Source: Collinsella sp. AK_207A
GTDB lineage: Bacteria > Actinomycetota > Coriobacteriia > Coriobacteriales > Coriobacteriaceae
Direction: 5' to 3'
DNA: 64,000 nt
Assembly (NCBI RefSeq): GCF_902501965.1
Contig: NZ_CABWID010000014.1
Span: forward strand, 186,001 to 250,000
In this document: piece by piece, positions 1 through 64,000 of the stretch
Layout: the number at the start of each line of letters is the position of its first letter
How positions within the stretch are numbered: position 1 is the first letter of the stretch
Notes under the pieces: model-generated
Database searches by the model: none
The model's input: the letters and a program-made list of their open reading frames with translations, nothing else
What the model was told of the DNA's origin: nothing
Program-made: the position numbers and the translations under genes

Positions 1-1
1 G

Positions 2-1342
2 GCCGCCGGCCTCGTGGCGAAGCGCGCCTGCGAGCTCGGCGCCGAGCCCCTGCCTTGGGTGAAGAAGGTGCTCGCTCCCGGCTCCCATGCCACCACGGAG
101 CTACTCGAGCGCGCGGGCCTGCTCGAGTCGCTCGCACGTCAGGGTTTCGCCACCTGCGGCTACGGCTGCATGAGCTGCATCGGCAACTCCGGCCCCGTCT
201 TCGCCCCGATGCACGAGATCGCCGGCGACTGCGAGCTCACGAGCGTGCTTTCGGGCAACCGCAACTTCGACGGGCGCATCTCGCCCGACGTCGCCCAGAA
301 CTACCTGGCCGCTCCGGCGCTCGTGGTCGCCTACGCCCTCGCCGGGACCGTCGAGGTAGACCTTGAGCACCAGCCCGTCTGCCAGGGCACCGACGGTCCG
401 GTCTTCCTTGCCGACCTGCTGCCTTCCGACGAGGAAGTCGCCGACGTTCTTTCTCGCGTGCTCGACCCGAGCCTCTATGAGGGCGCCGACGCCGCGCTTT
501 ACCAGGGCGACGAGCACTGGCGCGCGCTCGCCGCGGAACCCAGCCCCACGTTCTCATGGGACCCCGCCTCCACCTACGTGCGCCGTCCCTCGTACTTCGA
601 GGACGCGCGCCCCGGTACCTCGTTCTCGCTCGAGGGCGCGCGCTGCCTGGCGCTCTTGCCCGACTTCGTGACCACCGACCACATCTCACCCGCCGGCGCC
701 ATCGCCCCCGATTCGCCCGCCGCGGCCTACCTGCGCGAGCGCGGCATCGCCGACGCCGATTTCAACACCTACGGCAGCCGTCGCGGCAACCACGAGGTCA
801 TGATGCGCGGCACCTTCGCTAACGTGAAGCTTGAGAACGCGCTGGCCAGTGGCCGCGTGGGCGGTTGGACGCGCGATCCCTTCTCGGGCGAGATCGTGAG
901 CATCTTCGACGCCGCCGAGAGCGCCCGCGCCCACGGTGCCCCGCTCGTGGTCGTCGCCGGCAAGATGTACGGATCCGGCAGCTCGCGCGACTGGGCCGCC
1001 AAGGGTCCGGGCCTGCTCGGCGTGCGCGCCGTCATCGCCCAGAGCTTCGAGCGCATCCACCGCTCCAACCTGGTCGGCATGGGCATCCTGCCCCTCCAGT
1101 TCCTGGAGGGCGAGAGCGCGCAGTCGCTCGGCCTCACCGGGCGCGAGGTGTTCGGCATCGACGACGTCTCGTTCCCGCCCGCGGGCCCGCTTCCCATGCT
1201 CGCCCAAGTGCACGCGGTGCGCGAGGACGGTTCCGAGGTGGCATTCCAGGCGCGGGTGCGCGTGGACACGGCAACGGAGGCGGCGTATCTCCGCGCCGGT
1301 GGCATCCTGCCCTTCGTGCTGAATAGCCTGCTCGATCGATAG
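2..1342 (+). CDS. acnA: aconitate hydratase, C-terminal part (gene starts upstream)
   Basis: Aconitase interconverts citrate and isocitrate through a [4Fe-4S] cluster in the cytoplasm. The reading frame is open from base 2, so the N-terminal part lies outside the window and about 447 residues are visible. The segment TCGYGCMSCIGNSG carries the two closely spaced cluster cysteines (CxxC). SGNRNFDGRI and the swivel-domain segments DHISPAGAI, NTYGSRRGNHEVMMRGTF and YGSGSSRDWAAKG are hallmark substrate-binding motifs of the AcnA/IRP1 branch. The stop at 1340-1342 lies 19 bases before the next start. Family assignment is secure. The exact subfamily (AcnA rather than another aconitase-like dehydratase) is inferred from the YGSGSSRDWAAKG and RSNLVGMG segments. 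Confidence 0.95.
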   Translation, partial: AAGLVAKRACELGAEPLPWVKKVLAPGSHATTELLERAGLLESLARQGFATCGYGCMSCIGNSGPVFAPMHEIAGDCELTSVLSGNRNFDGRISPDVAQNYLAAPALVVAYALAGTVEVDLEHQPVCQGTDGPVFLADLLPSDEEVADVLSRVLDPSLYEGADAALYQGDEHWRALAAEPSPTFSWDPASTYVRRPSYFEDARPGTSFSLEGARCLALLPDFVTTDHISPAGAIAPDSPAAAYLRERGIADADFNTYGSRRGNHEVMMRGTFANVKLENALASGRVGGWTRDPFSGEIVSIFDAAESARAHGAPLVVVAGKMYGSGSSRDWAAKGPGLLGVRAVIAQSFERIHRSNLVGMGILPLQFLEGESAQSLGLTGREVFGIDDVSFPPAGPLPMLAQVHAVREDGSEVAFQARVRVDTATEAAYLRAGGILPFVLNSLLDR

Positions 1343-1361
1343 GGATTCCGAAAGGTGGGAC

Positions 1362-2489
1362 ATGATCTGCCCCCATTGCCTGAAAAGCGTTGACGACGAC
1401 GTGTCGTTCTGTCCGCATTGCCATTCGTACCTGGGTTCTGGCGCTTCGAGCCATTCCGAGTTCGTCTTCTGCGAGGGCTGCGGCGCGCGCCTCCACCCGA
1501 AGGACCGCACCTGTCCCAAGTGCGGGCGTCCGGCCCCCGGCATCCTCTCCGCGGATTCGGCCTCCTCTGACCTGGCGGCTGGACGGACGGCGAGCTTCCC
1601 GCGTCTTTCGCACCAGATGATCGAATCGGAGCTTCCCGACCTCAAGCACGATGCCATGACCGCGTCCCGGACCGTCCATGAGGAGGTTGACCCGTTCGCC
1701 ACGAGCGTGCTCGACGCCGGCGACATCGCCGCCGCCGAGCGTTCCGGGGAGAGCCGCGTGGCTCCCGCGGCGACGTCGGACGACGAGACGGCCGACCCGT
1801 ACCACAAGCCCCGCCGCCGGTGGGTCCGGCGCCTCCTTGCCTGCCTGGTCCTGGTGGCGCTCGTGGGCGGCGGCGTGTGGTTCGTCCGCGAGGACCCACT
1901 GGGAGTCATGCCCACCGCCGTCTCGCGGCTCAAGAGCTCGGCGAGCCAGATGTTCCCCAGCCGCCAGCGGGCCGAGGCGGGCTCGGCGGGCGGGGCCGCG
2001 GCATCGACGGCGGAGCAGCCGCAAGACGAGGTGCTCACCGACGCTCAGGCATACCAGCGGCTGGTCACCCTGTACGAGACGATTACCGCGCAGCACGACG
2101 CGCTCTCCCAGATCGTGGACGACTACAACGGCGGGTTCATCGCCTCGGACCTGAATCGTCGCAAGAGCGCCTCCGAGGGGGCCTACGCCGCGCGCGACGC
2201 CCTGGATACCGCGATCGATGAGCTGAAATCACTCAGACTCGCCGATGGTTCCGCCTACTCCCAGGAGGTTCAGAACCTGCTCGAGCTCGCGGGCTGGGTC
2301 CGGTCGCGCGTGGACATCTACTGCGTCTCCTGGGATATCTCGCTCTCCTTTACAGGGGACGACCTCCCGCGCGAGCATCAATCCGAGATTCTCGCCCCCC
2401 TGCGCGAGCGCGCCCAGGAGGACGAGGACGCCAAGACGAGCTTCTACGCCCACGTGAACGAGTACAAGCCGCAGCAGCCCGCCGCCTGA
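1362..2489 (+). CDS. zinc-ribbon, single-pass membrane protein of unknown function
   Basis: A 375-residue protein I cannot name. The N-terminus has two zinc-ribbon-like CxxC pairs per module: C3/C6 with C17/C20, and C37/C40 with C51/C54. A polar linker of about 95 residues follows. An RRRWVRR positive patch near residue 150 then leads into one hydrophobic segment (about 157-175). By the positive-inside rule the ribbons would be cytoplasmic and the roughly 200-residue C-terminal part outside. That outer part looks helical and charged, with an Ala/Gly-rich stretch just after the membrane. The gene lies 19 bases after the aconitase gene behind the ribosome-binding site AAAGGTGGG and just upstream of a strong hairpin (2501-2546). 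Its architecture resembles the TPR membrane protein two genes downstream, but no shared function can be shown. Confidence 0.8.
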   Translation: MICPHCLKSVDDDVSFCPHCHSYLGSGASSHSEFVFCEGCGARLHPKDRTCPKCGRPAPGILSADSASSDLAAGRTASFPRLSHQMIESELPDLKHDAMTASRTVHEEVDPFATSVLDAGDIAAAERSGESRVAPAATSDDETADPYHKPRRRWVRRLLACLVLVALVGGGVWFVREDPLGVMPTAVSRLKSSASQMFPSRQRAEAGSAGGAAASTAEQPQDEVLTDAQAYQRLVTLYETITAQHDALSQIVDDYNGGFIASDLNRRKSASEGAYAARDALDTAIDELKSLRLADGSAYSQEVQNLLELAGWVRSRVDIYCVSWDISLSFTGDDLPREHQSEILAPLRERAQEDEDAKTSFYAHVNEYKPQQPAA

Positions 2490-2500
2490 GAGCGGGCGGC

Positions 2501-2546
2501 GGCATGGCGCGACCGCCGTTCCCCGCTCGGGCGGTCGCGCCATGCC
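2501..2546. repeat. perfect 17-bp inverted repeat, hairpin without T-tract
   Basis: Arms 2501-2517 and 2530-2546 are perfectly complementary (GGCATGGCGCGACCGCC and its reverse complement) around a 12-base loop. The hairpin sits 11 bases after the zinc-ribbon gene stop and about 70 bases before the cyclophilin start. No run of T follows, so it is not a standard intrinsic terminator. It may act as a rho-type or attenuation hairpin or as an RNA 3'-end stabiliser. It is one of several such hairpins in the window. Confidence 0.75.
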
Positions 2547-2570
2547 GAATATGTGAATGCCCCTGCTTCT

Positions 2571-2579
2571 TGCTAGAAT
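2571..2579 (+). promoter_or_regulatory. candidate extended -10 promoter for the cyclophilin gene
   Basis: TGCTAGAAT contains an extended -10 (TG, one base, TAGAAT) located 38 bases before the chosen start at 2617 and after the hairpin at 2501-2546. No good -35 box is visible at 17 bases upstream. The call therefore rests on the extended -10 and its position alone. Confidence 0.4.
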
Positions 2580-2616
2580 CATTGGGATACGACGATTCTT
2601 CCCGGGAAGGGGATGT

Positions 2617-3156
2617 ATGTTCGGACAGAAGCTCCATCAGCCCGACTACCAGCTCGCCGGCGACGAGGGTGCCGTCATCACCACGTCAAAGGGGACCATC
2701 AAGGTCAAGCTCGACACGGTGGGCGCCCCCATCCACGCCGCAAACTTCTGCGAGCTCGCCACCATGGGGTTCTACGACGGTCTCAAGTTCCATCGCTACG
2801 TGCCCGGCTTCGTGATCCAGGGCGGTTGCCCCAACACGCGCGACATGACGCCCGAGCAGGTGGCGGCGGGCGAGCCCGGCCCCGACGGCATGCCCGGTAC
2901 CGGCGGCCCCGGCTGGTGCATCAAGGGCGAGTTCGCCACCAACCCCAATAACAGCCATGTTGACGGAGCGCTCGCCATGGCACGCTCCATGAACCCGGAT
3001 TCCGCGGGCTCCCAGTTCTATTTCTGCCTGGGTGCCCAGCACAACCTCGATTCCGGTTACACCGTCTTCGGCACCACGCTTGAGGGCCTCGACGTCATTC
3101 GCCGGCTGCGCGCGGGCGACGTCATCGAGCACGTGGAGATCATCCACGAGGCTTAA
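2617..3156 (+). CDS. peptidyl-prolyl cis-trans isomerase, cyclophilin type
   Basis: A cyclophilin of 179 residues that would catalyse proline cis/trans isomerisation. The motif KFHRYVPGFVIQGG (the FHR...QGG signature with the catalytic Arg) and the segment SQFYFCLGAQHNLDSGYTVF are clear. The ATG at 2617 is preferred over the in-frame ATG at 2557 because AAGGGG lies just ahead of it and cyclophilin homology begins right after it. The upstream extension MPLLLARIIG would be translated from the promoter region. No signal peptide is seen, so the enzyme should be cytoplasmic. The tryptophan usual near the active site is absent (His-Asn at that point). That is common in bacterial forms and implies low cyclosporin sensitivity. 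Confidence 0.92.
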   Translation: MFGQKLHQPDYQLAGDEGAVITTSKGTIKVKLDTVGAPIHAANFCELATMGFYDGLKFHRYVPGFVIQGGCPNTRDMTPEQVAAGEPGPDGMPGTGGPGWCIKGEFATNPNNSHVDGALAMARSMNPDSAGSQFYFCLGAQHNLDSGYTVFGTTLEGLDVIRRLRAGDVIEHVEIIHEA

Positions 3157-3213
3157 AGCCCAGCGGGCGGGGCTTCCCGCCACCCATTCGCACGCTCAAG
3201 GTAAGGAGCACAC

Positions 3214-4638
3214 GTGAACGCCCAACTTCTCGAGAACGCTCGCAACGCCTATCGCGCCGGGGACTTCGCCCAGGCGGCCCAGCTCTTCGCCGCGGCCAAG
3301 CAGCCCGGCGAGGCGGCGGGGGAGGCTGACCACCTGCGCGGCAACTCGCTCATGCGCCTGGGTCTCTTCCGTGACGCCGCCATCGCCTACGGCGAGGCGC
3401 TTGCCGACGCCTCCTACGGCCGTCGCGGCGCGCTGCTTACCAACCAGGGCAAGGCCTACGCCGCCTCGGGCGACTTCGCGAGCGCCCAGGCGAGCTTCCA
3501 GGCCGCCACGCAGGACGCGAGCTACGCCACTCCGTACAAGGCGTATCTCGGCCTTGGCGACGCGCTGCTCGAGTCGGGCGACCCCACCAACGCCGGCGTG
3601 GCTTTCCGCCAGGCCGCCATCGACGGGACCAACCCCGCCCCCGCCCTGGCGCTCGCCAAGCTCGGTGCCTGTTTCCTGAAGATCGGTCGCGCCCAGGACG
3701 CCGCCGAGTCCTACCGGACCGCCGTCGACTACGCCGGCCCGCAGGACGACACGCGCTCCATCCAGGCCGGCCTGGGCCAGGCCCTCGCCGCCTGCGGTCG
3801 TCCGCAGGACGCGGTGGACGCCTTCCAGCGTGCAACGTCCGATGGCCTCTACCAGCTTACCGCCGAGGAAGCCGCCTCGTTCCAGTCGGCACAGGACGCC
3901 CTCTCGACCAGCCGCTCCATGGCGCCTGTCGCGGATGCGCCCCTGACCCCCGCCGTGGACCCACTCGACCCGCTCGGCAAGTCCGGACAGTTCATGCCCG
4001 ACCCTTCCGACACCGGCTTCTTCACGCTCTCCGAGTCCGAGATGATCCAGCAGGACAAGGTCCAGCAGAAGGTGCGTCGCAAGCACAACCACACCGGCCT
4101 CAAGGTGTTCCTCACCATCTTCGTGCTGCTCGTGATCGTCGCGGGCGGTCTCGCCTTCGCCTACACGCGCGGGTTCGGCTATCCCAGCCAGCAGAGCTCG
4201 CTCACGGGCCTCTTCACCGCGGTGACGGATGGTTCCAGCACCGATGAGTACCTCGCCTCTGGGCTTTCCGACGATGCCAAGGCCGTGATCACGTCCACCA
4301 TCCCGCAGGGCGCCACGCCCGCGATCGAGGGCATGGACCAATCCATGACGGAGTCCACGGCCACGGTCAAGGTGACGCTCTCCAAGGGCGGTACCCAGAC
4401 CTACGAGGTCGGCTTCGTGCGCGAGGGTCTGGGCTGGCGCGTCTCGAGCGTGACCGTCGACCTCTCCGGCAACGGGAGCGACGCCACGGGCACTACCACC
4501 AATTCCACGAAGACCGATACCGGCTCCGCGGCCACGGACGCCTCCGCGGCGGACACGGCGGCTACCGATGGCGCCTCCAGCACCGATACCGCCGCGACGA
4601 CCGACGGCACCGCTGCGACGACCGGCACCTCCAACTAG
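3214..4638 (+). CDS. TPR-repeat membrane protein with Thr/Ser/Ala-rich external tail
   Basis: A 474-residue protein starting at GTG 3214 with AAGGAG-like spacing (GTAAGGAGCACAC). Residues 1 to about 230 are a chain of helical TPR-like repeats rich in the A...Y/F...A pattern (NAYRAGDFAQAAQLF, GKAYAASGDFASAQASF, FLKIGRAQDAAESY). A KVRRKHNH positive patch precedes one transmembrane helix near 296-318. After it comes a small external domain that may be of the NTF2-like kind. The last 55 or so residues are almost only Thr, Ser, Ala, Asp and Gly, a low-complexity tail that would lie in or across the cell wall. The gene lies immediately upstream of mreB with 28 bases between, which suggests a link to envelope growth. 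The exact function is unknown. Confidence 0.8.
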   Translation: MNAQLLENARNAYRAGDFAQAAQLFAAAKQPGEAAGEADHLRGNSLMRLGLFRDAAIAYGEALADASYGRRGALLTNQGKAYAASGDFASAQASFQAATQDASYATPYKAYLGLGDALLESGDPTNAGVAFRQAAIDGTNPAPALALAKLGACFLKIGRAQDAAESYRTAVDYAGPQDDTRSIQAGLGQALAACGRPQDAVDAFQRATSDGLYQLTAEEAASFQSAQDALSTSRSMAPVADAPLTPAVDPLDPLGKSGQFMPDPSDTGFFTLSESEMIQQDKVQQKVRRKHNHTGLKVFLTIFVLLVIVAGGLAFAYTRGFGYPSQQSSLTGLFTAVTDGSSTDEYLASGLSDDAKAVITSTIPQGATPAIEGMDQSMTESTATVKVTLSKGGTQTYEVGFVREGLGWRVSSVTVDLSGNGSDATGTTTNSTKTDTGSAATDASAADTAATDGASSTDTAATTDGTAATTGTSN

Positions 4639-4666
4639 ACCCTGACGACCACCTGGGAGCGTACCT

Positions 4667-5710
4667 GTGTTTTCCCTCATGGACATGTTCTTCGGACAGT
4701 ACGACGGAGACCTCGCTATCGATCTCGGCACCGCGAACACGCTCGTGTCGGTTCGCGGCAAGGGCATCGTCCTTCGCGAGCCCTCCGTGGTCGCCATCAA
4801 CAAGGACGATGAGCGCATCCTCGCCGTGGGCATCGAGGCCAAGCGCATGCTCGGCCGTACCCCCGGCAACATCGTGGCCGTGCGTCCCCTGAAGGACGGC
4901 GTGATCGCCGACTTCGACGTCACCGAGGCCATGCTTCGCTACTTCATCGACAAGGCGAGCGAGAAGCGCTATCCCTGGACACCGCGGCCCCGCGTGGTCG
5001 TCTGCGTGCCCTCGGGCGTGACGTCGGTGGAGAAGCGTGCCGTCTTCGAGGCGACCATCCAGGCCGGCGCGCGCCAGGCGTACCTCATCGAGGAGCCCAT
5101 GGCCGCCGCCATCGGCGCCGACCTTCCCGTTGAGGAGCCCACCGGCTCCATGGTCATCGACATCGGCGGCGGCACCACCGAGGTCGCCGTCATCGCCATG
5201 GGCGGCATCGTCGTCTCCCAGTCCATCCGCGTGGCGGGTGATGAGTTCGACCAGGCCATTCTCACCCATGTTCGCGACGCCTACAACCTGGCGATCGGCG
5301 AGCGCACAGCCGAGGACATCAAGATCAAGGTCGGTTCCGCGGTGCCGCTCAAGGACGAGCTCGATGTGGAGGTCAACGGCCGCGACGTGATCTCGGGCCT
5401 GCCCAAGACGGTTCGCATCGAGAGCGAGGAGATTCGCCGCGCCCTCCAGAAGCCGCTCGACGAGATGACCAAGGCCGTGAAGGACGCGCTCGACGCCACG
5501 CCGCCCGACCTCGCCTCCGACCTCATGTACTACGGCATCCTGCTCACCGGCGGCGGCGCGCTCCTGCGCGGTCTCGACATCCGCCTGCGCGACGAGACCG
5601 GTGTGGCCGTGAACGTCAGCCCCACCGCGCTCGACAACGTCGTCAACGGGTGCGCGCGCGTGCTCGAGGCGAACGCGTTCGACGGCGGCTTCGTTCAGAG
5701 CAACGCCTAG
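4667..5710 (+). CDS. mreB: rod shape-determining protein MreB
   Basis: Actin-like ATPase that forms membrane-bound filaments guiding lateral wall synthesis. Its 347 residues match the family length. The phosphate-1 loop AIDLGTANTLV, the connect/phosphate-2 region VIDIGGGTTEVAVI and the adenosine motif LTGGGALLRGLD are all present. The start is GTG 4667 behind GGGAG; an in-frame ATG at 4679 is the alternative. It heads the group mreB-mreC-mreD-mrdA-rodA, with gaps of 14, 1, 9 and 12 bases. These genes encode the elongasome and imply a rod-shaped or formerly rod-shaped cell. Confidence 0.97.
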   Translation: MFSLMDMFFGQYDGDLAIDLGTANTLVSVRGKGIVLREPSVVAINKDDERILAVGIEAKRMLGRTPGNIVAVRPLKDGVIADFDVTEAMLRYFIDKASEKRYPWTPRPRVVVCVPSGVTSVEKRAVFEATIQAGARQAYLIEEPMAAAIGADLPVEEPTGSMVIDIGGGTTEVAVIAMGGIVVSQSIRVAGDEFDQAILTHVRDAYNLAIGERTAEDIKIKVGSAVPLKDELDVEVNGRDVISGLPKTVRIESEEIRRALQKPLDEMTKAVKDALDATPPDLASDLMYYGILLTGGGALLRGLDIRLRDETGVAVNVSPTALDNVVNGCARVLEANAFDGGFVQSNA

Positions 5711-5724
5711 AAGGAGACCCTGTT

Positions 5725-6780
5725 TTGGCGAAAAGCCCCAGGTACTCAGCACAACTGGGCGGCAAGCGACAGTCTTCGGGCATGGCTCAGCTCGTCGTTT
5801 GCTGCCTGATATCCCTGTTGCTGCTCACGTTCTACGTGCGCGAGGGCGACGGCGGCATCGTACACGGCGTGCGCGGCGCGGTCGAGACCGTGACCACGCC
5901 CGTGCAGATGCTCGGTTCTCTCGTGACCGCGCCCTTCGGCGCGCTCGGCAACGCGGCAGAGAACCTCTCCGCCTCCCGGGAGACGCTTTCGGACCTCAAG
6001 AAGCAGAATGCCGAGCTCACGGCCAAGGTGGCCGAGCTCTCGGAGGCCGAGGCCACGGCAACCCGTTTGGAGGGGCTGCTCGGCCTGCAGTCAACCTATA
6101 AGCTGAAGTCCACCGCCGCCCGCATCATCGGCGGCTCCGGCAGCTCGTGGTCGAAGACCGTCACGATCGACAAGGGCTCGGCCGCCGGACTCACCGTCGG
6201 CATGCCGGTCTGCAACTCCGTGGGCGTGATCGGTCAGATCGTGGAGGTCTCGGCCACCTCGGCGACCGTGCGCCTGATCACCGACGAGCAGTCCGGCGTC
6301 TCCGCGATGATCCAGAGCTCGCGCGCCCAGGGTATGCTGCTCGGCCAGTCCGACGGCACGCTTCGCCTGTCCTACGTGTCGGCTGACGCCGAGGTGAAGG
6401 CCGGCGATATCGTGATCACCTCGGGCATCGGCGGCGTCTTCCCCAAGGGTCTGCCGCTCGGCACCGTCTCCTCGGTCACCAAGGATTCCAACTCCTCGTA
6501 CTACACCATCGTGGTGCGCGCCCAGGCCTCGGCCGAGAGCAACGAGGAGGTGCTGGTCGTCACCGCGCTGAGCGATGACCAAGTGGCCTCCGATGAAGAG
6601 GTGGCGGGCGCCAACGCCACGCCGCAGGGCAGTTCCTCCACCGACGCTTCAGCGGGAACCTCGACGGATGGTTCGTCCGGCTCGTCCTCGATCTCCACCG
6701 ATTCCCAGTCCACGGATTCCAAGAGCTCGTCCACGAATACCCCTTCCACCTCGACCACTACCACGACGGGAGGGCAGTAG
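5725..6780 (+). CDS. mreC: rod shape-determining protein MreC
   Basis: A 351-residue scaffold protein of the elongasome. The TTG at 5725 is chosen because AAGGAG (5711-5716) sits 8 bases ahead of it, whereas extending the frame upstream would overlap mreB. A cytoplasmic stretch of about 24 residues is followed by a transmembrane helix (MAQLVVCCLISLLLLTFYV). A coiled coil follows (ETLSDLKKQNAELTAKVAEL), then the two beta-barrel domains (GSSWSKTVTIDKGSAAGL, GDIVITSGIGGVFPKGLP). The last 60 residues or so are an unusual Ser/Thr/Asp low-complexity tail, longer than in typical MreC and similar in style to the tail of the TPR protein upstream of mreB. Confidence 0.95.
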   Translation: MAKSPRYSAQLGGKRQSSGMAQLVVCCLISLLLLTFYVREGDGGIVHGVRGAVETVTTPVQMLGSLVTAPFGALGNAAENLSASRETLSDLKKQNAELTAKVAELSEAEATATRLEGLLGLQSTYKLKSTAARIIGGSGSSWSKTVTIDKGSAAGLTVGMPVCNSVGVIGQIVEVSATSATVRLITDEQSGVSAMIQSSRAQGMLLGQSDGTLRLSYVSADAEVKAGDIVITSGIGGVFPKGLPLGTVSSVTKDSNSSYYTIVVRAQASAESNEEVLVVTALSDDQVASDEEVAGANATPQGSSSTDASAGTSTDGSSGSSSISTDSQSTDSKSSSTNTPSTSTTTTTGGQ

Positions 6781-6781
6781 C

Positions 6782-7339
6782 ATGCCGCTCAGCGGTCTCG
6801 GTTCCAATCCCAGCTCTTCCAAAAGCCGCTTCATCGCCCCCGTCGTCATCTCGCTCGTTCTGCAGGTGGCGCTCGCCTCGCATATCTCGATCCTGGGCGG
6901 GACCTTCAACCTGGCCGTCGCGCTCGCCTGCGCGCTCGCCCCGGCGCTCGCTCCGGGCCAGGCCGCGCTTGCGGGCTTTGCCCTCGGCCTCTTCTTCGAC
7001 CTCACCAATGCGGTTCCCGTGGGGCTCATGTCGTTCTTGCTCACCATCGCGGCGTTCGCGCTCGCAGGTGCTTCGGGCGGCCATGCGCTCGGGTTCACCA
7101 GCGATGGCATCCGCCTGACCGCGGCCGCGGTGCTCGTCGTCTGCCTCGCTTACGGATTCGCCTCCTTCCTCCTCGGCGTCGACACGAGCTTCGTGAGCTC
7201 TGTTTTCGGTCACGGGCTCGCCACGGGCATCTTGAGCGTCATCGCCAGCCTGCCGCTGCTCGCCTGCTTTGGCTCGGGCGACGCGGGCCGGGGCTTCAGC
7301 GCGGCGCGACACGGCTCGCGGTACAAGGGGCTGAGGTAG
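6782..7339 (+). CDS. mreD: rod shape-determining protein MreD
   Basis: A 185-residue, very hydrophobic protein with about five membrane segments. It begins at ATG 6782, one base after the mreC stop. The segment ALAPGQAALAGFALGLFFDLTNAVPVG, interrupted here only by its charged DLTN, is typical of MreD, where GLxxD in a membrane turn is conserved. MreD anchors the MreBC complex in the membrane. A longer reading frame exists upstream but would overlap mreC by 200 bases and has no homology value. Position between mreC and mrdA makes the call firm despite the weak sequence conservation of this family. Confidence 0.92.
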   Translation: MPLSGLGSNPSSSKSRFIAPVVISLVLQVALASHISILGGTFNLAVALACALAPALAPGQAALAGFALGLFFDLTNAVPVGLMSFLLTIAAFALAGASGGHALGFTSDGIRLTAAAVLVVCLAYGFASFLLGVDTSFVSSVFGHGLATGILSVIASLPLLACFGSGDAGRGFSAARHGSRYKGLR

Positions 7340-7348
7340 GTAGCCGCC

Positions 7349-9394
7349 ATGGATGCCAAGCTCATCGTCATCATCGCCGGCGCCATTCTCATGCTGGCGA
7401 TCCTCATCTCGCTCTTTGTGCTGCGCAGCTATTCCGGGCGTTTTACGTTCGACACGGTTACCGGCACCCGGCCGAAGGCTTCGGAAGGGGAGGGCAACAC
7501 CTCCGGCTCCCAGCTCAAGGGGCGCTTCCAGATCCTGTCTTTCGCCGCCGGGGCATCGCTCGTGGCGCTCATCGCTAAGCTCTGGAGCATGCAGATGGTC
7601 TCCTCGGACCATTACGAGACGCTTTCCGAGGAGAACCGCACCCGTACCGTCACCACCGCGGCCCCGCGCGGGCGTATCCTCGACCGCGACGGCGTGGAGC
7701 TCGTCACGAATCGGGCCACGCTGAACGTGTCCTCGTACCGGTCGCTCGCCGACGATACCGTGACCGTGCGCCATCTCGCGAATGTGCTCGGCTTGCCCTA
7801 CATCGCCGTCATGCGGAGCATCCAGGACTACAGCCAGAGCGCGCAGAGCCTGCACGCCATCGCGTCCGACGTGCGCCGCTCCACCGTGGCCTACATCCAG
7901 GAGCACGCCGCGGAGTTCCCCGGCGTGAACGTGGTGGAGGGCTCCGAGCGCTCCTATCCCTACGGCACGCTCGCGTGCCACCTGCTCGGCTACACCGGCA
8001 CCATCACCCAGGAGCAGCTCGATAAACAGAAGAAGGACTCCTCCAAGAGCGCCGGCGATATCACGTACGAGTCGGGCGATATCGTGGGCCAGGCCGGCGT
8101 GGAGGGCCGCTACGAGTCGCTGCTCCAGGGCATTCGGGGCGAGCAGACGGTGCGCGTGGACTCTGCCGGCACGGTGGTGGGCCAGGCAGGCTCCGTGGAT
8201 CCCCGGCCCGGCAGCGATATCAAGCTCACCATCTCGCTCAAGATCCAGCAGGCATGCGAAGAGGGTCTGAAGATCGGCATGGAGCGCGCCCAGGGTACGG
8301 CCCGTGCCGGCGACGCCGCCGCCATCGTGTGCCTGGACTGCACGAACGGCGAGATCCTGGGCATGGCGAGCGCGCCGACCTTCGATCCCTCGGCGTTCGT
8401 GGGCGGCATCTCGAGCGATGATTGGGACAAGCTCAACTCCGAGGAGCACCGCACGCCGCTCGTTAACCGCGCCATCGGCGGCCAGTACATGTCGGCCTCG
8501 ACCATCAAGCCGCTCTCCTCGCTCGCCGGCATGGAGTTCGGCGTCTACTCGGCTTCCCAGACCACCAACTGCACGGGCTTTTGGACGGGCTTCGGCAAGT
8601 CCAGCGGCAAGTGGTGCTGGAACCATAGCGGACACGGCACCATCAACCTGAGAAACGGCATCGTCTACTCCTGTGACTCCGTCTTCTACGACGTGGCCAA
8701 GGGCTTCTGGAACGCCAAGAGCGACAACGACGGCCTCCAGCAGGTCTTCCGCCGTCACGGCCTCGGCGAGGCCACCGGTGTCGATTTGCCGAGCGAGGAG
8801 CCGGGCCGCGTGCCCGACAAGGACTGGAAGGAGTCCTACTTCAAGGACTGGACGGACGACCAGCGCTCCTGGAACGCGGGCGACCTGCTGAACATCGTCA
8901 TCGGCCAGGGCGATATCCTCGTCACCCCGATCCAGATGGCGTGCGTGTACGCCGGTATCGCCAACGGCGGCACCCAGTACGTACCGCACGTCTTCCTCTC
9001 CGCCGTCGCCCGCGACGGTGAGGGGGATGCCGCCACCTACCAGAAGAAGGAGCGCCTGACAGCGAAGATCCACGCCAAAGCCGATCTCGAGCTTATCCGC
9101 GATGGCCTCCATGGCATGCCCTACGAGGAGTCAGCCTCGGTCGCGGCGCACTTCAACAACCTTCCCGTGAGCGTGGCGGCAAAGACCGGTACCGGCGAGA
9201 AATCTGGTGAGGACGAGTATGGCTGGTTCGTCGCCTACGCGCCCTTCGATAAGCCGCAATACGTTGTGGCGTGCATCATCGAGCGCGGCGGATTCGGCGC
9301 CGAGTGCGCGATGCCCGCCGTACGCAACGTGCTCGGCGCCATCTACGACTCGCCCGATACGTCCTATAGCGGCACGTCCGATCAGACCATGTAG
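7349..9394 (+). CDS. mrdA: penicillin-binding protein 2, elongasome transpeptidase
   Basis: A class B PBP of 681 residues that cross-links peptidoglycan with RodA. The PBP-dimer domain starts around RGRILDRDGVELVTN (about 110). The transpeptidase domain has the active-site STIK (Ser384, Lys387), the SxN-equivalent SCD (as SxD in E. coli PBP2) in YSCDSVFYDVA, and KTG (Lys612). Unlike the usual single anchor, two hydrophobic segments are visible, at about residues 4-26 and 65-86. They are separated by a polar Gly/Ser-rich loop. If both span the membrane, the N-terminus would lie outside. The gene follows mreD by 9 bases and precedes rodA, the standard partner. Confidence 0.95.
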   Translation: MDAKLIVIIAGAILMLAILISLFVLRSYSGRFTFDTVTGTRPKASEGEGNTSGSQLKGRFQILSFAAGASLVALIAKLWSMQMVSSDHYETLSEENRTRTVTTAAPRGRILDRDGVELVTNRATLNVSSYRSLADDTVTVRHLANVLGLPYIAVMRSIQDYSQSAQSLHAIASDVRRSTVAYIQEHAAEFPGVNVVEGSERSYPYGTLACHLLGYTGTITQEQLDKQKKDSSKSAGDITYESGDIVGQAGVEGRYESLLQGIRGEQTVRVDSAGTVVGQAGSVDPRPGSDIKLTISLKIQQACEEGLKIGMERAQGTARAGDAAAIVCLDCTNGEILGMASAPTFDPSAFVGGISSDDWDKLNSEEHRTPLVNRAIGGQYMSASTIKPLSSLAGMEFGVYSASQTTNCTGFWTGFGKSSGKWCWNHSGHGTINLRNGIVYSCDSVFYDVAKGFWNAKSDNDGLQQVFRRHGLGEATGVDLPSEEPGRVPDKDWKESYFKDWTDDQRSWNAGDLLNIVIGQGDILVTPIQMACVYAGIANGGTQYVPHVFLSAVARDGEGDAATYQKKERLTAKIHAKADLELIRDGLHGMPYEESASVAAHFNNLPVSVAAKTGTGEKSGEDEYGWFVAYAPFDKPQYVVACIIERGGFGAECAMPAVRNVLGAIYDSPDTSYSGTSDQTM

Positions 9395-9406
9395 GGGGTG
9401 GATGCC

Positions 9407-10594
9407 ATGTCTTCGAATGCCAGCAGCCTCAAGCGTGTGAACAAGCAGCGATCTTCCGTGCGCGGGGGAATCTCGCAGCAGGTGAACGTCACCGTGCTCC
9501 TTGCCACCGCGGCGCTCATCGCCTACGGCTCGCTCATCATCTGGACCGCCTCGCTCTCCATCGCTGAGGCGTCGTTCCCGCGCCACCTCCTGGGCATCGG
9601 CCTCGGCCTCGTCCTCGCCGTGCTACTCGCCCGCACGGACCTGCGGGGGCTCGCCGGGATGTCCACGGTGCTCCTGGCGATCGACATCCTGGTGATCTTC
9701 TCGCCCTACATCCCCGGCCTCTCGTACAACGCCAAGGGCATGACCGGTTGGATGAAGCTGCCCGGCATCGGCCTCACCTTCCAGCCGGTGGAACTCGCGA
9801 AGATCATCACGGCGTTCTTCATGGCCGGGTTGGGCGCCCAGTACAACGGTCGCATCGATTCCGTGCGGGAGTACGCTAAGCTCTGCGGCATGCTCGCCAT
9901 TCCGTTCTGCTCGGTCGTACTCGCGGGAGACCTGGGCAGCGGACTCGTGGTCTTTATGGGCGGCGTGGTGATCATCTGCATGAGCGGGCCCCGCAAGGAA
10001 TGGGTGCTCGCCACCATCGCCATGCTCATCGGCCTCGTCTCGCTGCTGCTCGCCGCCGACTCCGTACTCGACGGCCTGCTCGGGCACGACGTCCTCATCA
10101 AGCAGTACCAGATGAACCGCCTGCTCGTGTTCATCGACCCTGAGAACGCTAACTCCGACGACGCGTACAACCTCATGCAGTCGCTCATCGCGGTGGGTTC
10201 GGGCGGCTTTTTCGGCAAGGGCATCGGGCACGCCACGCAGTCGGGCTCGGGCTTCCTCCCCGAGGCGCACACGGACTTCGTCTTCGCCCTGCTCTCGGAG
10301 ACCTTCGGCTTTCTGGGCGCCTTCCTCCTGATTGCGCTCTATGCCGTGCTCATCCTTGCCACCATCCGCGTGGCGTACAAGGCCGATTCGCCCTTCCAGC
10401 GGCTCGTATGCGCAGGCATCGTGGGCATGTGGACGTTCCAGATCTTCGAGAACATCGGCATGTGCATCGGTCTCATGCCCATCACGGGCATCCCGTTGCC
10501 CTTCATCAGCTTCGGCTCGTCGTCCATGATGATGCAGTGCGCCACGGTGGGTATCGTACAATCGGTGTGGCGCCATCGCGCCAAGTCATCTTAG
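9407..10594 (+). CDS. rodA: peptidoglycan glycosyltransferase RodA (SEDS family)
   Basis: SEDS glycan polymerase acting with the PBP2 encoded just upstream. About ten membrane helices are seen. Signature segments include GSGGFFGKGIGHATQSGSGFLPEAHTDF (split by glycines), with the catalytic-region PEAHTDFVFA, and the C-terminal GIPLPFISFGSSSMM. The ATG at 9407 is preferred because GGGGG (9394-9398) sits 8 bases upstream; an in-frame GTG at 9398 would overlap that ribosome-binding site. Length is 395 residues, normal for RodA/FtsW. Being in the mre operon and next to mrdA favours RodA over FtsW. Confidence 0.95.
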   Translation: MSSNASSLKRVNKQRSSVRGGISQQVNVTVLLATAALIAYGSLIIWTASLSIAEASFPRHLLGIGLGLVLAVLLARTDLRGLAGMSTVLLAIDILVIFSPYIPGLSYNAKGMTGWMKLPGIGLTFQPVELAKIITAFFMAGLGAQYNGRIDSVREYAKLCGMLAIPFCSVVLAGDLGSGLVVFMGGVVIICMSGPRKEWVLATIAMLIGLVSLLLAADSVLDGLLGHDVLIKQYQMNRLLVFIDPENANSDDAYNLMQSLIAVGSGGFFGKGIGHATQSGSGFLPEAHTDFVFALLSETFGFLGAFLLIALYAVLILATIRVAYKADSPFQRLVCAGIVGMWTFQIFENIGMCIGLMPITGIPLPFISFGSSSMMMQCATVGIVQSVWRHRAKSS

Positions 10595-10651
10595 GCGCAC
10601 CGGTCGGTCGGGTATCCCGGGGCCGAGCGCTTCTCATAAGGGGGAGAGAAC

Positions 10652-11575
10652 ATGAACGTACCCATCGATAAGATCGCCGGTGCCTTCAAGGCGGCCGGGT
10701 CCGCCAAGAAGGATTCCGACGTGCCCGTGCGCGTCTCCGTCTTCGTGGACGGCAGCGCGAGCACCTTCCTGCTCCGGACGGTTCGAGAGGCGCTCGTGCC
10801 GCAGACCACCTCGGCGATCGTGCGCGTGGAGCGCCTGGGGGAGACGCCGGTGACGGTGAAGCCCGACACTGACGTCTCCATCGTCATCTCCTGCGGGTCC
10901 GAGCACCTGCAGCAGCGCGTGCAGGAGATCGTCATCGGCGGCGCCCCCACGGTCGTCCTCGCTGAGAGTGCCGTGGAAGTCGGCTTCATCCAGGAGGACA
11001 CGCCCATGCTCGGACTCGTGGCCGCCACCAACAAGACGTACCTACTCGAATCCCTCGCCCGCTGGATTCTCGACCGCACGGAGAAGGACACCGCCTTTGC
11101 CGCGAACTTCCCGTTCATGCGCGTCGCCGCAGCCAACCGCATCATCCTGAATGCCTCGGCGGCGAACCTCGTCACGGGCGCGCTGCTCTTCGTTCCCGGT
11201 GCCGACTTCCCAGTCATGGCCGTGGCCCAGCTGGGCATGATGGCGCAGCTGGCGCTCGTGTTCGGCAAGCCCGTGCGCCCCGAGCGCGGCTACGAGGTGG
11301 CGGGGGTACTCGTCGCGGGGCTGCTCATGCGCGCCCTGGCGCGGGCGGTCGTGCCCGCCGCCGGCCATCTCGGCTTCGTGGTGAAGGCGCTCGTCGCAGG
11401 CTTCGGCACCTATGCCATGGGCCGGGCGCTCACCGCGCTCTACGAGGCCGATGTTGATTACGCGCGCGCGAACCAGGCCGTCGCCTCCGCGGCTCGCCAC
11501 GGGCGCGATTTCATCTCGCTCGTCTCCGGACGCGCCCGCGCGGCCGATTCCGCCGACGTCGCCCAGGCAGCGTAA
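10652..11575 (+). CDS. DUF697-like membrane protein
   Basis: A 307-residue protein starting at ATG 10652 behind GGGGGAGAG. The first 130 residues look like a soluble alpha/beta domain without a P-loop (VRVSVFVDGSAS, DVSIVISCGS). The C-terminal half (about 150-280) carries hydrophobic helices and the pattern VPGADFPVMAVAQLGMMAQLALVFG. This resembles the DUF697/YcjF family, in which a P...D...Q..M..QIA..YG motif lies at the membrane. Many DUF697 proteins have an N-terminal GTPase domain; here the first domain has no visible GTP-binding motif. It lies between rodA and the radical-SAM pair, 57 bases after rodA. Function unknown. Confidence 0.75.
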   Translation: MNVPIDKIAGAFKAAGSAKKDSDVPVRVSVFVDGSASTFLLRTVREALVPQTTSAIVRVERLGETPVTVKPDTDVSIVISCGSEHLQQRVQEIVIGGAPTVVLAESAVEVGFIQEDTPMLGLVAATNKTYLLESLARWILDRTEKDTAFAANFPFMRVAAANRIILNASAANLVTGALLFVPGADFPVMAVAQLGMMAQLALVFGKPVRPERGYEVAGVLVAGLLMRALARAVVPAAGHLGFVVKALVAGFGTYAMGRALTALYEADVDYARANQAVASAARHGRDFISLVSGRARAADSADVAQAA

Positions 11576-11579
11576 GCGC

Positions 11580-13457
11580 ATGCGGGTCGCCTACGAGGAC
11601 CGCTTCCACGAGCTCGAGCCGCTGCTCGCGCATGTTGAGAAGCCCAGCCGCTACATCGACCACGAGTGGGGCGCCATCCGCAAGGACGACGCGGACTACC
11701 GGTGCTGCCTCGTGTATCCGGACGTCTACGAGGTCGGCCTGCCCAACCAGGGACTCGCCATCCTCTACCAGTGCGCGAACGCCGTTCCCGGCGTGGCGTG
11801 CGAGCGCGCCTACGTTCCCTGGATCGACATGGCCGACGCGATGCGCGCGGCCGGCGTGCCGCTGCTCTCACTCGAGGGCGCGGCCCCGCTCGCCTCATTC
11901 GACCTCGTGGGCTTCCAGATCCCCCACGAGATGGCCGCTACCAACTACCTCGAGGCCCTCGACCTTGCGGGCATCCCCCTACATGCCGACGAACGCGGGG
12001 AAGGGGACCCGATCGTCATCGGCGGCGGTCCGAGCGTCTTCAACCCCGAGCCGCTCGCGGCCTTCTTCGACGCCTTCCTGATCGGTGAGGGCGAGGAAGC
12101 GATCGCCGAGATCTGCCGGGAGCACCGCCGTCTGCGCGACGCCGGGGCCAGTCGCCTTGAGGTCCTGCGGGGCTTGGCGCGTCTGCGCGGCGTCTACGTG
12201 CCGTCCCTGTACCGGCTCAGCCACGAGGGGCCCTGCACCCCGAGCGGCTACGCCGTCCCGCGCGTGGGCGAGGACGTTCCCCCTGTGGTGTACAAGCGCG
12301 TGGTGGAGGACTTCGGCGGCACCGACGCGCTCACCCAGTCCGTGGTGCCGTTTGCCCAGCTCGTGCACGACCGCCTCTCCGTGGAGGTGCTCCGCGGCTG
12401 CGCGCGCGGCTGCCGGTTCTGCCAGGCGGGCATCACGTACCGCCCGGTGCGCGAGCGTACGCCCGACCAGATCGTCTCCGCCGTCTCGCGCGGGCTCTCC
12501 GCCACGGGTTACGACGAGGTCAGCCTGACCTCGCTCTCCACCACCGACCACTCCTGCTGTCGCGCCATCCTGCGTCGCCTCAACCGCCGCCTGGAGGACA
12601 CGGGCATCTCGGTGAGCATCCCCTCCCAGCGCCTCGACTCCTTCGGCGTCGACATGGCGCTTGAGGTGGCGGGCGAGAAGAAGGGTGGTCTGACCTTCGC
12701 GCCCGAAGCCGGAAGCCAGCGCATGCGCGACATCATCAACAAGAACGTGACCGAGGAGGACCTCGACCGCGCCGCCCGCGCCGCCTACCTCGAGGGATGG
12801 AACCGCATGAAGCTCTACTTCATGATGGGTCTCCCCGGAGAGACCGATGACGACGTAGTGGCCATAGCGAACCTCGCCGACCACGTGCTCGAACTCGGCC
12901 GCGAGGTCGTGTCCAAGGCGCGGCGCGGCAGCCTCTCCGTCTCCATCTCGGTCTCCGTCTTCATTCCCAAGCCGCACACGCCCTTCCAGTGGTGCGCGCA
13001 GCTCGATTACGAGGACGTGAAGCGCAGGCAGAAGCTGCTGCTCGAGAGCGTGCGCAACCGCGCGGTCCGCGTGCACTGCCACGATGCCTCCACCTCGCTC
13101 GTCGAGGCCGTGCTCTCTCGCATGGGGCGCGAGGCCGCGGGCCTCATCGAGGGCGCCTGGCGCCGTGGCCAGCGCTTCGACGCCTGGACGGAGCAGTTCA
13201 ACCTGGACAACTGGATCGCCGCGGGCGAGGAGCTCGGGCTCGACCTCTACGGGATCGCGCACGAGCCGTTCGACCTCGATGCGCTCCTCCCCTGGGACCA
13301 CGTGAGCCCCGGTTCCTCCAAGGGGTTCATGCAGCGCGAGTACCGCCGCGCGCTCGCCGGCGAGACCACGCCCGACTGCACGCGCACGAGCTGCACCGGA
13401 TGCGGCGTCTGCCCCACGCTGGGCGTGAGGAACGTGTTGGTGGGTGAGCGCGTATGA
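11580..13457 (+). CDS. radical SAM protein of the TIGR03960 type
   Basis: A 625-residue radical SAM enzyme of unknown substrate. The cluster motif C-x3-C-x2-C is in RGCARGCRFCQAGITYRP near residue 275. It follows an N-terminal domain with a B12-binding-like fold character (YPDVYEVGLPNQGLAILYQC). The C-terminal end has another cysteine group (CTRTSCTGCGVC) that could hold a second iron-sulfur cluster. ATG 11580 begins 4 bases after the DUF697 gene stop; a longer frame would overlap that gene. It overlaps the next gene (DUF2344) by ATGA. In many Firmicutes the two are fused, so they probably act as one enzyme. A position before rplU-rpmA is also typical of this family. Confidence 0.88.
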   Translation: MRVAYEDRFHELEPLLAHVEKPSRYIDHEWGAIRKDDADYRCCLVYPDVYEVGLPNQGLAILYQCANAVPGVACERAYVPWIDMADAMRAAGVPLLSLEGAAPLASFDLVGFQIPHEMAATNYLEALDLAGIPLHADERGEGDPIVIGGGPSVFNPEPLAAFFDAFLIGEGEEAIAEICREHRRLRDAGASRLEVLRGLARLRGVYVPSLYRLSHEGPCTPSGYAVPRVGEDVPPVVYKRVVEDFGGTDALTQSVVPFAQLVHDRLSVEVLRGCARGCRFCQAGITYRPVRERTPDQIVSAVSRGLSATGYDEVSLTSLSTTDHSCCRAILRRLNRRLEDTGISVSIPSQRLDSFGVDMALEVAGEKKGGLTFAPEAGSQRMRDIINKNVTEEDLDRAARAAYLEGWNRMKLYFMMGLPGETDDDVVAIANLADHVLELGREVVSKARRGSLSVSISVSVFIPKPHTPFQWCAQLDYEDVKRRQKLLLESVRNRAVRVHCHDASTSLVEAVLSRMGREAAGLIEGAWRRGQRFDAWTEQFNLDNWIAAGEELGLDLYGIAHEPFDLDALLPWDHVSPGSSKGFMQREYRRALAGETTPDCTRTSCTGCGVCPTLGVRNVLVGERV

Positions 13458-14269
13458 CGAGGAAGGCAAAAGGGTCCGGGAATTCGAATACTGCCGAGAA
13501 GACCGCCAAGCAGCTGCGGAGCGCCCCGCGGCCCGCTATCGAGCAGACGCTCTTCCGGCTGCGCGTCCGCTACGTGAAGCAGGGGCGCCTCGCCTATCTC
13601 GGCCACCTCGAGGTCATCCATTCCATCGAGCGCGCCATCCGCCGAGCCGGGCTTCCCTATGCGGTGAGCCAGGGCTTCTCGCCCCACATGCGCGTGGGGT
13701 ACACCTCGGCGCTTCCAGTGGGGACGAGTTCCACCTGCGAGTGGTTCGACGTGTTCCTGACCGCGCTCGTCCCCGGACCCGAGGCGCTCGAGCGCCTGGT
13801 CCGGGCGAGCGCCCCCGATCTGCGTCCGGTCCAGGCAGGCTACGTGGGCGTGCGCGATCCGGCCCTCACGGCCCTCATCACCCGCGTGGGGTATCGGATC
13901 GACCTTTCCTGCGGCATGTCCCTGGAGGAGCTCAAGGCATCCATGGCCGCCGTTTCCGAGCTCGCCGAGATTCCCTACGAGCGCTCGGGCAAGCAGAAAG
14001 TTCTCGACCTCGCGAAGACCCTCGGCTCCTGGGAGCTCGAGCCGGCAGGGGAGGGCGCGTTCCATCTCGTGCTCCACACCCGCGCCGACAACGAGGGGTC
14101 GCTTCGGCCCGAGATCCTGCTCGCCCGGCTCGACCGCGAGCTCAGGGGGAGCACCGACGCGATCGCGTCCACGGGCATCCAGGACCTCGAGAGCATTCCC
14201 GTCTACCGGGTGGAGCGCATCTACCAGCGGGGCATGGGCGAGCATGGCGCGACCGTCGACCCGCTCTGA
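13454..14269 (+). CDS. TIGR03936 / DUF2344 radical SAM-linked protein
   Basis: A 271-residue protein whose start overlaps the stop of the radical SAM gene (ATGA at 13454). The central segment (FRLRVRYVKQGRLAYLGHLE, then RAGLPYAVSQGFSPHMRVG) is diagnostic of DUF2344, which is found either fused to or next to TIGR03960 radical SAM proteins. No catalytic motif is recognised. It probably serves as a substrate- or RNA-binding partner of the radical SAM enzyme. Genomic association with ribosomal proteins L21 and L27 downstream hints at RNA or ribosome modification. That is inference only. Confidence 0.88.
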   Translation: MTRKAKGSGNSNTAEKTAKQLRSAPRPAIEQTLFRLRVRYVKQGRLAYLGHLEVIHSIERAIRRAGLPYAVSQGFSPHMRVGYTSALPVGTSSTCEWFDVFLTALVPGPEALERLVRASAPDLRPVQAGYVGVRDPALTALITRVGYRIDLSCGMSLEELKASMAAVSELAEIPYERSGKQKVLDLAKTLGSWELEPAGEGAFHLVLHTRADNEGSLRPEILLARLDRELRGSTDAIASTGIQDLESIPVYRVERIYQRGMGEHGATVDPL

Positions 14270-14361
14270 GCGCGGGGCCGTCAACGTCCTCCGCGTGGCT
14301 TCGCTCCGTTCGCTGTCGGGCGCACAAGTTGTGCATCCAGCGAAATCCCACAAATTGCCTG

Positions 14362-14390
14362 TTGACGGGCTAGGGGGACGCTGGTACCAT
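14362..14390 (+). promoter_or_regulatory. sigma-70-type promoter for rplU-rpmA
   Basis: TTGACG (14362-14367) and TACCAT (14385-14390) are separated by 17 bases, an excellent housekeeping promoter 45 bases upstream of the rplU ATG. It gives the ribosomal protein pair its own transcription start after the radical-SAM pair. Confidence 0.8.
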
Positions 14391-14434
14391 GAACGACCGT
14401 TGCCAAGATACACCAGTGCATGAAGGGCAAGGAA

Positions 14435-14806
14435 ATGTACGCAATCGTGAAAACCGGCGGCAAGCAGTATAAAGTCGCCACCGATGACGTCATCACCGTC
14501 GAGAAGCTCGAGGGCGAGGTCGGCTCCAAGGTCACCCTCCCCGTCGTGTTCCTGAACGACGGCAAGAAGATCGTCACGGACCCTGCCAAGCTTGAGAAGG
14601 CCAAGGTCACTGCTGAGATCCTCGACCAGTTCAAGGGCGAGAAGCAGCTCGTCTTCAAGTTCAAGAAGCGCAAGCGCTATCGCAAGCTGCAGGGTCACCG
14701 CCAGCAGCTCACCAAGGTGAAGATCACCAAGGTTCAGGCCACGAGCCGCGCAGCTAAGAAGACCGCATCCGTCGAGGAGCCTGCTCAGGCCCCCGAGGCC
14801 GAGTAG
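14435..14806 (+). CDS. rplU: 50S ribosomal protein L21
   Basis: L21 binds 23S rRNA and pairs genetically with L27. The start at ATG 14435 gives MYAIVKTGGKQY, the canonical N-terminus; an in-frame ATG at 14420 adds only MKGKE. The ribosome-binding site is AAGGGCAAGG. The KKRKRYRKLQGHRQ segment is the conserved RNA-binding end. Length is 123 residues, because an Ala/Glu/Pro-rich tail of about 20 residues (SVEEPAQAPEAE) extends the usual 102-residue protein. Confidence 0.98.
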   Translation: MYAIVKTGGKQYKVATDDVITVEKLEGEVGSKVTLPVVFLNDGKKIVTDPAKLEKAKVTAEILDQFKGEKQLVFKFKKRKRYRKLQGHRQQLTKVKITKVQATSRAAKKTASVEEPAQAPEAE

Positions 14807-14849
14807 CGCACGCTGCTTCGGACGTTCTGTTTAGGAAAGAGGTACAGAC

Positions 14850-15107
14850 ATGGCACACAAGAAAGGCCTTGGTTCCTCCCGTAACGGTCGCGACTCCCGC
14901 GGCCAGCGCCTTGGCACCAAGCGTTTCGATGGCCAGACCGTGAAGGCTGGCGAGGTCCTCGTTCGTCAGTGCGGCACGCACATCCACCCCGGCGAGAACG
15001 TCGGCCGTGGCAAGGATGACACGCTCTTCGCGCTCGTCGAGGGCAAGGTCAAATTCACCAAGGGTCTCAAGCACCGCGTGAACGTGCACCCCGTCGTCGA
15101 GGCCTAA
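14850..15107 (+). CDS. rpmA: 50S ribosomal protein L27
   Basis: L27 reaches the peptidyl-transferase centre. The 85-residue product begins [16 protein letters not shown] directly. There is no N-terminal peptide of the kind that must be cleaved off in many Firmicutes. The motif RGTxxHPG appears here as [12 protein letters not shown]. The gene lies 43 bases after rplU behind GGAAAGAGG and ahead of a strong terminator. Confidence 0.98.
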
Positions 15108-16649
<1,542 letters not shown>

Positions 16650-16650
16650 G

Positions 16651-17337
16651 GTGTCCGTTCGCCAGCCGGGCCTTCCCGAGCTCGGTGCCGATCCCAGCCG
16701 GACCTATCGCCTGGGCATCATGGGCGGCACCTTCGACCCCATCCACTACGGCCACCTGGTGACCGCGGAGCAGGCGCGCGAGGCGCTTCGCCTCGATCTC
16801 GTGCTCTTCATGCCCGCCGGCCAGCCCGCCTTCAAGCAGGGGAGGGGCGTCACCCCCGCCGAGGACCGCTATGCCATGACGCTCCTCGCCACGGCTGCGA
16901 ACCCCGCGTTCGACGCGAGCAGGTTCGAGATCGACCGCGAGGGCATCACCTACACGGTGGACACCCTGCGCGCGCTCCGGGCCCACTATCCCGAGAACGT
17001 GCGGCTGTTCTTCATCACCGGGGCGGATGCCATCCTGGACATCCTTTCCTGGCGAAACGCCGCCGAGATCGCGCGCCTCGCCACGCTCATCGCGGCGACG
17101 CGCCCCGGCTACGACATCAACCAGGCATGCGAGCGTGTCGAGGGTTCGGGCCTGCCGTTCGACGTTCGCTACATCGAGATCCCCGCGCTCGCGGTGAGCT
17201 CGTCCTACATCCGCGAGCGGGTGGCCGAGGGCAAGAGCGTCCGCTACCTCACGAGCGAGTCGGTCATGGGCTATATCAAGAAGAACGGCCTCTATCGCCG
17301 CGATCACCAGGAACGCGTGGAAGGAGCCGAGGTATGA
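16651..17337 (+). CDS. nadD: nicotinate-nucleotide adenylyltransferase
   Basis: Transfers AMP from ATP to nicotinate mononucleotide in NAD synthesis. The nucleotidyl-transferase signature GGTFDPIHYGHL and the C-terminal ALAVSSSYIRERV (the ISSxxIR motif) are present. The GTG start at 16651 is one base after the obg stop. Alternative later starts would shorten the N-terminus but keep the motif, so the start is moderately sure. At 228 residues it is a little longer than E. coli NadD because of about 20 N-terminal residues. Confidence 0.95.
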   Translation: MSVRQPGLPELGADPSRTYRLGIMGGTFDPIHYGHLVTAEQAREALRLDLVLFMPAGQPAFKQGRGVTPAEDRYAMTLLATAANPAFDASRFEIDREGITYTVDTLRALRAHYPENVRLFFITGADAILDILSWRNAAEIARLATLIAATRPGYDINQACERVEGSGLPFDVRYIEIPALAVSSSYIRERVAEGKSVRYLTSESVMGYIKKNGLYRRDHQERVEGAEV

Positions 17338-17969
17338 ACGGAAAGTCCACGATGACCGCCGCCGAGCGCGAGCGCTTGGACCAGATTCGCGGGGCACTCG
17401 AGGCGCATATGGAACCCGTCAAGCCCAAGCGGTACGAGCACTCGCTCGGCGTGGCGGAGACCGCCGGCCGGCTTGCGCGGACCTACGGCGTGGACGAGTT
17501 CCAGGCCACGGCCGCCGGGTACGTGCACGATTGGGACAAGGTGCTCACGAACGAAGAGCTGCTCGCCCGTGCCGAGCGGTACGGCATCAAGATCGTCGGT
17601 CCAGCCGAGCGCTCCGTGGCCCTGCTCCACGGCCCCGTGGCCGCCGTCGAGCTCCCGCGTCTTTTCCCTGACTTGCCGCCTGCGGTCTTCCAGGCCGTCG
17701 ACCGGCACACCGTGGGCGCCGAGGACATGTCGCCCCTCGATATGGTAGTCTTCGTGGCCGACGCCATGGAGCCCCACCGCAAGGGCGATTACGCCGACCG
17801 CCTGCGCGAACTCGCGGGGAAGGTCTCACTGACCGAGCTCTTCTTCCAGTGCTTCTCCCAGGGGCTCGTCTACGTGATCCAGACGGGCCGCTACCTCTAT
17901 CCCACCGCGGTGGGTATCTACAACACGTACGCTATGATGGACGGGCGAAACGAGCCCGCCTCGAACTGA
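17334..17969 (+). CDS. yqeK: HD-domain nucleotide hydrolase, YqeK family
   Basis: The HD-superfamily signature is seen in KRYEHSLGVAETAG and AAGYVHDWDK, with a further metal-ligand His in VDRHTVG and DMVVFVADAMEPHR near the end. YqeK proteins cleave diadenosine tetraphosphate symmetrically. ATG 17334 overlaps the nadD stop (ATGA), fixing the start. Length is 211 residues. Position between nadD and rsfS is the standard bacterial order. The enzymatic role is known for family members, not tested here. Confidence 0.92.
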   Translation: MNGKSTMTAAERERLDQIRGALEAHMEPVKPKRYEHSLGVAETAGRLARTYGVDEFQATAAGYVHDWDKVLTNEELLARAERYGIKIVGPAERSVALLHGPVAAVELPRLFPDLPPAVFQAVDRHTVGAEDMSPLDMVVFVADAMEPHRKGDYADRLRELAGKVSLTELFFQCFSQGLVYVIQTGRYLYPTAVGIYNTYAMMDGRNEPASN

Positions 17970-17978
17970 AGGGATTTC

Positions 17979-18446
17979 ATGAGCGATTCGATCGAGACGA
18001 CAGAGCTGCCCGAGCTGGGCGAGGCCCTGAACACCGAGGATATCCAGATGCCCGTTGCCGGGGACCGCAGCTCGGCATCGCTTTCGAGCACGGGCGTCGA
18101 CGCGCGCTCCGTGGCCGAGGAGGCCGCGCGCGCCGCGGACGCCAAGAAGGCCGAGGACGTCGTCGTGCTCGACCTCACCGAGCTCTCCGATGTCTGCGAC
18201 TACTTCGTGATCTGCACCGGCACCAACGCCCGCCTGGTGGACGCGCTGGTTGACGAGGTGGAGGAGAAGGTCGCCAAGGCCTGCGGTGAGCACCCCTTCA
18301 GCATCGAGGGCCGCGACCAGCGCCAGTGGATCCTCATGGACTACGGCAGCGTCCTCGTGCACGTCATGACGACCGAGGCACGCGAGTACTACCGTCTCGA
18401 GAAGCTCTGGGGAGACGCGCCCAAGCTCGACTTGGGACTCGAGTAG
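17979..18446 (+). CDS. rsfS: ribosome silencing factor RsfS
   Basis: RsfS binds L14 and blocks subunit joining under starvation. The domain begins near residue 40 ([23 protein letters not shown]) and carries CDYFVICTGTNARLVDAL and GRDQRQWILMDYGSVLVHVM, the family core. About 40 acidic residues (TTELPELGEALNTEDIQMP) form an N-terminal extension not found in most RsfS. The stop is only 3 bases from the convergent dinB stop, with no room for a dedicated terminator between them. Confidence 0.95.
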   Translation: MSDSIETTELPELGEALNTEDIQMPVAGDRSSASLSSTGVDARSVAEEAARAADAKKAEDVVVLDLTELSDVCDYFVICTGTNARLVDALVDEVEEKVAKACGEHPFSIEGRDQRQWILMDYGSVLVHVMTTEAREYYRLEKLWGDAPKLDLGLE

Positions 18447-18449
18447 CCC

Positions 18450-19742
18450 TCAAACATCCTTGTACTTATCGCGCCGGACGATGTCATCCTTGAATCGTGC
18501 GGCGCGTCCGTATGCAACGGCGTCCGCGCCAAAGCGCTCACGCAGCCGGTCCACGGCAACGGAGAGCTCACGACGGTTGCTGCTGACCGCTCCGCGCTCG
18601 TCTAGGTCCTCGAAGAGGTCCGCCTGCACCGGCGCGTCCGCATCCGAGAACCCGCTCATGCCGAGGCCGGCCAGGCGTACGTGCATGCCCTCGTGCCAGA
18701 TCCCGCGCAGGAGCTCGAGGGCAATGGGAACGAAGAGGTTCTCGTCGTCGGTGGGATGGGCGAGCCGGCGCTGCATCGTGTGCCCCTCGCCATAGCTGTG
18801 CTTCAGCTTGACCGTGACCGTTCTGCCCGCGAGCCCCTTGGCGCGCAGGCGCCGGCCCACGCTTTCGCCGATGAGCGCGAGCGCGGCTTTCACGTCCGCG
18901 AGCTCCACGAGGTCCTTGGCGAAGGTCCGCTCGTTGCTTACGGATTTCACGTCCTCGGGCGCGTCGATCGCGTGCACGTAGCTCACCTCGGCCCCCGCAG
19001 CGCGCCTGCGGACCATCTCCGCGTTCACGCCGAAGATGGGGGAGAGCTGGGAGACGGGAGCCCCCGCGAGCTGTCCAAGCGTGCGGACGCCGATCTTGGC
19101 GAGCGCGCGGTCCGCAGAGGCCCCGATGCCGCTCATGGCGCGCACCGGGAGCGGGGCCAGGAAGCCGTGCTCGGTTCCCGGTGGCACCACGGTAAGGCCG
19201 CGCGGCTTGTCGCGCTCGCTCGCGATCTTGGCGACCGTCTTGTTGCATCCGAGTCCTATGGAGCAGGTGATGCCGAGCTTCGCTACCCGATCTGAGATGC
19301 GGCGCGCGATCTCGACCGGCCCCTCCACGGAGTAGCGTCCCGGCGTGATGTCGAAGAAGGCCTCGTCGATGGAAACCTGGTCCACGAAGGGCGTCTCGTC
19401 GGCGAGGATGGCCATCACGCGCGCGCTCATCTCGCGGTAGCGGTCGAAGTGCCCATGGGTCCAGATGGCCGCGGGGCAGAGGCGCTTTGCCTGGGCGCTG
19501 GACATCGCCGAGTGCACGCCGAACCTCCGCGCCTCGTAGGAGGCCGTCGAAACTACGCCGCGTTTCTCGGGGTCGCCGCCCACGATCACGGGCTTACCTC
19601 GCCATTCGGGATGGTCGAGCTGCTCCACGCTCGCAAAGAAGGCGTCGAGGTCCATGAGGCCGATGGCAGGCCCCTTCCAGCCGCCGAAGAGCCCCTCGGC
19701 GAACCGCAGTGCATCGATATCGTATGTATGTTCGGTATCCAT
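18450..19742 (-). CDS. dinB: DNA polymerase IV (Y-family)
   Basis: Error-prone translesion polymerase. The catalytic residues sit in GLMDLDAFFASVEQ and SIDEAFFDIT. The fingers segment YEARRFGVHSAMSSAQAKRLCP and the helix-hairpin-helix region after IGASADRALAKIG are clear. It has 430 residues, longer than E. coli DinB (351). The first 20 or so residues precede the catalytic domain, and the C-terminal end has the sequence GFSDADAPVQADLFEDL, which contains a QADLF beta-clamp-binding motif. The ATG at 19742 lies only 6 bases after a good -10 box, suggesting a leaderless mRNA. Strand is opposite to both neighbours. Confidence 0.95.
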   Translation of the reverse strand: MDTEHTYDIDALRFAEGLFGGWKGPAIGLMDLDAFFASVEQLDHPEWRGKPVIVGGDPEKRGVVSTASYEARRFGVHSAMSSAQAKRLCPAAIWTHGHFDRYREMSARVMAILADETPFVDQVSIDEAFFDITPGRYSVEGPVEIARRISDRVAKLGITCSIGLGCNKTVAKIASERDKPRGLTVVPPGTEHGFLAPLPVRAMSGIGASADRALAKIGVRTLGQLAGAPVSQLSPIFGVNAEMVRRRAAGAEVSYVHAIDAPEDVKSVSNERTFAKDLVELADVKAALALIGESVGRRLRAKGLAGRTVTVKLKHSYGEGHTMQRRLAHPTDDENLFVPIALELLRGIWHEGMHVRLAGLGMSGFSDADAPVQADLFEDLDERGAVSSNRRELSVAVDRLRERFGADAVAYGRAARFKDDIVRRDKYKDV

Positions 19743-19748
19743 GCTTCC

Positions 19749-19754
19749 AGTATA
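19749..19754 (-). promoter_or_regulatory. -10 box of dinB, possible leaderless start
   Basis: On the minus strand TATACT ends 6 bases before the dinB ATG. With normal spacing transcription would begin at or next to the A of the ATG. No properly spaced Shine-Dalgarno sequence exists (GGAAG directly abuts the start). The -35 region falls in the inverted repeat at 19771-19818 and does not match consensus well. Confidence 0.5.
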
Positions 19755-19770
19755 TCTCAACCAACCCGTC

Positions 19771-19818
19771 CGTCCCCCGGTATCGGATGTCGCCGGCACC
19801 ATCCGATACCGGGGGACG
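19771..19818. repeat. perfect 19-bp inverted repeat between dinB and rpsP
   Basis: Arms 19771-19789 and 19800-19818 are perfectly complementary (the half-site reads CGTCCCCCGGTATCGGATG) around a 10-base loop. It lies upstream of divergent dinB and rpsP, overlapping the expected -35 of dinB, and has no T-tract. It could be an operator, a hairpin or a repeat element. The surrounding 254-base gap otherwise holds only the rpsP promoter. Confidence 0.7.
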
Positions 19819-19907
19819 AGTCGGTCGGGACACCTTGCGCGCTCCTGCTCCTCCAGCTAAGATGTGGAAACGTTGTCGGCCATCCCGAAGAAGTGCCCGT
19901 AAGGGGC

Positions 19908-19936
19908 TTCACCTGCTCCTGCCGATGACGTATCAT
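19908..19936 (+). promoter_or_regulatory. promoter of the rpsP operon
   Basis: TTCACC (19908-19913) and TATCAT (19931-19936) are separated by 17 bases, with 5 of 6 matches to the -10 consensus and 4 of 6 to the -35. The start would be about 50 bases upstream of the rpsP TTG. Confidence 0.6.
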
Positions 19937-19996
19937 ATCTAACGTTTGTTTATCGGTGCGGCCCGTGGTGGGTTGCAAAAGATGGAGGAGTTTGCA

Positions 19997-20335
19997 TTGG
20001 CAGTCAAGATTCGCCTTGCCCGTCACGGCTCGAAGAAGCGTCCGTACTACCGCGTCGTCGTGGCTGATTCCCGTTCGCCCCGCGATGGTCGCCTGATCGA
20101 GGAGGTGGGCCGCTACAACCCGCTCACCAATCCCAAGACCATCGATCTGGACCTCGAGAAGATCGCCGACTGGCAGGGCAAGGGCGCCCAGCTCACCGAT
20201 GCCGTTGCCGCTCTGGTCAAGGCCGCGAACGAGGGCCCCAAGGCCGAGGTCGAGAAGAAGAAGTCCAAGAAGCAGCTCGCCAAGGAGGCCAAGGCCGCCG
20301 AGGAGGCCGCTGCTGCCGAGGGCTCCGAGGAGTAA
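19997..20335 (+). CDS. rpsP: 30S ribosomal protein S16
   Basis: Small-subunit protein needed for 30S assembly. TTG 19997 is chosen because GGAGGAG (19984-19990) is 6 bases ahead and the product then begins [19 protein letters not shown], the family N-terminus. Length is 112 residues; the last 30 or so are Lys/Ala/Glu-rich ([20 protein letters not shown]), as in many high-GC bacteria. It leads rpsP-khpA-rimM-trmD-lepB. Confidence 0.97.
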
Positions 20336-20338
20336 ATC

Positions 20339-20641
20339 GTGGCCGAAGAGCTCATCTCATCTGATTTCGAGGCCACTGACGCCGCTGATGAGCAGCTTCT
20401 CTCCGATCGCATCGCCGATCTTGTGGAGTACCTTATCGTCAACATCGTGGACGATATCGACTCCGTGAGCCTCGAGGTTATCGATGGCGAGGACTCCTCG
20501 ACGATCGAGGTGTCCGTTGCCGAGGATGACGTCGCCAAGGTCATCGGTCGCCATGGCCGCACCATCAAGGCCATCCGCACCCTCGCTCGCGCCCTCGCGG
20601 CGCGTCTGGGGACGAGCGTCGAGGTTGAGGTCATTGGCTAG
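20339..20641 (+). CDS. khpA: KH-domain RNA-binding protein KhpA
   Basis: A 100-residue protein starting at GTG 20339, three bases after the rpsP stop. One KH domain is seen with the GxxG loop GRHG in VIGRHGRTIKAIRTLARAL. An N-terminal acidic extension of about 20 residues precedes the domain. KhpA works with KhpB (Jag) in RNA binding linked to cell elongation and division. Position between rpsP and rimM is the standard one. Confidence 0.92.
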   Translation: MAEELISSDFEATDAADEQLLSDRIADLVEYLIVNIVDDIDSVSLEVIDGEDSSTIEVSVAEDDVAKVIGRHGRTIKAIRTLARALAARLGTSVEVEVIG

Positions 20642-20642
20642 C

Positions 20643-21164
20643 GTGCTGGCCAGGCCGTACAGAAACATTGCCCGCATCGTGAAGACGCAGGGCAGAAACG
20701 GGGAGGTCGTCGCAGTCGCGCTGCGCGGCCTTCCTTTCTCTCTACGGCCCGGCATGCAGGTTGCTCTCACGCCGCCGGCGCTCGACCGAGATCGCTTCGT
20801 TTCCGTCGAGGTCGTCTCGGCGCTCGATGACGATTCCGCGCGCGTGCGCTTCTCTGGCTGCTTGAGCATCGCGGATGCCGAGGGCCTGGTGGGGTGCCTC
20901 GTGCTCGCCCATGCCGAGGACCTCGAGCTCAGCGAGCTCGATATCGCCTTCGACGAGCTCATAGGGCGTGCGGTCGAAGATGTGCGCTATGGGAACCTCG
21001 GCTCCATCCGCGAGGTCATGGAGACGCCCGCTAACGATGTCTGGGTTGTGGACGGGGGAGGGTACGGCGAAGTGCTCCTTCCGGTGATTCCTCAGGTCGT
21101 CGATGAGATCTCTCCTGCGGGACCGATTACCGTCCGGGCGCTCGACGGGCTCATCGAGGCCTGA
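20643..21164 (+). CDS. rimM: ribosome maturation factor RimM
   Basis: Helps 30S head assembly by binding S19. The N-terminal half shows IARIVKTQGRNGEVVA, the RimM start signature. The C-terminal PRC-barrel-like half includes IGRAVEDVRYGNLGSIREVMETPANDVWVV, broken at the family's W/VV turn, and VLLPVIPQVV. Two starts are possible: GTG 20643 (12 bases after GAGG) and TTG 20634 (3 bases after it, overlapping khpA). I chose GTG for spacing, giving 173 residues. The long frame starting at 20484 is a shadow of khpA. Confidence 0.92.
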   Translation: MLARPYRNIARIVKTQGRNGEVVAVALRGLPFSLRPGMQVALTPPALDRDRFVSVEVVSALDDDSARVRFSGCLSIADAEGLVGCLVLAHAEDLELSELDIAFDELIGRAVEDVRYGNLGSIREVMETPANDVWVVDGGGYGEVLLPVIPQVVDEISPAGPITVRALDGLIEA

Positions 21165-21228
21165 TCGCTCTTCTCATCTGCCGTTTAACGCCTTACCGTT
21201 CGCCCCGCCTTTTCAGGGAGGTCATCCT

Positions 21229-22020
21229 ATGCTCATCGAGACGCTTTCCGTTTTTCCGGAGGTCTTTGAGCCCTATATGTCCTCCTCCATCATGGGGCGC
21301 GCGCGTCGTGCGGGATTGTTCGACTTCCGGGCCCACGATCTTCGCGATTGGACCCATGATCGTCATCGCACGGTGGACGATGCACCCTTTGGCGGCGGTG
21401 CGGGCATGCTCATGAAGCCCGAGCCCATCTTCGAGGCCGTCGAGGCGCTCTCAGCAGACTCCGGACTGCCGAAGCCCCATGTGGTCTTCTTCACGCCCTG
21501 CGGCGATGTCTTCGATCAACACGTGGCCGAGCGCCTCGCCCGTAGCGAGCGCATCCTCATGGTCTGCGGTCGTTACGAGGGTATGGACGAGCGGGCCTAC
21601 GAGCTCGCGGACGAACGCCTCTGCATCGGCGACTACGTGCTCACCGGCGGCGAGCTCCCGGCGCTCATCGTGGCGGACGCCGTGGTGCGCCTGATTCCCG
21701 GTGCGCTCGGCGACGACATGAGCAACGTGGACGAGAGCTTCGCCACGGCCTCCGGCGGAGGCCTCCTCGAGTACGAGCAGTACACGCGTCCCGCTGATTT
21801 CCGCGGCATGGGCGTGCCCGACATCCTGCTTTCCGGCGACCATGCCAAGGTCGATGCCTGGCGTCGCCAAAACGCCGTCGAGCGCACCTGTCGCTGGCGG
21901 CCGGATCTCATTTCCACGGCCGAGCTCACTGCCGATGAACGCGCGTATGCCGAGGATTTGTTGGAACGCTTGGACGCCTCTGCCGGTAAACCCGGTTCCC
22001 CTTTGGATGAAAGGTCGTAG
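21229..22020 (+). CDS. trmD: tRNA (guanine-N1)-methyltransferase TrmD
   Basis: Methylates G37 of tRNAs using SAM in a deep trefoil knot. ATG 21229 follows AGGGAGG by 7 bases and gives MLIETLSVFPEVFEPYM, the usual start. The SAM/knot motifs VVFFTPCGDVFDQ, VCGRYEGMDERA and IGDYVLTGGELPALIVADAV are intact. Length is 263 residues, slightly longer than E. coli TrmD (255). In most bacteria rplS (L19) follows; here lepB follows after 3 bases. Confidence 0.96.
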   Translation: MLIETLSVFPEVFEPYMSSSIMGRARRAGLFDFRAHDLRDWTHDRHRTVDDAPFGGGAGMLMKPEPIFEAVEALSADSGLPKPHVVFFTPCGDVFDQHVAERLARSERILMVCGRYEGMDERAYELADERLCIGDYVLTGGELPALIVADAVVRLIPGALGDDMSNVDESFATASGGGLLEYEQYTRPADFRGMGVPDILLSGDHAKVDAWRRQNAVERTCRWRPDLISTAELTADERAYAEDLLERLDASAGKPGSPLDERS

Positions 22021-22023
22021 TCT

Positions 22024-22587
22024 ATGGCTCCCACGGGTAATTCGCTCATCCGCTCGGCCCTCGAGTGGGTCCTTGTCCTTGCCATCGCCTTCGTGGCTTC
22101 GTTTCTCATCCGCGAGTACGTGGCGAGCCCCTACACCGTGCCCACGGCCTCCATGGAGCCGACGATCCTCGTGGGCGACAACCTGATCGCCCAGAAGGTG
22201 ACCCTCGAGATGGGCAAGGGCGTCTCTCGGGGCGATATCGTCGTCTTCCATAATCCTGATGGCAGCTCCGACCACGATATCCTGGTGAAGCGCGTCATCG
22301 CCACCGCCGGCCAAACCGTCGATCTTCAGAACGGTACCGTCTACGTGGACGGACAGGCCTTGGACGAGCCCTACGCCTCGGGGAGCAGCTATCCGCTCGA
22401 CGTGCAGGCGCCGGGCGTTGAGGTGAGCTTTCCCTACACGGTTCCCGAGGGGTGCGTGTGGGTAATGGGCGACAACCGCGAGAACTCCGCGGACTCGCGG
22501 TACTTCGGTGCCGTGAGCGAGGACGACCTCATCGCCGTCGGGGTCTTCCGCTACTGGCCGCTCGATCGCATCGGACCGCTCGAGTAG
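22024..22587 (+). CDS. lepB: signal peptidase I
   Basis: Membrane serine protease that removes signal peptides. An N-terminal transmembrane helix (VLVLAIAFVASFLIREYV) is followed by the catalytic Ser43 in SMEPTILVGD and the general base Lys89 in ILVKRVIATAGQTV. Box E GDNRENSADSRYFGAV is present. Length of 187 residues and a single N-terminal anchor fit the Gram-positive type. It begins 3 bases after trmD and is the last gene before the large palindrome at 22604-22834. Confidence 0.95.
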   Translation: MAPTGNSLIRSALEWVLVLAIAFVASFLIREYVASPYTVPTASMEPTILVGDNLIAQKVTLEMGKGVSRGDIVVFHNPDGSSDHDILVKRVIATAGQTVDLQNGTVYVDGQALDEPYASGSSYPLDVQAPGVEVSFPYTVPEGCVWVMGDNRENSADSRYFGAVSEDDLIAVGVFRYWPLDRIGPLE

Positions 22588-22603
22588 GTCCATCCCCCCC
22601 TCG

Positions 22604-22834
22604 GTCCCCGGCCGCCCGCCGGCGCGATCTCCGCCGTTTCACCGCGGGCCTTACGAGCGAACTGAGAAGATATGGGTGTGAAGTCCAGGAACGCGCCGCG
22701 GCCCTGAACTTGTTGGGAGGACAGGGCCGTCTTCGTTTTGGCGCGTTCCTGAGGCTTCGCGCCCGTATCTTCCAGTCTCGCGAGAACGGCCCGCGGTGAA
22801 ACGGCGGAGACCGCGCCGGCGGGCGGCCGGGGAC
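22604..22834. repeat. 231-bp giant imperfect palindrome (family copy 1)
   Basis: Outer arms 22604-22650 and 22788-22834 are 47 bases each and complementary at 46 positions. Inside, CAGGAACGCGCC (22686-22697) pairs with 22740-22751 and GGCCCTG (22700-22706) with CAGGGCC (22722-22728). The family boxes are AGCGAACTG (22656-22664) in the left half and CCAGTCTCGCGAGAAC (22772-22787) in the right half. The box order places the element on the minus strand, antisense to lepB and glyQ. No coding potential, transposase or clear target-site duplication is visible. The 303-base lepB-glyQ gap holds little else. Confidence 0.85.
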
Positions 22835-22890
22835 CTCCATTTGCGCTATCATGCAGGCTCGTATGTCAACTGACGAGAAGGGACTTTCGC

Positions 22891-23814
22891 GTGGCATCTC
22901 AAGCCCTCACCTTCCAAGACATGATCCTCGCCCTCGAGCACTACTGGGCGGGCCATGGTTGCACCGTCATGCAGCCCTACGATTCCGAGGTCGGCGCCGG
23001 CACGTTCCATACCGCGACGCTCCTGCGCTCGCTCGGCAAGGATCCGTGGCGTACCTGCTATCCGCAACCCTGCCGTCGTCCGGCGGATGGCCGCTACGGT
23101 GAGAACCCGAACCGCATGCAGCACTACTACCAGTTCCAGGTGCTCATCAAGCCGAGCCCGGTGAACTCGCAAGAGCTTTACCTGGGGTCTCTCGCTGCCA
23201 TCGGCTTGGACCCCGCTAAGCACGACGTGCGCTTCGTGGAGGACGACTGGGAGAGCCCGACGCTCGGCGCCTGGGGACTCGGCTGGGAGGTCTGGCTCGA
23301 CGGCATGGAGGTCACGCAGTTCACGTACTTCCAGCAGGTGGGCGGCATCGAGTGCGATCCCGTGCCCGTTGAGATCACCTACGGCCTCGAGCGCATTGCC
23401 ATGTACGCCCAGGGCGTCACCTCCGTGTACGACCTGGTCTGGAGCTATCTCCCCGACGGCACTCCCATGACCTACGGCGACGTTTTCCTGGAGAACGAGC
23501 GCGAGTTCTCGGCCTACAACTTCGAGATAGCGAACGTCGAGATGATGCGCCAGAAGTTCGACGACTACGAGCGCGAGTGCCATGCCTGCCTCGATGCGAA
23601 CCTGCCGCTTCCGGGCTACGACTGCGTGCTCAAGTGCAGCCACGCGTTCAACCTGCTCGACTCGCGCGGTGCGCTTTCCGCCACGGAGCGCGCGGCGTAC
23701 ATCCTGCGCGTACGCACGCTCGCCAAGGCGTCGTGCGAGTGCTACCTCAAGCACGTGGCGTCAGCTCAAGATGACGAGAAGCAGGGCGCTGCCCTGGAAG
23801 GGGAGGTGGCGTAG
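22891..23814 (+). CDS. glyQ: glycyl-tRNA synthetase alpha subunit
   Basis: Catalytic chain of the bacterial (alpha2beta2) GlyRS. The GTG start at 22891 follows GAGAAGGGA. The core carries [37 protein letters not shown] and [20 protein letters not shown], all class II GlyQ signatures. At 307 residues it is of normal size. The beta gene follows with no gap. A weak -10-like TATCAT (22847-22852) lies just after the palindrome, but I see no convincing -35 and no T-box leader. Confidence 0.97.
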
Positions 23815-25908
23815 ATGTCCGAGTCCCGCGACTTTCTGATCGAGGTCGGCGTCGAGGAGATGCCGTCCGCACCGCTCAACAACGCCGTCAAGCAGTTCGG
23901 CAAGCTCGTGGCCGGTGGTCTCGACGCGGCCGGCCTCTCCCACGGCGAGGTGCGCGTCATCTCCTCACCCCGCCGCCTGGCCGCCTACGTTCGCGACGTC
24001 GCCACGGCGACCGAGGAGCTCCATGAGGTGAACCGCGGCCCGGCTGCGAACATCGCCTTCGACGCCGAGGGCAACCCCACCAAGGCCGCCCAGGGCTTCG
24101 CCCGCAAGAACGGCGTCGATGCCTCCGAGCTCGTGCGCCGCGAGGACGCGGATGGCCGCGAGTACGTCTTCGCCGAGCGCAACGTTCCCGCCAAGCCCGC
24201 GCTGCCCATCCTCTCCGCCCTGGGTCACGACGTGATCGCCAACCTGGAGTGGCCGAACTACCGCAGCCAGCGGTGGGGGAGCGAGCGCGAGACCTTCGTG
24301 CGCCCCGTCCGCTGGATCTGCGCGCTGCTCGGTACCGACGTGGTGCCCGTCGCCTACGCCGACGTGGAGAGCGGCAACACCACGCAGGGCCACCGCGTGC
24401 TCGCCCCCGGCGCGCACACCGTCCCCACGCCGTCCACCTACGAGCTCGTGCTGAAGGATGCCTTCGTGCTTACCGCCGAGGAGCGCGAGCGCGTCATCCG
24501 CGAGGGTATCGCCAAGGTGGAGGAGGAGCTCGGCGTCCGCGTGGACACGCCCAAGAAGGTCTTCGACGAGGTCGTGAACCTCTGCGAGTGGCCCACGGTG
24601 CTCGTCGGTCACTTCGACGAGGAGTTCCTGCACGTGCCGCAGGAGATCATCTGCGAGTCCATGCTCACCAACCAGCGCTATTTCCCCACCTACGACGCGG
24701 AGGGCAAGTTGACCCGCGCCTTCGTGGTGGTCTCCAACGCCGATCCGGCCGTCTCGGACACGGTCATCGACGGCAACGAGCGCGTGGTGCGCGCCCGCCT
24801 CTACGACGCCAAGTTCTTCTACGACGAGGACCTGCGAATCCCGCTCGACACCTTCCGCGAGCGCCTCGCCAACGTGGGCTTCCAGCAGAAGCTCGGTAAC
24901 GTCCTGCAGAAGTCCGAGCGCATCGAGGACCTCGCCCTCGCAATCGCCCGCGAGGCGCGCCTGGGTGCCCAGCTCGCCGCCTCCTGCGCACGTGCTGCCC
25001 ACCTCGCCAAGGCCGACCTCGTCTCCTCCGCGGTGATCGAGTTCACGAGCCAGCAGGGCGTCATGGGCGGCTACTACGCGCTCGCCCAGGGCGAGGGCGA
25101 AGAGGTCGCCGAGGGTATCCGCGACCACTACCGTCCGCGCTTCGCCGGAGACGACCTGCCCGCCGGCATCTGCGGCTGCGTGGTCGCCGTAGCCGATAAG
25201 CTCGACACCATCGCCGGCATGTTCGCCATCGACGAGCCGCCCACCGGTTCCAAGGATCCCTTCGCGCTACGCCGCGCCGCGATCGGCGTCGTGAACATCC
25301 TGCGCGACCGCCTGCACATCGGCTACGAGGGCATCGTCCGCGCCGCGCTTGCCGTCTACGCCGAGCAGGGCATCGAGTTCGACATGGACGCCACCGCCGA
25401 TGCGGTCTGCGCGTTCATCCTCGGCCGCATGCAGCAGATCGCGCGCGACGAGCACGTCTCGCCCGACGTGGTCGCCGCCGTCTCGGCGGGCAACGTCACC
25501 GCCCCGGATGATTTCTTCGCGCTCGCCCACGCCCTCGAGGACGCCCGTGAGCAGGATCCCGAGGCCTTCGAGAACCTGGCCACGGCCTATGCCCGCGCTG
25601 CGCACCTGGCCCAGGCCGATCTTGGCTGCGAGGTCGACACGGCCCTCGCCGGCGACGCCGAGCGCGCGCTGATCGAGGCCGTGGACGCCGCCGGCGCGAG
25701 CATCGACTCCGCACTCGCCGCCAAGGACTTCACCTCTGTGATCGCCGCCCTCGCCGCGCTCCGCGAGCCCATCGACGCCTTCTTCGGCGATGTCATGGTG
25801 ATGGATGAGGATCAGGCCCTGCGCGAGAACCGCCTGCGTCTGCTCAACCGCTTCGAGCGCGTCTTCGCCGGCGTCGCGAACATCGGCGAGATGGCCAAGA
25901 AGAAGTAA
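23815..25908 (+). CDS. glyS: glycyl-tRNA synthetase beta subunit
   Basis: The tRNA-recognition chain of bacterial GlyRS, 697 residues. It begins SRDFLIEVGVEEMPSAPL after the initiator region, the typical GlyS N-terminus. An HD-like region is followed by the C-terminal anticodon-binding part ending NRLRLLNRFERVFAGVANIGE. The ATG at 23815 follows the glyQ stop directly, with the ribosome-binding site GGGGAGGTGG inside glyQ. The sequence is intact along its length. Confidence 0.97.
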   Translation: MSESRDFLIEVGVEEMPSAPLNNAVKQFGKLVAGGLDAAGLSHGEVRVISSPRRLAAYVRDVATATEELHEVNRGPAANIAFDAEGNPTKAAQGFARKNGVDASELVRREDADGREYVFAERNVPAKPALPILSALGHDVIANLEWPNYRSQRWGSERETFVRPVRWICALLGTDVVPVAYADVESGNTTQGHRVLAPGAHTVPTPSTYELVLKDAFVLTAEERERVIREGIAKVEEELGVRVDTPKKVFDEVVNLCEWPTVLVGHFDEEFLHVPQEIICESMLTNQRYFPTYDAEGKLTRAFVVVSNADPAVSDTVIDGNERVVRARLYDAKFFYDEDLRIPLDTFRERLANVGFQQKLGNVLQKSERIEDLALAIAREARLGAQLAASCARAAHLAKADLVSSAVIEFTSQQGVMGGYYALAQGEGEEVAEGIRDHYRPRFAGDDLPAGICGCVVAVADKLDTIAGMFAIDEPPTGSKDPFALRRAAIGVVNILRDRLHIGYEGIVRAALAVYAEQGIEFDMDATADAVCAFILGRMQQIARDEHVSPDVVAAVSAGNVTAPDDFFALAHALEDAREQDPEAFENLATAYARAAHLAQADLGCEVDTALAGDAERALIEAVDAAGASIDSALAAKDFTSVIAALAALREPIDAFFGDVMVMDEDQALRENRLRLLNRFERVFAGVANIGEMAKKK

Positions 25909-26025
25909 CTCGTCAGCTGGCAACCCGCGCGAACCGCTCACCGGCTACTTTCGTGAAGATTTCGTGGCCGCAGCAGTACTCAACGCCCGGGTGCGTGGAT
26001 ATAGAGCACCTCATCTACCAGCGTG

Positions 26026-26034
26026 TGATATGAT
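26026..26034 (+). promoter_or_regulatory. extended -10 promoter of the rimP-nusA operon
   Basis: TGATATGAT holds TG, one base and TATGAT, an extended -10 with 5 of 6 matches. It lies about 80 bases before rimP in a locally AT-richer stretch. The -35 at the expected distance is poor, which extended -10 promoters tolerate. The transcript would contain the terminator-like leader at 26064-26092. Confidence 0.6.
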
Positions 26035-26063
26035 TTATAAGGAATTGAACGCAAATTTGAGTG

Positions 26064-26092
26064 GGAGTGGGGTTTCGGCCCCGCTCCTTTTT
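26064..26092 (+). terminator. terminator-like hairpin in the rimP leader (likely attenuator)
   Basis: GGAGTGGGG (26064-26072) pairs with CCCCGCTCC (26079-26087), including one G-T pair, around a 6-base loop. TTTTT (26088-26092) follows. It sits between the promoter at 26026 and the rimP ribosome-binding site AGGAGGTG, only 21 bases before the start codon. Termination here would cut off the whole nusA operon, so this is most simply read as an attenuator. Confidence 0.75.
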
Positions 26093-26112
26093 CGTGAACG
26101 AGGAGGTGTCCC

Positions 26113-26607
26113 ATGGTGAAGACCGAGCTTGAGCAGCGGATCATCGACGCACTCGAAGCAGTGGCCGTACAGCATGGCATCGATGTCGTGGACGTTGAGG
26201 TCACGGGCGCCACCAAGGCTCCGTGCGTCCGCGTGCGCATCGACAACCTAGACGGGGGCCCCATCACGCTCGACGAGGTGACCGCGCAGAACGCGTGGGT
26301 CTCCGCCGTGGTGGAGGAACTCGACCCCGTGTCCGGCAGCTACACGCTCGAGGTCTCGAGCCCTGGTATGGCGCGCCCGCTGCGTCGGCCCGCGGACTTC
26401 GTCCGCTTCGCCGGTCAGGAGGTCGAGCTTGCCACTTCCGCCGTCTCGGGGCGCCGGAAGTGGACGGGGACCATCGTCGCCTCAACGGACGGGGGCGTCA
26501 CCCTCGAGCTCGAGGACGGCGAGCGCCGTGATTTTCCGTTCGACACCGTCAAGAAGTGCAACCTGAAGCCCGTCTACGACTTCAAGCCCAAGAAGGAAGG
26601 GGAGTAA
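26113..26607 (+). CDS. rimP: ribosome maturation factor RimP
   Basis: Acts in 30S maturation. A 164-residue protein with the family segments VVDVEVTGATKAPCVRVRID and YTLEVSSPGMARPLRRPADF (the LEVSSPGxxRPL signature). ATG 26113 follows AGGAGGTGTCCC. It is the first gene of rimP-nusA-infB-rbfA-nrnA-truB-ribF and shares the usual position just before nusA. Confidence 0.96.
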   Translation: MVKTELEQRIIDALEAVAVQHGIDVVDVEVTGATKAPCVRVRIDNLDGGPITLDEVTAQNAWVSAVVEELDPVSGSYTLEVSSPGMARPLRRPADFVRFAGQEVELATSAVSGRRKWTGTIVASTDGGVTLELEDGERRDFPFDTVKKCNLKPVYDFKPKKEGE

Positions 26608-26610
26608 CCC

Positions 26611-27873
26611 ATGGCATCCAAGATGATGGAAGCCCTCCAGGAGCTCTGCCAGGAGCGTCATATCGACCAACTCGCGCTCATCGACAGCCTGGAGCAGTCG
26701 CTCGCCAAGAGCTACGCCGAGATCCTGCACCTCGACTGGGGCGCCAAGGTCACCATCGACCGCGATACCGGCAAGATCTACGTCTACAAGCTCGTGCCGG
26801 ACGATGATTCCATGGACGAGGAGGGCAACTACACCCGCTTCGACGAGATCGACGTGACCCCCTCCGATACCTCGCGCATCGCCGCCCAGCACGCCAAGGC
26901 CGAGATCAACGCCATCGTGCGAAACGCCGCCCGCGAGCAGATCTACGAGGAGTTCTCCGGTCGCATCGGCGAGCTCATCAACGGCACCGTGCTGCAGTCC
27001 ACCTCCGACTTCACGATCGTGAAGATCCGCGAGGGCGTGGAGGCCGAGCTGCCCCACTTCGATCAGCGCCGCTTCGAGAACGAGCGCAACGAGCGCCCGC
27101 AGGGTGAGCGCTACATGCACAACCAACGCATCAAGGCCGTCATCATCGACGTGCGCGACCCGAACTCCACGCTGCCCCCGGTGCGCGGCGAGCACAGCCG
27201 TCCGCCCATCGTCATCTCCCGCACGCATCCCGCCCTCATCAAGGCGCTCTTCGAGCAGGAGGTGCCCGAGATCTACGAGGGCACGGTCGAGATCAAGTCC
27301 ATCGCACGTGAGCCCGGCCAGCGCTCCAAGGTGGCCGTACACTCCCTGGACGACCGCCTGGACCCCGTGGGCGCCTGCGTCGGTCCCAAGGGTAGCCGTG
27401 TGCGCGCCGTCGTGGGCGAGCTGCGCGGCGAGCGCGTCGACGTGATTCTCTGGAACGAGGATCCCGCCGTCTACGTCGCCAACGCGCTCTCCCCGGCGAA
27501 GGTCTCCCGCGTGCTCATCGACGAGGAGAAGAACTACGCCGGCGTGATCGTGCCCGACGACCAGCTCTCCCTCGCCATCGGCAAGGAGGGCCAGAACGCG
27601 CGCCTCGCCGCCCGCCTGACCGGTTGGCACATCGATATCAAGAACGAGACGCTCGCAGCCGACATCCTGAAGAACGTGCCCGCCCCCACCTCCGAGCCGG
27701 AAGACCTGCTCGATTCGAGCGAGGGCGACCTCGAGCCCGAGCGCTGCGCGTACGTGTCCGAGTCCGGCGTCCGCTGCCGCAACCAGGCGCGTCCCGGCTC
27801 CCGCTACTGCGGCGTGCACGAGGCCATGGCCGCCGGCGAAGACGCCGTCGAGGGCGTCGAGGACCTCGTCTAA
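26611..27873 (+). CDS. nusA: transcription factor NusA with a C-terminal Cys/His tail
   Basis: Regulates RNA polymerase pausing, termination and antitermination. The N-terminal polymerase-binding domain ([15 protein letters not shown]) is followed by the S1 domain ([17 protein letters not shown]) and two KH domains ([20 protein letters not shown] and [19 protein letters not shown]). Start ATG 26611 is 3 bases after rimP. Past the KH region the last 45 or so residues hold C-X9-C-X10-C-X2-H (about residues 379-403, ending SRYCGVH), a likely zinc site not found in E. coli or B. subtilis NusA. No ylxR gene follows, although it normally lies between nusA and infB. Confidence 0.97.
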
Positions 27874-27936
27874 GCGCTTTCGCGCCCGTCCGTTTGACCA
27901 TTTGAACGAGCACGACCGTGCTTGAGAGGTAGGTAG

Positions 27937-30627
27937 ATGCCCATGGCGAAGGTTCGCGTTTCCAAGCTCGCCAAGGAGTTCGGCATGACGTCCAAGGAGC
28001 TCCTGGAACAACTCGCCGAGATGAAGATTCCCGCGTCCACGGCGTCCTCGATGCTCGAGGACGTGTACGTGACCATCGTGAAGCGTAAGCTCGCGCCCAT
28101 CCTCGAGGCGCGCGCCGCCGAGGTGGAGGCCGCCAAGGCCGCCGAGGCCGAGGCAGAGCGCGCCGAGGAAGCCGCTAAAGCCGCCGAGGCCGAGCGCCAG
28201 CGCCTAGCCGCCGAGGCGCGCCGACAGGAGGAGCGCCGCATTTCCCAGGAGCAGCGCGCCGCCGAGGAGGCCGCCCGCGCTGCCGCCGCGAAGGCCGAGG
28301 AGGAGGCGCGTGCGAAGGCCGAGGAGGAGCGCCGCGCCGCGGAGCTCGAGGCCAAGCGGCGCGCGGTTCCCGCTACCGATTCCGGCGCGCGCTTCCGCTC
28401 GTTGCTCGACCAGATCGCCGCGCAGGAGGCCGTCCTCGAGCAGAAGAAGGAGGAGAAGGCCGCTGCCGCCCCCGCCGCCGAGGAGCGCCCCCGCGGTCGC
28501 GGGCGCCGCGGTGAACGGACCGAGCGCCCCGAACGCCCCGAGCGCGGGACTGCGCCCGCGCACCGTCGCAGCAACGCCACGCCCGCCGTGCCCGCCGGTA
28601 TGGACGTTCCCAATCCCGAGAAGGCCGGAAAGGGCGGCAAGAAGCGCCGCGGCGGCCACGATCACGGGGACGAGGATCACTACAGCCGCATGGCCCGCGA
28701 GGCCGAGGAGTACAGCCGTGAGAAGGTGCTCGAGGAGGCCCGTGCCGCCGTCGAGGAGGCTGGCCGCGAGAGCACCGGTCGCCGCAAGAAGCGCAAGGAG
28801 AAGCGTGAGCGCGAGGCTGCCCGCGCCGAGCTGCAGCGCAAGGAAGAGGAGGCCAAGAACCAGGGCATGACCGTCGAGGAGCTCGATGCCATCAAGGTCC
28901 CGCAGGGCGTGACCGTGGCCGAGCTCGCCGAGGCGCTGGGCGTCTCCGCTAACGACATCATCAAGCGTCTGTTCCTCCTGGGTACCCCGCTCACCATGAC
29001 GCAGTCCATGTCCGACGACCTCGTGGAGCTCGTCGCCGACGACCTGGGCCGCCAGATCCGTATAACCACGCCGGAGGAGGAGAACTCCTATTCCTTCTAC
29101 GATGACCCGGCCGACCTGAAGCCGCGCCCGCCCGTGGTCACCGTCATGGGACATGTCGACCACGGCAAGACCTCGCTGCTCGACGCCATCCGCCACACCG
29201 GCGTGACGGCCACCGAGGCCGGCGGCATCACCCAGCACATCGGCGCCTCCCAAGTGAAGATCAACGGCCGTACCATCACGTTCGTCGACACCCCGGGGCA
29301 CGAGGCGTTCACCGCCATGCGTGCCCGCGGCGCCAAGGTCACCGACGTGGTCGTGCTGGTCGTGGCCGCTGACGACGGCGTCATGCCGCAGACGGTCGAG
29401 GCCATCAACCACTCCAAGGCCGCCGGCGTGCCCATCGTCGTCGCCGTGAACAAGTGCGATAAGCCCGACGCGAACCCCGACCGCGTGCGCCAGGAGCTCA
29501 CCGAGCACGGCGTCATCCCCGAGGAGTGGGGCGGCCAGAACATGTTCGTGAACGTCTCGGCCAAGAAGCACCAGGGCATCGACGACCTGCTCGAGACCAT
29601 CCTCCTGCAGGCCGACGTGCTCGACCTCAAGGCCAACCCGGACACCTTCGCCTCAGGCTACATCCTCGAGGGCAAGCTCGACCGCGGCCGCGGCCCGGTG
29701 GCCACGGCCCTCATCAACCGCGGCACCCTGAAGATCGGCGACGCCATCGTGGCCGGTCAGTGCTGGGGCCGCGTGCGCGCCATGCTGAACCCGCGCGGCG
29801 AGCAGGTAAAGGAGGCCAGGCCCTCCGATCCGGTCGAGATCCTGGGCCTGAACGCCGTGCCCGTGGCCGGTGACGAGTTCCGCGTCTTCGAGGACGACCG
29901 CGACGCCCGCGACCTCGCCGAGCAGCGCGCCCTCAAGGCCCGCATCGAGGAGCAGAACAAGGTCAAGCACGTCACGCTCGAGACGCTCTTCTCCGAGATG
30001 AGCGAGAACGAGCTCAAGGAGCTCAACCTCGTGGTCAAGGCCGACGTCCAGGGTTCCATCGAGGCCCTCGCCGACGCGCTGGGCAAGATGGACCAGTCCG
30101 AGGTGCGCATCAACATCATCCACTCCGCGGTGGGCGCCATCAACGAGACCGACGTCACGCTCGCCGACGCCTCTAACGCCATCATCATCGGCTTCGGCGT
30201 CCGCCCGGACGCCAAGGCGCGCGCGCAGGCCGAGAAGCAGAACGTGCAGATCAAGACCTACTCGATCATCTACAAGGCGATCGAGGACATCGACGCCGCG
30301 CGCATCGGTATGCTCAAGCCCACCGAGGAGGAGCGCCAGACCGGCTTCGCCGAGGTCCGCGAGACCTTCCGCGTGCCCAAGATCGGCCTCATCGCCGGCT
30401 GCATGATCACCGAGGGCGAGATCAGCCGTGACGACCGCGTCCGCGTGGTCCGCGACGGCGTGGTCATCTTCGACGGCAGCTTTGCCTCCATGCGCCGCTT
30501 CAAGGACGACGTCAAGAGCGTCAAGGCCGGTTACGAGTGCGGTCTCGGCATCGAGAAGTTCCAGGACATCAAGGTGGGCGACGTGCTCGAGGCGTACAAG
30601 ATCGTCCAGGTTGCCCGTACCGAGTAG
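27937..30627 (+). CDS. infB: translation initiation factor IF-2
   Basis: GTPase that brings fMet-tRNA to the 30S subunit. 896 residues. It starts [26 protein letters not shown], an IF2N domain split by its linker. An Ala/Glu/Arg/Lys-rich flexible region follows to about residue 310, then a second IF2N domain. The GTPase domain begins near residue 405 with [15 protein letters not shown] and continues with [15 protein letters not shown] and [10 protein letters not shown]. The C-terminal beta barrels are complete. ATG 27937 follows GAGGTAGG; an in-frame ATG at 27943 is nearly equivalent. Confidence 0.97.
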
Positions 30628-30642
30628 CAAGGGGGTCCCGCT

Positions 30643-31062
30643 ATGAAGCAGACGAACGCCACGCGCCGTCTGGGGCAGCAGCTCCAGGAGAAGCTCGGCT
30701 ACATCCTGCTCTTCGAGGTCGCGGATCCCCGGCTCGACCTCGTCACGCTCACCGGAGTGGACGTCGCGCCCGACCGCAGCTACGCCCGCGTGTTCGTGAG
30801 CTGCGACGAGGCCCGCTACGACGAGGTCCTCGAGGCGCTCGCCGCCGCGAAGGGCCGCATCCGGAGTCTGCTCGCGCACGCCCTCGACTGGCGCGTGACG
30901 CCGGAGCTCGACTTCCGGATCGATCGCTCCACCGATGAGGCGGAGCGCATCACCGAGGCGCTGAAGCAGCGTCCCGCCACGATCGATGTCGAGAAGGACG
31001 AGGAGGGCTATCCGATCGCCCCCGCGGACCCTGCCGACGCTACCGATCAGGAAACGGACTAG
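30643..31062 (+). CDS. rbfA: ribosome-binding factor A
   Basis: KH-fold 30S maturation factor. 139 residues with LGQQLQEKLGYILLFEVADPRL and the core DVAPDRSYARVFVSC, then LDFRIDRSTDEAERI, all typical. It has an acidic tail of about 25 residues ending DATDQETD. It lies 15 bases after infB behind AAGGGGG. Confidence 0.95.
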   Translation: MKQTNATRRLGQQLQEKLGYILLFEVADPRLDLVTLTGVDVAPDRSYARVFVSCDEARYDEVLEALAAAKGRIRSLLAHALDWRVTPELDFRIDRSTDEAERITEALKQRPATIDVEKDEEGYPIAPADPADATDQETD

Positions 31063-31078
31063 GAGGCCGCTCAAAGCA

Positions 31079-32215
31079 ATGGGTGTTTCATCCCAGGCAT
31101 GCTCGGACGCCAGCGTCGCAGCCTTTCAGGGCATCTTCAAGCTCATTGAGGGCGCCCATCGCATCGCCATCTCGGGTCATACGGCCCCCGATGGCGATGC
31201 CCTCGGCTGCGTGCTCGGTCTCGGACTCGCCATCCGCGAGCGTTATCCGGAGAAGGACGTCTCGTTCCTCCTTGCGGATGACGCCCCCGTGCCGCGAATC
31301 CTCGCCTTCATGGCGGGTGCCGACGAGCTAACGCCCGCCTGTCGCTATCAGGGGTCTCCTGACCTCTTCATCTCGGTGGACGTGCCCACGGTGGAGCGTT
31401 TGAAGGACGCTGGGCTCGTACTCTTGCGCTCCCGGCATGTCGCGTGCTTCGACCATCATCCCGCACGCCAGGAGTTTGCCGACATCGCCGTCAGGAGAAC
31501 GGACTGCGCGGCGTGCGGTGTCATCATCGAGCGCTTCCTCGCTGCCACCGGCTTCACGCTCACGTCCGATGTGGCGACCTGCCTGCTCTGCGGTATCGTG
31601 ACCGACACCGGGCGGTTCCAGTACCAGAACGCCGATCCGCTCGCCTTCCACGTTGCCTCCAAGCTCGTTGCCCATGGCGCCGAGCCCGCGCGCATCGCGC
31701 TGGAGGTCTACCAGAGCCAGCGTCTGGAGTATCTGCATCTGGAGTCCGTGGTCATGGGGCGCATCGCCTCGCTCGCCCATGGGCGCGTGGCGTATAGCTA
31801 CAGCTTCGCCGGCGACCTGGCGCGCTTCGGGGTGGGCATGGACGAATGCGACGGCCTCGTGGACGTCGTTCGCTCCGTGGGAGGCGTCGAGGTGTGCCTC
31901 TTCCTCAAGGAAGCTCCCGGCGGGGGAGAGGTGCGCGGAAACCTGCGGAGCAAGGGCCCGCTCAGCGTCTCCGGCATCGCCGAGCGCTTCGGCGGCGGCG
32001 GGCACGCCGCCGCGGCCGGCTTTACCTACCATGGCACCGTCGCGCAGGCACTCGATGAGATCCTCCCCCTGCTCGTGCAGCTGGTGGGCGAAGATCCCAC
32101 GGGCGTCTGCTGCCAGGCGCTTCCCGATGGTCGGTTGGTGCCGTTCCGCTCCACCGCCGTTGGGCGCACCTCGATGCTCTCCGCCGGAAACACCGGCATG
32201 TTCCCCCGTCCCTGA
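31079..32215 (+). CDS. DHH/DHHA1 phosphoesterase (NrnA-like oligoribonuclease)
   Basis: A 378-residue DHH-family enzyme. It probably degrades nanoRNAs and/or dephosphorylates pAp, as NrnA does. Motifs: SGHTAPDGDALGC (DHH motif I), the metal-binding ACFDHHPARQEFAD (DHH), and the DHHA1 glycine loop RFGGGGHAAAAGF near the C-terminus. ATG 31079 (MGVSSQACS) begins 16 bases after rbfA with AGGAGG inside that gap. Position between rbfA and truB is the common one. The extra C-terminal 35 residues (after about 345) have no recognised domain. Confidence 0.92.
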   Translation: MGVSSQACSDASVAAFQGIFKLIEGAHRIAISGHTAPDGDALGCVLGLGLAIRERYPEKDVSFLLADDAPVPRILAFMAGADELTPACRYQGSPDLFISVDVPTVERLKDAGLVLLRSRHVACFDHHPARQEFADIAVRRTDCAACGVIIERFLAATGFTLTSDVATCLLCGIVTDTGRFQYQNADPLAFHVASKLVAHGAEPARIALEVYQSQRLEYLHLESVVMGRIASLAHGRVAYSYSFAGDLARFGVGMDECDGLVDVVRSVGGVEVCLFLKEAPGGGEVRGNLRSKGPLSVSGIAERFGGGGHAAAAGFTYHGTVAQALDEILPLLVQLVGEDPTGVCCQALPDGRLVPFRSTAVGRTSMLSAGNTGMFPRP

Positions 32216-32242
32216 ACGTCTTCTGCACCCATGTAGACGAGG

Positions 32243-32287
32243 CGATGCCGTCTCCCCGCCCTGCCGGGCACCGGGGAGACGGCATCG
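32243..32287. repeat. perfect 16-bp inverted repeat between nrnA-like gene and truB
   Basis: CGATGCCGTCTCCCCG (32243-32258) is perfectly complementary to 32272-32287 around a 13-base loop. It occupies half of the 99-base gap inside an otherwise tight operon, and no T-tract follows. It may reduce read-through or protect the upstream mRNA end. Confidence 0.75.
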
Positions 32288-32314
32288 TGCTCGAACCCTG
32301 AAGGGAGCCAGTCC

Positions 32315-33286
32315 ATGGCACGTCGCGGACAACCGTCGCAGCTGAACGCGCTCATCGCCATCGATAAGCCCGAGGGCTGCACCTCGCATGACGTGGTCGC
32401 CCGCGTGCGCCGCGCGTGCGACGAGCGCCGCGTGGGACACGCCGGGACGCTCGACCCCCTGGCATCCGGTGTGATGGTCGTCGGAATCGGCCAGGCGACC
32501 CGTCTGCTCGGGGCCCTCACCCTCGATACGAAGGGGTATGTGGCCCGCATCCGCTTTGGATCCGAGACCGACACCGATGATGCCGAGGGCCGGCGAACCG
32601 CGGCGGCCCCGTGCGCCGACGAGCTCTGGGACGAGTCGTTCGCCCACGCCGTCCTCAAGCGCTTCCTCGGCTCCTCGATGCAGGTTCCTCCCGCGTACTC
32701 CGCCATCTCCGTCAACGGCGTCCGTTCCTATAAGCGGGCGCGCGCAGGGGAGGACGTGGACCTTCCCGCCAGGCCCATCGAGGTGGGCCTGGCTGCGCTG
32801 CTCTCGATCGAATCCGAGGAGCTACCCGATGGGGAGGCGGGGCCGCGCCGAGCGGTTCCCGTCTGGACGGTCGCCTTCAGCGTGAGCAAGGGTACCTATA
32901 TCCGCTCGCTCGCTCGCGACATCGGACGCGCGGCGGGGTCCGCCGCCCATGTCTCCGCGCTTCGGCGCACCTCGTCGGGATGCGTCGACCTCGGCCGGAG
33001 CGTTTCCCTCGAGGGGCTCGATGCCGATGTCGCGCGCGCCCACGCCCTTGACCCGGTGGCGGCGCTCGGCCTCACCGCGCGCGAGGTAGGGGAGCGCGAG
33101 CTCGCGGACATCTCCTTCGGCCGTTCGCTTCGCTGCGATGTTAGCCTGACCGATCTCGACGCGGCGACCCCTGCTTCCATCGCGCTCGTGCACGGGGGAA
33201 AGCTCCACGCCATCGCGCGGCCGGATGCCGGCCTACTCGTGATGGAACAGGTATATCCGCAGCCTATCGAAGGGGTTCGACTATGA
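32315..33286 (+). CDS. truB: tRNA pseudouridine-55 synthase TruB
   Basis: Makes pseudouridine 55 in the T loop of tRNAs. 323 residues. The catalytic Asp is in GHAGTLDPLASGVMVV; IAIDKPEGCTSHDVVARVR and KGTYIRSLARDIGRAAG are the other conserved blocks. ATG 32315 follows AAGGGAG. Its 3' end overlaps ribF by ATGA, so the two are translationally coupled. Confidence 0.96.
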   Translation: MARRGQPSQLNALIAIDKPEGCTSHDVVARVRRACDERRVGHAGTLDPLASGVMVVGIGQATRLLGALTLDTKGYVARIRFGSETDTDDAEGRRTAAAPCADELWDESFAHAVLKRFLGSSMQVPPAYSAISVNGVRSYKRARAGEDVDLPARPIEVGLAALLSIESEELPDGEAGPRRAVPVWTVAFSVSKGTYIRSLARDIGRAAGSAAHVSALRRTSSGCVDLGRSVSLEGLDADVARAHALDPVAALGLTAREVGERELADISFGRSLRCDVSLTDLDAATPASIALVHGGKLHAIARPDAGLLVMEQVYPQPIEGVRL

Positions 33287-34326
33287 GTGACGTTTCCCTG
33301 GCTCGGAAGCTCGCACGCGATTTCATGCTCTATGGAACGGCGGCCCCGCTGCTCCGTTTGGATCCAGGCCTTCCATCTCGTCCCGGCGCGACGGCTCCGC
33401 TGCCCGCCGCGATCGCCATCGGCGCCTTCGACGGCGTGCACCGCGGCCATCGCCACCTCCTCGACGGCCTTATCGCCGACGCGCGCGCCCGCGGGGTCGA
33501 GGCCATCGCGGTGACCTTCGACCCCGATCCCGACACCGTGGTCGCCCCTGCCCCGGCGCCCAAGCTCATGACCCGCCACGACCGCCTCGCGGCGCTGGCG
33601 CGCAGCGGCGTCGATCGCGTCGTCGTAGTGCCCTTCACCCCCAAGCTCGCGGCGCTCGACCATCGTGCGTTCTTCGATGACGTGCTCGGGCGCATCCTGG
33701 ATATCCGCTCCGTCCACGTGGGCTCGAACTTTCGCCTAGGCGCCCACGGCGCGGGCACCGTCGAGGTGCTGAAGCGCTGGGGCGAGGAACGCGGCATCGC
33801 CGTGACCGGGCACGAGCTCGTTTGGGAGGACGGCTCCGCCATCTCAGCCACCCGCATCCGCGAGCTCATCGCCCAGGGCGATCTTCCCGAGGCCCATCGG
33901 CTGCTCGGGCGTCCCTATGCGGTGCGCGGCACCGTGGTCCATGGGCGCGGGAAGGGCACCGGCATGGGCTTCCCCACCGCGAACGTGGCACGCTCCGAGC
34001 TCATCCAGATGCCTGCCGACGGCGTCTACGCCGGCTGGACCCTCGTTCCCGGTATGCATGGCGATCCCGACGTTGCCTATCCCTCCGCCGTCAACGTCGG
34101 ACTACCGCCCATGTTCGCGAACGATCCGAGTTCCGCCACGCTCGAGGCCACGCTGCTCGGCTTCTCCGGCGACCTCTACGGCCGCGAGGTGACGGTGCTC
34201 TTCACGGAGCGCCTGAGGCCCCAGATTCACTTTTCCTCGATCGGCGAACTCGTGTCTGCCGTACGGGGTAACATCGAGGATGTACGGCAACAGCTCGGTA
34301 GCGAAGGCGTCTCCCTTGCTCGATAA
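33283..34326 (+). CDS. ribF: bifunctional riboflavin kinase / FAD synthetase
   Basis: Makes FMN then FAD. The N-terminal adenylyltransferase domain has IGAFDGVHRGHRHLLDGL (the GxFDGxHxGH motif) and SATRIRELIAQGDL. The C-terminal flavokinase domain has GKGTGMGFPTANVAR and an ending NIEDVRQQLGSEGVSLAR. 347 residues. The start overlaps truB (ATGA at 33283), and the first 30 or so residues precede the catalytic fold. Confidence 0.96.
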   Translation: MSDVSLARKLARDFMLYGTAAPLLRLDPGLPSRPGATAPLPAAIAIGAFDGVHRGHRHLLDGLIADARARGVEAIAVTFDPDPDTVVAPAPAPKLMTRHDRLAALARSGVDRVVVVPFTPKLAALDHRAFFDDVLGRILDIRSVHVGSNFRLGAHGAGTVEVLKRWGEERGIAVTGHELVWEDGSAISATRIRELIAQGDLPEAHRLLGRPYAVRGTVVHGRGKGTGMGFPTANVARSELIQMPADGVYAGWTLVPGMHGDPDVAYPSAVNVGLPPMFANDPSSATLEATLLGFSGDLYGREVTVLFTERLRPQIHFSSIGELVSAVRGNIEDVRQQLGSEGVSLAR

Positions 34327-34389
34327 GCCGGGGAATCGGTTGGCATTGGTTCGGTTGTTGAAGGTTCGCTGCTATGGGGAGGTTCCCAC

Positions 34390-36435
34390 ATGATCTCTGA
34401 CGAGGACATCGAGCGCGTGCGCGCTGCGACGGACCTGGTTCAGCTCGTGCAGGAAACCGTCGAGCTCAAACCGCGCGGTCGCGAGTTCTGGTGCTGCTGC
34501 CCTTTTCATGGTGAGAAGACCCCGAGCTTCCACATCATCCCCGCCACCCAGGTGTGGCACTGCTTTGGCTGCGGCGAGGGCGGCGACGCCTTCAAGTACG
34601 TCATGAAGCGTGAGAACCTGAGCTTCCCCGAGGCCATCCACTACCTCGCCGACCGGGCGAACATCGAGATCAGCGACACGCAGGGCCAACGGGGCTCCGG
34701 GACCAAGCGTGCTCGCCTCATCGCCTGCTGCGAGGAGGCGAGCACCTTCTTCCACACGATGCTCATGCGGGGCAAGGACGATACCGGCCGGGCGTACTGC
34801 AAGAAACGCCAGCTCGACGCCGCGGTGTGCAAGCGCTATCGACTGGGTTACGCGCCCGGGCGCGGCTCGCTCGTAGCGCACCTCCGCGCCGCGGGGTTCA
34901 CGCCGCGGGAGATGATCGACGCCAACGTCGCGGTCTCTCGGAACCGCGGCCTCGCGGATCGCTTCTTTGACCGCGTCATGTTCCCCATCTTCGACGAGCA
35001 GGGCCGCTGCATCGCGTTCGGCGGGCGAATCACGGGGGATGGCGAGCCCAAGTACCTGAACACGGCCGAGACGCCCCTCTTTCACAAGAAACGCAACCTC
35101 TACGGCTTTAACTGGGCTAAGGAGCACATCGTCGCCCAGGATGAGGCGATCGTGGTCGAGGGCTACACCGATGCTATCGCCTGCTGGGAGGGCGGTATCG
35201 GCAACGTGGTCGCCACGCTCGGAACCGCGCTCACGGAGCACCACGTGAAGACCCTCACGCGCTTCGCCAAGCGGATCGTCTACCTCTTCGATGGCGACGC
35301 GGCCGGGCAGAAGGCCGCCGAGCGCGCGATCCAATTCGTCGAGGGTGCCGACGTTGACCTCCGCTGCGTGATACTGCCCGATGACATGGATCCCAACGAC
35401 TTCGTCCACGCACGGGGCGGTGACGCGCTGCGCGCGCTCCTCGAAAAGGCCGAGCCGCTCCTGGACTTCGTGTTCCGAAAGCTTGAGGATCGAAGCGACG
35501 TCTCCACTCCGGGCGGTCGCGCCAAGGCGCTCGACGACGCGCTTCGACTCATCTACCCCCTGCGCGCGAGCTATATGATCGACTCCTACTACATGCGCAT
35601 CGCGGACTTGCTGGACATCGACGTCGCCATGGTGCGCGAGGCTGCGCCCAACGTGTTCCGCGAGGTTGCACGGTCGGAGGAGCGTGCCCGAGTGCGCGAG
35701 GAGCGCTTTGAGGCTTCCGCCGCTGCGCGCGCGCGTCGAGGTGGCGCCACCGGTCACCAGCCTGCCGGTCGTCCCGAGTCCGCCGGCCCCGTGATCTCAA
35801 CCGATTCCAGCGCGCCCTCCGATGAGGAGGTCCCGCTGGATACCTACGACGACATGCCGCTTCCGCCGGAGGACGGGGGCTTCGATGTCCCCAAAGCAAC
35901 AGGGGCCGCCGGAGCCCCCTCGCCCTGGGCCCAAACGACCGCCGTGCCCGTCCTCACCGACCTCGAGCGCCGCGCGCTCGGCTGCGAGCGCGAGCTCCTC
36001 ACGCTCCTCACGTCGTATCCCGACGTGTTCCGTCCCTATGCCGAGCGTATCGCGGACTTCAACTGGGTGGAGCCGAGAAACGAGGCGATCGCCTGGGCGG
36101 TGCTCTCAACGCCCGAGGGCACCGACGGCGCCGGGGCCATGGAAGCGGCGCGCGCCGTTTGCCCCGAAGCCGCCGAGCTCGTCTCGAGCGGAACCCTCGA
36201 GGCCACGAGCGCGCATCCCACGACGACCAACGTCAAGTTCCTGCTCGACACCCTCGAGCTCTATACCGTCAATCGCCGCATGCGCTCGACGCAGGCTAAG
36301 ATCCGCAGCGGCAGGGTGTCTGACGCCGGCGAGCGCCGCGAGCTCACCATTCAGGCGACGCGCGACGCGGCACGGGCGCGCGAGCTTGCCAGAGAGCTCG
36401 AGGGCGTGGCCGACCCGTTCCGCAACGACGAGTAA
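34390..36435 (+). CDS. dnaG: DNA primase
   Basis: Makes RNA primers for replication. The N-terminal zinc finger uses Cys37, His40, Cys58 and Cys61 (CPFHGEKTPSF ... CFGCGEGG). The TOPRIM catalytic core shows VVEGYTDAIACW and YLFDGDAAGQKAAER. A flexible linker (about 440-510) leads to the helicase-binding domain. 681 residues. ATG 34390 follows GGGGAGG. It stands 63 bases after ribF and 136 bases before rpoD, matching the classic dnaG-rpoD macromolecular synthesis operon. Confidence 0.96.
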   Translation: MISDEDIERVRAATDLVQLVQETVELKPRGREFWCCCPFHGEKTPSFHIIPATQVWHCFGCGEGGDAFKYVMKRENLSFPEAIHYLADRANIEISDTQGQRGSGTKRARLIACCEEASTFFHTMLMRGKDDTGRAYCKKRQLDAAVCKRYRLGYAPGRGSLVAHLRAAGFTPREMIDANVAVSRNRGLADRFFDRVMFPIFDEQGRCIAFGGRITGDGEPKYLNTAETPLFHKKRNLYGFNWAKEHIVAQDEAIVVEGYTDAIACWEGGIGNVVATLGTALTEHHVKTLTRFAKRIVYLFDGDAAGQKAAERAIQFVEGADVDLRCVILPDDMDPNDFVHARGGDALRALLEKAEPLLDFVFRKLEDRSDVSTPGGRAKALDDALRLIYPLRASYMIDSYYMRIADLLDIDVAMVREAAPNVFREVARSEERARVREERFEASAAARARRGGATGHQPAGRPESAGPVISTDSSAPSDEEVPLDTYDDMPLPPEDGGFDVPKATGAAGAPSPWAQTTAVPVLTDLERRALGCERELLTLLTSYPDVFRPYAERIADFNWVEPRNEAIAWAVLSTPEGTDGAGAMEAARAVCPEAAELVSSGTLEATSAHPTTTNVKFLLDTLELYTVNRRMRSTQAKIRSGRVSDAGERRELTIQATRDAARARELARELEGVADPFRNDE

Positions 36436-36571
36436 CCTTCGGGCCTTGCTGCGATTCCCTTGCCGGAAGACGCGAAGAAATACCGCGCGTTCGGGTATGG
36501 AACCCAAGGTAGCGGGGTAAAGCCAAGTATGCTAAAGTAATGTGTCCTTTTGTGTTATGGAGGGAGAACTT

Positions 36572-37912
<1,341 letters not shown>

Positions 37913-37928
37913 TCGCTCCAAATAGGTC

Positions 37929-38040
37929 GCATCGGACCCGTGTACCTTGCGCTCAGTCCTCGCGAGACTGGAAAACGGCTGCGCCGTTTTCGCAGTTCGC
38001 TGCGGAGTGTCGCTTCAGGTACACGGGTCCGATGCTTTTT
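37929..38040 (+). terminator. rpoD terminator built from palindromic family copy 2
   Basis: Outer arms GCATCGGACCCGTGTACC (37929-37946) and 38018-38035 are perfectly complementary over 18 bases and followed by TTTTT (38036-38040), a terminator for rpoD. Nested inside are box A CAGTCCTCGCGAGACTGG (37954-37971), a perfect small hairpin AAAACGGC/GCCGTTTT (37972-37990) and box B CAGTTCGCT (37993-38001). The box order puts this copy on the plus strand. Confidence 0.8.
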
Positions 38041-38125
38041 CGGGTCGATGATTCTCGGCTCAGCTCATGCAAAAAGAAATAGTTCGCTGCGGAGTGTCGC
38101 TGTAGGTATGGAGGCCGGGGCTTTT
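38041..38125 (+). repeat. degenerate partial copy of the palindromic element
   Basis: The 21 bases at 37994-38014 (starting AGTTCGCTGCGG) recur exactly at 38081-38101, followed again by a TAGG/CAGG-type end and, at 38121-38125, by a run of five T. The matching left arm with box A is missing, so this looks like half of an element duplicated in tandem behind copy 2. The stretch 38126-38190 that follows holds nothing I can identify. Confidence 0.65.
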
Positions 38126-38194
38126 TGCGGTTGATGACGCTCGCTCAGGTCGCAGAGCCGAAGGAAAAAAGAGTTGCAGTTCTCAACGAAAAAG

Positions 38195-38217
38195 AAAAAA
38201 CCCGCCGGTTGGCGGGT
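38195..38217 (-). terminator. terminator of tRNA-Asn
   Basis: On the minus strand ACCCGCC and GGCGGGT form a 7-bp stem with a 4-base loop (38200-38217 on the plus numbering), followed by TTTTTT. It lies 9 bases after the tRNA-Asn 3' end. Confidence 0.85.
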
Positions 38218-38226
38218 CGATAATTC

Positions 38227-38301
38227 TGGCTCCCCGGGTAGGACTCGAACCTACAACAACGCGGTTAACAGCCGCGGGCTCTACCATTGAGCTACCGAGG
38301 A
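38227..38301 (-). tRNA. tRNA-Asn (anticodon GTT)
   Basis: Read on the minus strand: acceptor stem TCCTCGG/CCGGGGA, D arm AGCTCAATGGTAGAGC, anticodon stem-loop with CTGTTAA giving GTT, and T loop GGTTCGAGTCC. Discriminator G and an encoded CCA end the gene. All four arms pair, so the gene looks functional. Length is 75 bases with CCA. Confidence 0.97.
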
Positions 38302-38331
38302 ATTCGGTGCTGCCTCTTGGCAACGAAATCT

Positions 38332-38359
38332 AGTATACGGATTCTCCGACGCATGGCAA
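38332..38359 (-). promoter_or_regulatory. promoter of tRNA-Asn
   Basis: On the minus strand TTGCCA (38359-38354) and TATACT (38337-38332) are separated by 16 bases, about 30 bases before the tRNA. Both boxes match the consensus in 4-5 of 6 positions. Confidence 0.7.
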
Positions 38360-38456
38360 GAACCAATTTTGAAAAAATGCGTCCGCGGAAAGGAATCCGA
38401 GGATTGGGGTACTATTGACGGGTATGTGACTGCCGTCTGAAAAGGGGAGGACATCC

Positions 38457-39029
38457 ATGGACCCCATCCAGATCGCCCTGATCGTTCTTATCGTCGCCGC
38501 TATTTGGGCTGTCGTCGAACTCGCCCGCGTGCTGCGGAGCACCCGCAAGACGATTAATTCGCTCGACCATACCGTCGCCGAGCTCAACGGGACCATCAAC
38601 GAGGCTCGTCCCATGGTCGCCAAGCTCGATGGCGCCGTCGATGAGCTGCAGCCCGCGCTCTCCCAGATGGAGCCACTCATGAAGCAGGCAAACGTCGCCA
38701 TGGAGGCACTTTCCGCCGACCTGCTCGAGGTGAACGGCGTGCTGCGCGACGTTTCCCAGGTGACGGACACCGCCGCTTCGGCTTCCAGCGCGGTCTCGAA
38801 CATCACCGACGCCGCCGCGAGCAAGGTTCATCGCCTGTTCGGCAAGAAGGATTCCAAGGCCGCCGACCATGCCCTGGAGCAGGCTGTCCCCATGGCTTCC
38901 GAGCACGGCGGCGATGCTATCGCCCCCGATGCTCCGGCCGATTCCGAAGCGGGGGAGGAAGCCGCCTCGGCCAACCGGTACTACACCTACACCGACGCCC
39001 AGTCCACCTCGGAGGATTCTCATGAGTAG
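38457..39029 (+). CDS. DUF948-like membrane-anchored coiled-coil protein
   Basis: A 190-residue protein starting at ATG 38457 behind GGGGAGGAC. One N-terminal membrane helix (IQIALIVLIVAAIWAVVELA) is followed by long amphipathic helices (LRSTRKTINSLDHTVAELNG, and a repeat of the VAKLDGAVDELQP type). This matches the DUF948/YtxG family of general-stress-associated proteins. The last 60 residues are acidic and low complexity. Its stop overlaps the next gene by 8 bases. Being the first gene of a unit with a SigB-type sigma factor suits a stress link, by inference from B. subtilis YtxG. Confidence 0.78.
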   Translation: MDPIQIALIVLIVAAIWAVVELARVLRSTRKTINSLDHTVAELNGTINEARPMVAKLDGAVDELQPALSQMEPLMKQANVAMEALSADLLEVNGVLRDVSQVTDTAASASSAVSNITDAAASKVHRLFGKKDSKAADHALEQAVPMASEHGGDAIAPDAPADSEAGEEAASANRYYTYTDAQSTSEDSHE

Positions 39030-39399
39030 CGCACCCATTACCCTGACGCTCAACGCCGACCCGTCCTATGCGCGCCTGGTGCGCATGACCGCCTCCAACG
39101 CCGGCCTGCTCTCATCCATGTCCATGGACCGCGTGGAAGACATCCGCATGGCCGCTGAGGAAGCCTTCATCTACGCCTGTACGGTTCAGGCCGGCCATCC
39201 GCTCACCATCTCCTTCCTGGTGACCGACGAGGGACTAACCATGCGCTTCCAGCTCGCTGTGGACGAGTTCTCCGAGCCCGATCCCGAGAACCCCACCTCC
39301 CTCTACGCCGATCTCATCCTCGGGTCCGTATGCGACTCTTACCAGAAGCTCTGCTGCCCAGCCGCTCTCGTCCTCGAACTCGAGGCTGATGTCCGATGA
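39022..39399 (+). CDS. RsbW-like anti-sigma factor with degenerate ATP site
   Basis: A 125-residue protein resembling the RsbW/SpoIIAB family in its N-terminal half (ADPSYARLVRMTASNAGLLSSMSMDRVEDIRMAAEEAF, broken by the family's turn). The N-box, EACTNAV in RsbW, reads EEAFIYAC here. The Asn that holds Mg-ATP is replaced by Tyr51. The Gly-rich ATP-lid motif (GGLGLYL) is also missing; the aligned part reads SLYADLILGSVCD. It overlaps the upstream gene by 8 bases and the sigma gene by ATGA. Position directly before a SigB-type sigma factor supports an anti-sigma role, but kinase activity looks lost. No STAS anti-anti-sigma gene is nearby. Confidence 0.75.
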   Translation: MSSAPITLTLNADPSYARLVRMTASNAGLLSSMSMDRVEDIRMAAEEAFIYACTVQAGHPLTISFLVTDEGLTMRFQLAVDEFSEPDPENPTSLYADLILGSVCDSYQKLCCPAALVLELEADVR

Positions 39400-40322
39400 C
39401 CGAGGAACGTACCGATACCCCGGCTGCGGGTACCGCCGAAGCTGCTGACGCGCGTGCCGAGCGCGCCGCGGCCCGCGCCCGGGCCCGTGAGGCCGATCGA
39501 GAGGAACGGGCTGCCAACGCCGCGCTCGAGACCCAGCGCCCCGGCTCCCAGCCGCGCGCAGCCTGGGACAAGGAGAAGACCCGCGAGCTCTTCCGCCGCT
39601 ACAAGGAGGAGGACGACCAGGAGGCGCGCCAGCAGTTGGTGATGTCGCACATGAACCTGGTGCGCTATCTGGCGAACAAGTACAAGAACCGCGGCGAGCC
39701 GCGCGAGGATATCGAGCAGGTGGGCTACCTCGGCCTGCTAAAGGCCATCGATCGCTTCGATCCGTCGCGCGGCCTGGAATTCACCACGTTCGCCACGCCG
39801 ACCATCCAAGGCGAGATCAAGCGCCACTTCCGCGACAAGGGTTGGAGCGTGCGCGTGCCGCGCCGCCTGCAGGAGCTTTCCGCCAAGGTGAACCAGGCGC
39901 AGGACACGTTGACCACCAAGTTGCAGCGCTCGCCGACCATCGATGAGGTTGCGAACTACCTCGATGCCACGGTCGACGAGGTGCTCGAGGCCCAGGAGTC
40001 CTCTTCGGCGTACAGCTCCGTGCCGCTCGAGGGGTCCGGTAACACCGATTCCGACGATGCTCCCAGCATCATCGACCGTTACGCGACCGAAGACACCGAC
40101 CTTGCCTTCACGGACGATCGCATGGCCATCGAGGAGGCGCTCAAGGGCTTCAGTCCGCGTGAGCGCGAGGTGATCGAGCTTCGCTTCATCGAGGGCATGA
40201 CCCAGATCGAGATCGCCAAGAAGCTCGGTATCTCCCAGGTTCAGGTTTCCCGGCTGCTTCGACGGACGCTCCGCAAGATGCAGGAGAAGATCGACCCCGA
40301 TAGCCCTTCGGCGGGCGCATGA
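39396..40322 (+). CDS. alternative sigma factor, SigB/SigF family
   Basis: A 308-residue group 3 sigma factor. Region 2 begins QLVMSHMNLVRYLANKYKNR and includes EDIEQVGYLGLLKAIDRFDP and LEFTTFATPTIQGEIKRHFRD. Regions 3 and 4 follow, with ALKGFSPREREVIELRF and GMTQIEIAKKLGISQVQVSRLLRR. The TPTIQGEIKRHFRDKGW segment is typical of SigB/SigF. The first 60 or so residues are a charged Ala/Arg/Glu extension not usual for the family. ATGA overlaps link it to the RsbW-like gene before it and to the AI-2E permease gene after it. Confidence 0.92.
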   Translation: MTEERTDTPAAGTAEAADARAERAAARARAREADREERAANAALETQRPGSQPRAAWDKEKTRELFRRYKEEDDQEARQQLVMSHMNLVRYLANKYKNRGEPREDIEQVGYLGLLKAIDRFDPSRGLEFTTFATPTIQGEIKRHFRDKGWSVRVPRRLQELSAKVNQAQDTLTTKLQRSPTIDEVANYLDATVDEVLEAQESSSAYSSVPLEGSGNTDSDDAPSIIDRYATEDTDLAFTDDRMAIEEALKGFSPREREVIELRFIEGMTQIEIAKKLGISQVQVSRLLRRTLRKMQEKIDPDSPSAGA

Positions 40323-41692
40323 CGGCGCGCAGGAGGGAGGAGTACGCGCGGCAGTCGGCCCGCGCGCTCCCGGGTGCCCGGCTCGCGTTGTACCGCGTGT
40401 GGATCGTGGTCGGCGCGATCATCATCGCTGCCACGGTCCTGAACGTCATGAACGTGCTCGCGCCCATGATCCTGTTCCTGACCGTCGGCTCGCTCGTGGC
40501 GTTCGTCGCCTCGCCGATCGTGAACGCGCTCGATCGGCATCGCGTTCCGCGCGCGCTCGGGGCGTTTCTCGGCCTTGTCGCCGTGGTCGCGGCGGTGGTG
40601 GCGCTTTTCATGGTGATCGTACCGGTCTTTGCCCAGCAGCTGCTGGAGGTCCTCTACCAGGCCCCTGCGCAGCTGAGGGAACTCGGTAACTGGGTGCTTG
40701 AGCTCTCCAGCACACTCTCCGCGCTTTCCAGCTCTTCGGCCGAGTTCGGCTCGCAGATCGACAGCGCCCTCGGATCGCTCGCCGATTTCGCCTCCAAGCT
40801 CGGGGGAGATGTCGCCTCCAATCTCGGTAGCGGCGTGGTCCCCTTCATCTCCGACCTCGCCTCGACGCTCTTCATCGTGTTCCTCGGCCTTGTGCTCGCG
40901 TACTGGCTCGCGCTCGACTATCCGCGCATCCACCGCGAGGTAGGCCTCATACTCGGTGAGGGCAAGGAGGCGAATTACCGCCTCATGATGGCGATTCTCT
41001 CGCGCTCCATCGGCGGCTACATGAAGGGGATGGTCATTACCTCGCTCGTGGACGGTGTCATGACCTGGATCGGCCTGCTCTTCATCGGACACCCGTACGC
41101 CGCGCTCATGGGCGTGCTGACCGGCCTCTTACACCTGGTTCCCGTTATCGGACCGGCCATCTCCTCCGCGATGGCTGCGCTCATCGCGCTCTTCGTCAGC
41201 CCGATGATGGCTATTTGGACGCTGGTCTGGACCATGGTGGCGCAGAACGTGACCGACAACGTGATCAGCCCCAAGGTCATGCAAAATTCCGTGCAAGTGC
41301 ATCCGGCCATGAGCCTGACCGCACTCGTGGTGGGCTCCGCGCTGCTCGGTCCCATCGGCATGGTCATCGCCATCCCGCTCTCGGCGGCCATCAAGGGCGT
41401 GTTCGTGTTCTACTTCGAGACGGACACCGGTCGCCAGCTCGTGAGCTATGAGGGGGCGCTCTTCCAGGGCACGCCCTTCCACAACGCCGACGGGAGCCCG
41501 GTTCCCGCCTTCGACGCACTGGGGGATGACAAGCTCGCCACGGATTCCCAGATCATCGACGAGGATCTTGCACCCGATGCCCACGCGGCTCCCAAGCCAG
41601 CCTTGGACAACCCCTGGGAAGGTCTCATCGACATGATCCACAAGGAGCATCGCGAGGGCGGCGCCGGTTCGGGGGATTCGAAGTCCTCGTAG
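40319..41692 (+). CDS. AI-2E family (PF01594-type) membrane transporter
   Basis: A 457-residue polytopic membrane protein of the AI-2E/PerM family. These proteins often turn out to be exporters or ion antiporters rather than AI-2 exporters. About eight helices are visible. The region GGYMKGMVITSLVDGVMTWIGL, interrupted by its charged residue, and the C-terminal DNVISPKVMQNSVQVHPAMS (the NxxxPxxxGxxxxxHP-type block) are family signatures. A hydrophilic C-terminal tail of about 90 residues is predicted to be cytoplasmic. ATG 40319 overlaps the sigma gene stop. Confidence 0.88.
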   Translation: MTARRREEYARQSARALPGARLALYRVWIVVGAIIIAATVLNVMNVLAPMILFLTVGSLVAFVASPIVNALDRHRVPRALGAFLGLVAVVAAVVALFMVIVPVFAQQLLEVLYQAPAQLRELGNWVLELSSTLSALSSSSAEFGSQIDSALGSLADFASKLGGDVASNLGSGVVPFISDLASTLFIVFLGLVLAYWLALDYPRIHREVGLILGEGKEANYRLMMAILSRSIGGYMKGMVITSLVDGVMTWIGLLFIGHPYAALMGVLTGLLHLVPVIGPAISSAMAALIALFVSPMMAIWTLVWTMVAQNVTDNVISPKVMQNSVQVHPAMSLTALVVGSALLGPIGMVIAIPLSAAIKGVFVFYFETDTGRQLVSYEGALFQGTPFHNADGSPVPAFDALGDDKLATDSQIIDEDLAPDAHAAPKPALDNPWEGLIDMIHKEHREGGAGSGDSKSS

Positions 41693-41712
41693 CCATTTCT
41701 CGTTAGCAATGT

Positions 41713-41747
41713 GGACGGGCGGACTCTCTACGGATTTTCGCCCGTCC
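41713..41747 (+). terminator. hairpin after the AI-2E transporter gene (weak terminator)
   Basis: GGACGGGCG (41713-41721) pairs perfectly with CGCCCGTCC (41739-41747) around a 17-base loop, 20 bases after the stop. Only GTTGT follows, so it lacks a proper T-tract. The AT-rich tract at about 41755-41815 comes next, between this gene and convergent degV. Confidence 0.55.
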
Positions 41748-41843
41748 GTTGTCTCAGATAACTACTTTACATAACATATATTATCGTGATTTTACAGATA
41801 TTTATGGGGAGTGCAATCGGCACTCACGGGTCCGCGTATAACC

Positions 41844-42713
41844 TCAGGCCCACTCGTAGCCGATGATGAGTCCAGACTCTTCGGCGTAATACGAGCAGAG
41901 GCCACCGCACGGAATCACAAAGACCTCGGCCGTGGGCCAACGGGTTTCGATGGCCGTGCGCAGCGCCATCGCGCCGGACTCGTTGTCTACATGGTCGATG
42001 TAGACCATGCCGCCGCGGTAACCGTCGGCCTCCATGACGTCCATGATCTTCTTGAACATCTTTTTCTCGCCGCGCGTGGGACCGACGATCTTGATGGTTC
42101 CCTCGGAGCTTGCCGTACCCAGAATGCGAATCGAAAGCTTGGTGGCAACGGCGCCCACCAAGCGCGGCATACGGCCGTTCTTCATGAGGTTGTCATAGCT
42201 CGAGAGCGAGTACTGAACCTGGGAGTTCTGCACGAGGTTCTCAACATATGCCACGGCACCCTCAAAGGTTGCATCCTTTGTAGTTAGGTACCTATCTAAT
42301 AGGCGAACGATGACTTCAAGCTTGCCACCGGCGGCACGGGTATCCACCACCTGTATGTTCTTGCCGGTGATGATACCGCCGTTCTCACGCATGTACTCCT
42401 CCATGACGAGGTTGCGGGCGGTACAGGCGGCGTCATAGCTTCCGGAAACGTTGGACGAGATGCAGATGGCAATGATATTGTCCGCCGTGCGGAATATCTC
42501 GGCCCACTCCCCTACGCTCGGACAGGCACTCGAGGTGGCCTGGTCCTCGAGTGCCATGGCATCGAGCAACGCGCGAATATCCAGGTGCTCGTCATCAGTG
42601 TACTCAGTTCCGCCAACGTTGATCTTCAGTGGCGCGAGCCGGTACGTCGCCTCTGACTCCGGGGTGAAGGTACGGATGTTGCAGCTGGAATCTGCGGCGA
42701 TGCACCAAGTCAT
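41844..42713 (-). CDS. DegV family fatty-acid-binding protein
   Basis: DegV (FakB-like) proteins bind a fatty acid in a buried pocket; FakB proteins present it to the kinase FakA. The N-terminal WCIAADSSCNI (the DSSC/DS motif), TSSACPSVGEWAEIF (the TSxPS-type segment) and ICISSNVSGSYDAACTARN (SSxxSGTY-like) mark the lipid carboxylate site. 289 residues. The gene uses noticeably fewer G/C-ending codons than its neighbours. It is divergent from a DUF1836 regulator. No FakA/DAK kinase gene is present in the window. Confidence 0.9.
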   Translation of the reverse strand: MTWCIAADSSCNIRTFTPESEATYRLAPLKINVGGTEYTDDEHLDIRALLDAMALEDQATSSACPSVGEWAEIFRTADNIIAICISSNVSGSYDAACTARNLVMEEYMRENGGIITGKNIQVVDTRAAGGKLEVIVRLLDRYLTTKDATFEGAVAYVENLVQNSQVQYSLSSYDNLMKNGRMPRLVGAVATKLSIRILGTASSEGTIKIVGPTRGEKKMFKKIMDVMEADGYRGGMVYIDHVDNESGAMALRTAIETRWPTAEVFVIPCGGLCSYYAEESGLIIGYEWA

Positions 42714-42746
42714 GACGAACCCTTTCCTGACGCGTACTTTGAACGT

Positions 42747-42752
42747 AGTATA
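42747..42752 (-). promoter_or_regulatory. -10 box of degV gene
   Basis: On the minus strand TATACT lies 33 bases before the degV ATG. The -35 at usual distances (AATACT or ATACTA) is poor. An inverted repeat CTAGT(42769-42773)/ACTAG(42781-42785) covers the -35 region and could be an operator. Confidence 0.4.
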
Positions 42753-42804
42753 GCGCGTGCACCATTATCTAGTATTGAAAACTAGGTGAACCGGTATGCA
42801 TCAC

Positions 42805-42833
42805 TAGAAATTCTCGAACTTGAGCTTTATGCT
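42805..42833 (+). promoter_or_regulatory. promoter of the DUF1836 regulator gene
   Basis: TAGAAA (42805-42810) and TATGCT (42828-42833) are 17 bases apart, 24 bases before the DUF1836 ATG. CTAG-containing half-sites lie just upstream (42769-42785 and 42804-42807). Confidence 0.5.
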
Positions 42834-42857
42834 GTGTGGCAAGGGAAAGGAGCGCGT

Positions 42858-43469
42858 ATGGACGGCATTAGAACGGTCATACCCATGTCCGACGAATCAA
42901 AGCGCATCTCAGCCGAGGACATCTCCAGCCAAATACAGCCTGCAGCCTTTCTGGCATCCCCGGTCGCTCGCGATGCAATGGGGTTTTCTCTCCCCCGCTA
43001 CGAGGATCTGCCGGCACTCGAGCTCTATCGAGATCAGGTCATCTCCTTCATCGAAGAAGTCTTCGCACCGCTGAGCGCGTGGTCCGATGGCCCCTGGCTC
43101 ACGCCAGCGATGGTCAACAACTACGTCAAGGCCGGTGTGGTGCCCCCGCCCGTCAAGAAACGCTATGGACGCGAACATGTCGCCAAACTGCTTGCCGTCT
43201 GCGTGATGAAGCAATTGCTTCCCATAGCGGCCATCCAGCGCCTGATGCGAGCGCAGTCGATCACGTATCCGGTCGATGTCTCCTATTGCTACTTGGCGAC
43301 GGAGGTCAACAACGCGCTCATCGCCGCGTTCAACCCGGGGGAGCCGTCGCCGGAGGACACCGCCACCACCATCACACGCGAGACCATGCTCGTGCACAGT
43401 GTCGCCGGTGCATTCGCGGCGCGGGCGTACCTTATGTCGTATCTCTCCTATGCGGGGTACGAAGGCTAG
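42858..43469 (+). CDS. DUF1836 putative transcriptional regulator
   Basis: A 203-residue protein of the DUF1836 family. FSLPRYEDLPALELYRDQVISFIEE, broken at the family's LP, and WLTPAMVNNYVKAGVVPPPVKKRYGREHVAKLL form a MerR-like winged-helix signature followed by a helical domain. ATG 42858 follows AAAGGAG. An upstream ATG at 42786 has no ribosome-binding site and would run through the promoter. It probably regulates the divergent degV gene and itself, inferred only from the head-to-head arrangement and shared palindromic half-sites. Confidence 0.82.
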   Translation: MDGIRTVIPMSDESKRISAEDISSQIQPAAFLASPVARDAMGFSLPRYEDLPALELYRDQVISFIEEVFAPLSAWSDGPWLTPAMVNNYVKAGVVPPPVKKRYGREHVAKLLAVCVMKQLLPIAAIQRLMRAQSITYPVDVSYCYLATEVNNALIAAFNPGEPSPEDTATTITRETMLVHSVAGAFAARAYLMSYLSYAGYEG

Positions 43470-43511
43470 TGACCCACGCCTGTCTGTAGGTTCGTTACAT
43501 GGCTTACGATA

Positions 43512-43546
43512 AGGCGCCCTGACCGGAAGAGCCGACCAGGGCGCCT
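43512..43546. terminator. hairpin between convergent DUF1836 and dipeptidase genes
   Basis: AGGCGCCCTG (43512-43521) pairs with CAGGGCGCCT (43537-43546); inside the loop a CCGG/CCG partial pairing may extend it. It sits midway between two convergent stops, a location for bidirectional termination, but neither side has a T-tract. Confidence 0.6.
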
Positions 43547-43572
43547 CGATGTTCACTGCGAGACCAGCGAGC

Positions 43573-44979
43573 CTAGTACTCGATCCGCATCAGCTCGTTC
43601 AGCGCGACGATGTAGATCTTGAGCGAGAGCTTGAGCTGCTCCTCGCTCATGCCTTCGTCGTCACCGTGCATGGGGCCCACCCAGTCGGGATAGGTCACCC
43701 ATGGCATTTCGGGGCCAAAGGCGGCCGCGTTCTTGAACTCACGGGCATAGGTGCCGCCGCCGATGGTGAAGGGCGTGCGGTCCTCGCCGGTCACGTCGTT
43801 GTACACGCGGATGAGCCGCTGGATCTCCTCGCCGTTCGGGTCGATGTAGAAAGGTTCCGTGTCGTTGTCCGTCGCGTACGTGGCGCCATAGCGCTCGGCC
43901 ACGCTCGCGAGCGCCTGTTCGAACTGCTCGCGCCCGAACGTGGTGGGATACCGCGAATCCACGGACTGGTGCAGCCGACCGTCCTCGAGCCAGGCCATGC
44001 CGCCGATGATGGTGAGGTCGCCGAAGAGCTCGTCGCTCGCCGCGCAGTCCACGCCGGAGCCCGTGTAGTCGTCGATAAGCGCCTTCTGCAGCTCGAGGAA
44101 ACGGCGCTCACTGGGAGACACCGTATCGTTTTCGAGCATGTAGTCCACGAGCATGCCGATCGCATTCACCGTGCCCGCGGGCATGGACGCATGGCCACCC
44201 TTGCCCTTGGCGGCGATGGTCACGGTGCCATCGCCGTTATCGGAAAGCGCGATGCCGGAACGCTCGGGCAAACCTGCAAGGTCAGCCTGGACGGTCACGC
44301 TCGCGTCCGTGGGGATGGCGTTGAAGGCCTCACCGGCTCGCCAGGAAACGATCTTGCCGTCCGCGATGGGACCAGAGGTAAAGACGCCCTGATAGATGCC
44401 TTTCTCCCCATAGCACACCGGGAACTCGGCGTCGGGCGTGAATAGGAACGTGGGCTGTTCAAAGTGCTCGTTGTAGTACTCCACGTCGCGAAGCGAGGTC
44501 TCCTCGTTGGAGCCGAGGATCATCCGCATCGTGTAGGGGAACTGGATGCCCTGCTCGTGCCAATACCGCATGGCGTAGAGACCGATGACGAAGGGGCCCT
44601 TGTCGTCGAGCGTGCCGCGTCCGATCAGGAAGCCATCTCGGCGCGTCATCTTGTGCGGATCTTGCGTCCAACCCGGCCCACAGGGCACGGTATCTAGATG
44701 CGCGATCTGGCAGATTTTCTTGGAGTCGTCGAGGCCCTTGTAGTCGGCAGTACCAACGTAACCCTCATGGCATTGGGCATCCATGCCGAGGCGCGCCGCG
44801 AGGTCCAAGCCAGCGTCGAGTGCCTTCCGCGGACCGGGACCAAAGGGCATGCCCGGACCGGCGTGTTCCAGGTCTTCCTGGCTCGGGATATTGACAAGCG
44901 TCTCGATCTCGGAGACGATCTCCTCCCATTTGGAATCGATCCACGCGTCGATGTTCTTCAAAAACTCGGTATCTGCCAT
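43573..44979 (-). CDS. M20 family metallo-dipeptidase (Sapep/PepV type)
   Basis: A cytoplasmic metal-dependent dipeptidase. Metal ligands and active-site motifs: QIAHLDTVPCG (His/Asp), GTLDDKGPFVIG, the acidic pair in GSNEETSLRD, and DAEFPVCYGEKG. The lid domain contains GKGGHASMP. A C-terminal zinc-ligand region includes FTIGGGTYAREF and GPMHGDDEGM. Length is 468 residues from the ATG at 44979, with AAGGGAA just before. An upstream in-frame start (45003) adds only MAPLKGTA and lacks a good ribosome-binding site. It provides amino acids from imported peptides, in line with a peptide-fermenting gut bacterium (inference). Confidence 0.92.
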   Translation of the reverse strand: MADTEFLKNIDAWIDSKWEEIVSEIETLVNIPSQEDLEHAGPGMPFGPGPRKALDAGLDLAARLGMDAQCHEGYVGTADYKGLDDSKKICQIAHLDTVPCGPGWTQDPHKMTRRDGFLIGRGTLDDKGPFVIGLYAMRYWHEQGIQFPYTMRMILGSNEETSLRDVEYYNEHFEQPTFLFTPDAEFPVCYGEKGIYQGVFTSGPIADGKIVSWRAGEAFNAIPTDASVTVQADLAGLPERSGIALSDNGDGTVTIAAKGKGGHASMPAGTVNAIGMLVDYMLENDTVSPSERRFLELQKALIDDYTGSGVDCAASDELFGDLTIIGGMAWLEDGRLHQSVDSRYPTTFGREQFEQALASVAERYGATYATDNDTEPFYIDPNGEEIQRLIRVYNDVTGEDRTPFTIGGGTYAREFKNAAAFGPEMPWVTYPDWVGPMHGDDEGMSEEQLKLSLKIYIVALNELMRIEY

Positions 44980-45123
44980 AGCGGTTCCCTTCAACGGAGC
45001 CAACGTTCTAACACCCTCACCCTACCCGAGCGTATTCAGTTTTAGGCCGGCTATATTCATTATTCGGCGAAGGGTTGGGAAAGACGACGCCGCTTCAATA
45101 CCTTTCAGGGGACCTCCGTGTCT

Positions 45124-45329
45124 CCGGCCCCGTCCCGGTTGGGATTCAGGCGTGAAGATTTCGAGCGAACCGAGGAAACCTCCCGAGAACAGCGCTGATG
45201 CACGCAGCGGCTCAGGAAACATCTGAAGGACGTAACCATCGTCGTTTTGCGCGCATCAGCGCTTTTCTCGGAGAGGGGCTCCAGTCTCGCGAGGACCGAA
45301 CGCCCGAATCCCAACGGGGACGGGGCCGG
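45124..45329. repeat. 206-bp imperfect palindrome (family copy 3)
   Basis: Outer arms 45124-45153 and 45300-45329 match at 28 of 30 positions. The inner arms GCGCTGATGC (45192-45201) and 45253-45262 are perfect. Box A reads CCAGTCTCGCGAGGAC (45281-45296) and box B AGCGAACCG (45164-45172), so the element lies on the minus strand, the same strand as apt. It ends only 6 bases from the apt stop and fills most of the 356-base gap to the dipeptidase gene. The rest of that gap, 44980-45123, shows no clear feature. Confidence 0.82.
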
Positions 45330-45335
45330 GAGCGC

Positions 45336-45869
45336 CTAGCGCACCTTCACCAGGCTGTAGAGATCACTGACGCCGACCTTCTCCAAGGCCTTGCGGGGGT
45401 TCAGGAAGCAGAGCTCAAGGATGCAGCCGAAGCCGATGACCTCCGCACCCATGCTCTGAGCGAGCTTGGCGCAGGCAGCTGCGGTTCCACCCGTAGCGAT
45501 GAGGTCATCCACCACGATCACGCGGTCGCCGGGTTCGATGGCGTCGGCGTGGATCTCGAGCGAATCGGTGCCGTACTCCAGCTCGTAGCTCATCGAGACG
45601 GTCTTGCGGGGAAGCTTGCCGGGTTTACGCGCGGGAATGAACCCGGCGTCGAGCACGAGGGCGACGGGGGTACCGGTCATGAATCCACGGGCCTCGGGTC
45701 CGATGACCTTGGTGACGCCCGCGTCCTTGAAATGCCCGGCGATGTCGGCCACGGTGCACTGGAGCGCGTGCGGGTCGGCGAAGAGCGGCGTGATGTCCTT
45801 GAAGATCACGCCGGGCTCGGGGTAGTCAGGGATGTCGGTGATACGGGACGCGTAGTCGAACTCAGCCAT
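45336..45869 (-). CDS. apt: adenine phosphoribosyltransferase
   Basis: Salvages adenine to AMP with PRPP. The PRPP loop VIVVDDLIATGGTAAACAKL is exact for the family, and the segments DYPEPGVIFKDITPLFADP and GPEARGFMTGTPVALVLDAGFIPARKPGKLP, split at glycines, are typical of Apt. 177 residues, normal length. ATG 45869 follows GAGAAAGGCG. It is located 20 bases after the MerR-type regulator gene on the same strand. Confidence 0.96.
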   Translation of the reverse strand: MAEFDYASRITDIPDYPEPGVIFKDITPLFADPHALQCTVADIAGHFKDAGVTKVIGPEARGFMTGTPVALVLDAGFIPARKPGKLPRKTVSMSYELEYGTDSLEIHADAIEPGDRVIVVDDLIATGGTAAACAKLAQSMGAEVIGFGCILELCFLNPRKALEKVGVSDLYSLVKVR

Positions 45870-45889
45870 GAATCGCCTTTCTCAACGTG

Positions 45890-46774
45890 CTAGTGGTTCT
45901 TGCGAACAACTTTGGAGCTGGTTTTGCCAGCGTGCATGTCGCCTAAATCGAGCTGGTGCGTGGCGGGGGTGTGGACGGAAGCTGAGCCAGCCGCCGCGGT
46001 CTCGCGCTGCTTGTCACGTGCGGTGATCTGGGCATCCAGGGCATCTACGTCGGCATCGTCGATCTCGGCGTTCAGCGATTCGAACACGCGGTTCTTCAAA
46101 AGCGAGGTCCGGACGCCGTCTGTGAGGTCATGGAGCTTGTTGAACGCGCGCTCAAGCTTGCTCGCGCGGTCCTCATCGGAATCATCCATGCCGAGCATGC
46201 CCACGAGGACTTGCTCGAACATGGTGGATTCACGATTGGCGGCGCTCACGTACTGGCGCAGGTTGCGCGGTTCGATATGAAAGCGGGAGAGCTCGGCTGC
46301 GTAGCGAATGATCTCGAACTCGCGGCCGTCGACGAGCTCGCGGTTCTGCGGGCTCTTGATAACGCGGATGAGATCGTTGTCGGCAAGGTCGCGGATGAAG
46401 GAGATATCCACGCCGAGCATATCGGGCAGATCCTCGATGGGATGAAGCTTCTGCTTCGTCTCCTTGGGCTCAGCCTTCATGGGGACGTCGGAGAGCAGAC
46501 CGACCTCGAAGGCGAGCATGGAGAGGTCCTGCGCGGCATCAAGCTTGTCCTTGATGACGTTCAGGGGCATGTAGCGGGTCTTCTGCAGGTGCAGGATGAC
46601 CTCGAGACGGTCGACGTCTTCCTTGGAGTACTGGCGATACCCCTTGGGCGTACGATGCGGCGTGATGAGACCCTCGTCTTCGAGGAAGCGGATTTTTGAG
46701 TTGGAGAGGTCGGGATACGCTCCACGGAGCAGGTTCACCACCTGCCCGATGGAGAGGTAGCTGCGCTCAGCCAC
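45890..46774 (-). CDS. MerR-family regulator, FtsR-like
   Basis: A 294-residue protein with an N-terminal MerR winged helix (YLSIGQVVNLLRGAYPDLSN, SKIRFLEDEGLITPHRTPKG, YRQYSKEDVDRLEVILHLQK). A long helical region follows with FIRDLADNDLIRVIKSPQ. The GAYPDLSNSKIRFLEDEGL pattern is that of actinobacterial FtsR (Corynebacterium) and mycobacterial Rv1828, which lie beside garA/odhI. The C-terminal 60 or so residues have an unrelated polar end. Directly downstream of the FHA gene by 2 bases, it is probably co-transcribed with it. Confidence 0.85.
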   Translation of the reverse strand: MAERSYLSIGQVVNLLRGAYPDLSNSKIRFLEDEGLITPHRTPKGYRQYSKEDVDRLEVILHLQKTRYMPLNVIKDKLDAAQDLSMLAFEVGLLSDVPMKAEPKETKQKLHPIEDLPDMLGVDISFIRDLADNDLIRVIKSPQNRELVDGREFEIIRYAAELSRFHIEPRNLRQYVSAANRESTMFEQVLVGMLGMDDSDEDRASKLERAFNKLHDLTDGVRTSLLKNRVFESLNAEIDDADVDALDAQITARDKQRETAAAGSASVHTPATHQLDLGDMHAGKTSSKVVRKNH

Positions 46775-46776
46775 GT

Positions 46777-47196
46777 CTACTCACCGGTCTCGATGCGCTC
46801 CGACAAGCTCTCATGGTAGACGAGCGTAAAGGTGCCGATCTGAACCGAAGAGCCGTCGTGCAGCGGTGCGGAGTTCACGATCGCACCATCGACCCAAGTG
46901 CCGTTGAGCGAGCCGAGGTCCTCGATCACGGTGCCCGCGACGGAGCGGATGATCTTGGCATGGCTGCGGGAGACGGTCATGTCGTTCAGGAAGATGCCGT
47001 TGGCGGGATCGCGGCCCACCGTGGTCTCGGTACCCTCGAGCTCGAAGACATTGCCGGTCTGCGGTCCCTTGATGATGGTCAGGACCGGGGTGCTGACCAT
47101 GGTGCTCTTGAGCAGGTCAGGTGCGGTGGCATCGTCGAGGGGAATGCGGAAGACGCGCGTGGAGTCTGCGGATTGGTTGGCATTGATATCGGGCAT
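46777..47196 (-). CDS. GarA/OdhI-like FHA-domain protein
   Basis: A 139-residue FHA protein. The C-terminal domain has the phosphothreonine-binding residues Arg62 (VGRDPANGIF), Ser76 and His79 (TVSRSHAKI), and Asn98 (GSLNGTWVDG). The N-terminal tail carries STRVFRIP with Thr13. It aligns with the phosphorylated ETTSVFRAD motif of GarA/OdhI, whose FHA domain binds its own phosphothreonine. These proteins control 2-oxoglutarate metabolism under Ser/Thr kinases PknB/PknG. ATG 47196 is chosen for AAGGAGC 8 bases before. No kinase gene lies in the window. Confidence 0.87.
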   Translation of the reverse strand: MPDINANQSADSTRVFRIPLDDATAPDLLKSTMVSTPVLTIIKGPQTGNVFELEGTETTVGRDPANGIFLNDMTVSRSHAKIIRSVAGTVIEDLGSLNGTWVDGAIVNSAPLHDGSSVQIGTFTLVYHESLSERIETGE

Positions 47197-47231
47197 GGGT
47201 GCTCCTTCGCGCACGAAAACGGTAACAGAAT

Positions 47232-47954
47232 CTATTCTACCCCACTGGTATCGGAATCAACGATCTCGGGGTTGAGGAAGTCCTCCTCGTCCTCGGGGTG
47301 CTGTTGGGCATGCCGAATGGCGAGAGCACCTCTAACCGTGTAGATGACACCGGTGGTCAGCGAGAAGATGACACCCAGGTAGACGAAGTAGATGCCAAGG
47401 GGAGCCGGCGTTCCGTTCAAGCCGGGAAAGGCGGTGGCGGAGGGGTTCAACAGGTCGAGGCCGGAGAGGATGGGCAGGCCGAGCAACATGAGCGAAAAGC
47501 CCGTCATGAGGAGCGCCGTGGCAATCTTGCCGGTGTAGACGACGTCGATGGGGCGCTTATGCCAGTGCTTGACGATGAGCCCGCCCGCGGCAAGGTAGAC
47601 GTCGCGACCGATGATGGCGATGCAGATCCAGATGGGAAGCTCGCCCCGGGCAACGAGCCCGAGCACACCGGTGAATAGCAGGGCTCGGTCCACGATCGGA
47701 TCCATGGTCTTACCGAGCCAGCTGACGGTGCGGGTCATACGGGCGATCTGACCGTCCATCCAGTCCGTGGACGCGGCGATGGCGTAGACCGCGAGCGCGA
47801 CGTACCGATTGCCGTGTTGAGTGAACAGGTAGAGGAAGACGAAGGTAAGAATCAAGCGAATGAACGTGATGAGGTTGGAGATGGTAAAGATCTTGTTCGA
47901 AGGATAATCGGATGTTCCGATCAACTCCTTCTTAATCTTCTTCCTGAGGCTCAC
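47232..47954 (-). CDS. pgsA: CDP-alcohol phosphatidyltransferase (PgsA-like)
   Basis: Membrane enzyme making phosphatidylglycerol phosphate from CDP-diacylglycerol. The family motif DG(x)2AR(x)8G(x)3D(x)3D is in STDWMDGQIARMTRTVSW followed by LGKTMDPIVDR. The sequence has about five hydrophobic segments. GTG 47954 (VSLRKKIKKELIG) behind GCGAGGGA is the likely start, giving 240 residues. A longer frame to 48050 has a Cys-rich, non-homologous start. The pgsA-garA-ftsR order mirrors the mycobacterial pgsA2-garA region. The acidic tail HPEDEEDFLNPEIVD is not typical of PgsA. Confidence 0.88.
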   Translation of the reverse strand: MSLRKKIKKELIGTSDYPSNKIFTISNLITFIRLILTFVFLYLFTQHGNRYVALAVYAIAASTDWMDGQIARMTRTVSWLGKTMDPIVDRALLFTGVLGLVARGELPIWICIAIIGRDVYLAAGGLIVKHWHKRPIDVVYTGKIATALLMTGFSLMLLGLPILSGLDLLNPSATAFPGLNGTPAPLGIYFVYLGVIFSLTTGVIYTVRGALAIRHAQQHPEDEEDFLNPEIVDSDTSGVE

Positions 47955-47995
47955 GTTCCCTCGCAATCGATTGGCTCGGTCTTTACAACGTAAGC

Positions 47996-48025
47996 ATGGT
48001 ACCCCACCGCGCGCGGCATAACCAA
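47996..48025 (-). promoter_or_regulatory. candidate promoter of pgsA-garA-ftsR
   Basis: On the minus strand TTGGTT (48025-48020) and TACCAT (48001-47996) are 18 bases apart, about 42 bases before the chosen pgsA GTG. The -10 equals that of the rplU promoter. The -35 is weak. Confidence 0.4.
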
Positions 48026-48107
48026 ATAACCATGCGCACACGGGGTGCATGACATGCGAAACCTGCGGCTTAATATGCGTGGAACAGGAAATCTTGTAAA
48101 TTTGCCT

Positions 48108-48135
48108 TGCACTTTGGAAAACGTTTCGCTAAAGT
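48108..48135 (+). promoter_or_regulatory. promoter of tRNA-Pro
   Basis: TTGCAC (48108-48113) and TAAAGT (48130-48135) are separated by 16 bases and end 12 bases before the tRNA. Transcription would begin a few bases ahead of the mature 5' end. Confidence 0.65.
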
Positions 48136-48147
48136 AACTCCTTGCGA

Positions 48148-48224
<77 letters not shown>

Positions 48225-48234
48225 GAACTTTGAA

Positions 48235-48263
48235 GGGCACCTGCTCCGGCAGGTGCCCTTTTT
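48235..48263 (+). terminator. intrinsic terminator of tRNA-Pro
   Basis: GGGCACCTG (48235-48243) pairs with CAGGTGCCC (48250-48258) around a 6-base loop and is followed by TTTTT. It lies 10 bases after the tRNA. Confidence 0.92.
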
Positions 48264-48320
48264 CATTTGAATTGAAATGACCCTCAGTACGATGAGGACA
48301 CGACGAGGGCTGAATGAGTG

Positions 48321-48344
48321 AAGGGGAAACGATGAGATCCCCTT
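48321..48344 (-). terminator. weak terminator after coaBC
   Basis: On the minus strand AAGGGGA and TCCCCTT form a 7-bp stem with a 10-base loop, starting 5 bases after the coaBC stop. Only a short, broken T-run follows. It would end the long leftward operon and sits back to back with the tRNA-Pro terminator. Confidence 0.5.
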
Positions 48345-48349
48345 CTTAT

Positions 48350-49558
48350 CTACCTCAACGTCACGGCGCGATGAAGGATGTCGTACGCAAGCCCTTCTTT
48401 GGATTTCACGCCCAGATCTTCTTCGCCTGCTGCTGTGACCCAGGTCACCGCATCCGTGGCGCTGCCGAAGCCGGAATCGGCGCGTGAGACGTCGTTGGCG
48501 ACGATAGCGTCGCAGCCCTTACGCTGCAGTTTGACGCGGGCATTCGCGAGCAGATCGTTCGTCTCGGCGGCAAACCCGACGACGACCTGGCCCGGCTGCT
48601 TACGCTCGCTCATGCGCGCGAGGATGTCCTCGGTCTCCACGAGCTCGATCGAATCGAGGCGCTCGTGCACCTTCTTGAGCTTATGGTCTGCAACCGTACG
48701 GGGCGTGTAATCCGCGACCGCGGCGGCTGCAACGAACATGGTGCACCGGTCGAAGCGAGTATCCACGGCGCGAAACATCTCGGCGGCGCTCACGACGGGA
48801 AAGACGTCGACCCCCGCGGGAGCATCGAGGTTGGTGGGAGCGCTCACGAGCGTGACCTCGGCGCCGAGCGCCCGCGCCGCGCGGGCGATGGCGTAGCCGA
48901 AGGTGCCGCTCGAGCGGTTGCCGATGAAGCGCACCGGGTCTATGGCCTCCTGGGTACCCCCGGCGGTCACGAGCACATGCTCGCCCTTGAGAATCTGGTC
49001 GGGCTGGAGCAGCTCGAGTGCTCGGTGGGCGATGTCCTCCACCGCAGCGAGCTTGCCGGAACCCACGTCTCCGCAGGCGAGACGGCCGTTAACGGGTTCC
49101 ACAAGATGGACGCCGCGCTGGCGAAGAACCGAGACGTTCGCTTGCGTGGCGGGATTCGTCCACATGCCGGTGTTCATGGCAGGGGCTACCAGGATCGGTG
49201 CCTGGGTGGCGAGGAGCGTGGAGCTCATGAGGTCGTCGGCGATACCGTTCGCAATCTTAGCGATAACGTTCGCCGTGGCCGGGACCACGAGTACCAGGTC
49301 CGTCTCCTGGGCGAGCGAGATGTGATGGATGGCGTCGCCCGGTTCATCGAAGAGCTCCACGGCGACGGGCTCGCGCGTGAGGGCGCGGAACGTGGTCGGA
49401 CCCACGAACTCGCAGGCGTGCTCGGTCATGAGCACCTTGACGCGCACACCCGCCTTCTGGAGCAGACGCAGGACCTCGCAGGCCTTGTAGGCGGCGATGC
49501 AGCCGGTCACGCAGAGCAATACGCATGGTTGCGACTTCCCCGCGTCCTTTCCCGTCAC
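48350..49558 (-). CDS. coaBC: bifunctional phosphopantothenoylcysteine decarboxylase/synthase
   Basis: Catalyses two steps of coenzyme A synthesis. The CoaC half has the catalytic His in DAIHHISLAQ, the APAMNTGMW motif and the active-site Cys in NGRLACGDVGSGKLA. The CoaB half begins near residue 190 with VLVTAGGTQEAIDPVRFIGN, then RSSGTFGYAIARAA and the KKVHERLDSIELVETEDIL block. 402 residues. The GTG start at 49558 lies 3 bases after the upstream gene stop. It is the last gene of the long leftward operon. Confidence 0.96.
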   Translation of the reverse strand: MTGKDAGKSQPCVLLCVTGCIAAYKACEVLRLLQKAGVRVKVLMTEHACEFVGPTTFRALTREPVAVELFDEPGDAIHHISLAQETDLVLVVPATANVIAKIANGIADDLMSSTLLATQAPILVAPAMNTGMWTNPATQANVSVLRQRGVHLVEPVNGRLACGDVGSGKLAAVEDIAHRALELLQPDQILKGEHVLVTAGGTQEAIDPVRFIGNRSSGTFGYAIARAARALGAEVTLVSAPTNLDAPAGVDVFPVVSAAEMFRAVDTRFDRCTMFVAAAAVADYTPRTVADHKLKKVHERLDSIELVETEDILARMSERKQPGQVVVGFAAETNDLLANARVKLQRKGCDAIVANDVSRADSGFGSATDAVTWVTAAGEEDLGVKSKEGLAYDILHRAVTLR

Positions 49559-49561
49559 GGC

Positions 49562-50311
49562 CTACTCCTCGTCCGTTTTGATGACGAGGATGCGGTGGCA
49601 GTAGGGGCACTCCCCCACCTCGCCGGCGTGCGCGAGCCCGTCTACGGAGGAGGGCTGGAGCGCCATGCGGCAGGTGCTCGGCATCCAGCGGACCGTCTTA
49701 GAGCGACCGCGACCGACCTCTTCCTGCAGGAGCTTTTCCACCGCAAGGCCGTTGAAACGCTTGTAGGCGGTGTCGTACCGGACTGCCATCTCGGGACCGA
49801 TCTGCTCCACCAGGCGCGCACGCCGCTTCTCGGCGTCGTCGATGCCCGCTCGAAGGTTGGAAGCACGGTTGCGGGCGGTTTCGGCACCTTGTAGGATGGC
49901 GTCGCCCACAACCTTCATGTGGGCGCGGTTCTCTTGCTCCTCGAGCTGAACCTGCTGCAAGTCTTCCTGAGTGCGCTCGCGGGCGAACGAGATCTTGTCG
50001 AGCTCCTTGGCGAGCGAGGAGAGCTTGATTTCGAGCTCCTGAACGGAACGGTAATCGGAACCGTCCACTCCCGCCTGAGCGGCGGCGATATCTTCCTTGC
50101 AGGTACGCTCCTCCTCGTCAAGATCGGCGAGGTCGGTCTCAAGATCCTTGCGACGTGCCAGGATGCCCGTGGCCTCGTGCTTGAGCTTGGCGTAGGCGCG
50201 GCGACGCTTGGCAAGGTCGCGCACCTCGGGCAGCTCTTCAAGGGTCTTTCGGTCGCGCATGAGGCCCAGGTCGAGTTCCTGCAGGTCGAGTAGGTTGCGT
50301 CCCAAGCTCAT
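49562..50311 (-). CDS. zinc-ribbon coiled-coil protein (C4-type, one Cys missing)
   Basis: A 249-residue protein with a long N-terminal coiled coil (LGLMRDRKTLEELPEVRDLA, LEIKLSSLAKELDKISFARE) and a C-terminal ribbon, as in the DUF164 zinc-ribbon family often found next to nif3. In that family the first ribbon half is CxxCxM. Here it reads PSTCRMALQP, so only one cysteine remains, while the second half CPYCHRIL is complete. The ATG at 50311 overlaps the nif3 stop (ATGA). RNA- or nucleic-acid-linked roles have been proposed for the family. Exact function unknown. Confidence 0.85.
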   Translation of the reverse strand: MSLGRNLLDLQELDLGLMRDRKTLEELPEVRDLAKRRRAYAKLKHEATGILARRKDLETDLADLDEEERTCKEDIAAAQAGVDGSDYRSVQELEIKLSSLAKELDKISFARERTQEDLQQVQLEEQENRAHMKVVGDAILQGAETARNRASNLRAGIDDAEKRRARLVEQIGPEMAVRYDTAYKRFNGLAVEKLLQEEVGRGRSKTVRWMPSTCRMALQPSSVDGLAHAGEVGECPYCHRILVIKTDEE

Positions 50312-51117
50312 GAGCGATCTCCCCTTGTCAGTGTCCACCATTGCATTGGATGCTCTATTGTAGCGATGCAATCCCCGGACACGCCAGTACGGGCGAGCGC
50401 GTCCTTCAAGATATTCACGAACACCTCTTCCGACCGGTCGTGCCCGAGCAAGATGACCGAACAGCCCCTGAGGGAGAGGTCCTGGCACACGTGGTAACCC
50501 GCCTCGCCACAGACGATCGCGTCAGCGCCGGCAGCGAGGGCGAGCTCGCCCAGGTCTCCGAGAGAGCCGCCGAGGAAAGCCACGCGCTGGAGCGCGAGGT
50601 TTGGATTCCCCCAGATGCGCGGATCGGTTCCGAAGACGGCGGCGCAGCGCGCAGCGAGCGTTTGCAGGTCGAGGCCGTCCGCTTCGGCGATCGCTCCCAA
50701 GCCAGTGCGTTCGGGCTCTTCGGCGTGCTCGAGCGAAGAGATGGCCGTAAGCCCTGTGAGCGAAGGAAGCAGCCGTCGCGCATCCAGGCTCCGGTCGAGG
50801 TTGGTGTGAAGCGAGATGATGGAGACGCCGAGCTTTACGGCGGCGTACACCGTGGCAGCCGGCGCGGTGTGAGCGGCATCTGAGCGCGGCGTGAACGCGG
50901 CTGGCGCCTTGATGTACACCGGATGGTGCGTCAGGAGCACATTGGCACCCAGCTCAGCTGCCTCGCGCACGTTCTCCTCGCTTGCATCGAGCGCAACGAC
51001 AACGCGGGCGACGGGCGCATCGGGGTCGCCGACGGAGAGGCCCACATGGTCCCAGTTCTCGGCATCGGTGCGTGGGAAAAGCCGGAGCAGCCGTTCCTCG
51101 AGTTCCCCTACGTTCAT
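50308..51117 (-). CDS. NIF3-like / DUF34 metal-binding protein
   Basis: A 269-residue protein of the DUF34/NIF3 family, often labelled GTP cyclohydrolase 1 type 2 without proof. Two-metal ligands are seen in LLTHHPVYI (His-His), ISLHTNLDRSLD (His/Asp) and, near the C-terminus, LLGHDRSEEVFV (His ... Glu). It begins MNVGELEERLLRLFP. The start ATG 51117 follows GGAAGGGGCCG. Family members lie beside the zinc-ribbon gene in many Gram-positive bacteria, as here. Substrate unknown. Confidence 0.92.
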   Translation of the reverse strand: MNVGELEERLLRLFPRTDAENWDHVGLSVGDPDAPVARVVVALDASEENVREAAELGANVLLTHHPVYIKAPAAFTPRSDAAHTAPAATVYAAVKLGVSIISLHTNLDRSLDARRLLPSLTGLTAISSLEHAEEPERTGLGAIAEADGLDLQTLAARCAAVFGTDPRIWGNPNLALQRVAFLGGSLGDLGELALAAGADAIVCGEAGYHVCQDLSLRGCSVILLGHDRSEEVFVNILKDALARTGVSGDCIATIEHPMQWWTLTRGDRS

Positions 51118-51156
51118 GGTTATCGGCCCCTTCCGGTCAATCTTCGCGAGCCCGTT

Positions 51157-52314
51157 TTAGCAGACGATCTGCAGCAGCGCGTCGGCAAACCGATCCAGGT
51201 CGGCCGGATCAGCGCGGTCATCGAAGGAGATGCGGAGGGAGCCGAGCGCCTGCTCGCGCGGCACGCCCATGGCGGTGAGGACATGACTCGCGTCGAGGGA
51301 GCCCGAGGAGCAGGCACTCGCCGCGGAGACCTCGAAGCCCGCGGCATCGAGCTTGAGGATCAGCTCCTCGGACTCGAAGCCGTCGACCGTGATGGAGACG
51401 ATACCGGGCAGGCGGTCCACGGCAGCGGGGTCTCCCATGGAGGCTTTTATCTTGTCTGAAACGGTCAGGCGCGCGTAGAGGCCATCGGCGAGCTCGCGCA
51501 CGCGGCGCGCATCCTTTTCCAGGCGCGCATGGCAGGCGAGGGCTGCCCCCTCCAGGCCCACGATGGCTCGCAGGTCCTGGGTGCCCGGTCGGCGTCCGGC
51601 CTCCTGCCCTCCCCCGCGCAACTGCGGCGAGAACGGGGTGCGCCCCTTGAGGTAGAGCGCACCGATGCCCACGGGGCCGCCGATCTTATGCCCGGCCACG
51701 GAAAGGGCGTCGACACCGAGGCAAGCGACGTCGAAGGGCGTGTGAAGCCATCCCTGCACCGCATCAGCGTGAAAGGCCGCACCGACTCGATGCGCCGACG
51801 CGGCGAGCTCGCGGACGGGCTGGAAGACGCCCGTCTCGTTATTGGCGAGCATGACGGAGACCAGAGCCACGTCGTCGCCGAGGGCGGCTTCCAGCGCCGC
51901 CGGCTCGACGTATCCCGCGCGACAGGGCTTGACGAGCTCGGTCTGAAAGCCCCAGTCACGCAGGCGGGGCAGGTTGTCCAAGATGGAATCGTGCTCGATC
52001 GCCGAGACGATGACGCGCGTGCGCTGCGGATGCTGGCGCCGCATGCCCTCGGCCATGCCGAACAGGGCGAGCGCGTTGGCCTCGGTGCCGCCCCCGCAGA
52101 AGACGACCTCGCTCGGACGGGTGCGCGAACCGAAGGTGGACGCGATCGCTCGCCGCGCCTCCTCGAGCCTCGTCTGGGCCGCGCGGCCGAGCGTGTGGAG
52201 CGAGTTGGGATTTGCGCCCGCGTACGCGCTTTCGTCATATGCGCGCTGGGCGGCGACGGCCTCCGGCCTCATCGGCGTGGAGGCAGCGTAATCGAGGTTG
52301 ACGAGCTTTTCCAT
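51157..52314 (-). CDS. cysteine desulfurase, NifS/IscS class V aminotransferase
   Basis: PLP enzyme that takes sulfur from cysteine. The PLP lysine is in SVAGHKIGGPVGIGALYL, and the mobile-loop cysteine is in SAASACSSGSLDASHVL. N-terminal NLDYAASTPMRPEAV and GGGTEANALALFGMA are typical. 385 residues. No iscU or thiI gene is next to it, so its sulfur acceptor is not clear from context. In the tight operon (5-base gap to rpe) it may serve tRNA thiolation or Fe-S assembly, inferred from the family. ATG 52314. Confidence 0.93.
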   Translation of the reverse strand: MEKLVNLDYAASTPMRPEAVAAQRAYDESAYAGANPNSLHTLGRAAQTRLEEARRAIASTFGSRTRPSEVVFCGGGTEANALALFGMAEGMRRQHPQRTRVIVSAIEHDSILDNLPRLRDWGFQTELVKPCRAGYVEPAALEAALGDDVALVSVMLANNETGVFQPVRELAASAHRVGAAFHADAVQGWLHTPFDVACLGVDALSVAGHKIGGPVGIGALYLKGRTPFSPQLRGGGQEAGRRPGTQDLRAIVGLEGAALACHARLEKDARRVRELADGLYARLTVSDKIKASMGDPAAVDRLPGIVSITVDGFESEELILKLDAAGFEVSAASACSSGSLDASHVLTAMGVPREQALGSLRISFDDRADPADLDRFADALLQIVC

Positions 52315-52319
52315 GCTGG

Positions 52320-52997
52320 TTACTCAGCTCCCCTGAGCGCAGCCGTGCCGATCGCGCGCAGGAGCTCGACCTCGGCGGCGGGGTCATCGGAACCGAACAC
52401 GGCGGATCCGGCGACGAGCACGTCGGCGCCCGCCTCCACCACCTGCGCGGCGTTCTTGGCTGAGACGCCGCCGTCAACCTCGATCATGGGCGCGACCCCG
52501 TGGAGCTCACAGAGGGCGCGGAGCTCACGGAGCTTGGACAAGGTACCGGGAATGAAGCGCTGTCCGCCGAAGCCGGGGTTCACGCTCATCAGCAGCACCA
52601 TGTCCACGTCCTCGATGACGCTCTCGAGCAGGCAGACGGGTGTTGCGGGGTTGAGCACCACGCCGGCTTTCACGCCGCGCTCCTGAAGGTGGCGGATCGT
52701 GCGGTTGAGATGCGTGGAGGCCTCCCAGTGCACAGTGATGATGTCCGCGCCGGCATCGGCGAACCAATCGGCCATATGGTCGGGGTCGGTCACCATCATG
52801 TGGACGTCCACCGGGACGTCGCTCACGCGCTTGACGGCCTTCAGCACGTCCACGCCAAAGGTGAGGTTACCGGTGAAGTGACCGTCCATGACGTCGAAGT
52901 GAATGAAGTCGGCGTTGGCTATGCGGTCCAGATCGCGCTGAAGGTTGGCCATATCGGCTGAGAGGATGGACGGGGCGATTCTGATGCTGTCGGCCAT
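52320..52997 (-). CDS. rpe: ribulose-phosphate 3-epimerase
   Basis: Pentose-phosphate enzyme converting ribulose 5-phosphate to xylulose 5-phosphate. TIM-barrel motifs are IAPSILSADMANLQRDL, FIHFDVMDGHFTGNLTFG, VHMMVTDPDHM, LMSVNPGFGGQRFIPGTL and IEVDGGVSAKNAAQV. Catalytic Asp residues are within DVMDGH and EVDGG. 225 residues. ATG 52997 lies after AGAAAGG. Confidence 0.96.
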   Translation of the reverse strand: MADSIRIAPSILSADMANLQRDLDRIANADFIHFDVMDGHFTGNLTFGVDVLKAVKRVSDVPVDVHMMVTDPDHMADWFADAGADIITVHWEASTHLNRTIRHLQERGVKAGVVLNPATPVCLLESVIEDVDMVLLMSVNPGFGGQRFIPGTLSKLRELRALCELHGVAPMIEVDGGVSAKNAAQVVEAGADVLVAGSAVFGSDDPAAEVELLRAIGTAALRGAE

Positions 52998-53039
52998 GGT
53001 GCGTCGCCTTTCTCGGTGCGTGCGGATGGACCCCGCGCG

Positions 53040-54044
53040 TTAGTCGATACCGTAGAACTCGGAATTGGGAATGCGTTCGACGAGCATCTTGAGGGCGTCG
53101 TCCACCGCGAGCCCGTGGTACAGCGTCTCATCGAGGGCAAAGGTCAGGGGAAGGTCCACGTTCAGCGAGCGCGCGAGCTGACTCACCGAGCGCGCGGCGA
53201 CGGCGCCCTCAACGATCATGTGGGTGCGCGCCTGGTAGTCCGTCAGGCTCTCGCCGTGCGCGAAGGCCTCGCCGAAGGTCCGGTTGCGCGAATGGTGCGA
53301 GGTGCAGGTTACGACGAGGTCGCCCATGCCCGCGAGGCCCATGCAGGTCATGGGGTCGCCGCCCTGCGCGTGCACGAGGCGGCTGATCTCGGCGATGCCC
53401 CGGGTCATGATCATGGCGAGCGTGTTGTCGCCGTACCCAGCGCCCGCGGCGATGCCGCAGACGATGGCGATGACGTTCTTCACCGCGGCGCAGGTCTCGA
53501 TGGCAACGGTGTCGTGGCTGAGGTAGAGGCGGAAGGTCGGCGAGATCAGGAGGTCGCGGAAGAAGCGGGCGCAATCCTCGTCCTCGCTCGCGATCACGGC
53601 GGCGGAGAGGCAGCCGCGGCAGACCTCCTCGGCATGGTTCGGGCCGGAGAGCGCCGCCACGCGCTCAGGCGCGCCGATCTCCTCAGCCACGACGTCGGTC
53701 ATGAGCATGCCGGAGTCGGCTTCGATGCCCTTGGTGAGCACCAGCACAGGGGTCTTCTCGGGCACGTAGGGAGCGGCCTCGTGCATGGTGGCGCGCAGGA
53801 AGGGCGAAGGTACGACGACGATGACGCCGTCCGCGCCGGCGAGGGCCTCCTCGAAGCTTCCGGTAGCGGTCACGTTCCCCGGCAGCTCGTAACCCGAGAG
53901 GTAGAGGGGGTTTACGTGCCGCTTGTTGATGCCCGCGGTGGACGCGTCATCATGGGACCACATCACCACCTGGTCGGCGCGCTGGGCAGCGACGCCGGCA
54001 ATCGCGGTGCCCCACGAACCGGCGCCGATGACGGTAATCTTCAT
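53040..54044 (-). CDS. gpsA: glycerol-3-phosphate dehydrogenase (NAD(P)+)
   Basis: Makes glycerol-3-phosphate for phospholipids. The N-terminal Rossmann motif GAGSWGTAIAGVAA, the GPNHAEEVC segment and the catalytic Lys in CAAVKNVIAIVCGIAAGAGYG are present. The LAGMGDLVVTCTSHHSRNR block is characteristic. 334 residues. Its neighbour plsY uses the product, so the two form a lipid-precursor pair. ATG 54044 follows GAAAGGAG. Confidence 0.96.
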   Translation of the reverse strand: MKITVIGAGSWGTAIAGVAAQRADQVVMWSHDDASTAGINKRHVNPLYLSGYELPGNVTATGSFEEALAGADGVIVVVPSPFLRATMHEAAPYVPEKTPVLVLTKGIEADSGMLMTDVVAEEIGAPERVAALSGPNHAEEVCRGCLSAAVIASEDEDCARFFRDLLISPTFRLYLSHDTVAIETCAAVKNVIAIVCGIAAGAGYGDNTLAMIMTRGIAEISRLVHAQGGDPMTCMGLAGMGDLVVTCTSHHSRNRTFGEAFAHGESLTDYQARTHMIVEGAVAARSVSQLARSLNVDLPLTFALDETLYHGLAVDDALKMLVERIPNSEFYGID

Positions 54045-54089
54045 CAGGAACTCCTTTCGAGGCGAGGCGGGTCTCCCCGTATCCCCCGG

Positions 54090-54740
54090 TTATTTATCGA
54101 GCGTGGTGACGCGTTTGGTGAAGCTCAGCTTGGATTCCGTGCCCTGGCGCAGGCGGCGGATGTTGCCCCTGTGCGCCCAGACGACCGTCCAGCCCAAGAG
54201 CGCCCAGATGGCGAGGGCGCCAGGCGTGGTCTGGGGGAAGAAGGCCCACATGGTGAGCGGTACCACCGCGGCCGTGGCGATGGATCCAACGGAGACGAGC
54301 TTGGTGAGGGCGACGAGCACGATGAAGATCGCGAGGTGCAGCAGCGCGAGCGGCCAGGAGAAGCCGAACAGGATGCCTACGCCCGTGGCGATGCCCTTGC
54401 CGCCGTGGAAGCGCAGGTACGGGCTGAACACGTGCCCGTAGAGGCACGCGAGCGCGACGAGCGCGACGTGCCAGTCCAGGGCGTCGCCTGGGGCTATGCC
54501 CGAGAGATGGCGGAAGAGCGCCACGCAGATGCAGCCCTTGAGCACGTCGAAAAGAAGCGTGATGGCTGCCACCTTGGGTCCCGCCACGCGGAGCGCGTTG
54601 GTGGTGCCGATGTTGCCGGACCCCGCCTGGCGGATGTCCTTATGGCCGAGCACCCGTCCGACGATGAGTCCGAACGGGATGCCGCACACCAGATACGAGA
54701 CGACGATGAACGCGATAAGGCGAATCGATTCGGAATCCAT
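54090..54740 (-). CDS. plsY: glycerol-3-phosphate acyltransferase PlsY
   Basis: Membrane enzyme transferring acyl from acyl phosphate to glycerol-3-phosphate. Conserved loops: SGNIGTTNALRVAGPK (motif 1), FHGGKGIATGVGI (motif 2, GGKG) and the C-terminal AHRGNIRRLRQGTE (motif 3). Five or six membrane helices. The ATG at 54740 (MDSESIRLIAF) is used; an upstream Arg-rich extension would overlap der. 216 residues. It starts 7 bases after the der stop. Confidence 0.94.
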   Translation of the reverse strand: MDSESIRLIAFIVVSYLVCGIPFGLIVGRVLGHKDIRQAGSGNIGTTNALRVAGPKVAAITLLFDVLKGCICVALFRHLSGIAPGDALDWHVALVALACLYGHVFSPYLRFHGGKGIATGVGILFGFSWPLALLHLAIFIVLVALTKLVSVGSIATAAVVPLTMWAFFPQTTPGALAIWALLGWTVVWAHRGNIRRLRQGTESKLSFTKRVTTLDK

Positions 54741-54747
54741 GGTCGCC

Positions 54748-56085
54748 CTACGCCTCCTTACCCTCGTTCTTCTTACGGAAATGCAGGCGAACCGGCGTAC
54801 CGGCGAGCTCGAACTTGGCGCGCAGGCGGTTCTCAACGTAGCGACGGAAGCTGTCGGTCACCAGATCGGGGGCGTTCACGAAGAAGGCGAAGGTGGGCGG
54901 GTTCACGGCGACCTGTGTGGCGTAGTGCATCTTGAGACGGCGCTTGCCGTCGACCACCGTGTGACCGAACTCGCGCAGCTCGGTGAGGAACTGGTTCAAC
55001 TTGGCCGTGGGGATGCGCGAGGCGCGATGCTCCGCCGCCGCGTCCACGAGGGCCCAGATCTTCTCGACGGAGCGGCCGGTGAGCGCGGAGATGCGCAACA
55101 CGCTCGCCCAAGGCGCGAGCGTGAGACGGCGCGCCACGGTCTCCATGACCTGCTCGCGGGCATGGTCGTCGGGCAGGAGGTCCCACTTGTTGAGGAGAAT
55201 CACGAGCGCGCAGCCGCGCTCGATGGCAAGGTTCGCCACCTTCTGGTCCTGCTCCGTCATGCCGGTGGCGGAGTCCACCACGAGCAGGGCCACGTCGGCT
55301 CGGTCGATGGCGCGCAGGCCGCGTACCATGGAGTAGTACTCGATGTTCTCGTAGACGGTCGACTTCTTTCGGATGCCCGCGGTGTCGACGAGGCGGTAGC
55401 TGCGCTCACCGCGCTCGATCACGGTGTCGATCGCGTCTCGCGTGGTGCCGGCGACGTTCGAGACAATCGAGCGGTCGGACCCGATGATCTTGTTGAAGAG
55501 CGAGCTCTTGCCCGCGTTCGGGCGCCCGATGATGGCGACGGAGAGGATGCCGTCGTCGACGGGGGCCTCGGCCTCTTCTTCCTCGGGCGGCAGTAGCGCC
55601 ACGACCTCGTCCAACAGGTCGCCGGTTCCATGCCCGTGCAGGGCGGAGAGCGGGCGCGGCTCGCCGATGCCGAGCGAGTAGAACGGCCAGGTTGCCTCGT
55701 CCTCGCGTGCGGGGTTGTCGAGCTTGTTCACGAGCAGGAAGATGGGCGTCTTCACGCGCTTGAGCATGCGCGCCACGCTCTCGTCTTCCTCCGTCACGCC
55801 CACGGACCCATCCACGACGAAGAGGATGACGGCCGCCTCCTCGCAGGCGGCGAGCGCCTGGTCGCGAATGGAACCCGAGAAGATGTCCTCGGACTTGAGT
55901 GGCTCGATGCCGCCGGTGTCCACGATGGTGAACGAGCGGCCGTTCCAGTCGGCCTCATGGTAGCTGCGGTCGCGCGTGACCCCGCGGCTCTCGTGCACGA
56001 TGGCGTCCTGCGTCTGGGCCAGGCGGTTGACGAGGGTCGACTTGCCCACGTTGGGGCGTCCGACGATCGCGACGATGGGTTTCAT
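54748..56085 (-). CDS. der: ribosome-assembly GTPase Der (EngA)
   Basis: Double GTPase for 50S maturation. G domain 1: GRPNVGKSTLVNRL (residues 8-21), DTGGI and NKLD. G domain 2: GRPNAGKSSLFNKI (about 185), DTAGIRKKS and NKWDLL. A C-terminal KH-like domain ends the protein (MHYATQVAVNPPTFAFFVN). ATG 56085 is preferred to a TTG at 56094, which lies only 2 bases from AAGGAG. 445 residues. Confidence 0.96.
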   Translation of the reverse strand: MKPIVAIVGRPNVGKSTLVNRLAQTQDAIVHESRGVTRDRSYHEADWNGRSFTIVDTGGIEPLKSEDIFSGSIRDQALAACEEAAVILFVVDGSVGVTEEDESVARMLKRVKTPIFLLVNKLDNPAREDEATWPFYSLGIGEPRPLSALHGHGTGDLLDEVVALLPPEEEEAEAPVDDGILSVAIIGRPNAGKSSLFNKIIGSDRSIVSNVAGTTRDAIDTVIERGERSYRLVDTAGIRKKSTVYENIEYYSMVRGLRAIDRADVALLVVDSATGMTEQDQKVANLAIERGCALVILLNKWDLLPDDHAREQVMETVARRLTLAPWASVLRISALTGRSVEKIWALVDAAAEHRASRIPTAKLNQFLTELREFGHTVVDGKRRLKMHYATQVAVNPPTFAFFVNAPDLVTDSFRRYVENRLRAKFELAGTPVRLHFRKKNEGKEA

Positions 56086-56117
56086 GTACTTCAAGGCTCC
56101 TTACAAAGTCTTATACA

Positions 56118-57521
56118 TCAGCGTTCGATGCCGAGGGTCCGCTCCAGCGAATCGAGGAGGTCGCCCGGCATCGTGGGGGCGACGAGCATGCTCGCCCCGC
56201 GCCCTTCGAGCTCCCGCAGAAGGGCGTCTTGATGATACCCGTCCAGCGTCAGGCGGTCGGCGTTGAACATGACGTCCGGCAGAATGACCATATGGCCGGA
56301 AAGCGCCCCCGGCAGCTGGTCCAGAAGGTCGCCGCCGCAGATGAGCCCCGTCACGTCCACGTTGCCGCCGAAGTAGCGGTTCTCGATCGCGCGTACCTCG
56401 CCCAGAAGCGGAGGCGCTTCCACGAGCCGGGCGACCGTGCCCTGGGCGGCGGCTCCGGAGACCACGAGGAGACGTCTCCCCTCGTCCGCAAGCGCACGGT
56501 GCACCGCGTCCAGTCGCTCGCGCTCGCCCGCAAGAAGCGCCTCGGCCTCGTCCAAGTATGCTCTGATCATACCGATCCCGTCGTAGAACTGGGGATAGCC
56601 GTCGTAGAAGTCGGCCTCGGGCGGGTCGACGTGCGCGGCGAGGTAGAACTCGTCGGACATCTGGAACGTGTGCCGACCGAAGCGCTCGAACGCGCGGTCC
56701 TGATAGGGACGAACCTGCTCGATGACGGCGCGGGCGGAGGCAGGGTCATCGGAGTAGGAGGTAGAGAAGCGCTTCTGATGCTTGGTGAAGCCCAGGGGGA
56801 CGATGCCCAGGCTCGTGACCTGGGGATGCTCCTCGCAATAGGCCAGCGTACGGGCGAGCTCCTCACCGTCGTTCAGACCGGGGCAGAGCACCACCTGGGC
56901 GTGGATCTCGATGCCAGCGTCCATAAGCCGCTCGAGCACCTCGATGCCGCGGGCGGCGTTTCGACCGATGAGCCGCCGGCGGACATCCGGCGAGATAGCG
57001 TGCACCGAGACGTTCATGGGACTCAGGTTCTTCTGAATCACGTTCACCACGTCCTCGTCCGACATGTTGGTGAGCGTGACGAAGTTGCCTTGGAGAAACG
57101 AGAGGCGGTAGTCGTCGTCGCGGATCGAGAGGGTTTTACGGCTCTCCTTGGGCAGCATGGTCATGAAGCAGAAGACGCAGGCGTTCACGCAGGTGCGCAT
57201 GCCGTCGAACACGGCGTCCCCGAAGGTGAGGCCCCAGTCCTCGCCCGGATAGCGCTCGAGCACGGTGGAGGCGAGCGTCTGGTCGCGCGGGTCGAAGACC
57301 TCGAGTTCCACCTCGTCTTCGTCGGCCTCCCAGAGCCAGACGATCATGTCGGTGAGCGGCTGGCCGTTCACGCTGGCGACGAACATGCCGGGTTCGATAC
57401 CGGCGTCGTCAGCGGGGGATTCGGGCCGCACGGCGGTCACGGGCCCGCCGTGGAAGGGGACCGATCCCCAGGCGGCGCGATTGGTCGCCCCGTAGTCGGC
57501 GAAGGTTCCAAACTCGGCCAT
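56118..57521 (-). CDS. DUF512 radical SAM protein with PDZ-like N-terminus
   Basis: A 467-residue protein of the family usually found next to der. An N-terminal PDZ-like region (VTAVRPESPADDAGIEPGMF, VASVNGQPLTDMIVW) precedes a radical SAM core with cysteines in TCVNACVFCFMTMLP (C-x3-C-x2-C) and a C-terminal DUF512 domain (GLICGGDLLDQLPGALSGHM). The first Cys group deviates little from canonical CxxxCxxC. Function unknown. It lies 32 bases upstream of der in the same operon, so a ribosome-linked role is possible by inference. Confidence 0.88.
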   Translation of the reverse strand: MAEFGTFADYGATNRAAWGSVPFHGGPVTAVRPESPADDAGIEPGMFVASVNGQPLTDMIVWLWEADEDEVELEVFDPRDQTLASTVLERYPGEDWGLTFGDAVFDGMRTCVNACVFCFMTMLPKESRKTLSIRDDDYRLSFLQGNFVTLTNMSDEDVVNVIQKNLSPMNVSVHAISPDVRRRLIGRNAARGIEVLERLMDAGIEIHAQVVLCPGLNDGEELARTLAYCEEHPQVTSLGIVPLGFTKHQKRFSTSYSDDPASARAVIEQVRPYQDRAFERFGRHTFQMSDEFYLAAHVDPPEADFYDGYPQFYDGIGMIRAYLDEAEALLAGERERLDAVHRALADEGRRLLVVSGAAAQGTVARLVEAPPLLGEVRAIENRYFGGNVDVTGLICGGDLLDQLPGALSGHMVILPDVMFNADRLTLDGYHQDALLRELEGRGASMLVAPTMPGDLLDSLERTLGIER

Positions 57522-57528
57522 GATGCGA

Positions 57529-58365
57529 TCAGCGTCCGATGCGATCGATAACCTCGCGGATATGGCGCTCCGGCGTGGATGCGCCGGCGGTGACGCCGAC
57601 CAGCTCGGCGTCCACGAACCAGGAGGGGTCGATCTCGTCGGCGGACTCGATGTGGTACGTGCGCGGGCACGCCGCGGCGCAGATCTGCGCGAGGCGACGG
57701 GTGTTGCCGGAGTTCCTGCCGCCGATGACGACCATCACGTCGGCGCGGGCGGCAAGTTCCGCGGCGCTTTCCTGGCGCTCGTGCGTGGCCTTGCAGATGG
57801 TGTTCACGACGCGGACCTCGCGGGTACGCGGCAGCAGCGCCGAGACCACGGCGGCAAGGCGCTCGTCGGTCTGCGTGGTCTGGACCACGACGCCCACCTT
57901 GGGGGCGAGCTTCAGGCCATCGAGGTCCTCACGCCCAGAGACGACCACGGCCCCCTCCCCCGCATGTCCCATGATGCCCTCGACCTCGGCGTGACCCGCC
58001 TCGCCCACGACGATGACCTGGTAGCCTGCGGCGCGCAGGCGCTCAGCGGCAACGTGGACCTTCTTGACGTAGGGACAGGTCGCGTCAAGCACGGAGAGAC
58101 CGCGCTCGCGCGCTTCGTCCTCGACGGCCGGAGCCACGCCATGGGCACGGATGATGACGGCGCCGGCAGGGATGTCCTCAAGGCGATTCGCCATCTGAAC
58201 ACCGGCCTCCTCGAGCTCGTTCACCACGCGGGGGTTGTGGATGAGCGGGCCCAGGGTGTGAACGGGCGGCAGTGCATCCGCGCCGGCGCGATGCGCGAGC
58301 TCGAGCGCGCGCTCGACGCCGTAGCACACGCCGGCGTGCCGGGCGATCTCTATGCGCGGGGTCAC
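57529..58365 (-). CDS. ispH: 4-hydroxy-3-methylbut-2-enyl diphosphate reductase
   Basis: Last step of the MEP isoprenoid pathway, an iron-sulfur enzyme. The three cluster cysteines are in HAGVCYGVERAL (Cys14), LDATCPYVKKVH (about 96) and NTICKATHERQ (about 190). The substrate-binding IHNPRVVNELEEAGV and GVTAGASTPERHIREVI are intact. The GTG start at 58365 follows GGAGGAAG and lies just after the plsC stop; the upstream frame (to 58446) overlaps plsC. 278 residues. Confidence 0.95.
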   Translation of the reverse strand: MTPRIEIARHAGVCYGVERALELAHRAGADALPPVHTLGPLIHNPRVVNELEEAGVQMANRLEDIPAGAVIIRAHGVAPAVEDEARERGLSVLDATCPYVKKVHVAAERLRAAGYQVIVVGEAGHAEVEGIMGHAGEGAVVVSGREDLDGLKLAPKVGVVVQTTQTDERLAAVVSALLPRTREVRVVNTICKATHERQESAAELAARADVMVVIGGRNSGNTRRLAQICAAACPRTYHIESADEIDPSWFVDAELVGVTAGASTPERHIREVIDRIGR

Positions 58366-58367
58366 GG

Positions 58368-59093
58368 CTACTTCCTCCCCGGATGCTCGGCCTGCAGGGC
58401 ATCGCGCAGTTCGTAGACGCGGCGCATGCCCTCGTCCTCGAGCCATTGCAGGCGATCGCGCCGCTTGAGCGAGGCGGGGGCGTCATCGAGCGAGAGCTTC
58501 TCGCCAGCGCGCATCCAGCAGGTACGCGGGCGCATGATGTGCTTCCCCTTGGGCGTGATGTCGCGGAAGCCGCAGACGGCCATGGGCGCCACCGACGCCT
58601 TCGCCATCTGGGCCATAAGCGCGAAGCCGCCGTGGATCTCGACCGGCTGGTCATCGGTGCGGATACGGGTGCCCTCCGGGAAGATCAGCACGTCCTCGCC
58701 TCGCTTGAGCGCGTGCTGGGCGCGACGGAGCGCGCGCATGTCGGCGGTGCCTCGGTCCACGGGAATGGTGCCCGCACGCGAGAAGAGCCAGACGACGATG
58801 CCCGTCCGATAGAACTCGCTCTTGGCGATGGCGCGCACGCGGCGGCCATGGGTGTATTCGTGCACGTAGATCGCGACGACCTCCGCCATGGAAGTGTGGT
58901 TGCAGATGATGATGGAGCCGGTCTCGGCGCCGGCTTCGGGTAGGAGCTCATCCGCGTTTTGCATGCGCCAGCGCCACATGAGCTTGGAGAAGACCCAGAG
59001 CACGGCGACCACGAAGGCAAGCACCATGCGGCTGCCCAGCGGGAACTCGCGCATGCCACGGTCGGCGTAGTCATCGGGCGACCAATGCGCCAT
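58368..59093 (-). CDS. plsC: 1-acyl-sn-glycerol-3-phosphate acyltransferase family protein
   Basis: Acylates lysophosphatidic acid. A membrane helix (about 22-40) precedes the catalytic motif. The usual NHxxxxD reads NHTSMAE here (His66, Glu71), so the catalytic Asp is replaced by Glu. The other blocks are normal: FSRAGTIPVDRGTAD (glycerophosphate binding), VLIFPEGTRIRTDD and VAPMAVCG. 241 residues. It starts 2 bases after the cmk stop. A cmk-plsC-ispH run is common in related bacteria. Activity with HX4E is probable but unproven. Confidence 0.9.
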   Translation of the reverse strand: MAHWSPDDYADRGMREFPLGSRMVLAFVVAVLWVFSKLMWRWRMQNADELLPEAGAETGSIIICNHTSMAEVVAIYVHEYTHGRRVRAIAKSEFYRTGIVVWLFSRAGTIPVDRGTADMRALRRAQHALKRGEDVLIFPEGTRIRTDDQPVEIHGGFALMAQMAKASVAPMAVCGFRDITPKGKHIMRPRTCWMRAGEKLSLDDAPASLKRRDRLQWLEDEGMRRVYELRDALQAEHPGRK

Positions 59094-59095
59094 GG

Positions 59096-59779
59096 CTACC
59101 GCCTCTCCCGGATGAGCTCGCCCACGCGCTCGACGATCTGGTCGATCGTGTGGGCGGTGGAGTCGATGTGCACGGCGTCCTCGGCGGCCTCGAGCGGGGC
59201 GACGGCGCGGGAGGAATCGAGCGCGTCGCGGCGTTCGAGGTCGGCGAGGGTCTGGTCGACCTCGGCCTCGATGGCCTCGGCGCTCGGCGCCTCCGCATCG
59301 TGCTCATGGCGTTGGAGGACGCGACGGCGCGCTCGCTCGCGGGGGTCGGCCGTGAGGAACACCTTGAGGTCGGCCTCGGGGAAGACGACGGTGCCGATGT
59401 CGCGTCCCTCGGCGACCACATCCCGGCCCTCGGCAAAGCGGCGCTGCACGGGCAGCATGGCCTCGCGGACGCCGGGGTACGCGGAGACCTGGGAGACGAT
59501 GCGATCGATGCGGGGCGTGCGGATCTCATCGGAAACGTCGCGCCCGTCGGCGGAGATTCTCGTAGCCTCGCCGTGGGCATCGAAGCGGATGTCGATCTCG
59601 CGGGAGCGGTCGACCACCGCGGCCTCGTCGTCGAGCTCCACGCCCTCGTCGGCGCAGACGGCGGCACAGGTGCGGTAGAGCGCGCCGGTATCGAGCTTCT
59701 CGAAGCCGTAGCGCTCCGCGACCTCGCGTGCGATGGTGGACTTGCCCGAACCGGCGGGCCCGTCGATGGCAACAATCAT
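59096..59779 (-). CDS. cmk: cytidylate kinase
   Basis: Phosphorylates CMP and dCMP. P-loop GPAGSGKSTIAREVAERYG, then KLDTGALYRTCA, GRDIGTVVFPEADLKVFL and the LID region ERARRRVLQRH. ATG 59779 (MIVAIDGPAGSG) is the clear start; the upstream Arg-rich frame belongs to the palindrome region. 227 residues. A promoter with a good -10 (TACAAT) is 30 bases upstream. Confidence 0.95.
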   Translation of the reverse strand: MIVAIDGPAGSGKSTIAREVAERYGFEKLDTGALYRTCAAVCADEGVELDDEAAVVDRSREIDIRFDAHGEATRISADGRDVSDEIRTPRIDRIVSQVSAYPGVREAMLPVQRRFAEGRDVVAEGRDIGTVVFPEADLKVFLTADPRERARRRVLQRHEHDAEAPSAEAIEAEVDQTLADLERRDALDSSRAVAPLEAAEDAVHIDSTAHTIDQIVERVGELIRERR

Positions 59780-59809
59780 GGGGGTTCCTCGATTCTCTCT
59801 TGTAGGTCG

Positions 59810-59838
59810 ATTGTACCTGAGCTGTTGGCATCGGTCAT
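59810..59838 (-). promoter_or_regulatory. promoter of cmk, -35 inside a palindrome arm
   Basis: On the minus strand ATGACC (59838-59833) and TACAAT (59815-59810) are 17 bases apart. The -35 lies in the left outer arm of palindromic family copy 4 (59833-59921). Confidence 0.6.
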
Positions 59839-59921
59839 GCCCTGCGCCCAGTCCTCGCGAGACTGGCAAACGTCTTCGCCGTTTGCGCAGTTCGCGGCGG
59901 GGTGTCGCTGCGGACATGGCC
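59833..59921 (+). repeat. 89-bp imperfect palindrome (family copy 4)
   Basis: Box A CAGTCCTCGCGAGACTGG (59849-59866) is identical to copy 2. A small stem GCAAACG/CGTTTGC (59866-59886) follows, then box B CAGTTCGC (59888-59895) in a 21-base block that matches copy 2 at 19 positions. Outer arms GGTCATG (59833-59839) and CATGGCC (59915-59921) pair with one G-T. On the plus strand by box order, opposite to the flanking rluB and cmk genes. The rest of the 211-base gap, 59922-59995, holds nothing clear. Confidence 0.75.
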
Positions 59922-59995
59922 GGCGGCCGCGTTCCATGCCCAATCGAAGGCACGGCAGAAGGTTCGCATCGCAGGGGGATGTTCTGGTTGATTCT

Positions 59996-60784
59996 TTAAC
60001 GATTCCGGAGGGATGAGACTTCTTCGGCGGTCAGTTCTCTCCAGGAACCGAGTTCGAGGTCTCCGAGCTCCAGGGGGCCGAAGCTTCGACGGTGGAGGGA
60101 GAGGACGGGGTGGTGAACGGCTCCGAGCATGCGCTTCACCTGGTTCTTCCGGCCTTCGTGGATCGAGACCTCCACCCAGGTGGTGGCCGGCTCGTCCCCT
60201 GCTCCCAGGATGCGGCAGCGGGCGGGTTGGCAGGGTCCGTCGTCGAGCCGAATGCCGTCGCGGAGTGGATCGAGCTCCCGCTCCCGCATCCGTCCGTCCA
60301 CGAGCGCCTCGTAGGTCTTCCACACATGGTGCGAGGGATGCAGCAGGAGCTGGCCAAGATCCCCGTCGGTGGTGAAGAGAAGGAGGCCCGTGGTGTCGAG
60401 GTCGAGGCGACCCACGGGGAAGAGCCCGGGATAGCGGTCACAGGGCATGAGTTCGGCCACGCAGGGCCTTCCCTGGGGGTCGCGCATGGTGGTCAGGTAG
60501 CCCGCGGGCTTGTTAAGCATGAGATAGGCGGCGCCGGCGCCCAGGCGCACCGGGCGCCCGTCGACGGCCACCTCGTCGACGGCGGGGTCTACCTTGCTGC
60601 CCAGCTCCCGCGTCACGATCCCGTTCACCGTCACGCGTCCGGCAGTCATCAGGTCCTCCGAGCCGCGACGGCTCGCCACGCCGGCGCGCGCCAGGAATCG
60701 CTGTAAGCGCATGGGAACCAGGCGCTCATCGCCCTCGTGGACGCGGACTTCGGTATCGGACACGTCCCTCGTCTCCCTATTCAT
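59996..60784 (-). CDS. rluB: 23S rRNA pseudouridine synthase, RluB/RsuA family
   Basis: Makes a pseudouridine in rRNA. An N-terminal S4 domain (MRLQRFLARAGVASRRGSED) precedes the catalytic FPVGRLDLDTTGLLLFT (Asp in RLDxDTxGL) and HEGRKNQVKRMLGAV. 262 residues from ATG 60784, which overlaps the scpB stop by 8 bases. The ribosome-binding site is weak there, and GTG 60763 or ATG 60712 are alternative starts. The scpA-scpB-rluB order is the classic one. Confidence 0.92.
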   Translation of the reverse strand: MNRETRDVSDTEVRVHEGDERLVPMRLQRFLARAGVASRRGSEDLMTAGRVTVNGIVTRELGSKVDPAVDEVAVDGRPVRLGAGAAYLMLNKPAGYLTTMRDPQGRPCVAELMPCDRYPGLFPVGRLDLDTTGLLLFTTDGDLGQLLLHPSHHVWKTYEALVDGRMRERELDPLRDGIRLDDGPCQPARCRILGAGDEPATTWVEVSIHEGRKNQVKRMLGAVHHPVLSLHRRSFGPLELGDLELGSWRELTAEEVSSLRNR

Positions 60785-61484
60785 CGTTCTCGTTCGTGGC
60801 GTCGCCGATGACGTAGAGGTCATCATCGTCATCTCCGGTGCCGTCGATCAGCTCGCGCTCCTCGTCCAGATCCTCTTGGGTCTCTTCGAGCGTGGACTGG
60901 ATGGTGCGCCCCGAAAGCCGCTCGCGAATGAAGCGTCGGCTCTCCTCGTCGGGGGCGAATTGCTCAAGATCAGGCAGTTCGCGCGTGCTTTTGAGGCCGA
61001 ACTTCTCCAAGAATGCGTTGGTGGTGCCGTAGATGATGGCCTGGCCCCGCTGGGGATCGCGGCCCATCTCGCGCACCAGGCCCTTCTCCACGAGGGACGA
61101 GATCACGCCATCGGAGTTGACGCCGCGGATGCCCTTCACCATCTCGCGCGTGACGGGCTGGTGGTAGGCGATGACGGCGAGCGTCTCGAGCGCCGCCTGT
61201 GAGAGCCGCTGCGTGTCCCAGGAAAGGACGAGCGCCTCCACCTGCTCATGGTAGGCGGGATGGGTGAAGAGGCGCCAGCCACCGGCGACTTCGCGGAGCT
61301 GGAAGCCCCGGTTAGCCTCCTCGTACTCGACCTTGAGCTCAGCGAGGAGCGACGCCACCTCACCGGGCGTCACGTCGAGGATCTTGGCGAGCGCGCTCGC
61401 GGACACGGGGTCGCTGGAGACGAGGAGCATGGCCTCGAGCGCCCCCTTGAGCGAGTTGGGATTCAGGGTATCCAGATCTGCCAT
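60777..61484 (-). CDS. scpB: segregation and condensation protein B
   Basis: Condensin accessory subunit with two winged-helix domains. The signatures LKGALEAMLLVSSDPVSASA and WDTQRLSQAALETLAVIAYH, then QPVTREMVKGIRGVNSDGVI are intact. 235 residues, with an acidic tail (RELIDGTGDDDDDLYVIGDA). ATG 61484 lies 4 bases after the scpA stop. Confidence 0.95.
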   Translation of the reverse strand: MADLDTLNPNSLKGALEAMLLVSSDPVSASALAKILDVTPGEVASLLAELKVEYEEANRGFQLREVAGGWRLFTHPAYHEQVEALVLSWDTQRLSQAALETLAVIAYHQPVTREMVKGIRGVNSDGVISSLVEKGLVREMGRDPQRGQAIIYGTTNAFLEKFGLKSTRELPDLEQFAPDEESRRFIRERLSGRTIQSTLEETQEDLDEERELIDGTGDDDDDLYVIGDATNENDE

Positions 61485-61488
61485 GCGG

Positions 61489-62289
61489 TCAGTCCTCCTC
61501 TATGGCAAGGGATTCGCCGGGTTGGTAGGCAGGCGCCCCCTCCACGCGATCGATGGTGATGGTGCCGAAGTTCTCGTCCTGCTCGAGCGTCACCGAACCG
61601 CGCTTGGCGAGCTCGAGAATGGCGAGGAACGTGGCAACGACCTGCTCGACCGTGGCCTCGCCGTCCAGCAGGTCGCGAAAGGTCGTGGTTCCCTTGCTGA
61701 TGGTGACGCGGTCCACCGAGGCGACGGTGAGCTCGAGGGGGAGCCGGTGCGGGGCCACGTGCTCGGCCTCGAGCAGGAACTTCTGTCGCTTGCCGTCGAT
61801 GTCGGCGCAGATCACGGCGAGCCCGCGCAGGGTCATATCGGACAGGTAGTCGGGCATGAGGTTCATGAACTCGGGATCGGGCCCGGCCACGCGCGGGTGC
61901 ATGCGGCTCTCCGCCTCCATGCGGGCGCCGAGCGCGGCGGCCGCCCCCTTGAACTGCTTGTAGGCGATGAGCCGCTGGATGAGCACCTCGCGCAGCGCAT
62001 CACCGTCAAGCGCGTCGTACTCGGCCTCGTCCTCCTCATCGAGGACAACGCGCGGGGCGTCGTCGGGAACCAGGCTCGAGGCCTTGATCTCGAGCAGGGT
62101 TGCGGCAACGAGGAGAAAATCGCTCGCAACGTCGAGGTCGAGGCTCTGCAGGCGCTCAACCTCCTCGAGGTACTGCTCGGCAACCTCCGCGATGGAGATG
62201 GACCCGATATCCACCTTCTGGCGCGAAACGAGCTGCAGCAGCAGGTCGAAGGGCCCGGAATAGGCCTGCGTCGTCACGCGATAGCTCAC
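61489..62289 (-). CDS. scpA: segregation and condensation protein A
   Basis: The kleisin subunit bridging SMC heads. 266 residues. N-terminal YSGPFDLLLQLVSRQKVDIG and SIAEVAEQYLEEVERLQSLD, and FLLVAATLLEIKASSLVPDD are the family blocks. The C-terminal winged helix (TTFRDLLDGEATVEQVVATF) is present. The start ATG 62289 follows GAGGGGGTTCC. Confidence 0.95.
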   Translation of the reverse strand: MSYRVTTQAYSGPFDLLLQLVSRQKVDIGSISIAEVAEQYLEEVERLQSLDLDVASDFLLVAATLLEIKASSLVPDDAPRVVLDEEDEAEYDALDGDALREVLIQRLIAYKQFKGAAAALGARMEAESRMHPRVAGPDPEFMNLMPDYLSDMTLRGLAVICADIDGKRQKFLLEAEHVAPHRLPLELTVASVDRVTISKGTTTFRDLLDGEATVEQVVATFLAILELAKRGSVTLEQDENFGTITIDRVEGAPAYQPGESLAIEED

Positions 62290-62341
62290 CGGAACCCCCT
62301 CATGGTGCGTGTGCTGATAGACCTGAGCAAGTGTAGCGCAA

Positions 62342-63028
62342 TCATCCGATGCCGAAGGAAACCAGCTGCGAGGCGAGCGGGTAGACGGTGACGTCGAAGT
62401 AGAGCGAAACGAGGTCGATGTTCAGCACCATGGGGAGCAGGTAGAGCACGGTGAGCAGAATGGGCATGGAGTAGCGCTGGACCTTGTAGTACTGCTCGAG
62501 CGCGCGTCCGCGCAGGAACGGCACCAAGATGGAGGAGCCGTCGAGCGGCGGCAGCGGGATGAGGTTGAAGAAGCAGAGCGACAAGTTCATGAAGATGGCG
62601 ATGTAGAGGAAGTAGACGAGATGTCCGGGCGCGACCTCCCCCATGCCGGCGGTTGCGTCCGCGATGCCCACGCCGCGCATAATGAGCGCGGCAAGCACCG
62701 CGAGCAGCAGGTTCGAGGCGGGACCGGCGAGCGAGACGAGCACCTCGTCGCGCTTGGGATGCCTGAGGTTGCCAAGGTAGACCGGAACCGGCTTGGCGAA
62801 GGCGAAGACGGGCCCGCCCGCCAGCAGCATGAGCAGCGGGAGGGCGACGGTGCCGAAGGGGTCGATGTGGTTGAGCGGGTTCAGGCTGATCCTCCCCTGC
62901 TCGCGCGCGGTCCGATCGCCCAGCAGGTAGGCGACGAACGCGTGCGCGCTCTCGTGCACGACGAGCCCGATGAGCAGGGCCGCGAGCTGAAGCAGCACGA
63001 AGGGTATGTCCTCGAGCGAGAGCCCCAT
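62342..63028 (-). CDS. M50 family site-2-like membrane metalloprotease
   Basis: A 228-residue integral membrane protein with the zinc motif HESAH (His25, Glu26, His29) in a membrane helix (LIGLVVHESAHAFVAYLLGD). The second-ligand region NPLNHIDPFGTVALPLLM is typical. A YfhO/YwhC-type rhomboid-free M50B group, commonly located next to scpA, is a good match. Substrate unknown. ATG 63028 follows TAGGAGG. Confidence 0.9.
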   Translation of the reverse strand: MGLSLEDIPFVLLQLAALLIGLVVHESAHAFVAYLLGDRTAREQGRISLNPLNHIDPFGTVALPLLMLLAGGPVFAFAKPVPVYLGNLRHPKRDEVLVSLAGPASNLLLAVLAALIMRGVGIADATAGMGEVAPGHLVYFLYIAIFMNLSLCFFNLIPLPPLDGSSILVPFLRGRALEQYYKVQRYSMPILLTVLYLLPMVLNIDLVSLYFDVTVYPLASQLVSFGIG

Positions 63029-63037
63029 GGGAACCTC

Positions 63038-63334
63038 CTAGCGAAGCACCCGCGAGATGCGGGTACAGAGATAGTCCAGCAGGAACAGGAGGCCGGCCAC
63101 GATGGCGAAATCGAGGCGAAACACCCCACCCATCGGCGTGGCGACGAGCCCGTACCCGGCGATGACGCTCGGAAGGGCGCGAGAGAGATCGACCACGAAC
63201 CCGACGAGATTCAGATGCGCCGAGAGCCCGCTGAAGCAGAGGACGACCGTGAGGGCGCAGAGCGCGATGGCGCACACGCGCGCCGCCCAGGCCACGACCA
63301 TGAGGGCCACGGCCCCCGCTCTACGCCCCTGCAC
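63038..63334 (-). CDS. small membrane protein of unknown function
   Basis: A 98-residue hydrophobic protein from GTG 63334, preceded by GGAGG about 10 bases away and overlapping the ABC-F gene by 14 bases. It has about three hydrophobic segments ([49 protein letters not shown]). I do not recognise the family. The overlap suggests translational coupling to the ABC-F gene. It may be YggT-like, but the usual YggT motifs are not convincing. Confidence 0.6.
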
Positions 63335-64000
63335 GCTCGGTCTCCTCCTCGATCGTGGACGAAAGCTCCAGCCACTCGTCCTCGAGAGCCGGAAGCTCCT
63401 GCTTGAGCTTGTTGTATTCCCCAAGCGCGGCCGAGAACTTCTCCTGGTCGGCGTAAAGCTCCTCCGAGGCCATCAACTCCATGAGCTCGTCATAGCGGGC
63501 GCGCTTGACGCTCATGTCCCGCTCGACCTTTGCCAGGCGGTCCTTCACCTTCTTGAGCCGCTGGTTGAGCGCGCGCCGGGCTTCGGCTTCGGCGCGGCGC
63601 TGCTCGCGGGTCTTCTTGCCGGCAGGCGCGGCGTCGGCGGCGGAGTGCGTCCGGGGCACGCTCGCCGCCGGCGCAGCCGGAGCAGGCGAGGTACGGGTTG
63701 CGGGCGCCTGGCTCTCCCCTGCCGCCGCGGCGGCGCGGGCGGCCAGGTCCTCGCGTTTGAAGAGGTAGTAGTCGTAGTCGCCGTCGTACACGGTCACGCG
63801 CCCGTCGCGGATGTCGATCACGCGGTTCGCCACGGCGCGCACCAGGTGCTCGTCGTGGCTGATGAGCACAATGGTGCCGGGGAAGTTCTTGAGCGCGTCC
63901 TCGAGCATGTCCACGGAGTCGATGTCGAGGTGGTTGGTGGGCTCGTCCAGGCAGAGCAGGGCCTCCGGTGCCACGAGCATCTTGGCGAGCGCCAGGCGCG
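63321..64000 (-). CDS. ABC-F family ATPase, C-terminal part (5' end outside window)
   Basis: The visible 226 residues carry the second nucleotide-binding domain from just after the signature motif: [24 protein letters not shown] (Walker B, broken by its Leu repeats) and [19 protein letters not shown] (switch His). After it comes an Ala/Pro-rich linker and a C-terminal coiled coil ([40 protein letters not shown]), as in Uup/EttA-type ABC-F proteins. The linker plus coiled coil favours a YfmR/Uup-like protein. It is a soluble, translation-associated ATPase. The start lies beyond 64000. Confidence 0.9.

What the first reader, a model, noticed from the sequence alone, without database searches (positions are those of the whole stretch)
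22604..22834. Giant 231-bp palindrome with 47-base arms before glyQ
One mismatch in 47 arm bases over a 231-base element is extreme for an intergenic repeat. Such a long inverted repeat is normally unstable, so recent insertion or active selection is likely. It may also be transcribed between lepB and glyQ as a hairpin of more than 80 base pairs.
Basis: partly seen in the sequence, partly recalled or inferred. Interest (0 to 1): 0.6.

Follow-up and report, generated by a model that had tools for sequence, protein, structure and literature searches.

The report
Dispersed gene-end hairpin element in Collinsella
The giant palindrome is real but not unique: it is one of about forty copies, in this gut bacterium, of an unlabelled hairpin element that sits just after the ends of genes, with a shared core but different self-matching arms from copy to copy, and relatives of it occur across the same bacterial class.

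Summary
The palindrome is exactly as described: 47-base arms (22604-22650/22788-22834), one mismatch. It is not a singleton. Searches found 41 places in this 2.1-Mb Collinsella genome (20 long form, 21 short form), four of them in the window. They share a conserved asymmetric internal-loop core; nearly all have long self-complementary arms, unrelated between copies. Of the 41, 37 lie within -27 to +47 nt of the stop codon of a gene reading into them (15.5% expected, p=6e-26). None of 29 relatives whose lepB-glyQ gap I read has the element there. The same core occurs in other Collinsella and in 8 other genera (6 families) of the class; in two of those genera, pairs of copies in unrelated surroundings share the whole element, arms included, with abrupt ends, so the complete element moves. 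No Rfam family matches. Outer-arm mismatches show no G-U preference (13 G.T, 12 A.C), so the arms look matched at DNA level. The palindrome nuclease SbcD is below cut-off in all 43 Collinsella genomes searched. Best reading: a REP-like mobile gene-end hairpin that probably ends or shields the upstream transcript. Termination is supported for the short form (T-runs), not for this copy. The trans-acting partner is unknown.

The parts
22603..22835 (+). whole palindromic element (long form); + = orientation of the conserved core
22603..22650 (+). left outer arm
22788..22835 (+). right outer arm, pairs with the left arm with one mismatch
22649..22791 (+). 143-nt long-form core (model R2 match, E 3.7e-34; this copy is one of the 13 the model was built from)
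22657..22668 (+). conserved motif GCGAACTGAGAA, 5' side of the internal loop
22772..22784 (+). conserved motif CCAGTCTCGCGAG, 3' side, with one unpaired base
22686..22751 (+). inner stem: 22686-22697 pairs with 22740-22751 (CAGGAACGCGCC/GGCGCGTTCCTG)
22024..22587 (+). lepB (signal peptidase S26), the gene reading into the element; 15 nt between its stop codon and the element
22891..23814 (+). glyQ (glycyl-tRNA synthetase alpha subunit)
22847..22852 (+). possible -10 box of glyQ (TATCAT) in a TGCGCTAnnATG stretch shared with the two nearest relatives; inference by eye
   Evidence: one search found no promoter by its own rule
37929..38035 (-). second copy in the window, short form, followed by TTTTTC
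38081..38100 (+). half of a short-form core without its partner half (remnant)
45124..45329 (+). third copy, long form
59833..59923 (-). fourth copy, short form, arms partly degraded

Best explanation
The palindrome is one copy of a dispersed, REP-like family of mobile gene-end hairpin elements of the Coriobacteriia. SHOWN: a conserved asymmetric internal-loop core; long self-matching arms, unrelated between copies in this genome; placement directly after stop codons; absence from this site in the 29 relatives read; the same core in other genera and families; and, in two other genera, pairs of copies in unrelated surroundings that share the whole element with abrupt ends. INFERRED: (1) the complete element, arms included, spreads to new gene ends through an unidentified factor that recognises the folded core; (2) afterwards the arms drift in sequence but stay matched to each other by DNA-level arm-to-arm copying (template switching) rather than by RNA pairing; (3) in place it serves as the 3'-end hairpin of the upstream gene, stopping RNA polymerase or protecting the mRNA end, here between lepB and glyQ; (4) such long palindromes survive because the genus lacks SbcCD.
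For: 41 places in the own genome: 21 short by R1 (E 1.4e-7 or better) and 20 long by R2 (E 1.5e-20 or better). Long cores are 142-144 nt in all 13 copies first aligned; 33 of 48 pairs show changes on both sides, 0 of 500 shuffles. Placement: 37 of 41 within -27..+47 nt of an upstream stop codon against 15.5% of intergenic bases of contig C14, p=6e-26. Short form: at least 4 T in the 8 nt after the hairpin in 7 of 19, further on in 0 of 19. Site empty of the element in 29 of 29 relatives read. Same core in 14 of 14 readable loci outside the genus; motif-plus-helix search with 0 hits for 4 scrambled motif pairs in all 7 stretches. Mobility: L268/L277 (G291) share 236 nt at 92%, L273/L278 (G088) 182 nt at 95%, spanning the hairpin, with otherwise different flanks. 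Outer-arm mismatches 13 G.T against 12 A.C. SbcD over cut-off in 0 of 43.
Against: This copy has no T-run after its hairpin (TCCATTTG), and the long form as a whole has no excess of T (0.178 against 0.191; 3 of 19 with at least 4 T). The core is antisense to the upstream gene in 27 of 38 copies, so the purine-rich loop strand is usually not the mRNA, and this copy is in the minority orientation. No partner enzyme was found: the one Y1 transposase gene of the genome has no copy beside it, and G005, with at least one variant copy (L079), has no such gene. In the own genome no two copies share arms, and core and arm similarity are not correlated (Mantel p 0.10-0.72). G.T/A.C counts are small, and 9 of 41 copies had no outer arm as measured.
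Confidence: 0.65

Rival explanations
1. Target-site reading: only the core (about 75 or 143 nt) is mobile and it inserts into the tip of existing terminator hairpins, so the arms are the host gene's own terminator stem.
For: In the own genome arms are unrelated between copies (no pair of 820 above the shuffled maximum, 26 against 31; means 13.5 and 12.7) while the short core is 0.888 identical and its inner stem 0.741. Placement at terminator positions, T-runs after short-form arms. In 8 of 24 comparisons the orthologous gene end in G057 or G005 carries a plain hairpin of 10-17 bp.
Against: In G291 and G088 copies in different surroundings share their arms; in G125 two copies share 106 nt at 81%. 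Long-form arms are much longer than ordinary stems here. Arms next to the short core keep a weak consensus (0.469 against 0.260 further out). Own arms are no more like orthologous gene ends than like random ones (14.9 against 15.2), though these species are too distant for a fair test. Inner stems of the long form vary too.
Confidence: 0.1
2. Structured RNA: the hairpin is a protein- or RNase-binding RNA in the 3' UTR of the upstream gene, selected at each site.
For: Strong covariation. Motif 1 is 0.92-0.93 identical on its two sides (motif 3: 0.96 and 0.81) although stems have diverged about as far as 4-fold sites between species. Orientation bias 27:11 in the own genome and 12:3 in other genomes; together p=0.0008.
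Against: G.T and A.C mismatches are about equal in the outer arms (13 against 12). Not found at the orthologous gene ends compared (24 comparisons) or at lepB-glyQ in 29 relatives. No Rfam match.
Confidence: 0.22
3. Assembly artefact or chance palindrome.
For: Long inverted repeats can arise at misassembled contig ends.
Against: Many separate copies inside contigs, the same core in unrelated assemblies, and a best score of 15 in 20 shuffled windows against 44.
Confidence: 0.01

Closest known systems
REP / BIME repetitive extragenic palindromes with RAYT (PMC2817692, PMC3733652; passages read)
   Same: dispersed intergenic palindromes, species-specific sets, close to gene ends; roles in termination or mRNA stability proposed; in G088 a half core stands beside a whole one, as in a mosaic
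   Different: REPs are 20-40 bp with shared arms and a GTAG (or CGTC) foot, usually over 100 copies and often near their transposase; here 90-250 nt, arms differ between copies of this genome, no foot motif, about 41 copies, no RAYT beside them
ERIC / NEMIS (Correia) long palindromic repeats (recalled, not tested)
   Same: 100-200 bp, intergenic, can be transcribed as hairpins
   Different: their sequence including the ends is shared between copies; in this genome only the central core is
Rho-independent terminators
   Same: position just after stop codons; T-run in part of the short form
   Different: conserved internal-loop core of 74-143 nt, arms up to about 50 bp, no T-run in most long-form copies including this one
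Collinsella-1 RNA (RF01700) and palindromic candidate RNAs of human microbiomes (PMC2864571, PMC8040213; passages read)
   Same: structured or palindromic elements of gut bacteria
   Different: no Rfam match to the element; the 250 palindromic candidates of PMC8040213 could not be checked one by one (supplements not readable here)

Membership tests
REP/BIME with RAYT | GTAG or CGTC tetranucleotide at the foot of the palindrome | tested here: not met
   GTAG in 5 of 41 and CGTC in 3 of 41; control tetramers 0-6 of 41; arm ends of short copies are estimates
REP/BIME with RAYT | cognate Y1 transposase gene, often flanked by the repeats | tested here: inconclusive
   one Y1_Tnp gene in the own genome, no copy in the 3.3 kb read around it; family in 37 of 43 Collinsella, not in G005 (a variant copy) or G057 (one copy in 800 kb)
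REP/BIME with RAYT | 20-40 bp palindrome whose sequence is shared by the copies | tested here: not met
   90-250 nt; arms unrelated between copies in this genome; shared only within pairs in G291 and G088
Intrinsic terminator | GC-rich stem shortly after the stop codon | tested here: met
   37 of 41
Intrinsic terminator | T-run directly after the stem | tested here: inconclusive
   short form 7 of 19 with at least 4 T, long form 3 of 19, this copy no; one search reports no terminator-like site at the element
MITE (classical) | terminal inverted repeats conserved between copies | tested here: not met
   in this genome the outer ends are the least conserved part
MITE (classical) | target-site duplication | tested here: inconclusive
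   TCCAT on both sides of this copy by eye (22589-22593, 22836-22840); none obvious at the ends of the G291 and G088 pairs; no empty site of a close strain available
Rfam families (4227) | match at gathering score | tested here: not met
   none at this element (only chance-level matches below threshold) or in 20 loci with copies (only a tRNA)
Integron attC sites | R'/R'' boxes, integrase | not tested
   considered only because of the unpaired bases; recalled, no box seen by eye

The most novel reading that the evidence does not exclude
A class-wide family of structure-recognised mobile DNA in Coriobacteriia that lives at gene ends: an unknown protein recognises the folded single-stranded core, arm sequence is free to change because replication keeps copying one arm onto the other, and loss of SbcCD lets these giant hairpins accumulate and take over as gene-end signals.
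Probability: 0.27. Interest if true: 0.75.

Novelty: new variant of a known kind. Interest (0 to 1): 0.6.

Why it matters
Covariation of stems is usually read as proof of a selected RNA. Here strong covariation comes without a wobble preference in the outer arms, in a genus with no SbcD above cut-off, so it is a natural test case for telling RNA selection from DNA-level arm copying. It also gives a compact, searchable motif for an unlabelled gene-end element in a class of gut bacteria, and makes the question of what limits long palindromes in bacterial chromosomes testable by comparing lineages with and without SbcCD.

Tried and rejected
A T-box or riboswitch before glyQ: no Rfam match. RAYT mobilisation: one Y1_Tnp gene, not flanked by copies; family absent from G005, which has a variant copy. 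Phage or plasmid carriage: no match of a short copy in plasmids or of this copy in phages; the 9 viral contigs matches folded are not hairpins of this kind. Arms derived from the ancestral terminator: the look-alike at L097 (C-terminus GGGMY, groEL-like) is not significant (3 of 14 unrelated gene ends score as high; orthologous mean 14.9 against 15.2). Replication-strand preference by local GC skew: 21 of 41 positive, none. Hypermutation of stems: unnecessary, since 4-fold sites between species are near saturation (0.537 identity, random 0.412). Copy lineages in the own genome: no correlation of core and arm similarity. Six of 11 weak R1 hits in other Collinsella were judged false by folding (L072, L074, L076, L078, L081, L083). 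A general core alignment (A4) aligned the arms badly and was not made into a model. mis-set the arm ends of the long form; one search replaces it for T-runs. Of 13 genome contigs matches only L140 shows the hairpin; it is the same stretch as L070. My first parse of the lepB-glyQ gaps printed 5 relatives only; one search reads 29.

On checking, searches showed shared arms in pairs of copies in G291 and G088; that reading is now 0.1, the RNA reading went from 0.25 to 0.22, the main one from 0.6 to 0.65 and the novel case from 0.25 to 0.27.

Not in print, as far as these searches go: searches listed no paper describing this element. Of the papers named I saw passages only; PMC6006769, PMC3116915, PMC3686654 and others only in search listings.

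Full report
OBSERVATION. The palindrome is present as described: 46 of 47 positions pair at 22604-22650/22788-22834, with A22627/C22811 the single mismatch; 22603/22835 adds one pair. The + strand folds at -216.9 kcal/mol, z -21.2 against 200 dinucleotide shuffles. The best inverted repeat in 20 block-shuffled windows scores 15, this one 44. It lies 15 nt after the lepB stop and 55 nt before the glyQ start.

IT IS A FAMILY. A search of the own genome with the element found five further places matching its middle, not its arms. The motif GCGAACTGNGRA occurs 21 times, against one for the reversed control. Folding these regions showed hairpins with the same core and different arms; L013 did not, and L011 and L024 held half a core. 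I made two covariance models: R1 from 9 short copies and R2 from 13 long copies; source copies match by construction. R1 gives 21 separate places in the own genome with E 1.4e-7 or better (opposite-strand echoes and weaker matches not counted), R2 gives 20 with E 1.5e-20 or better. These 41 places are the set used below; one (L225) has no outer arms. A further long hairpin outside the set is at C10:404120-404238.

ANATOMY. From outside in: an outer arm; an internal loop (short form CCCGAAGCGACACTCCGCAGCGAACTG on the 5' side, CCAGTCTCGCGAGGACTGAGCGAAGGG on the 3' side); and an inner stem, 9 bp in the short form, longer and broken by further conserved motifs in the long form. In 14 short copies identity is high over model positions 11-84 and falls to background beyond about -6 and +97: core 0.888, near arm 0.469, further out 0.260. 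Long cores measure 142-144 nt in the 13 aligned copies and 142-150 nt in all 20. In the long form 33 of 48 pairs show changes on both sides; 93.6% of cells pair against 75.6% shuffled, 0 of 500 shuffles. In some copies the arms run into the upstream coding sequence: 18 nt of a gene ending QATQRA in L206, 10 nt in L226, 6 nt on both sides in L208; for L095 two estimates disagree (27 nt inside; 10 nt after the stop).

PLACEMENT. With a simple codon-usage gene caller, 37 of 41 copies lie within -27 to +47 nt of the stop codon of a gene reading into them; 15.5% of intergenic bases of contig C14, copies masked, lie there (binomial p=6e-26). Of the other four, three had no such gene called (L215, L092, L099) and one (L093) is 72 nt away. 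Arrangement: 28 tandem, 9 convergent, 3 divergent, 1 unassigned. The core is antisense to the upstream gene in 27 and sense in 11 of 38 (p=0.014); in tandem arrangements 20:8 (p=0.036). In 19 loci of other genomes: 12 antisense, 3 sense, 2 without a gene, 2 not found by the script; of the 3 sense cases L071 was scored at a neighbouring hairpin and L268 and L277 lie between convergent genes. The lepB-glyQ copy is in the minority (sense) orientation. Short copies have a T-rich stretch directly after the hairpin in mRNA sense (0.342 against 0.132; at least 4 T in 7 of 19 against 0 of 19); long copies do not (0.178 against 0.191; 3 of 19 against 0 of 19). The window copy is followed by TCCATTTG.

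RELATIVES. The genus is Collinsella: L140, titled uncultured Collinsella sp., holds the stretch of L070 from same-genus genome G008. The lepB-glyQ gap was read in 29 of 42 other Collinsella genomes (12 were not fetched, 1 has no glyQ match). None has the element. In 28 the gap is 51-186 nt with no inverted repeat scoring above 14; L043 holds a chance match to one of the short motifs tested and no inverted repeat. In G017 (L051) the gap is 652 nt and holds a different palindrome, 33 bp perfect with a 12-nt loop and no core. The two nearest relatives share with the window a TGCGCTAnnATG stretch before glyQ, which I take by eye for a -10 region, so the element seems to sit between the lepB end and the glyQ promoter.

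WIDER OCCURRENCE. R2 matched 1 of 42 other Collinsella genomes (L207, real by folding). R1 matched 7 of 42 at E 0.1 or better; of 11 such loci folded, 5, in 5 genomes, are long palindromes with the core or a close variant (L070, L071, L073, L075, L079) and 6 are not. Over 396 genomes of the class R1 matched 17, in 11 of 153 genera. I printed 15 loci outside the genus: L271 was too short to read, and the other 14, from 8 genera in 6 families, show the core between long arms; L275 was not looked at. The part shared by all is YYCGCAG...GAGGA, with AGCGA-like stretches nearby. A strict motif-plus-helix search on held stretches found 3 (own C14, 300 kb; it misses most long copies), 0 (own C10, 100 kb), 1 (G057, 800 kb), 0 and 0 (G005, 400 kb), 1 (G088, 200 kb) and 5 (G125, 200 kb), with 0 for four scrambled motif pairs throughout.

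MOBILITY. In G291, L268 and L277 share 236 nt at 92% spanning the whole hairpin, and their 3-kb surroundings have no other match in that orientation; in G088, L273 and L278 share 182 nt at 95%, and a second stretch of about 140 nt at 81% upstream that contains half a core; L273 and L279 of the same genome share only the inner 64 nt. So in these genera the complete element, arms and some flank included, has been copied to unrelated gene ends. In the own genome no two copies share arms (820 pairs): either the copies are older and the arms have drifted, which I favour, or arms are renewed at each site.

HOW THE ARMS STAY MATCHED. If RNA pairing were selected, G-U should outnumber A-C mismatches. 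Isolated mismatches in the outer arms, read in mRNA sense, are 13 G.T and 12 A.C; over whole elements 61 and 49, including positions shared by copies. The numbers are small; 9 of 41 copies had no outer arm beyond the model as measured, and the 3 without an upstream gene were left out. SbcD (TIGR00619) is over its cut-off in 0 of 43 Collinsella genomes; 41 have no match at E 0.001 and 2 a weak one. The same search rings in 13 of 14 control genomes, over the cut-off in 8. That SbcCD breaks a palindrome in the E. coli chromosome is the title of a paper in the reference list of PMC7999016; more than that is recalled. I infer that hairpins survive here and that replication can copy one arm onto the other. 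SbcC was not searched.

AGE AND SELECTION. Between this genome and G057, 4-fold sites are 0.537 identical (random expectation 0.412). Stem 2 of the long form is 0.43-0.50 identical between copies (random 0.262), while the two sides of motif 1 are 0.92-0.93 and those of motif 3 0.96 and 0.81. So copies need not be recent, and core loops look constrained in each copy, or exchanged between copies; I cannot separate these. No tree-like signal links cores and arms.

CONCLUSION. Dispersed family at gene ends: very likely. Mobility of the complete element: likely, from the shared copies in two other genera and the empty site in 29 relatives. Function as a gene-end hairpin: plausible, better for the short form than for this copy. 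Partner and mechanism of spread: unknown. It resembles REPs in distribution but fails the REP tests made here (foot motif, shared arms), so I do not file it as a REP. No description was found in the searches made; it could still be among the unlabelled palindromic candidates of PMC8040213, whose supplements I could not read.

Noticed in passing
window 38081-38100: an orphan half of a short-form core directly downstream of a complete copy, suggesting that copies break down
   Followed up: partly
G000:C18, downstream of the short copy L080 (within about 300 nt after the gene's stop codon): another orphan half, of the long form, beside a complete short copy
   Followed up: no
L051 (G017), between lepB and glyQ: a different palindrome, 33 bp perfect with a 12-nt loop and no core, in an enlarged 652-nt gap at the same gene junction
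   Followed up: no
G057:C2: another set of inverted repeats with arms of about 22-29 nt and 88-138 nt between them (arms such as acaggttt, tctgagtc), several in 800 kb, unexplained
   Followed up: no
G057:C2:179483-179548 and 378546-378613: two perfect 28-29 bp hairpins 18-19 nt after stop codons with nearly the same tip (GCGT, T or C variants, GCGAAGCC): perhaps a miniature analogue
   Followed up: no
G000:C10:401509-401825: cluster of inverted repeats of GCTTAGCAACCGCCC type, looks like an operator array
   Followed up: no
G000:C14:179675-179818: 29-nt inverted repeats of another kind (GGCCGATACTTTATCGGTTTTC)
   Followed up: no
L038:1084-1968 (-): single-copy Y1 transposase (RAYT-like) gene with no palindromic copy beside it
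   Followed up: partly
43 Collinsella genomes searched: no SbcD above cut-off: apparent genus-wide absence of the palindrome nuclease
   Followed up: partly
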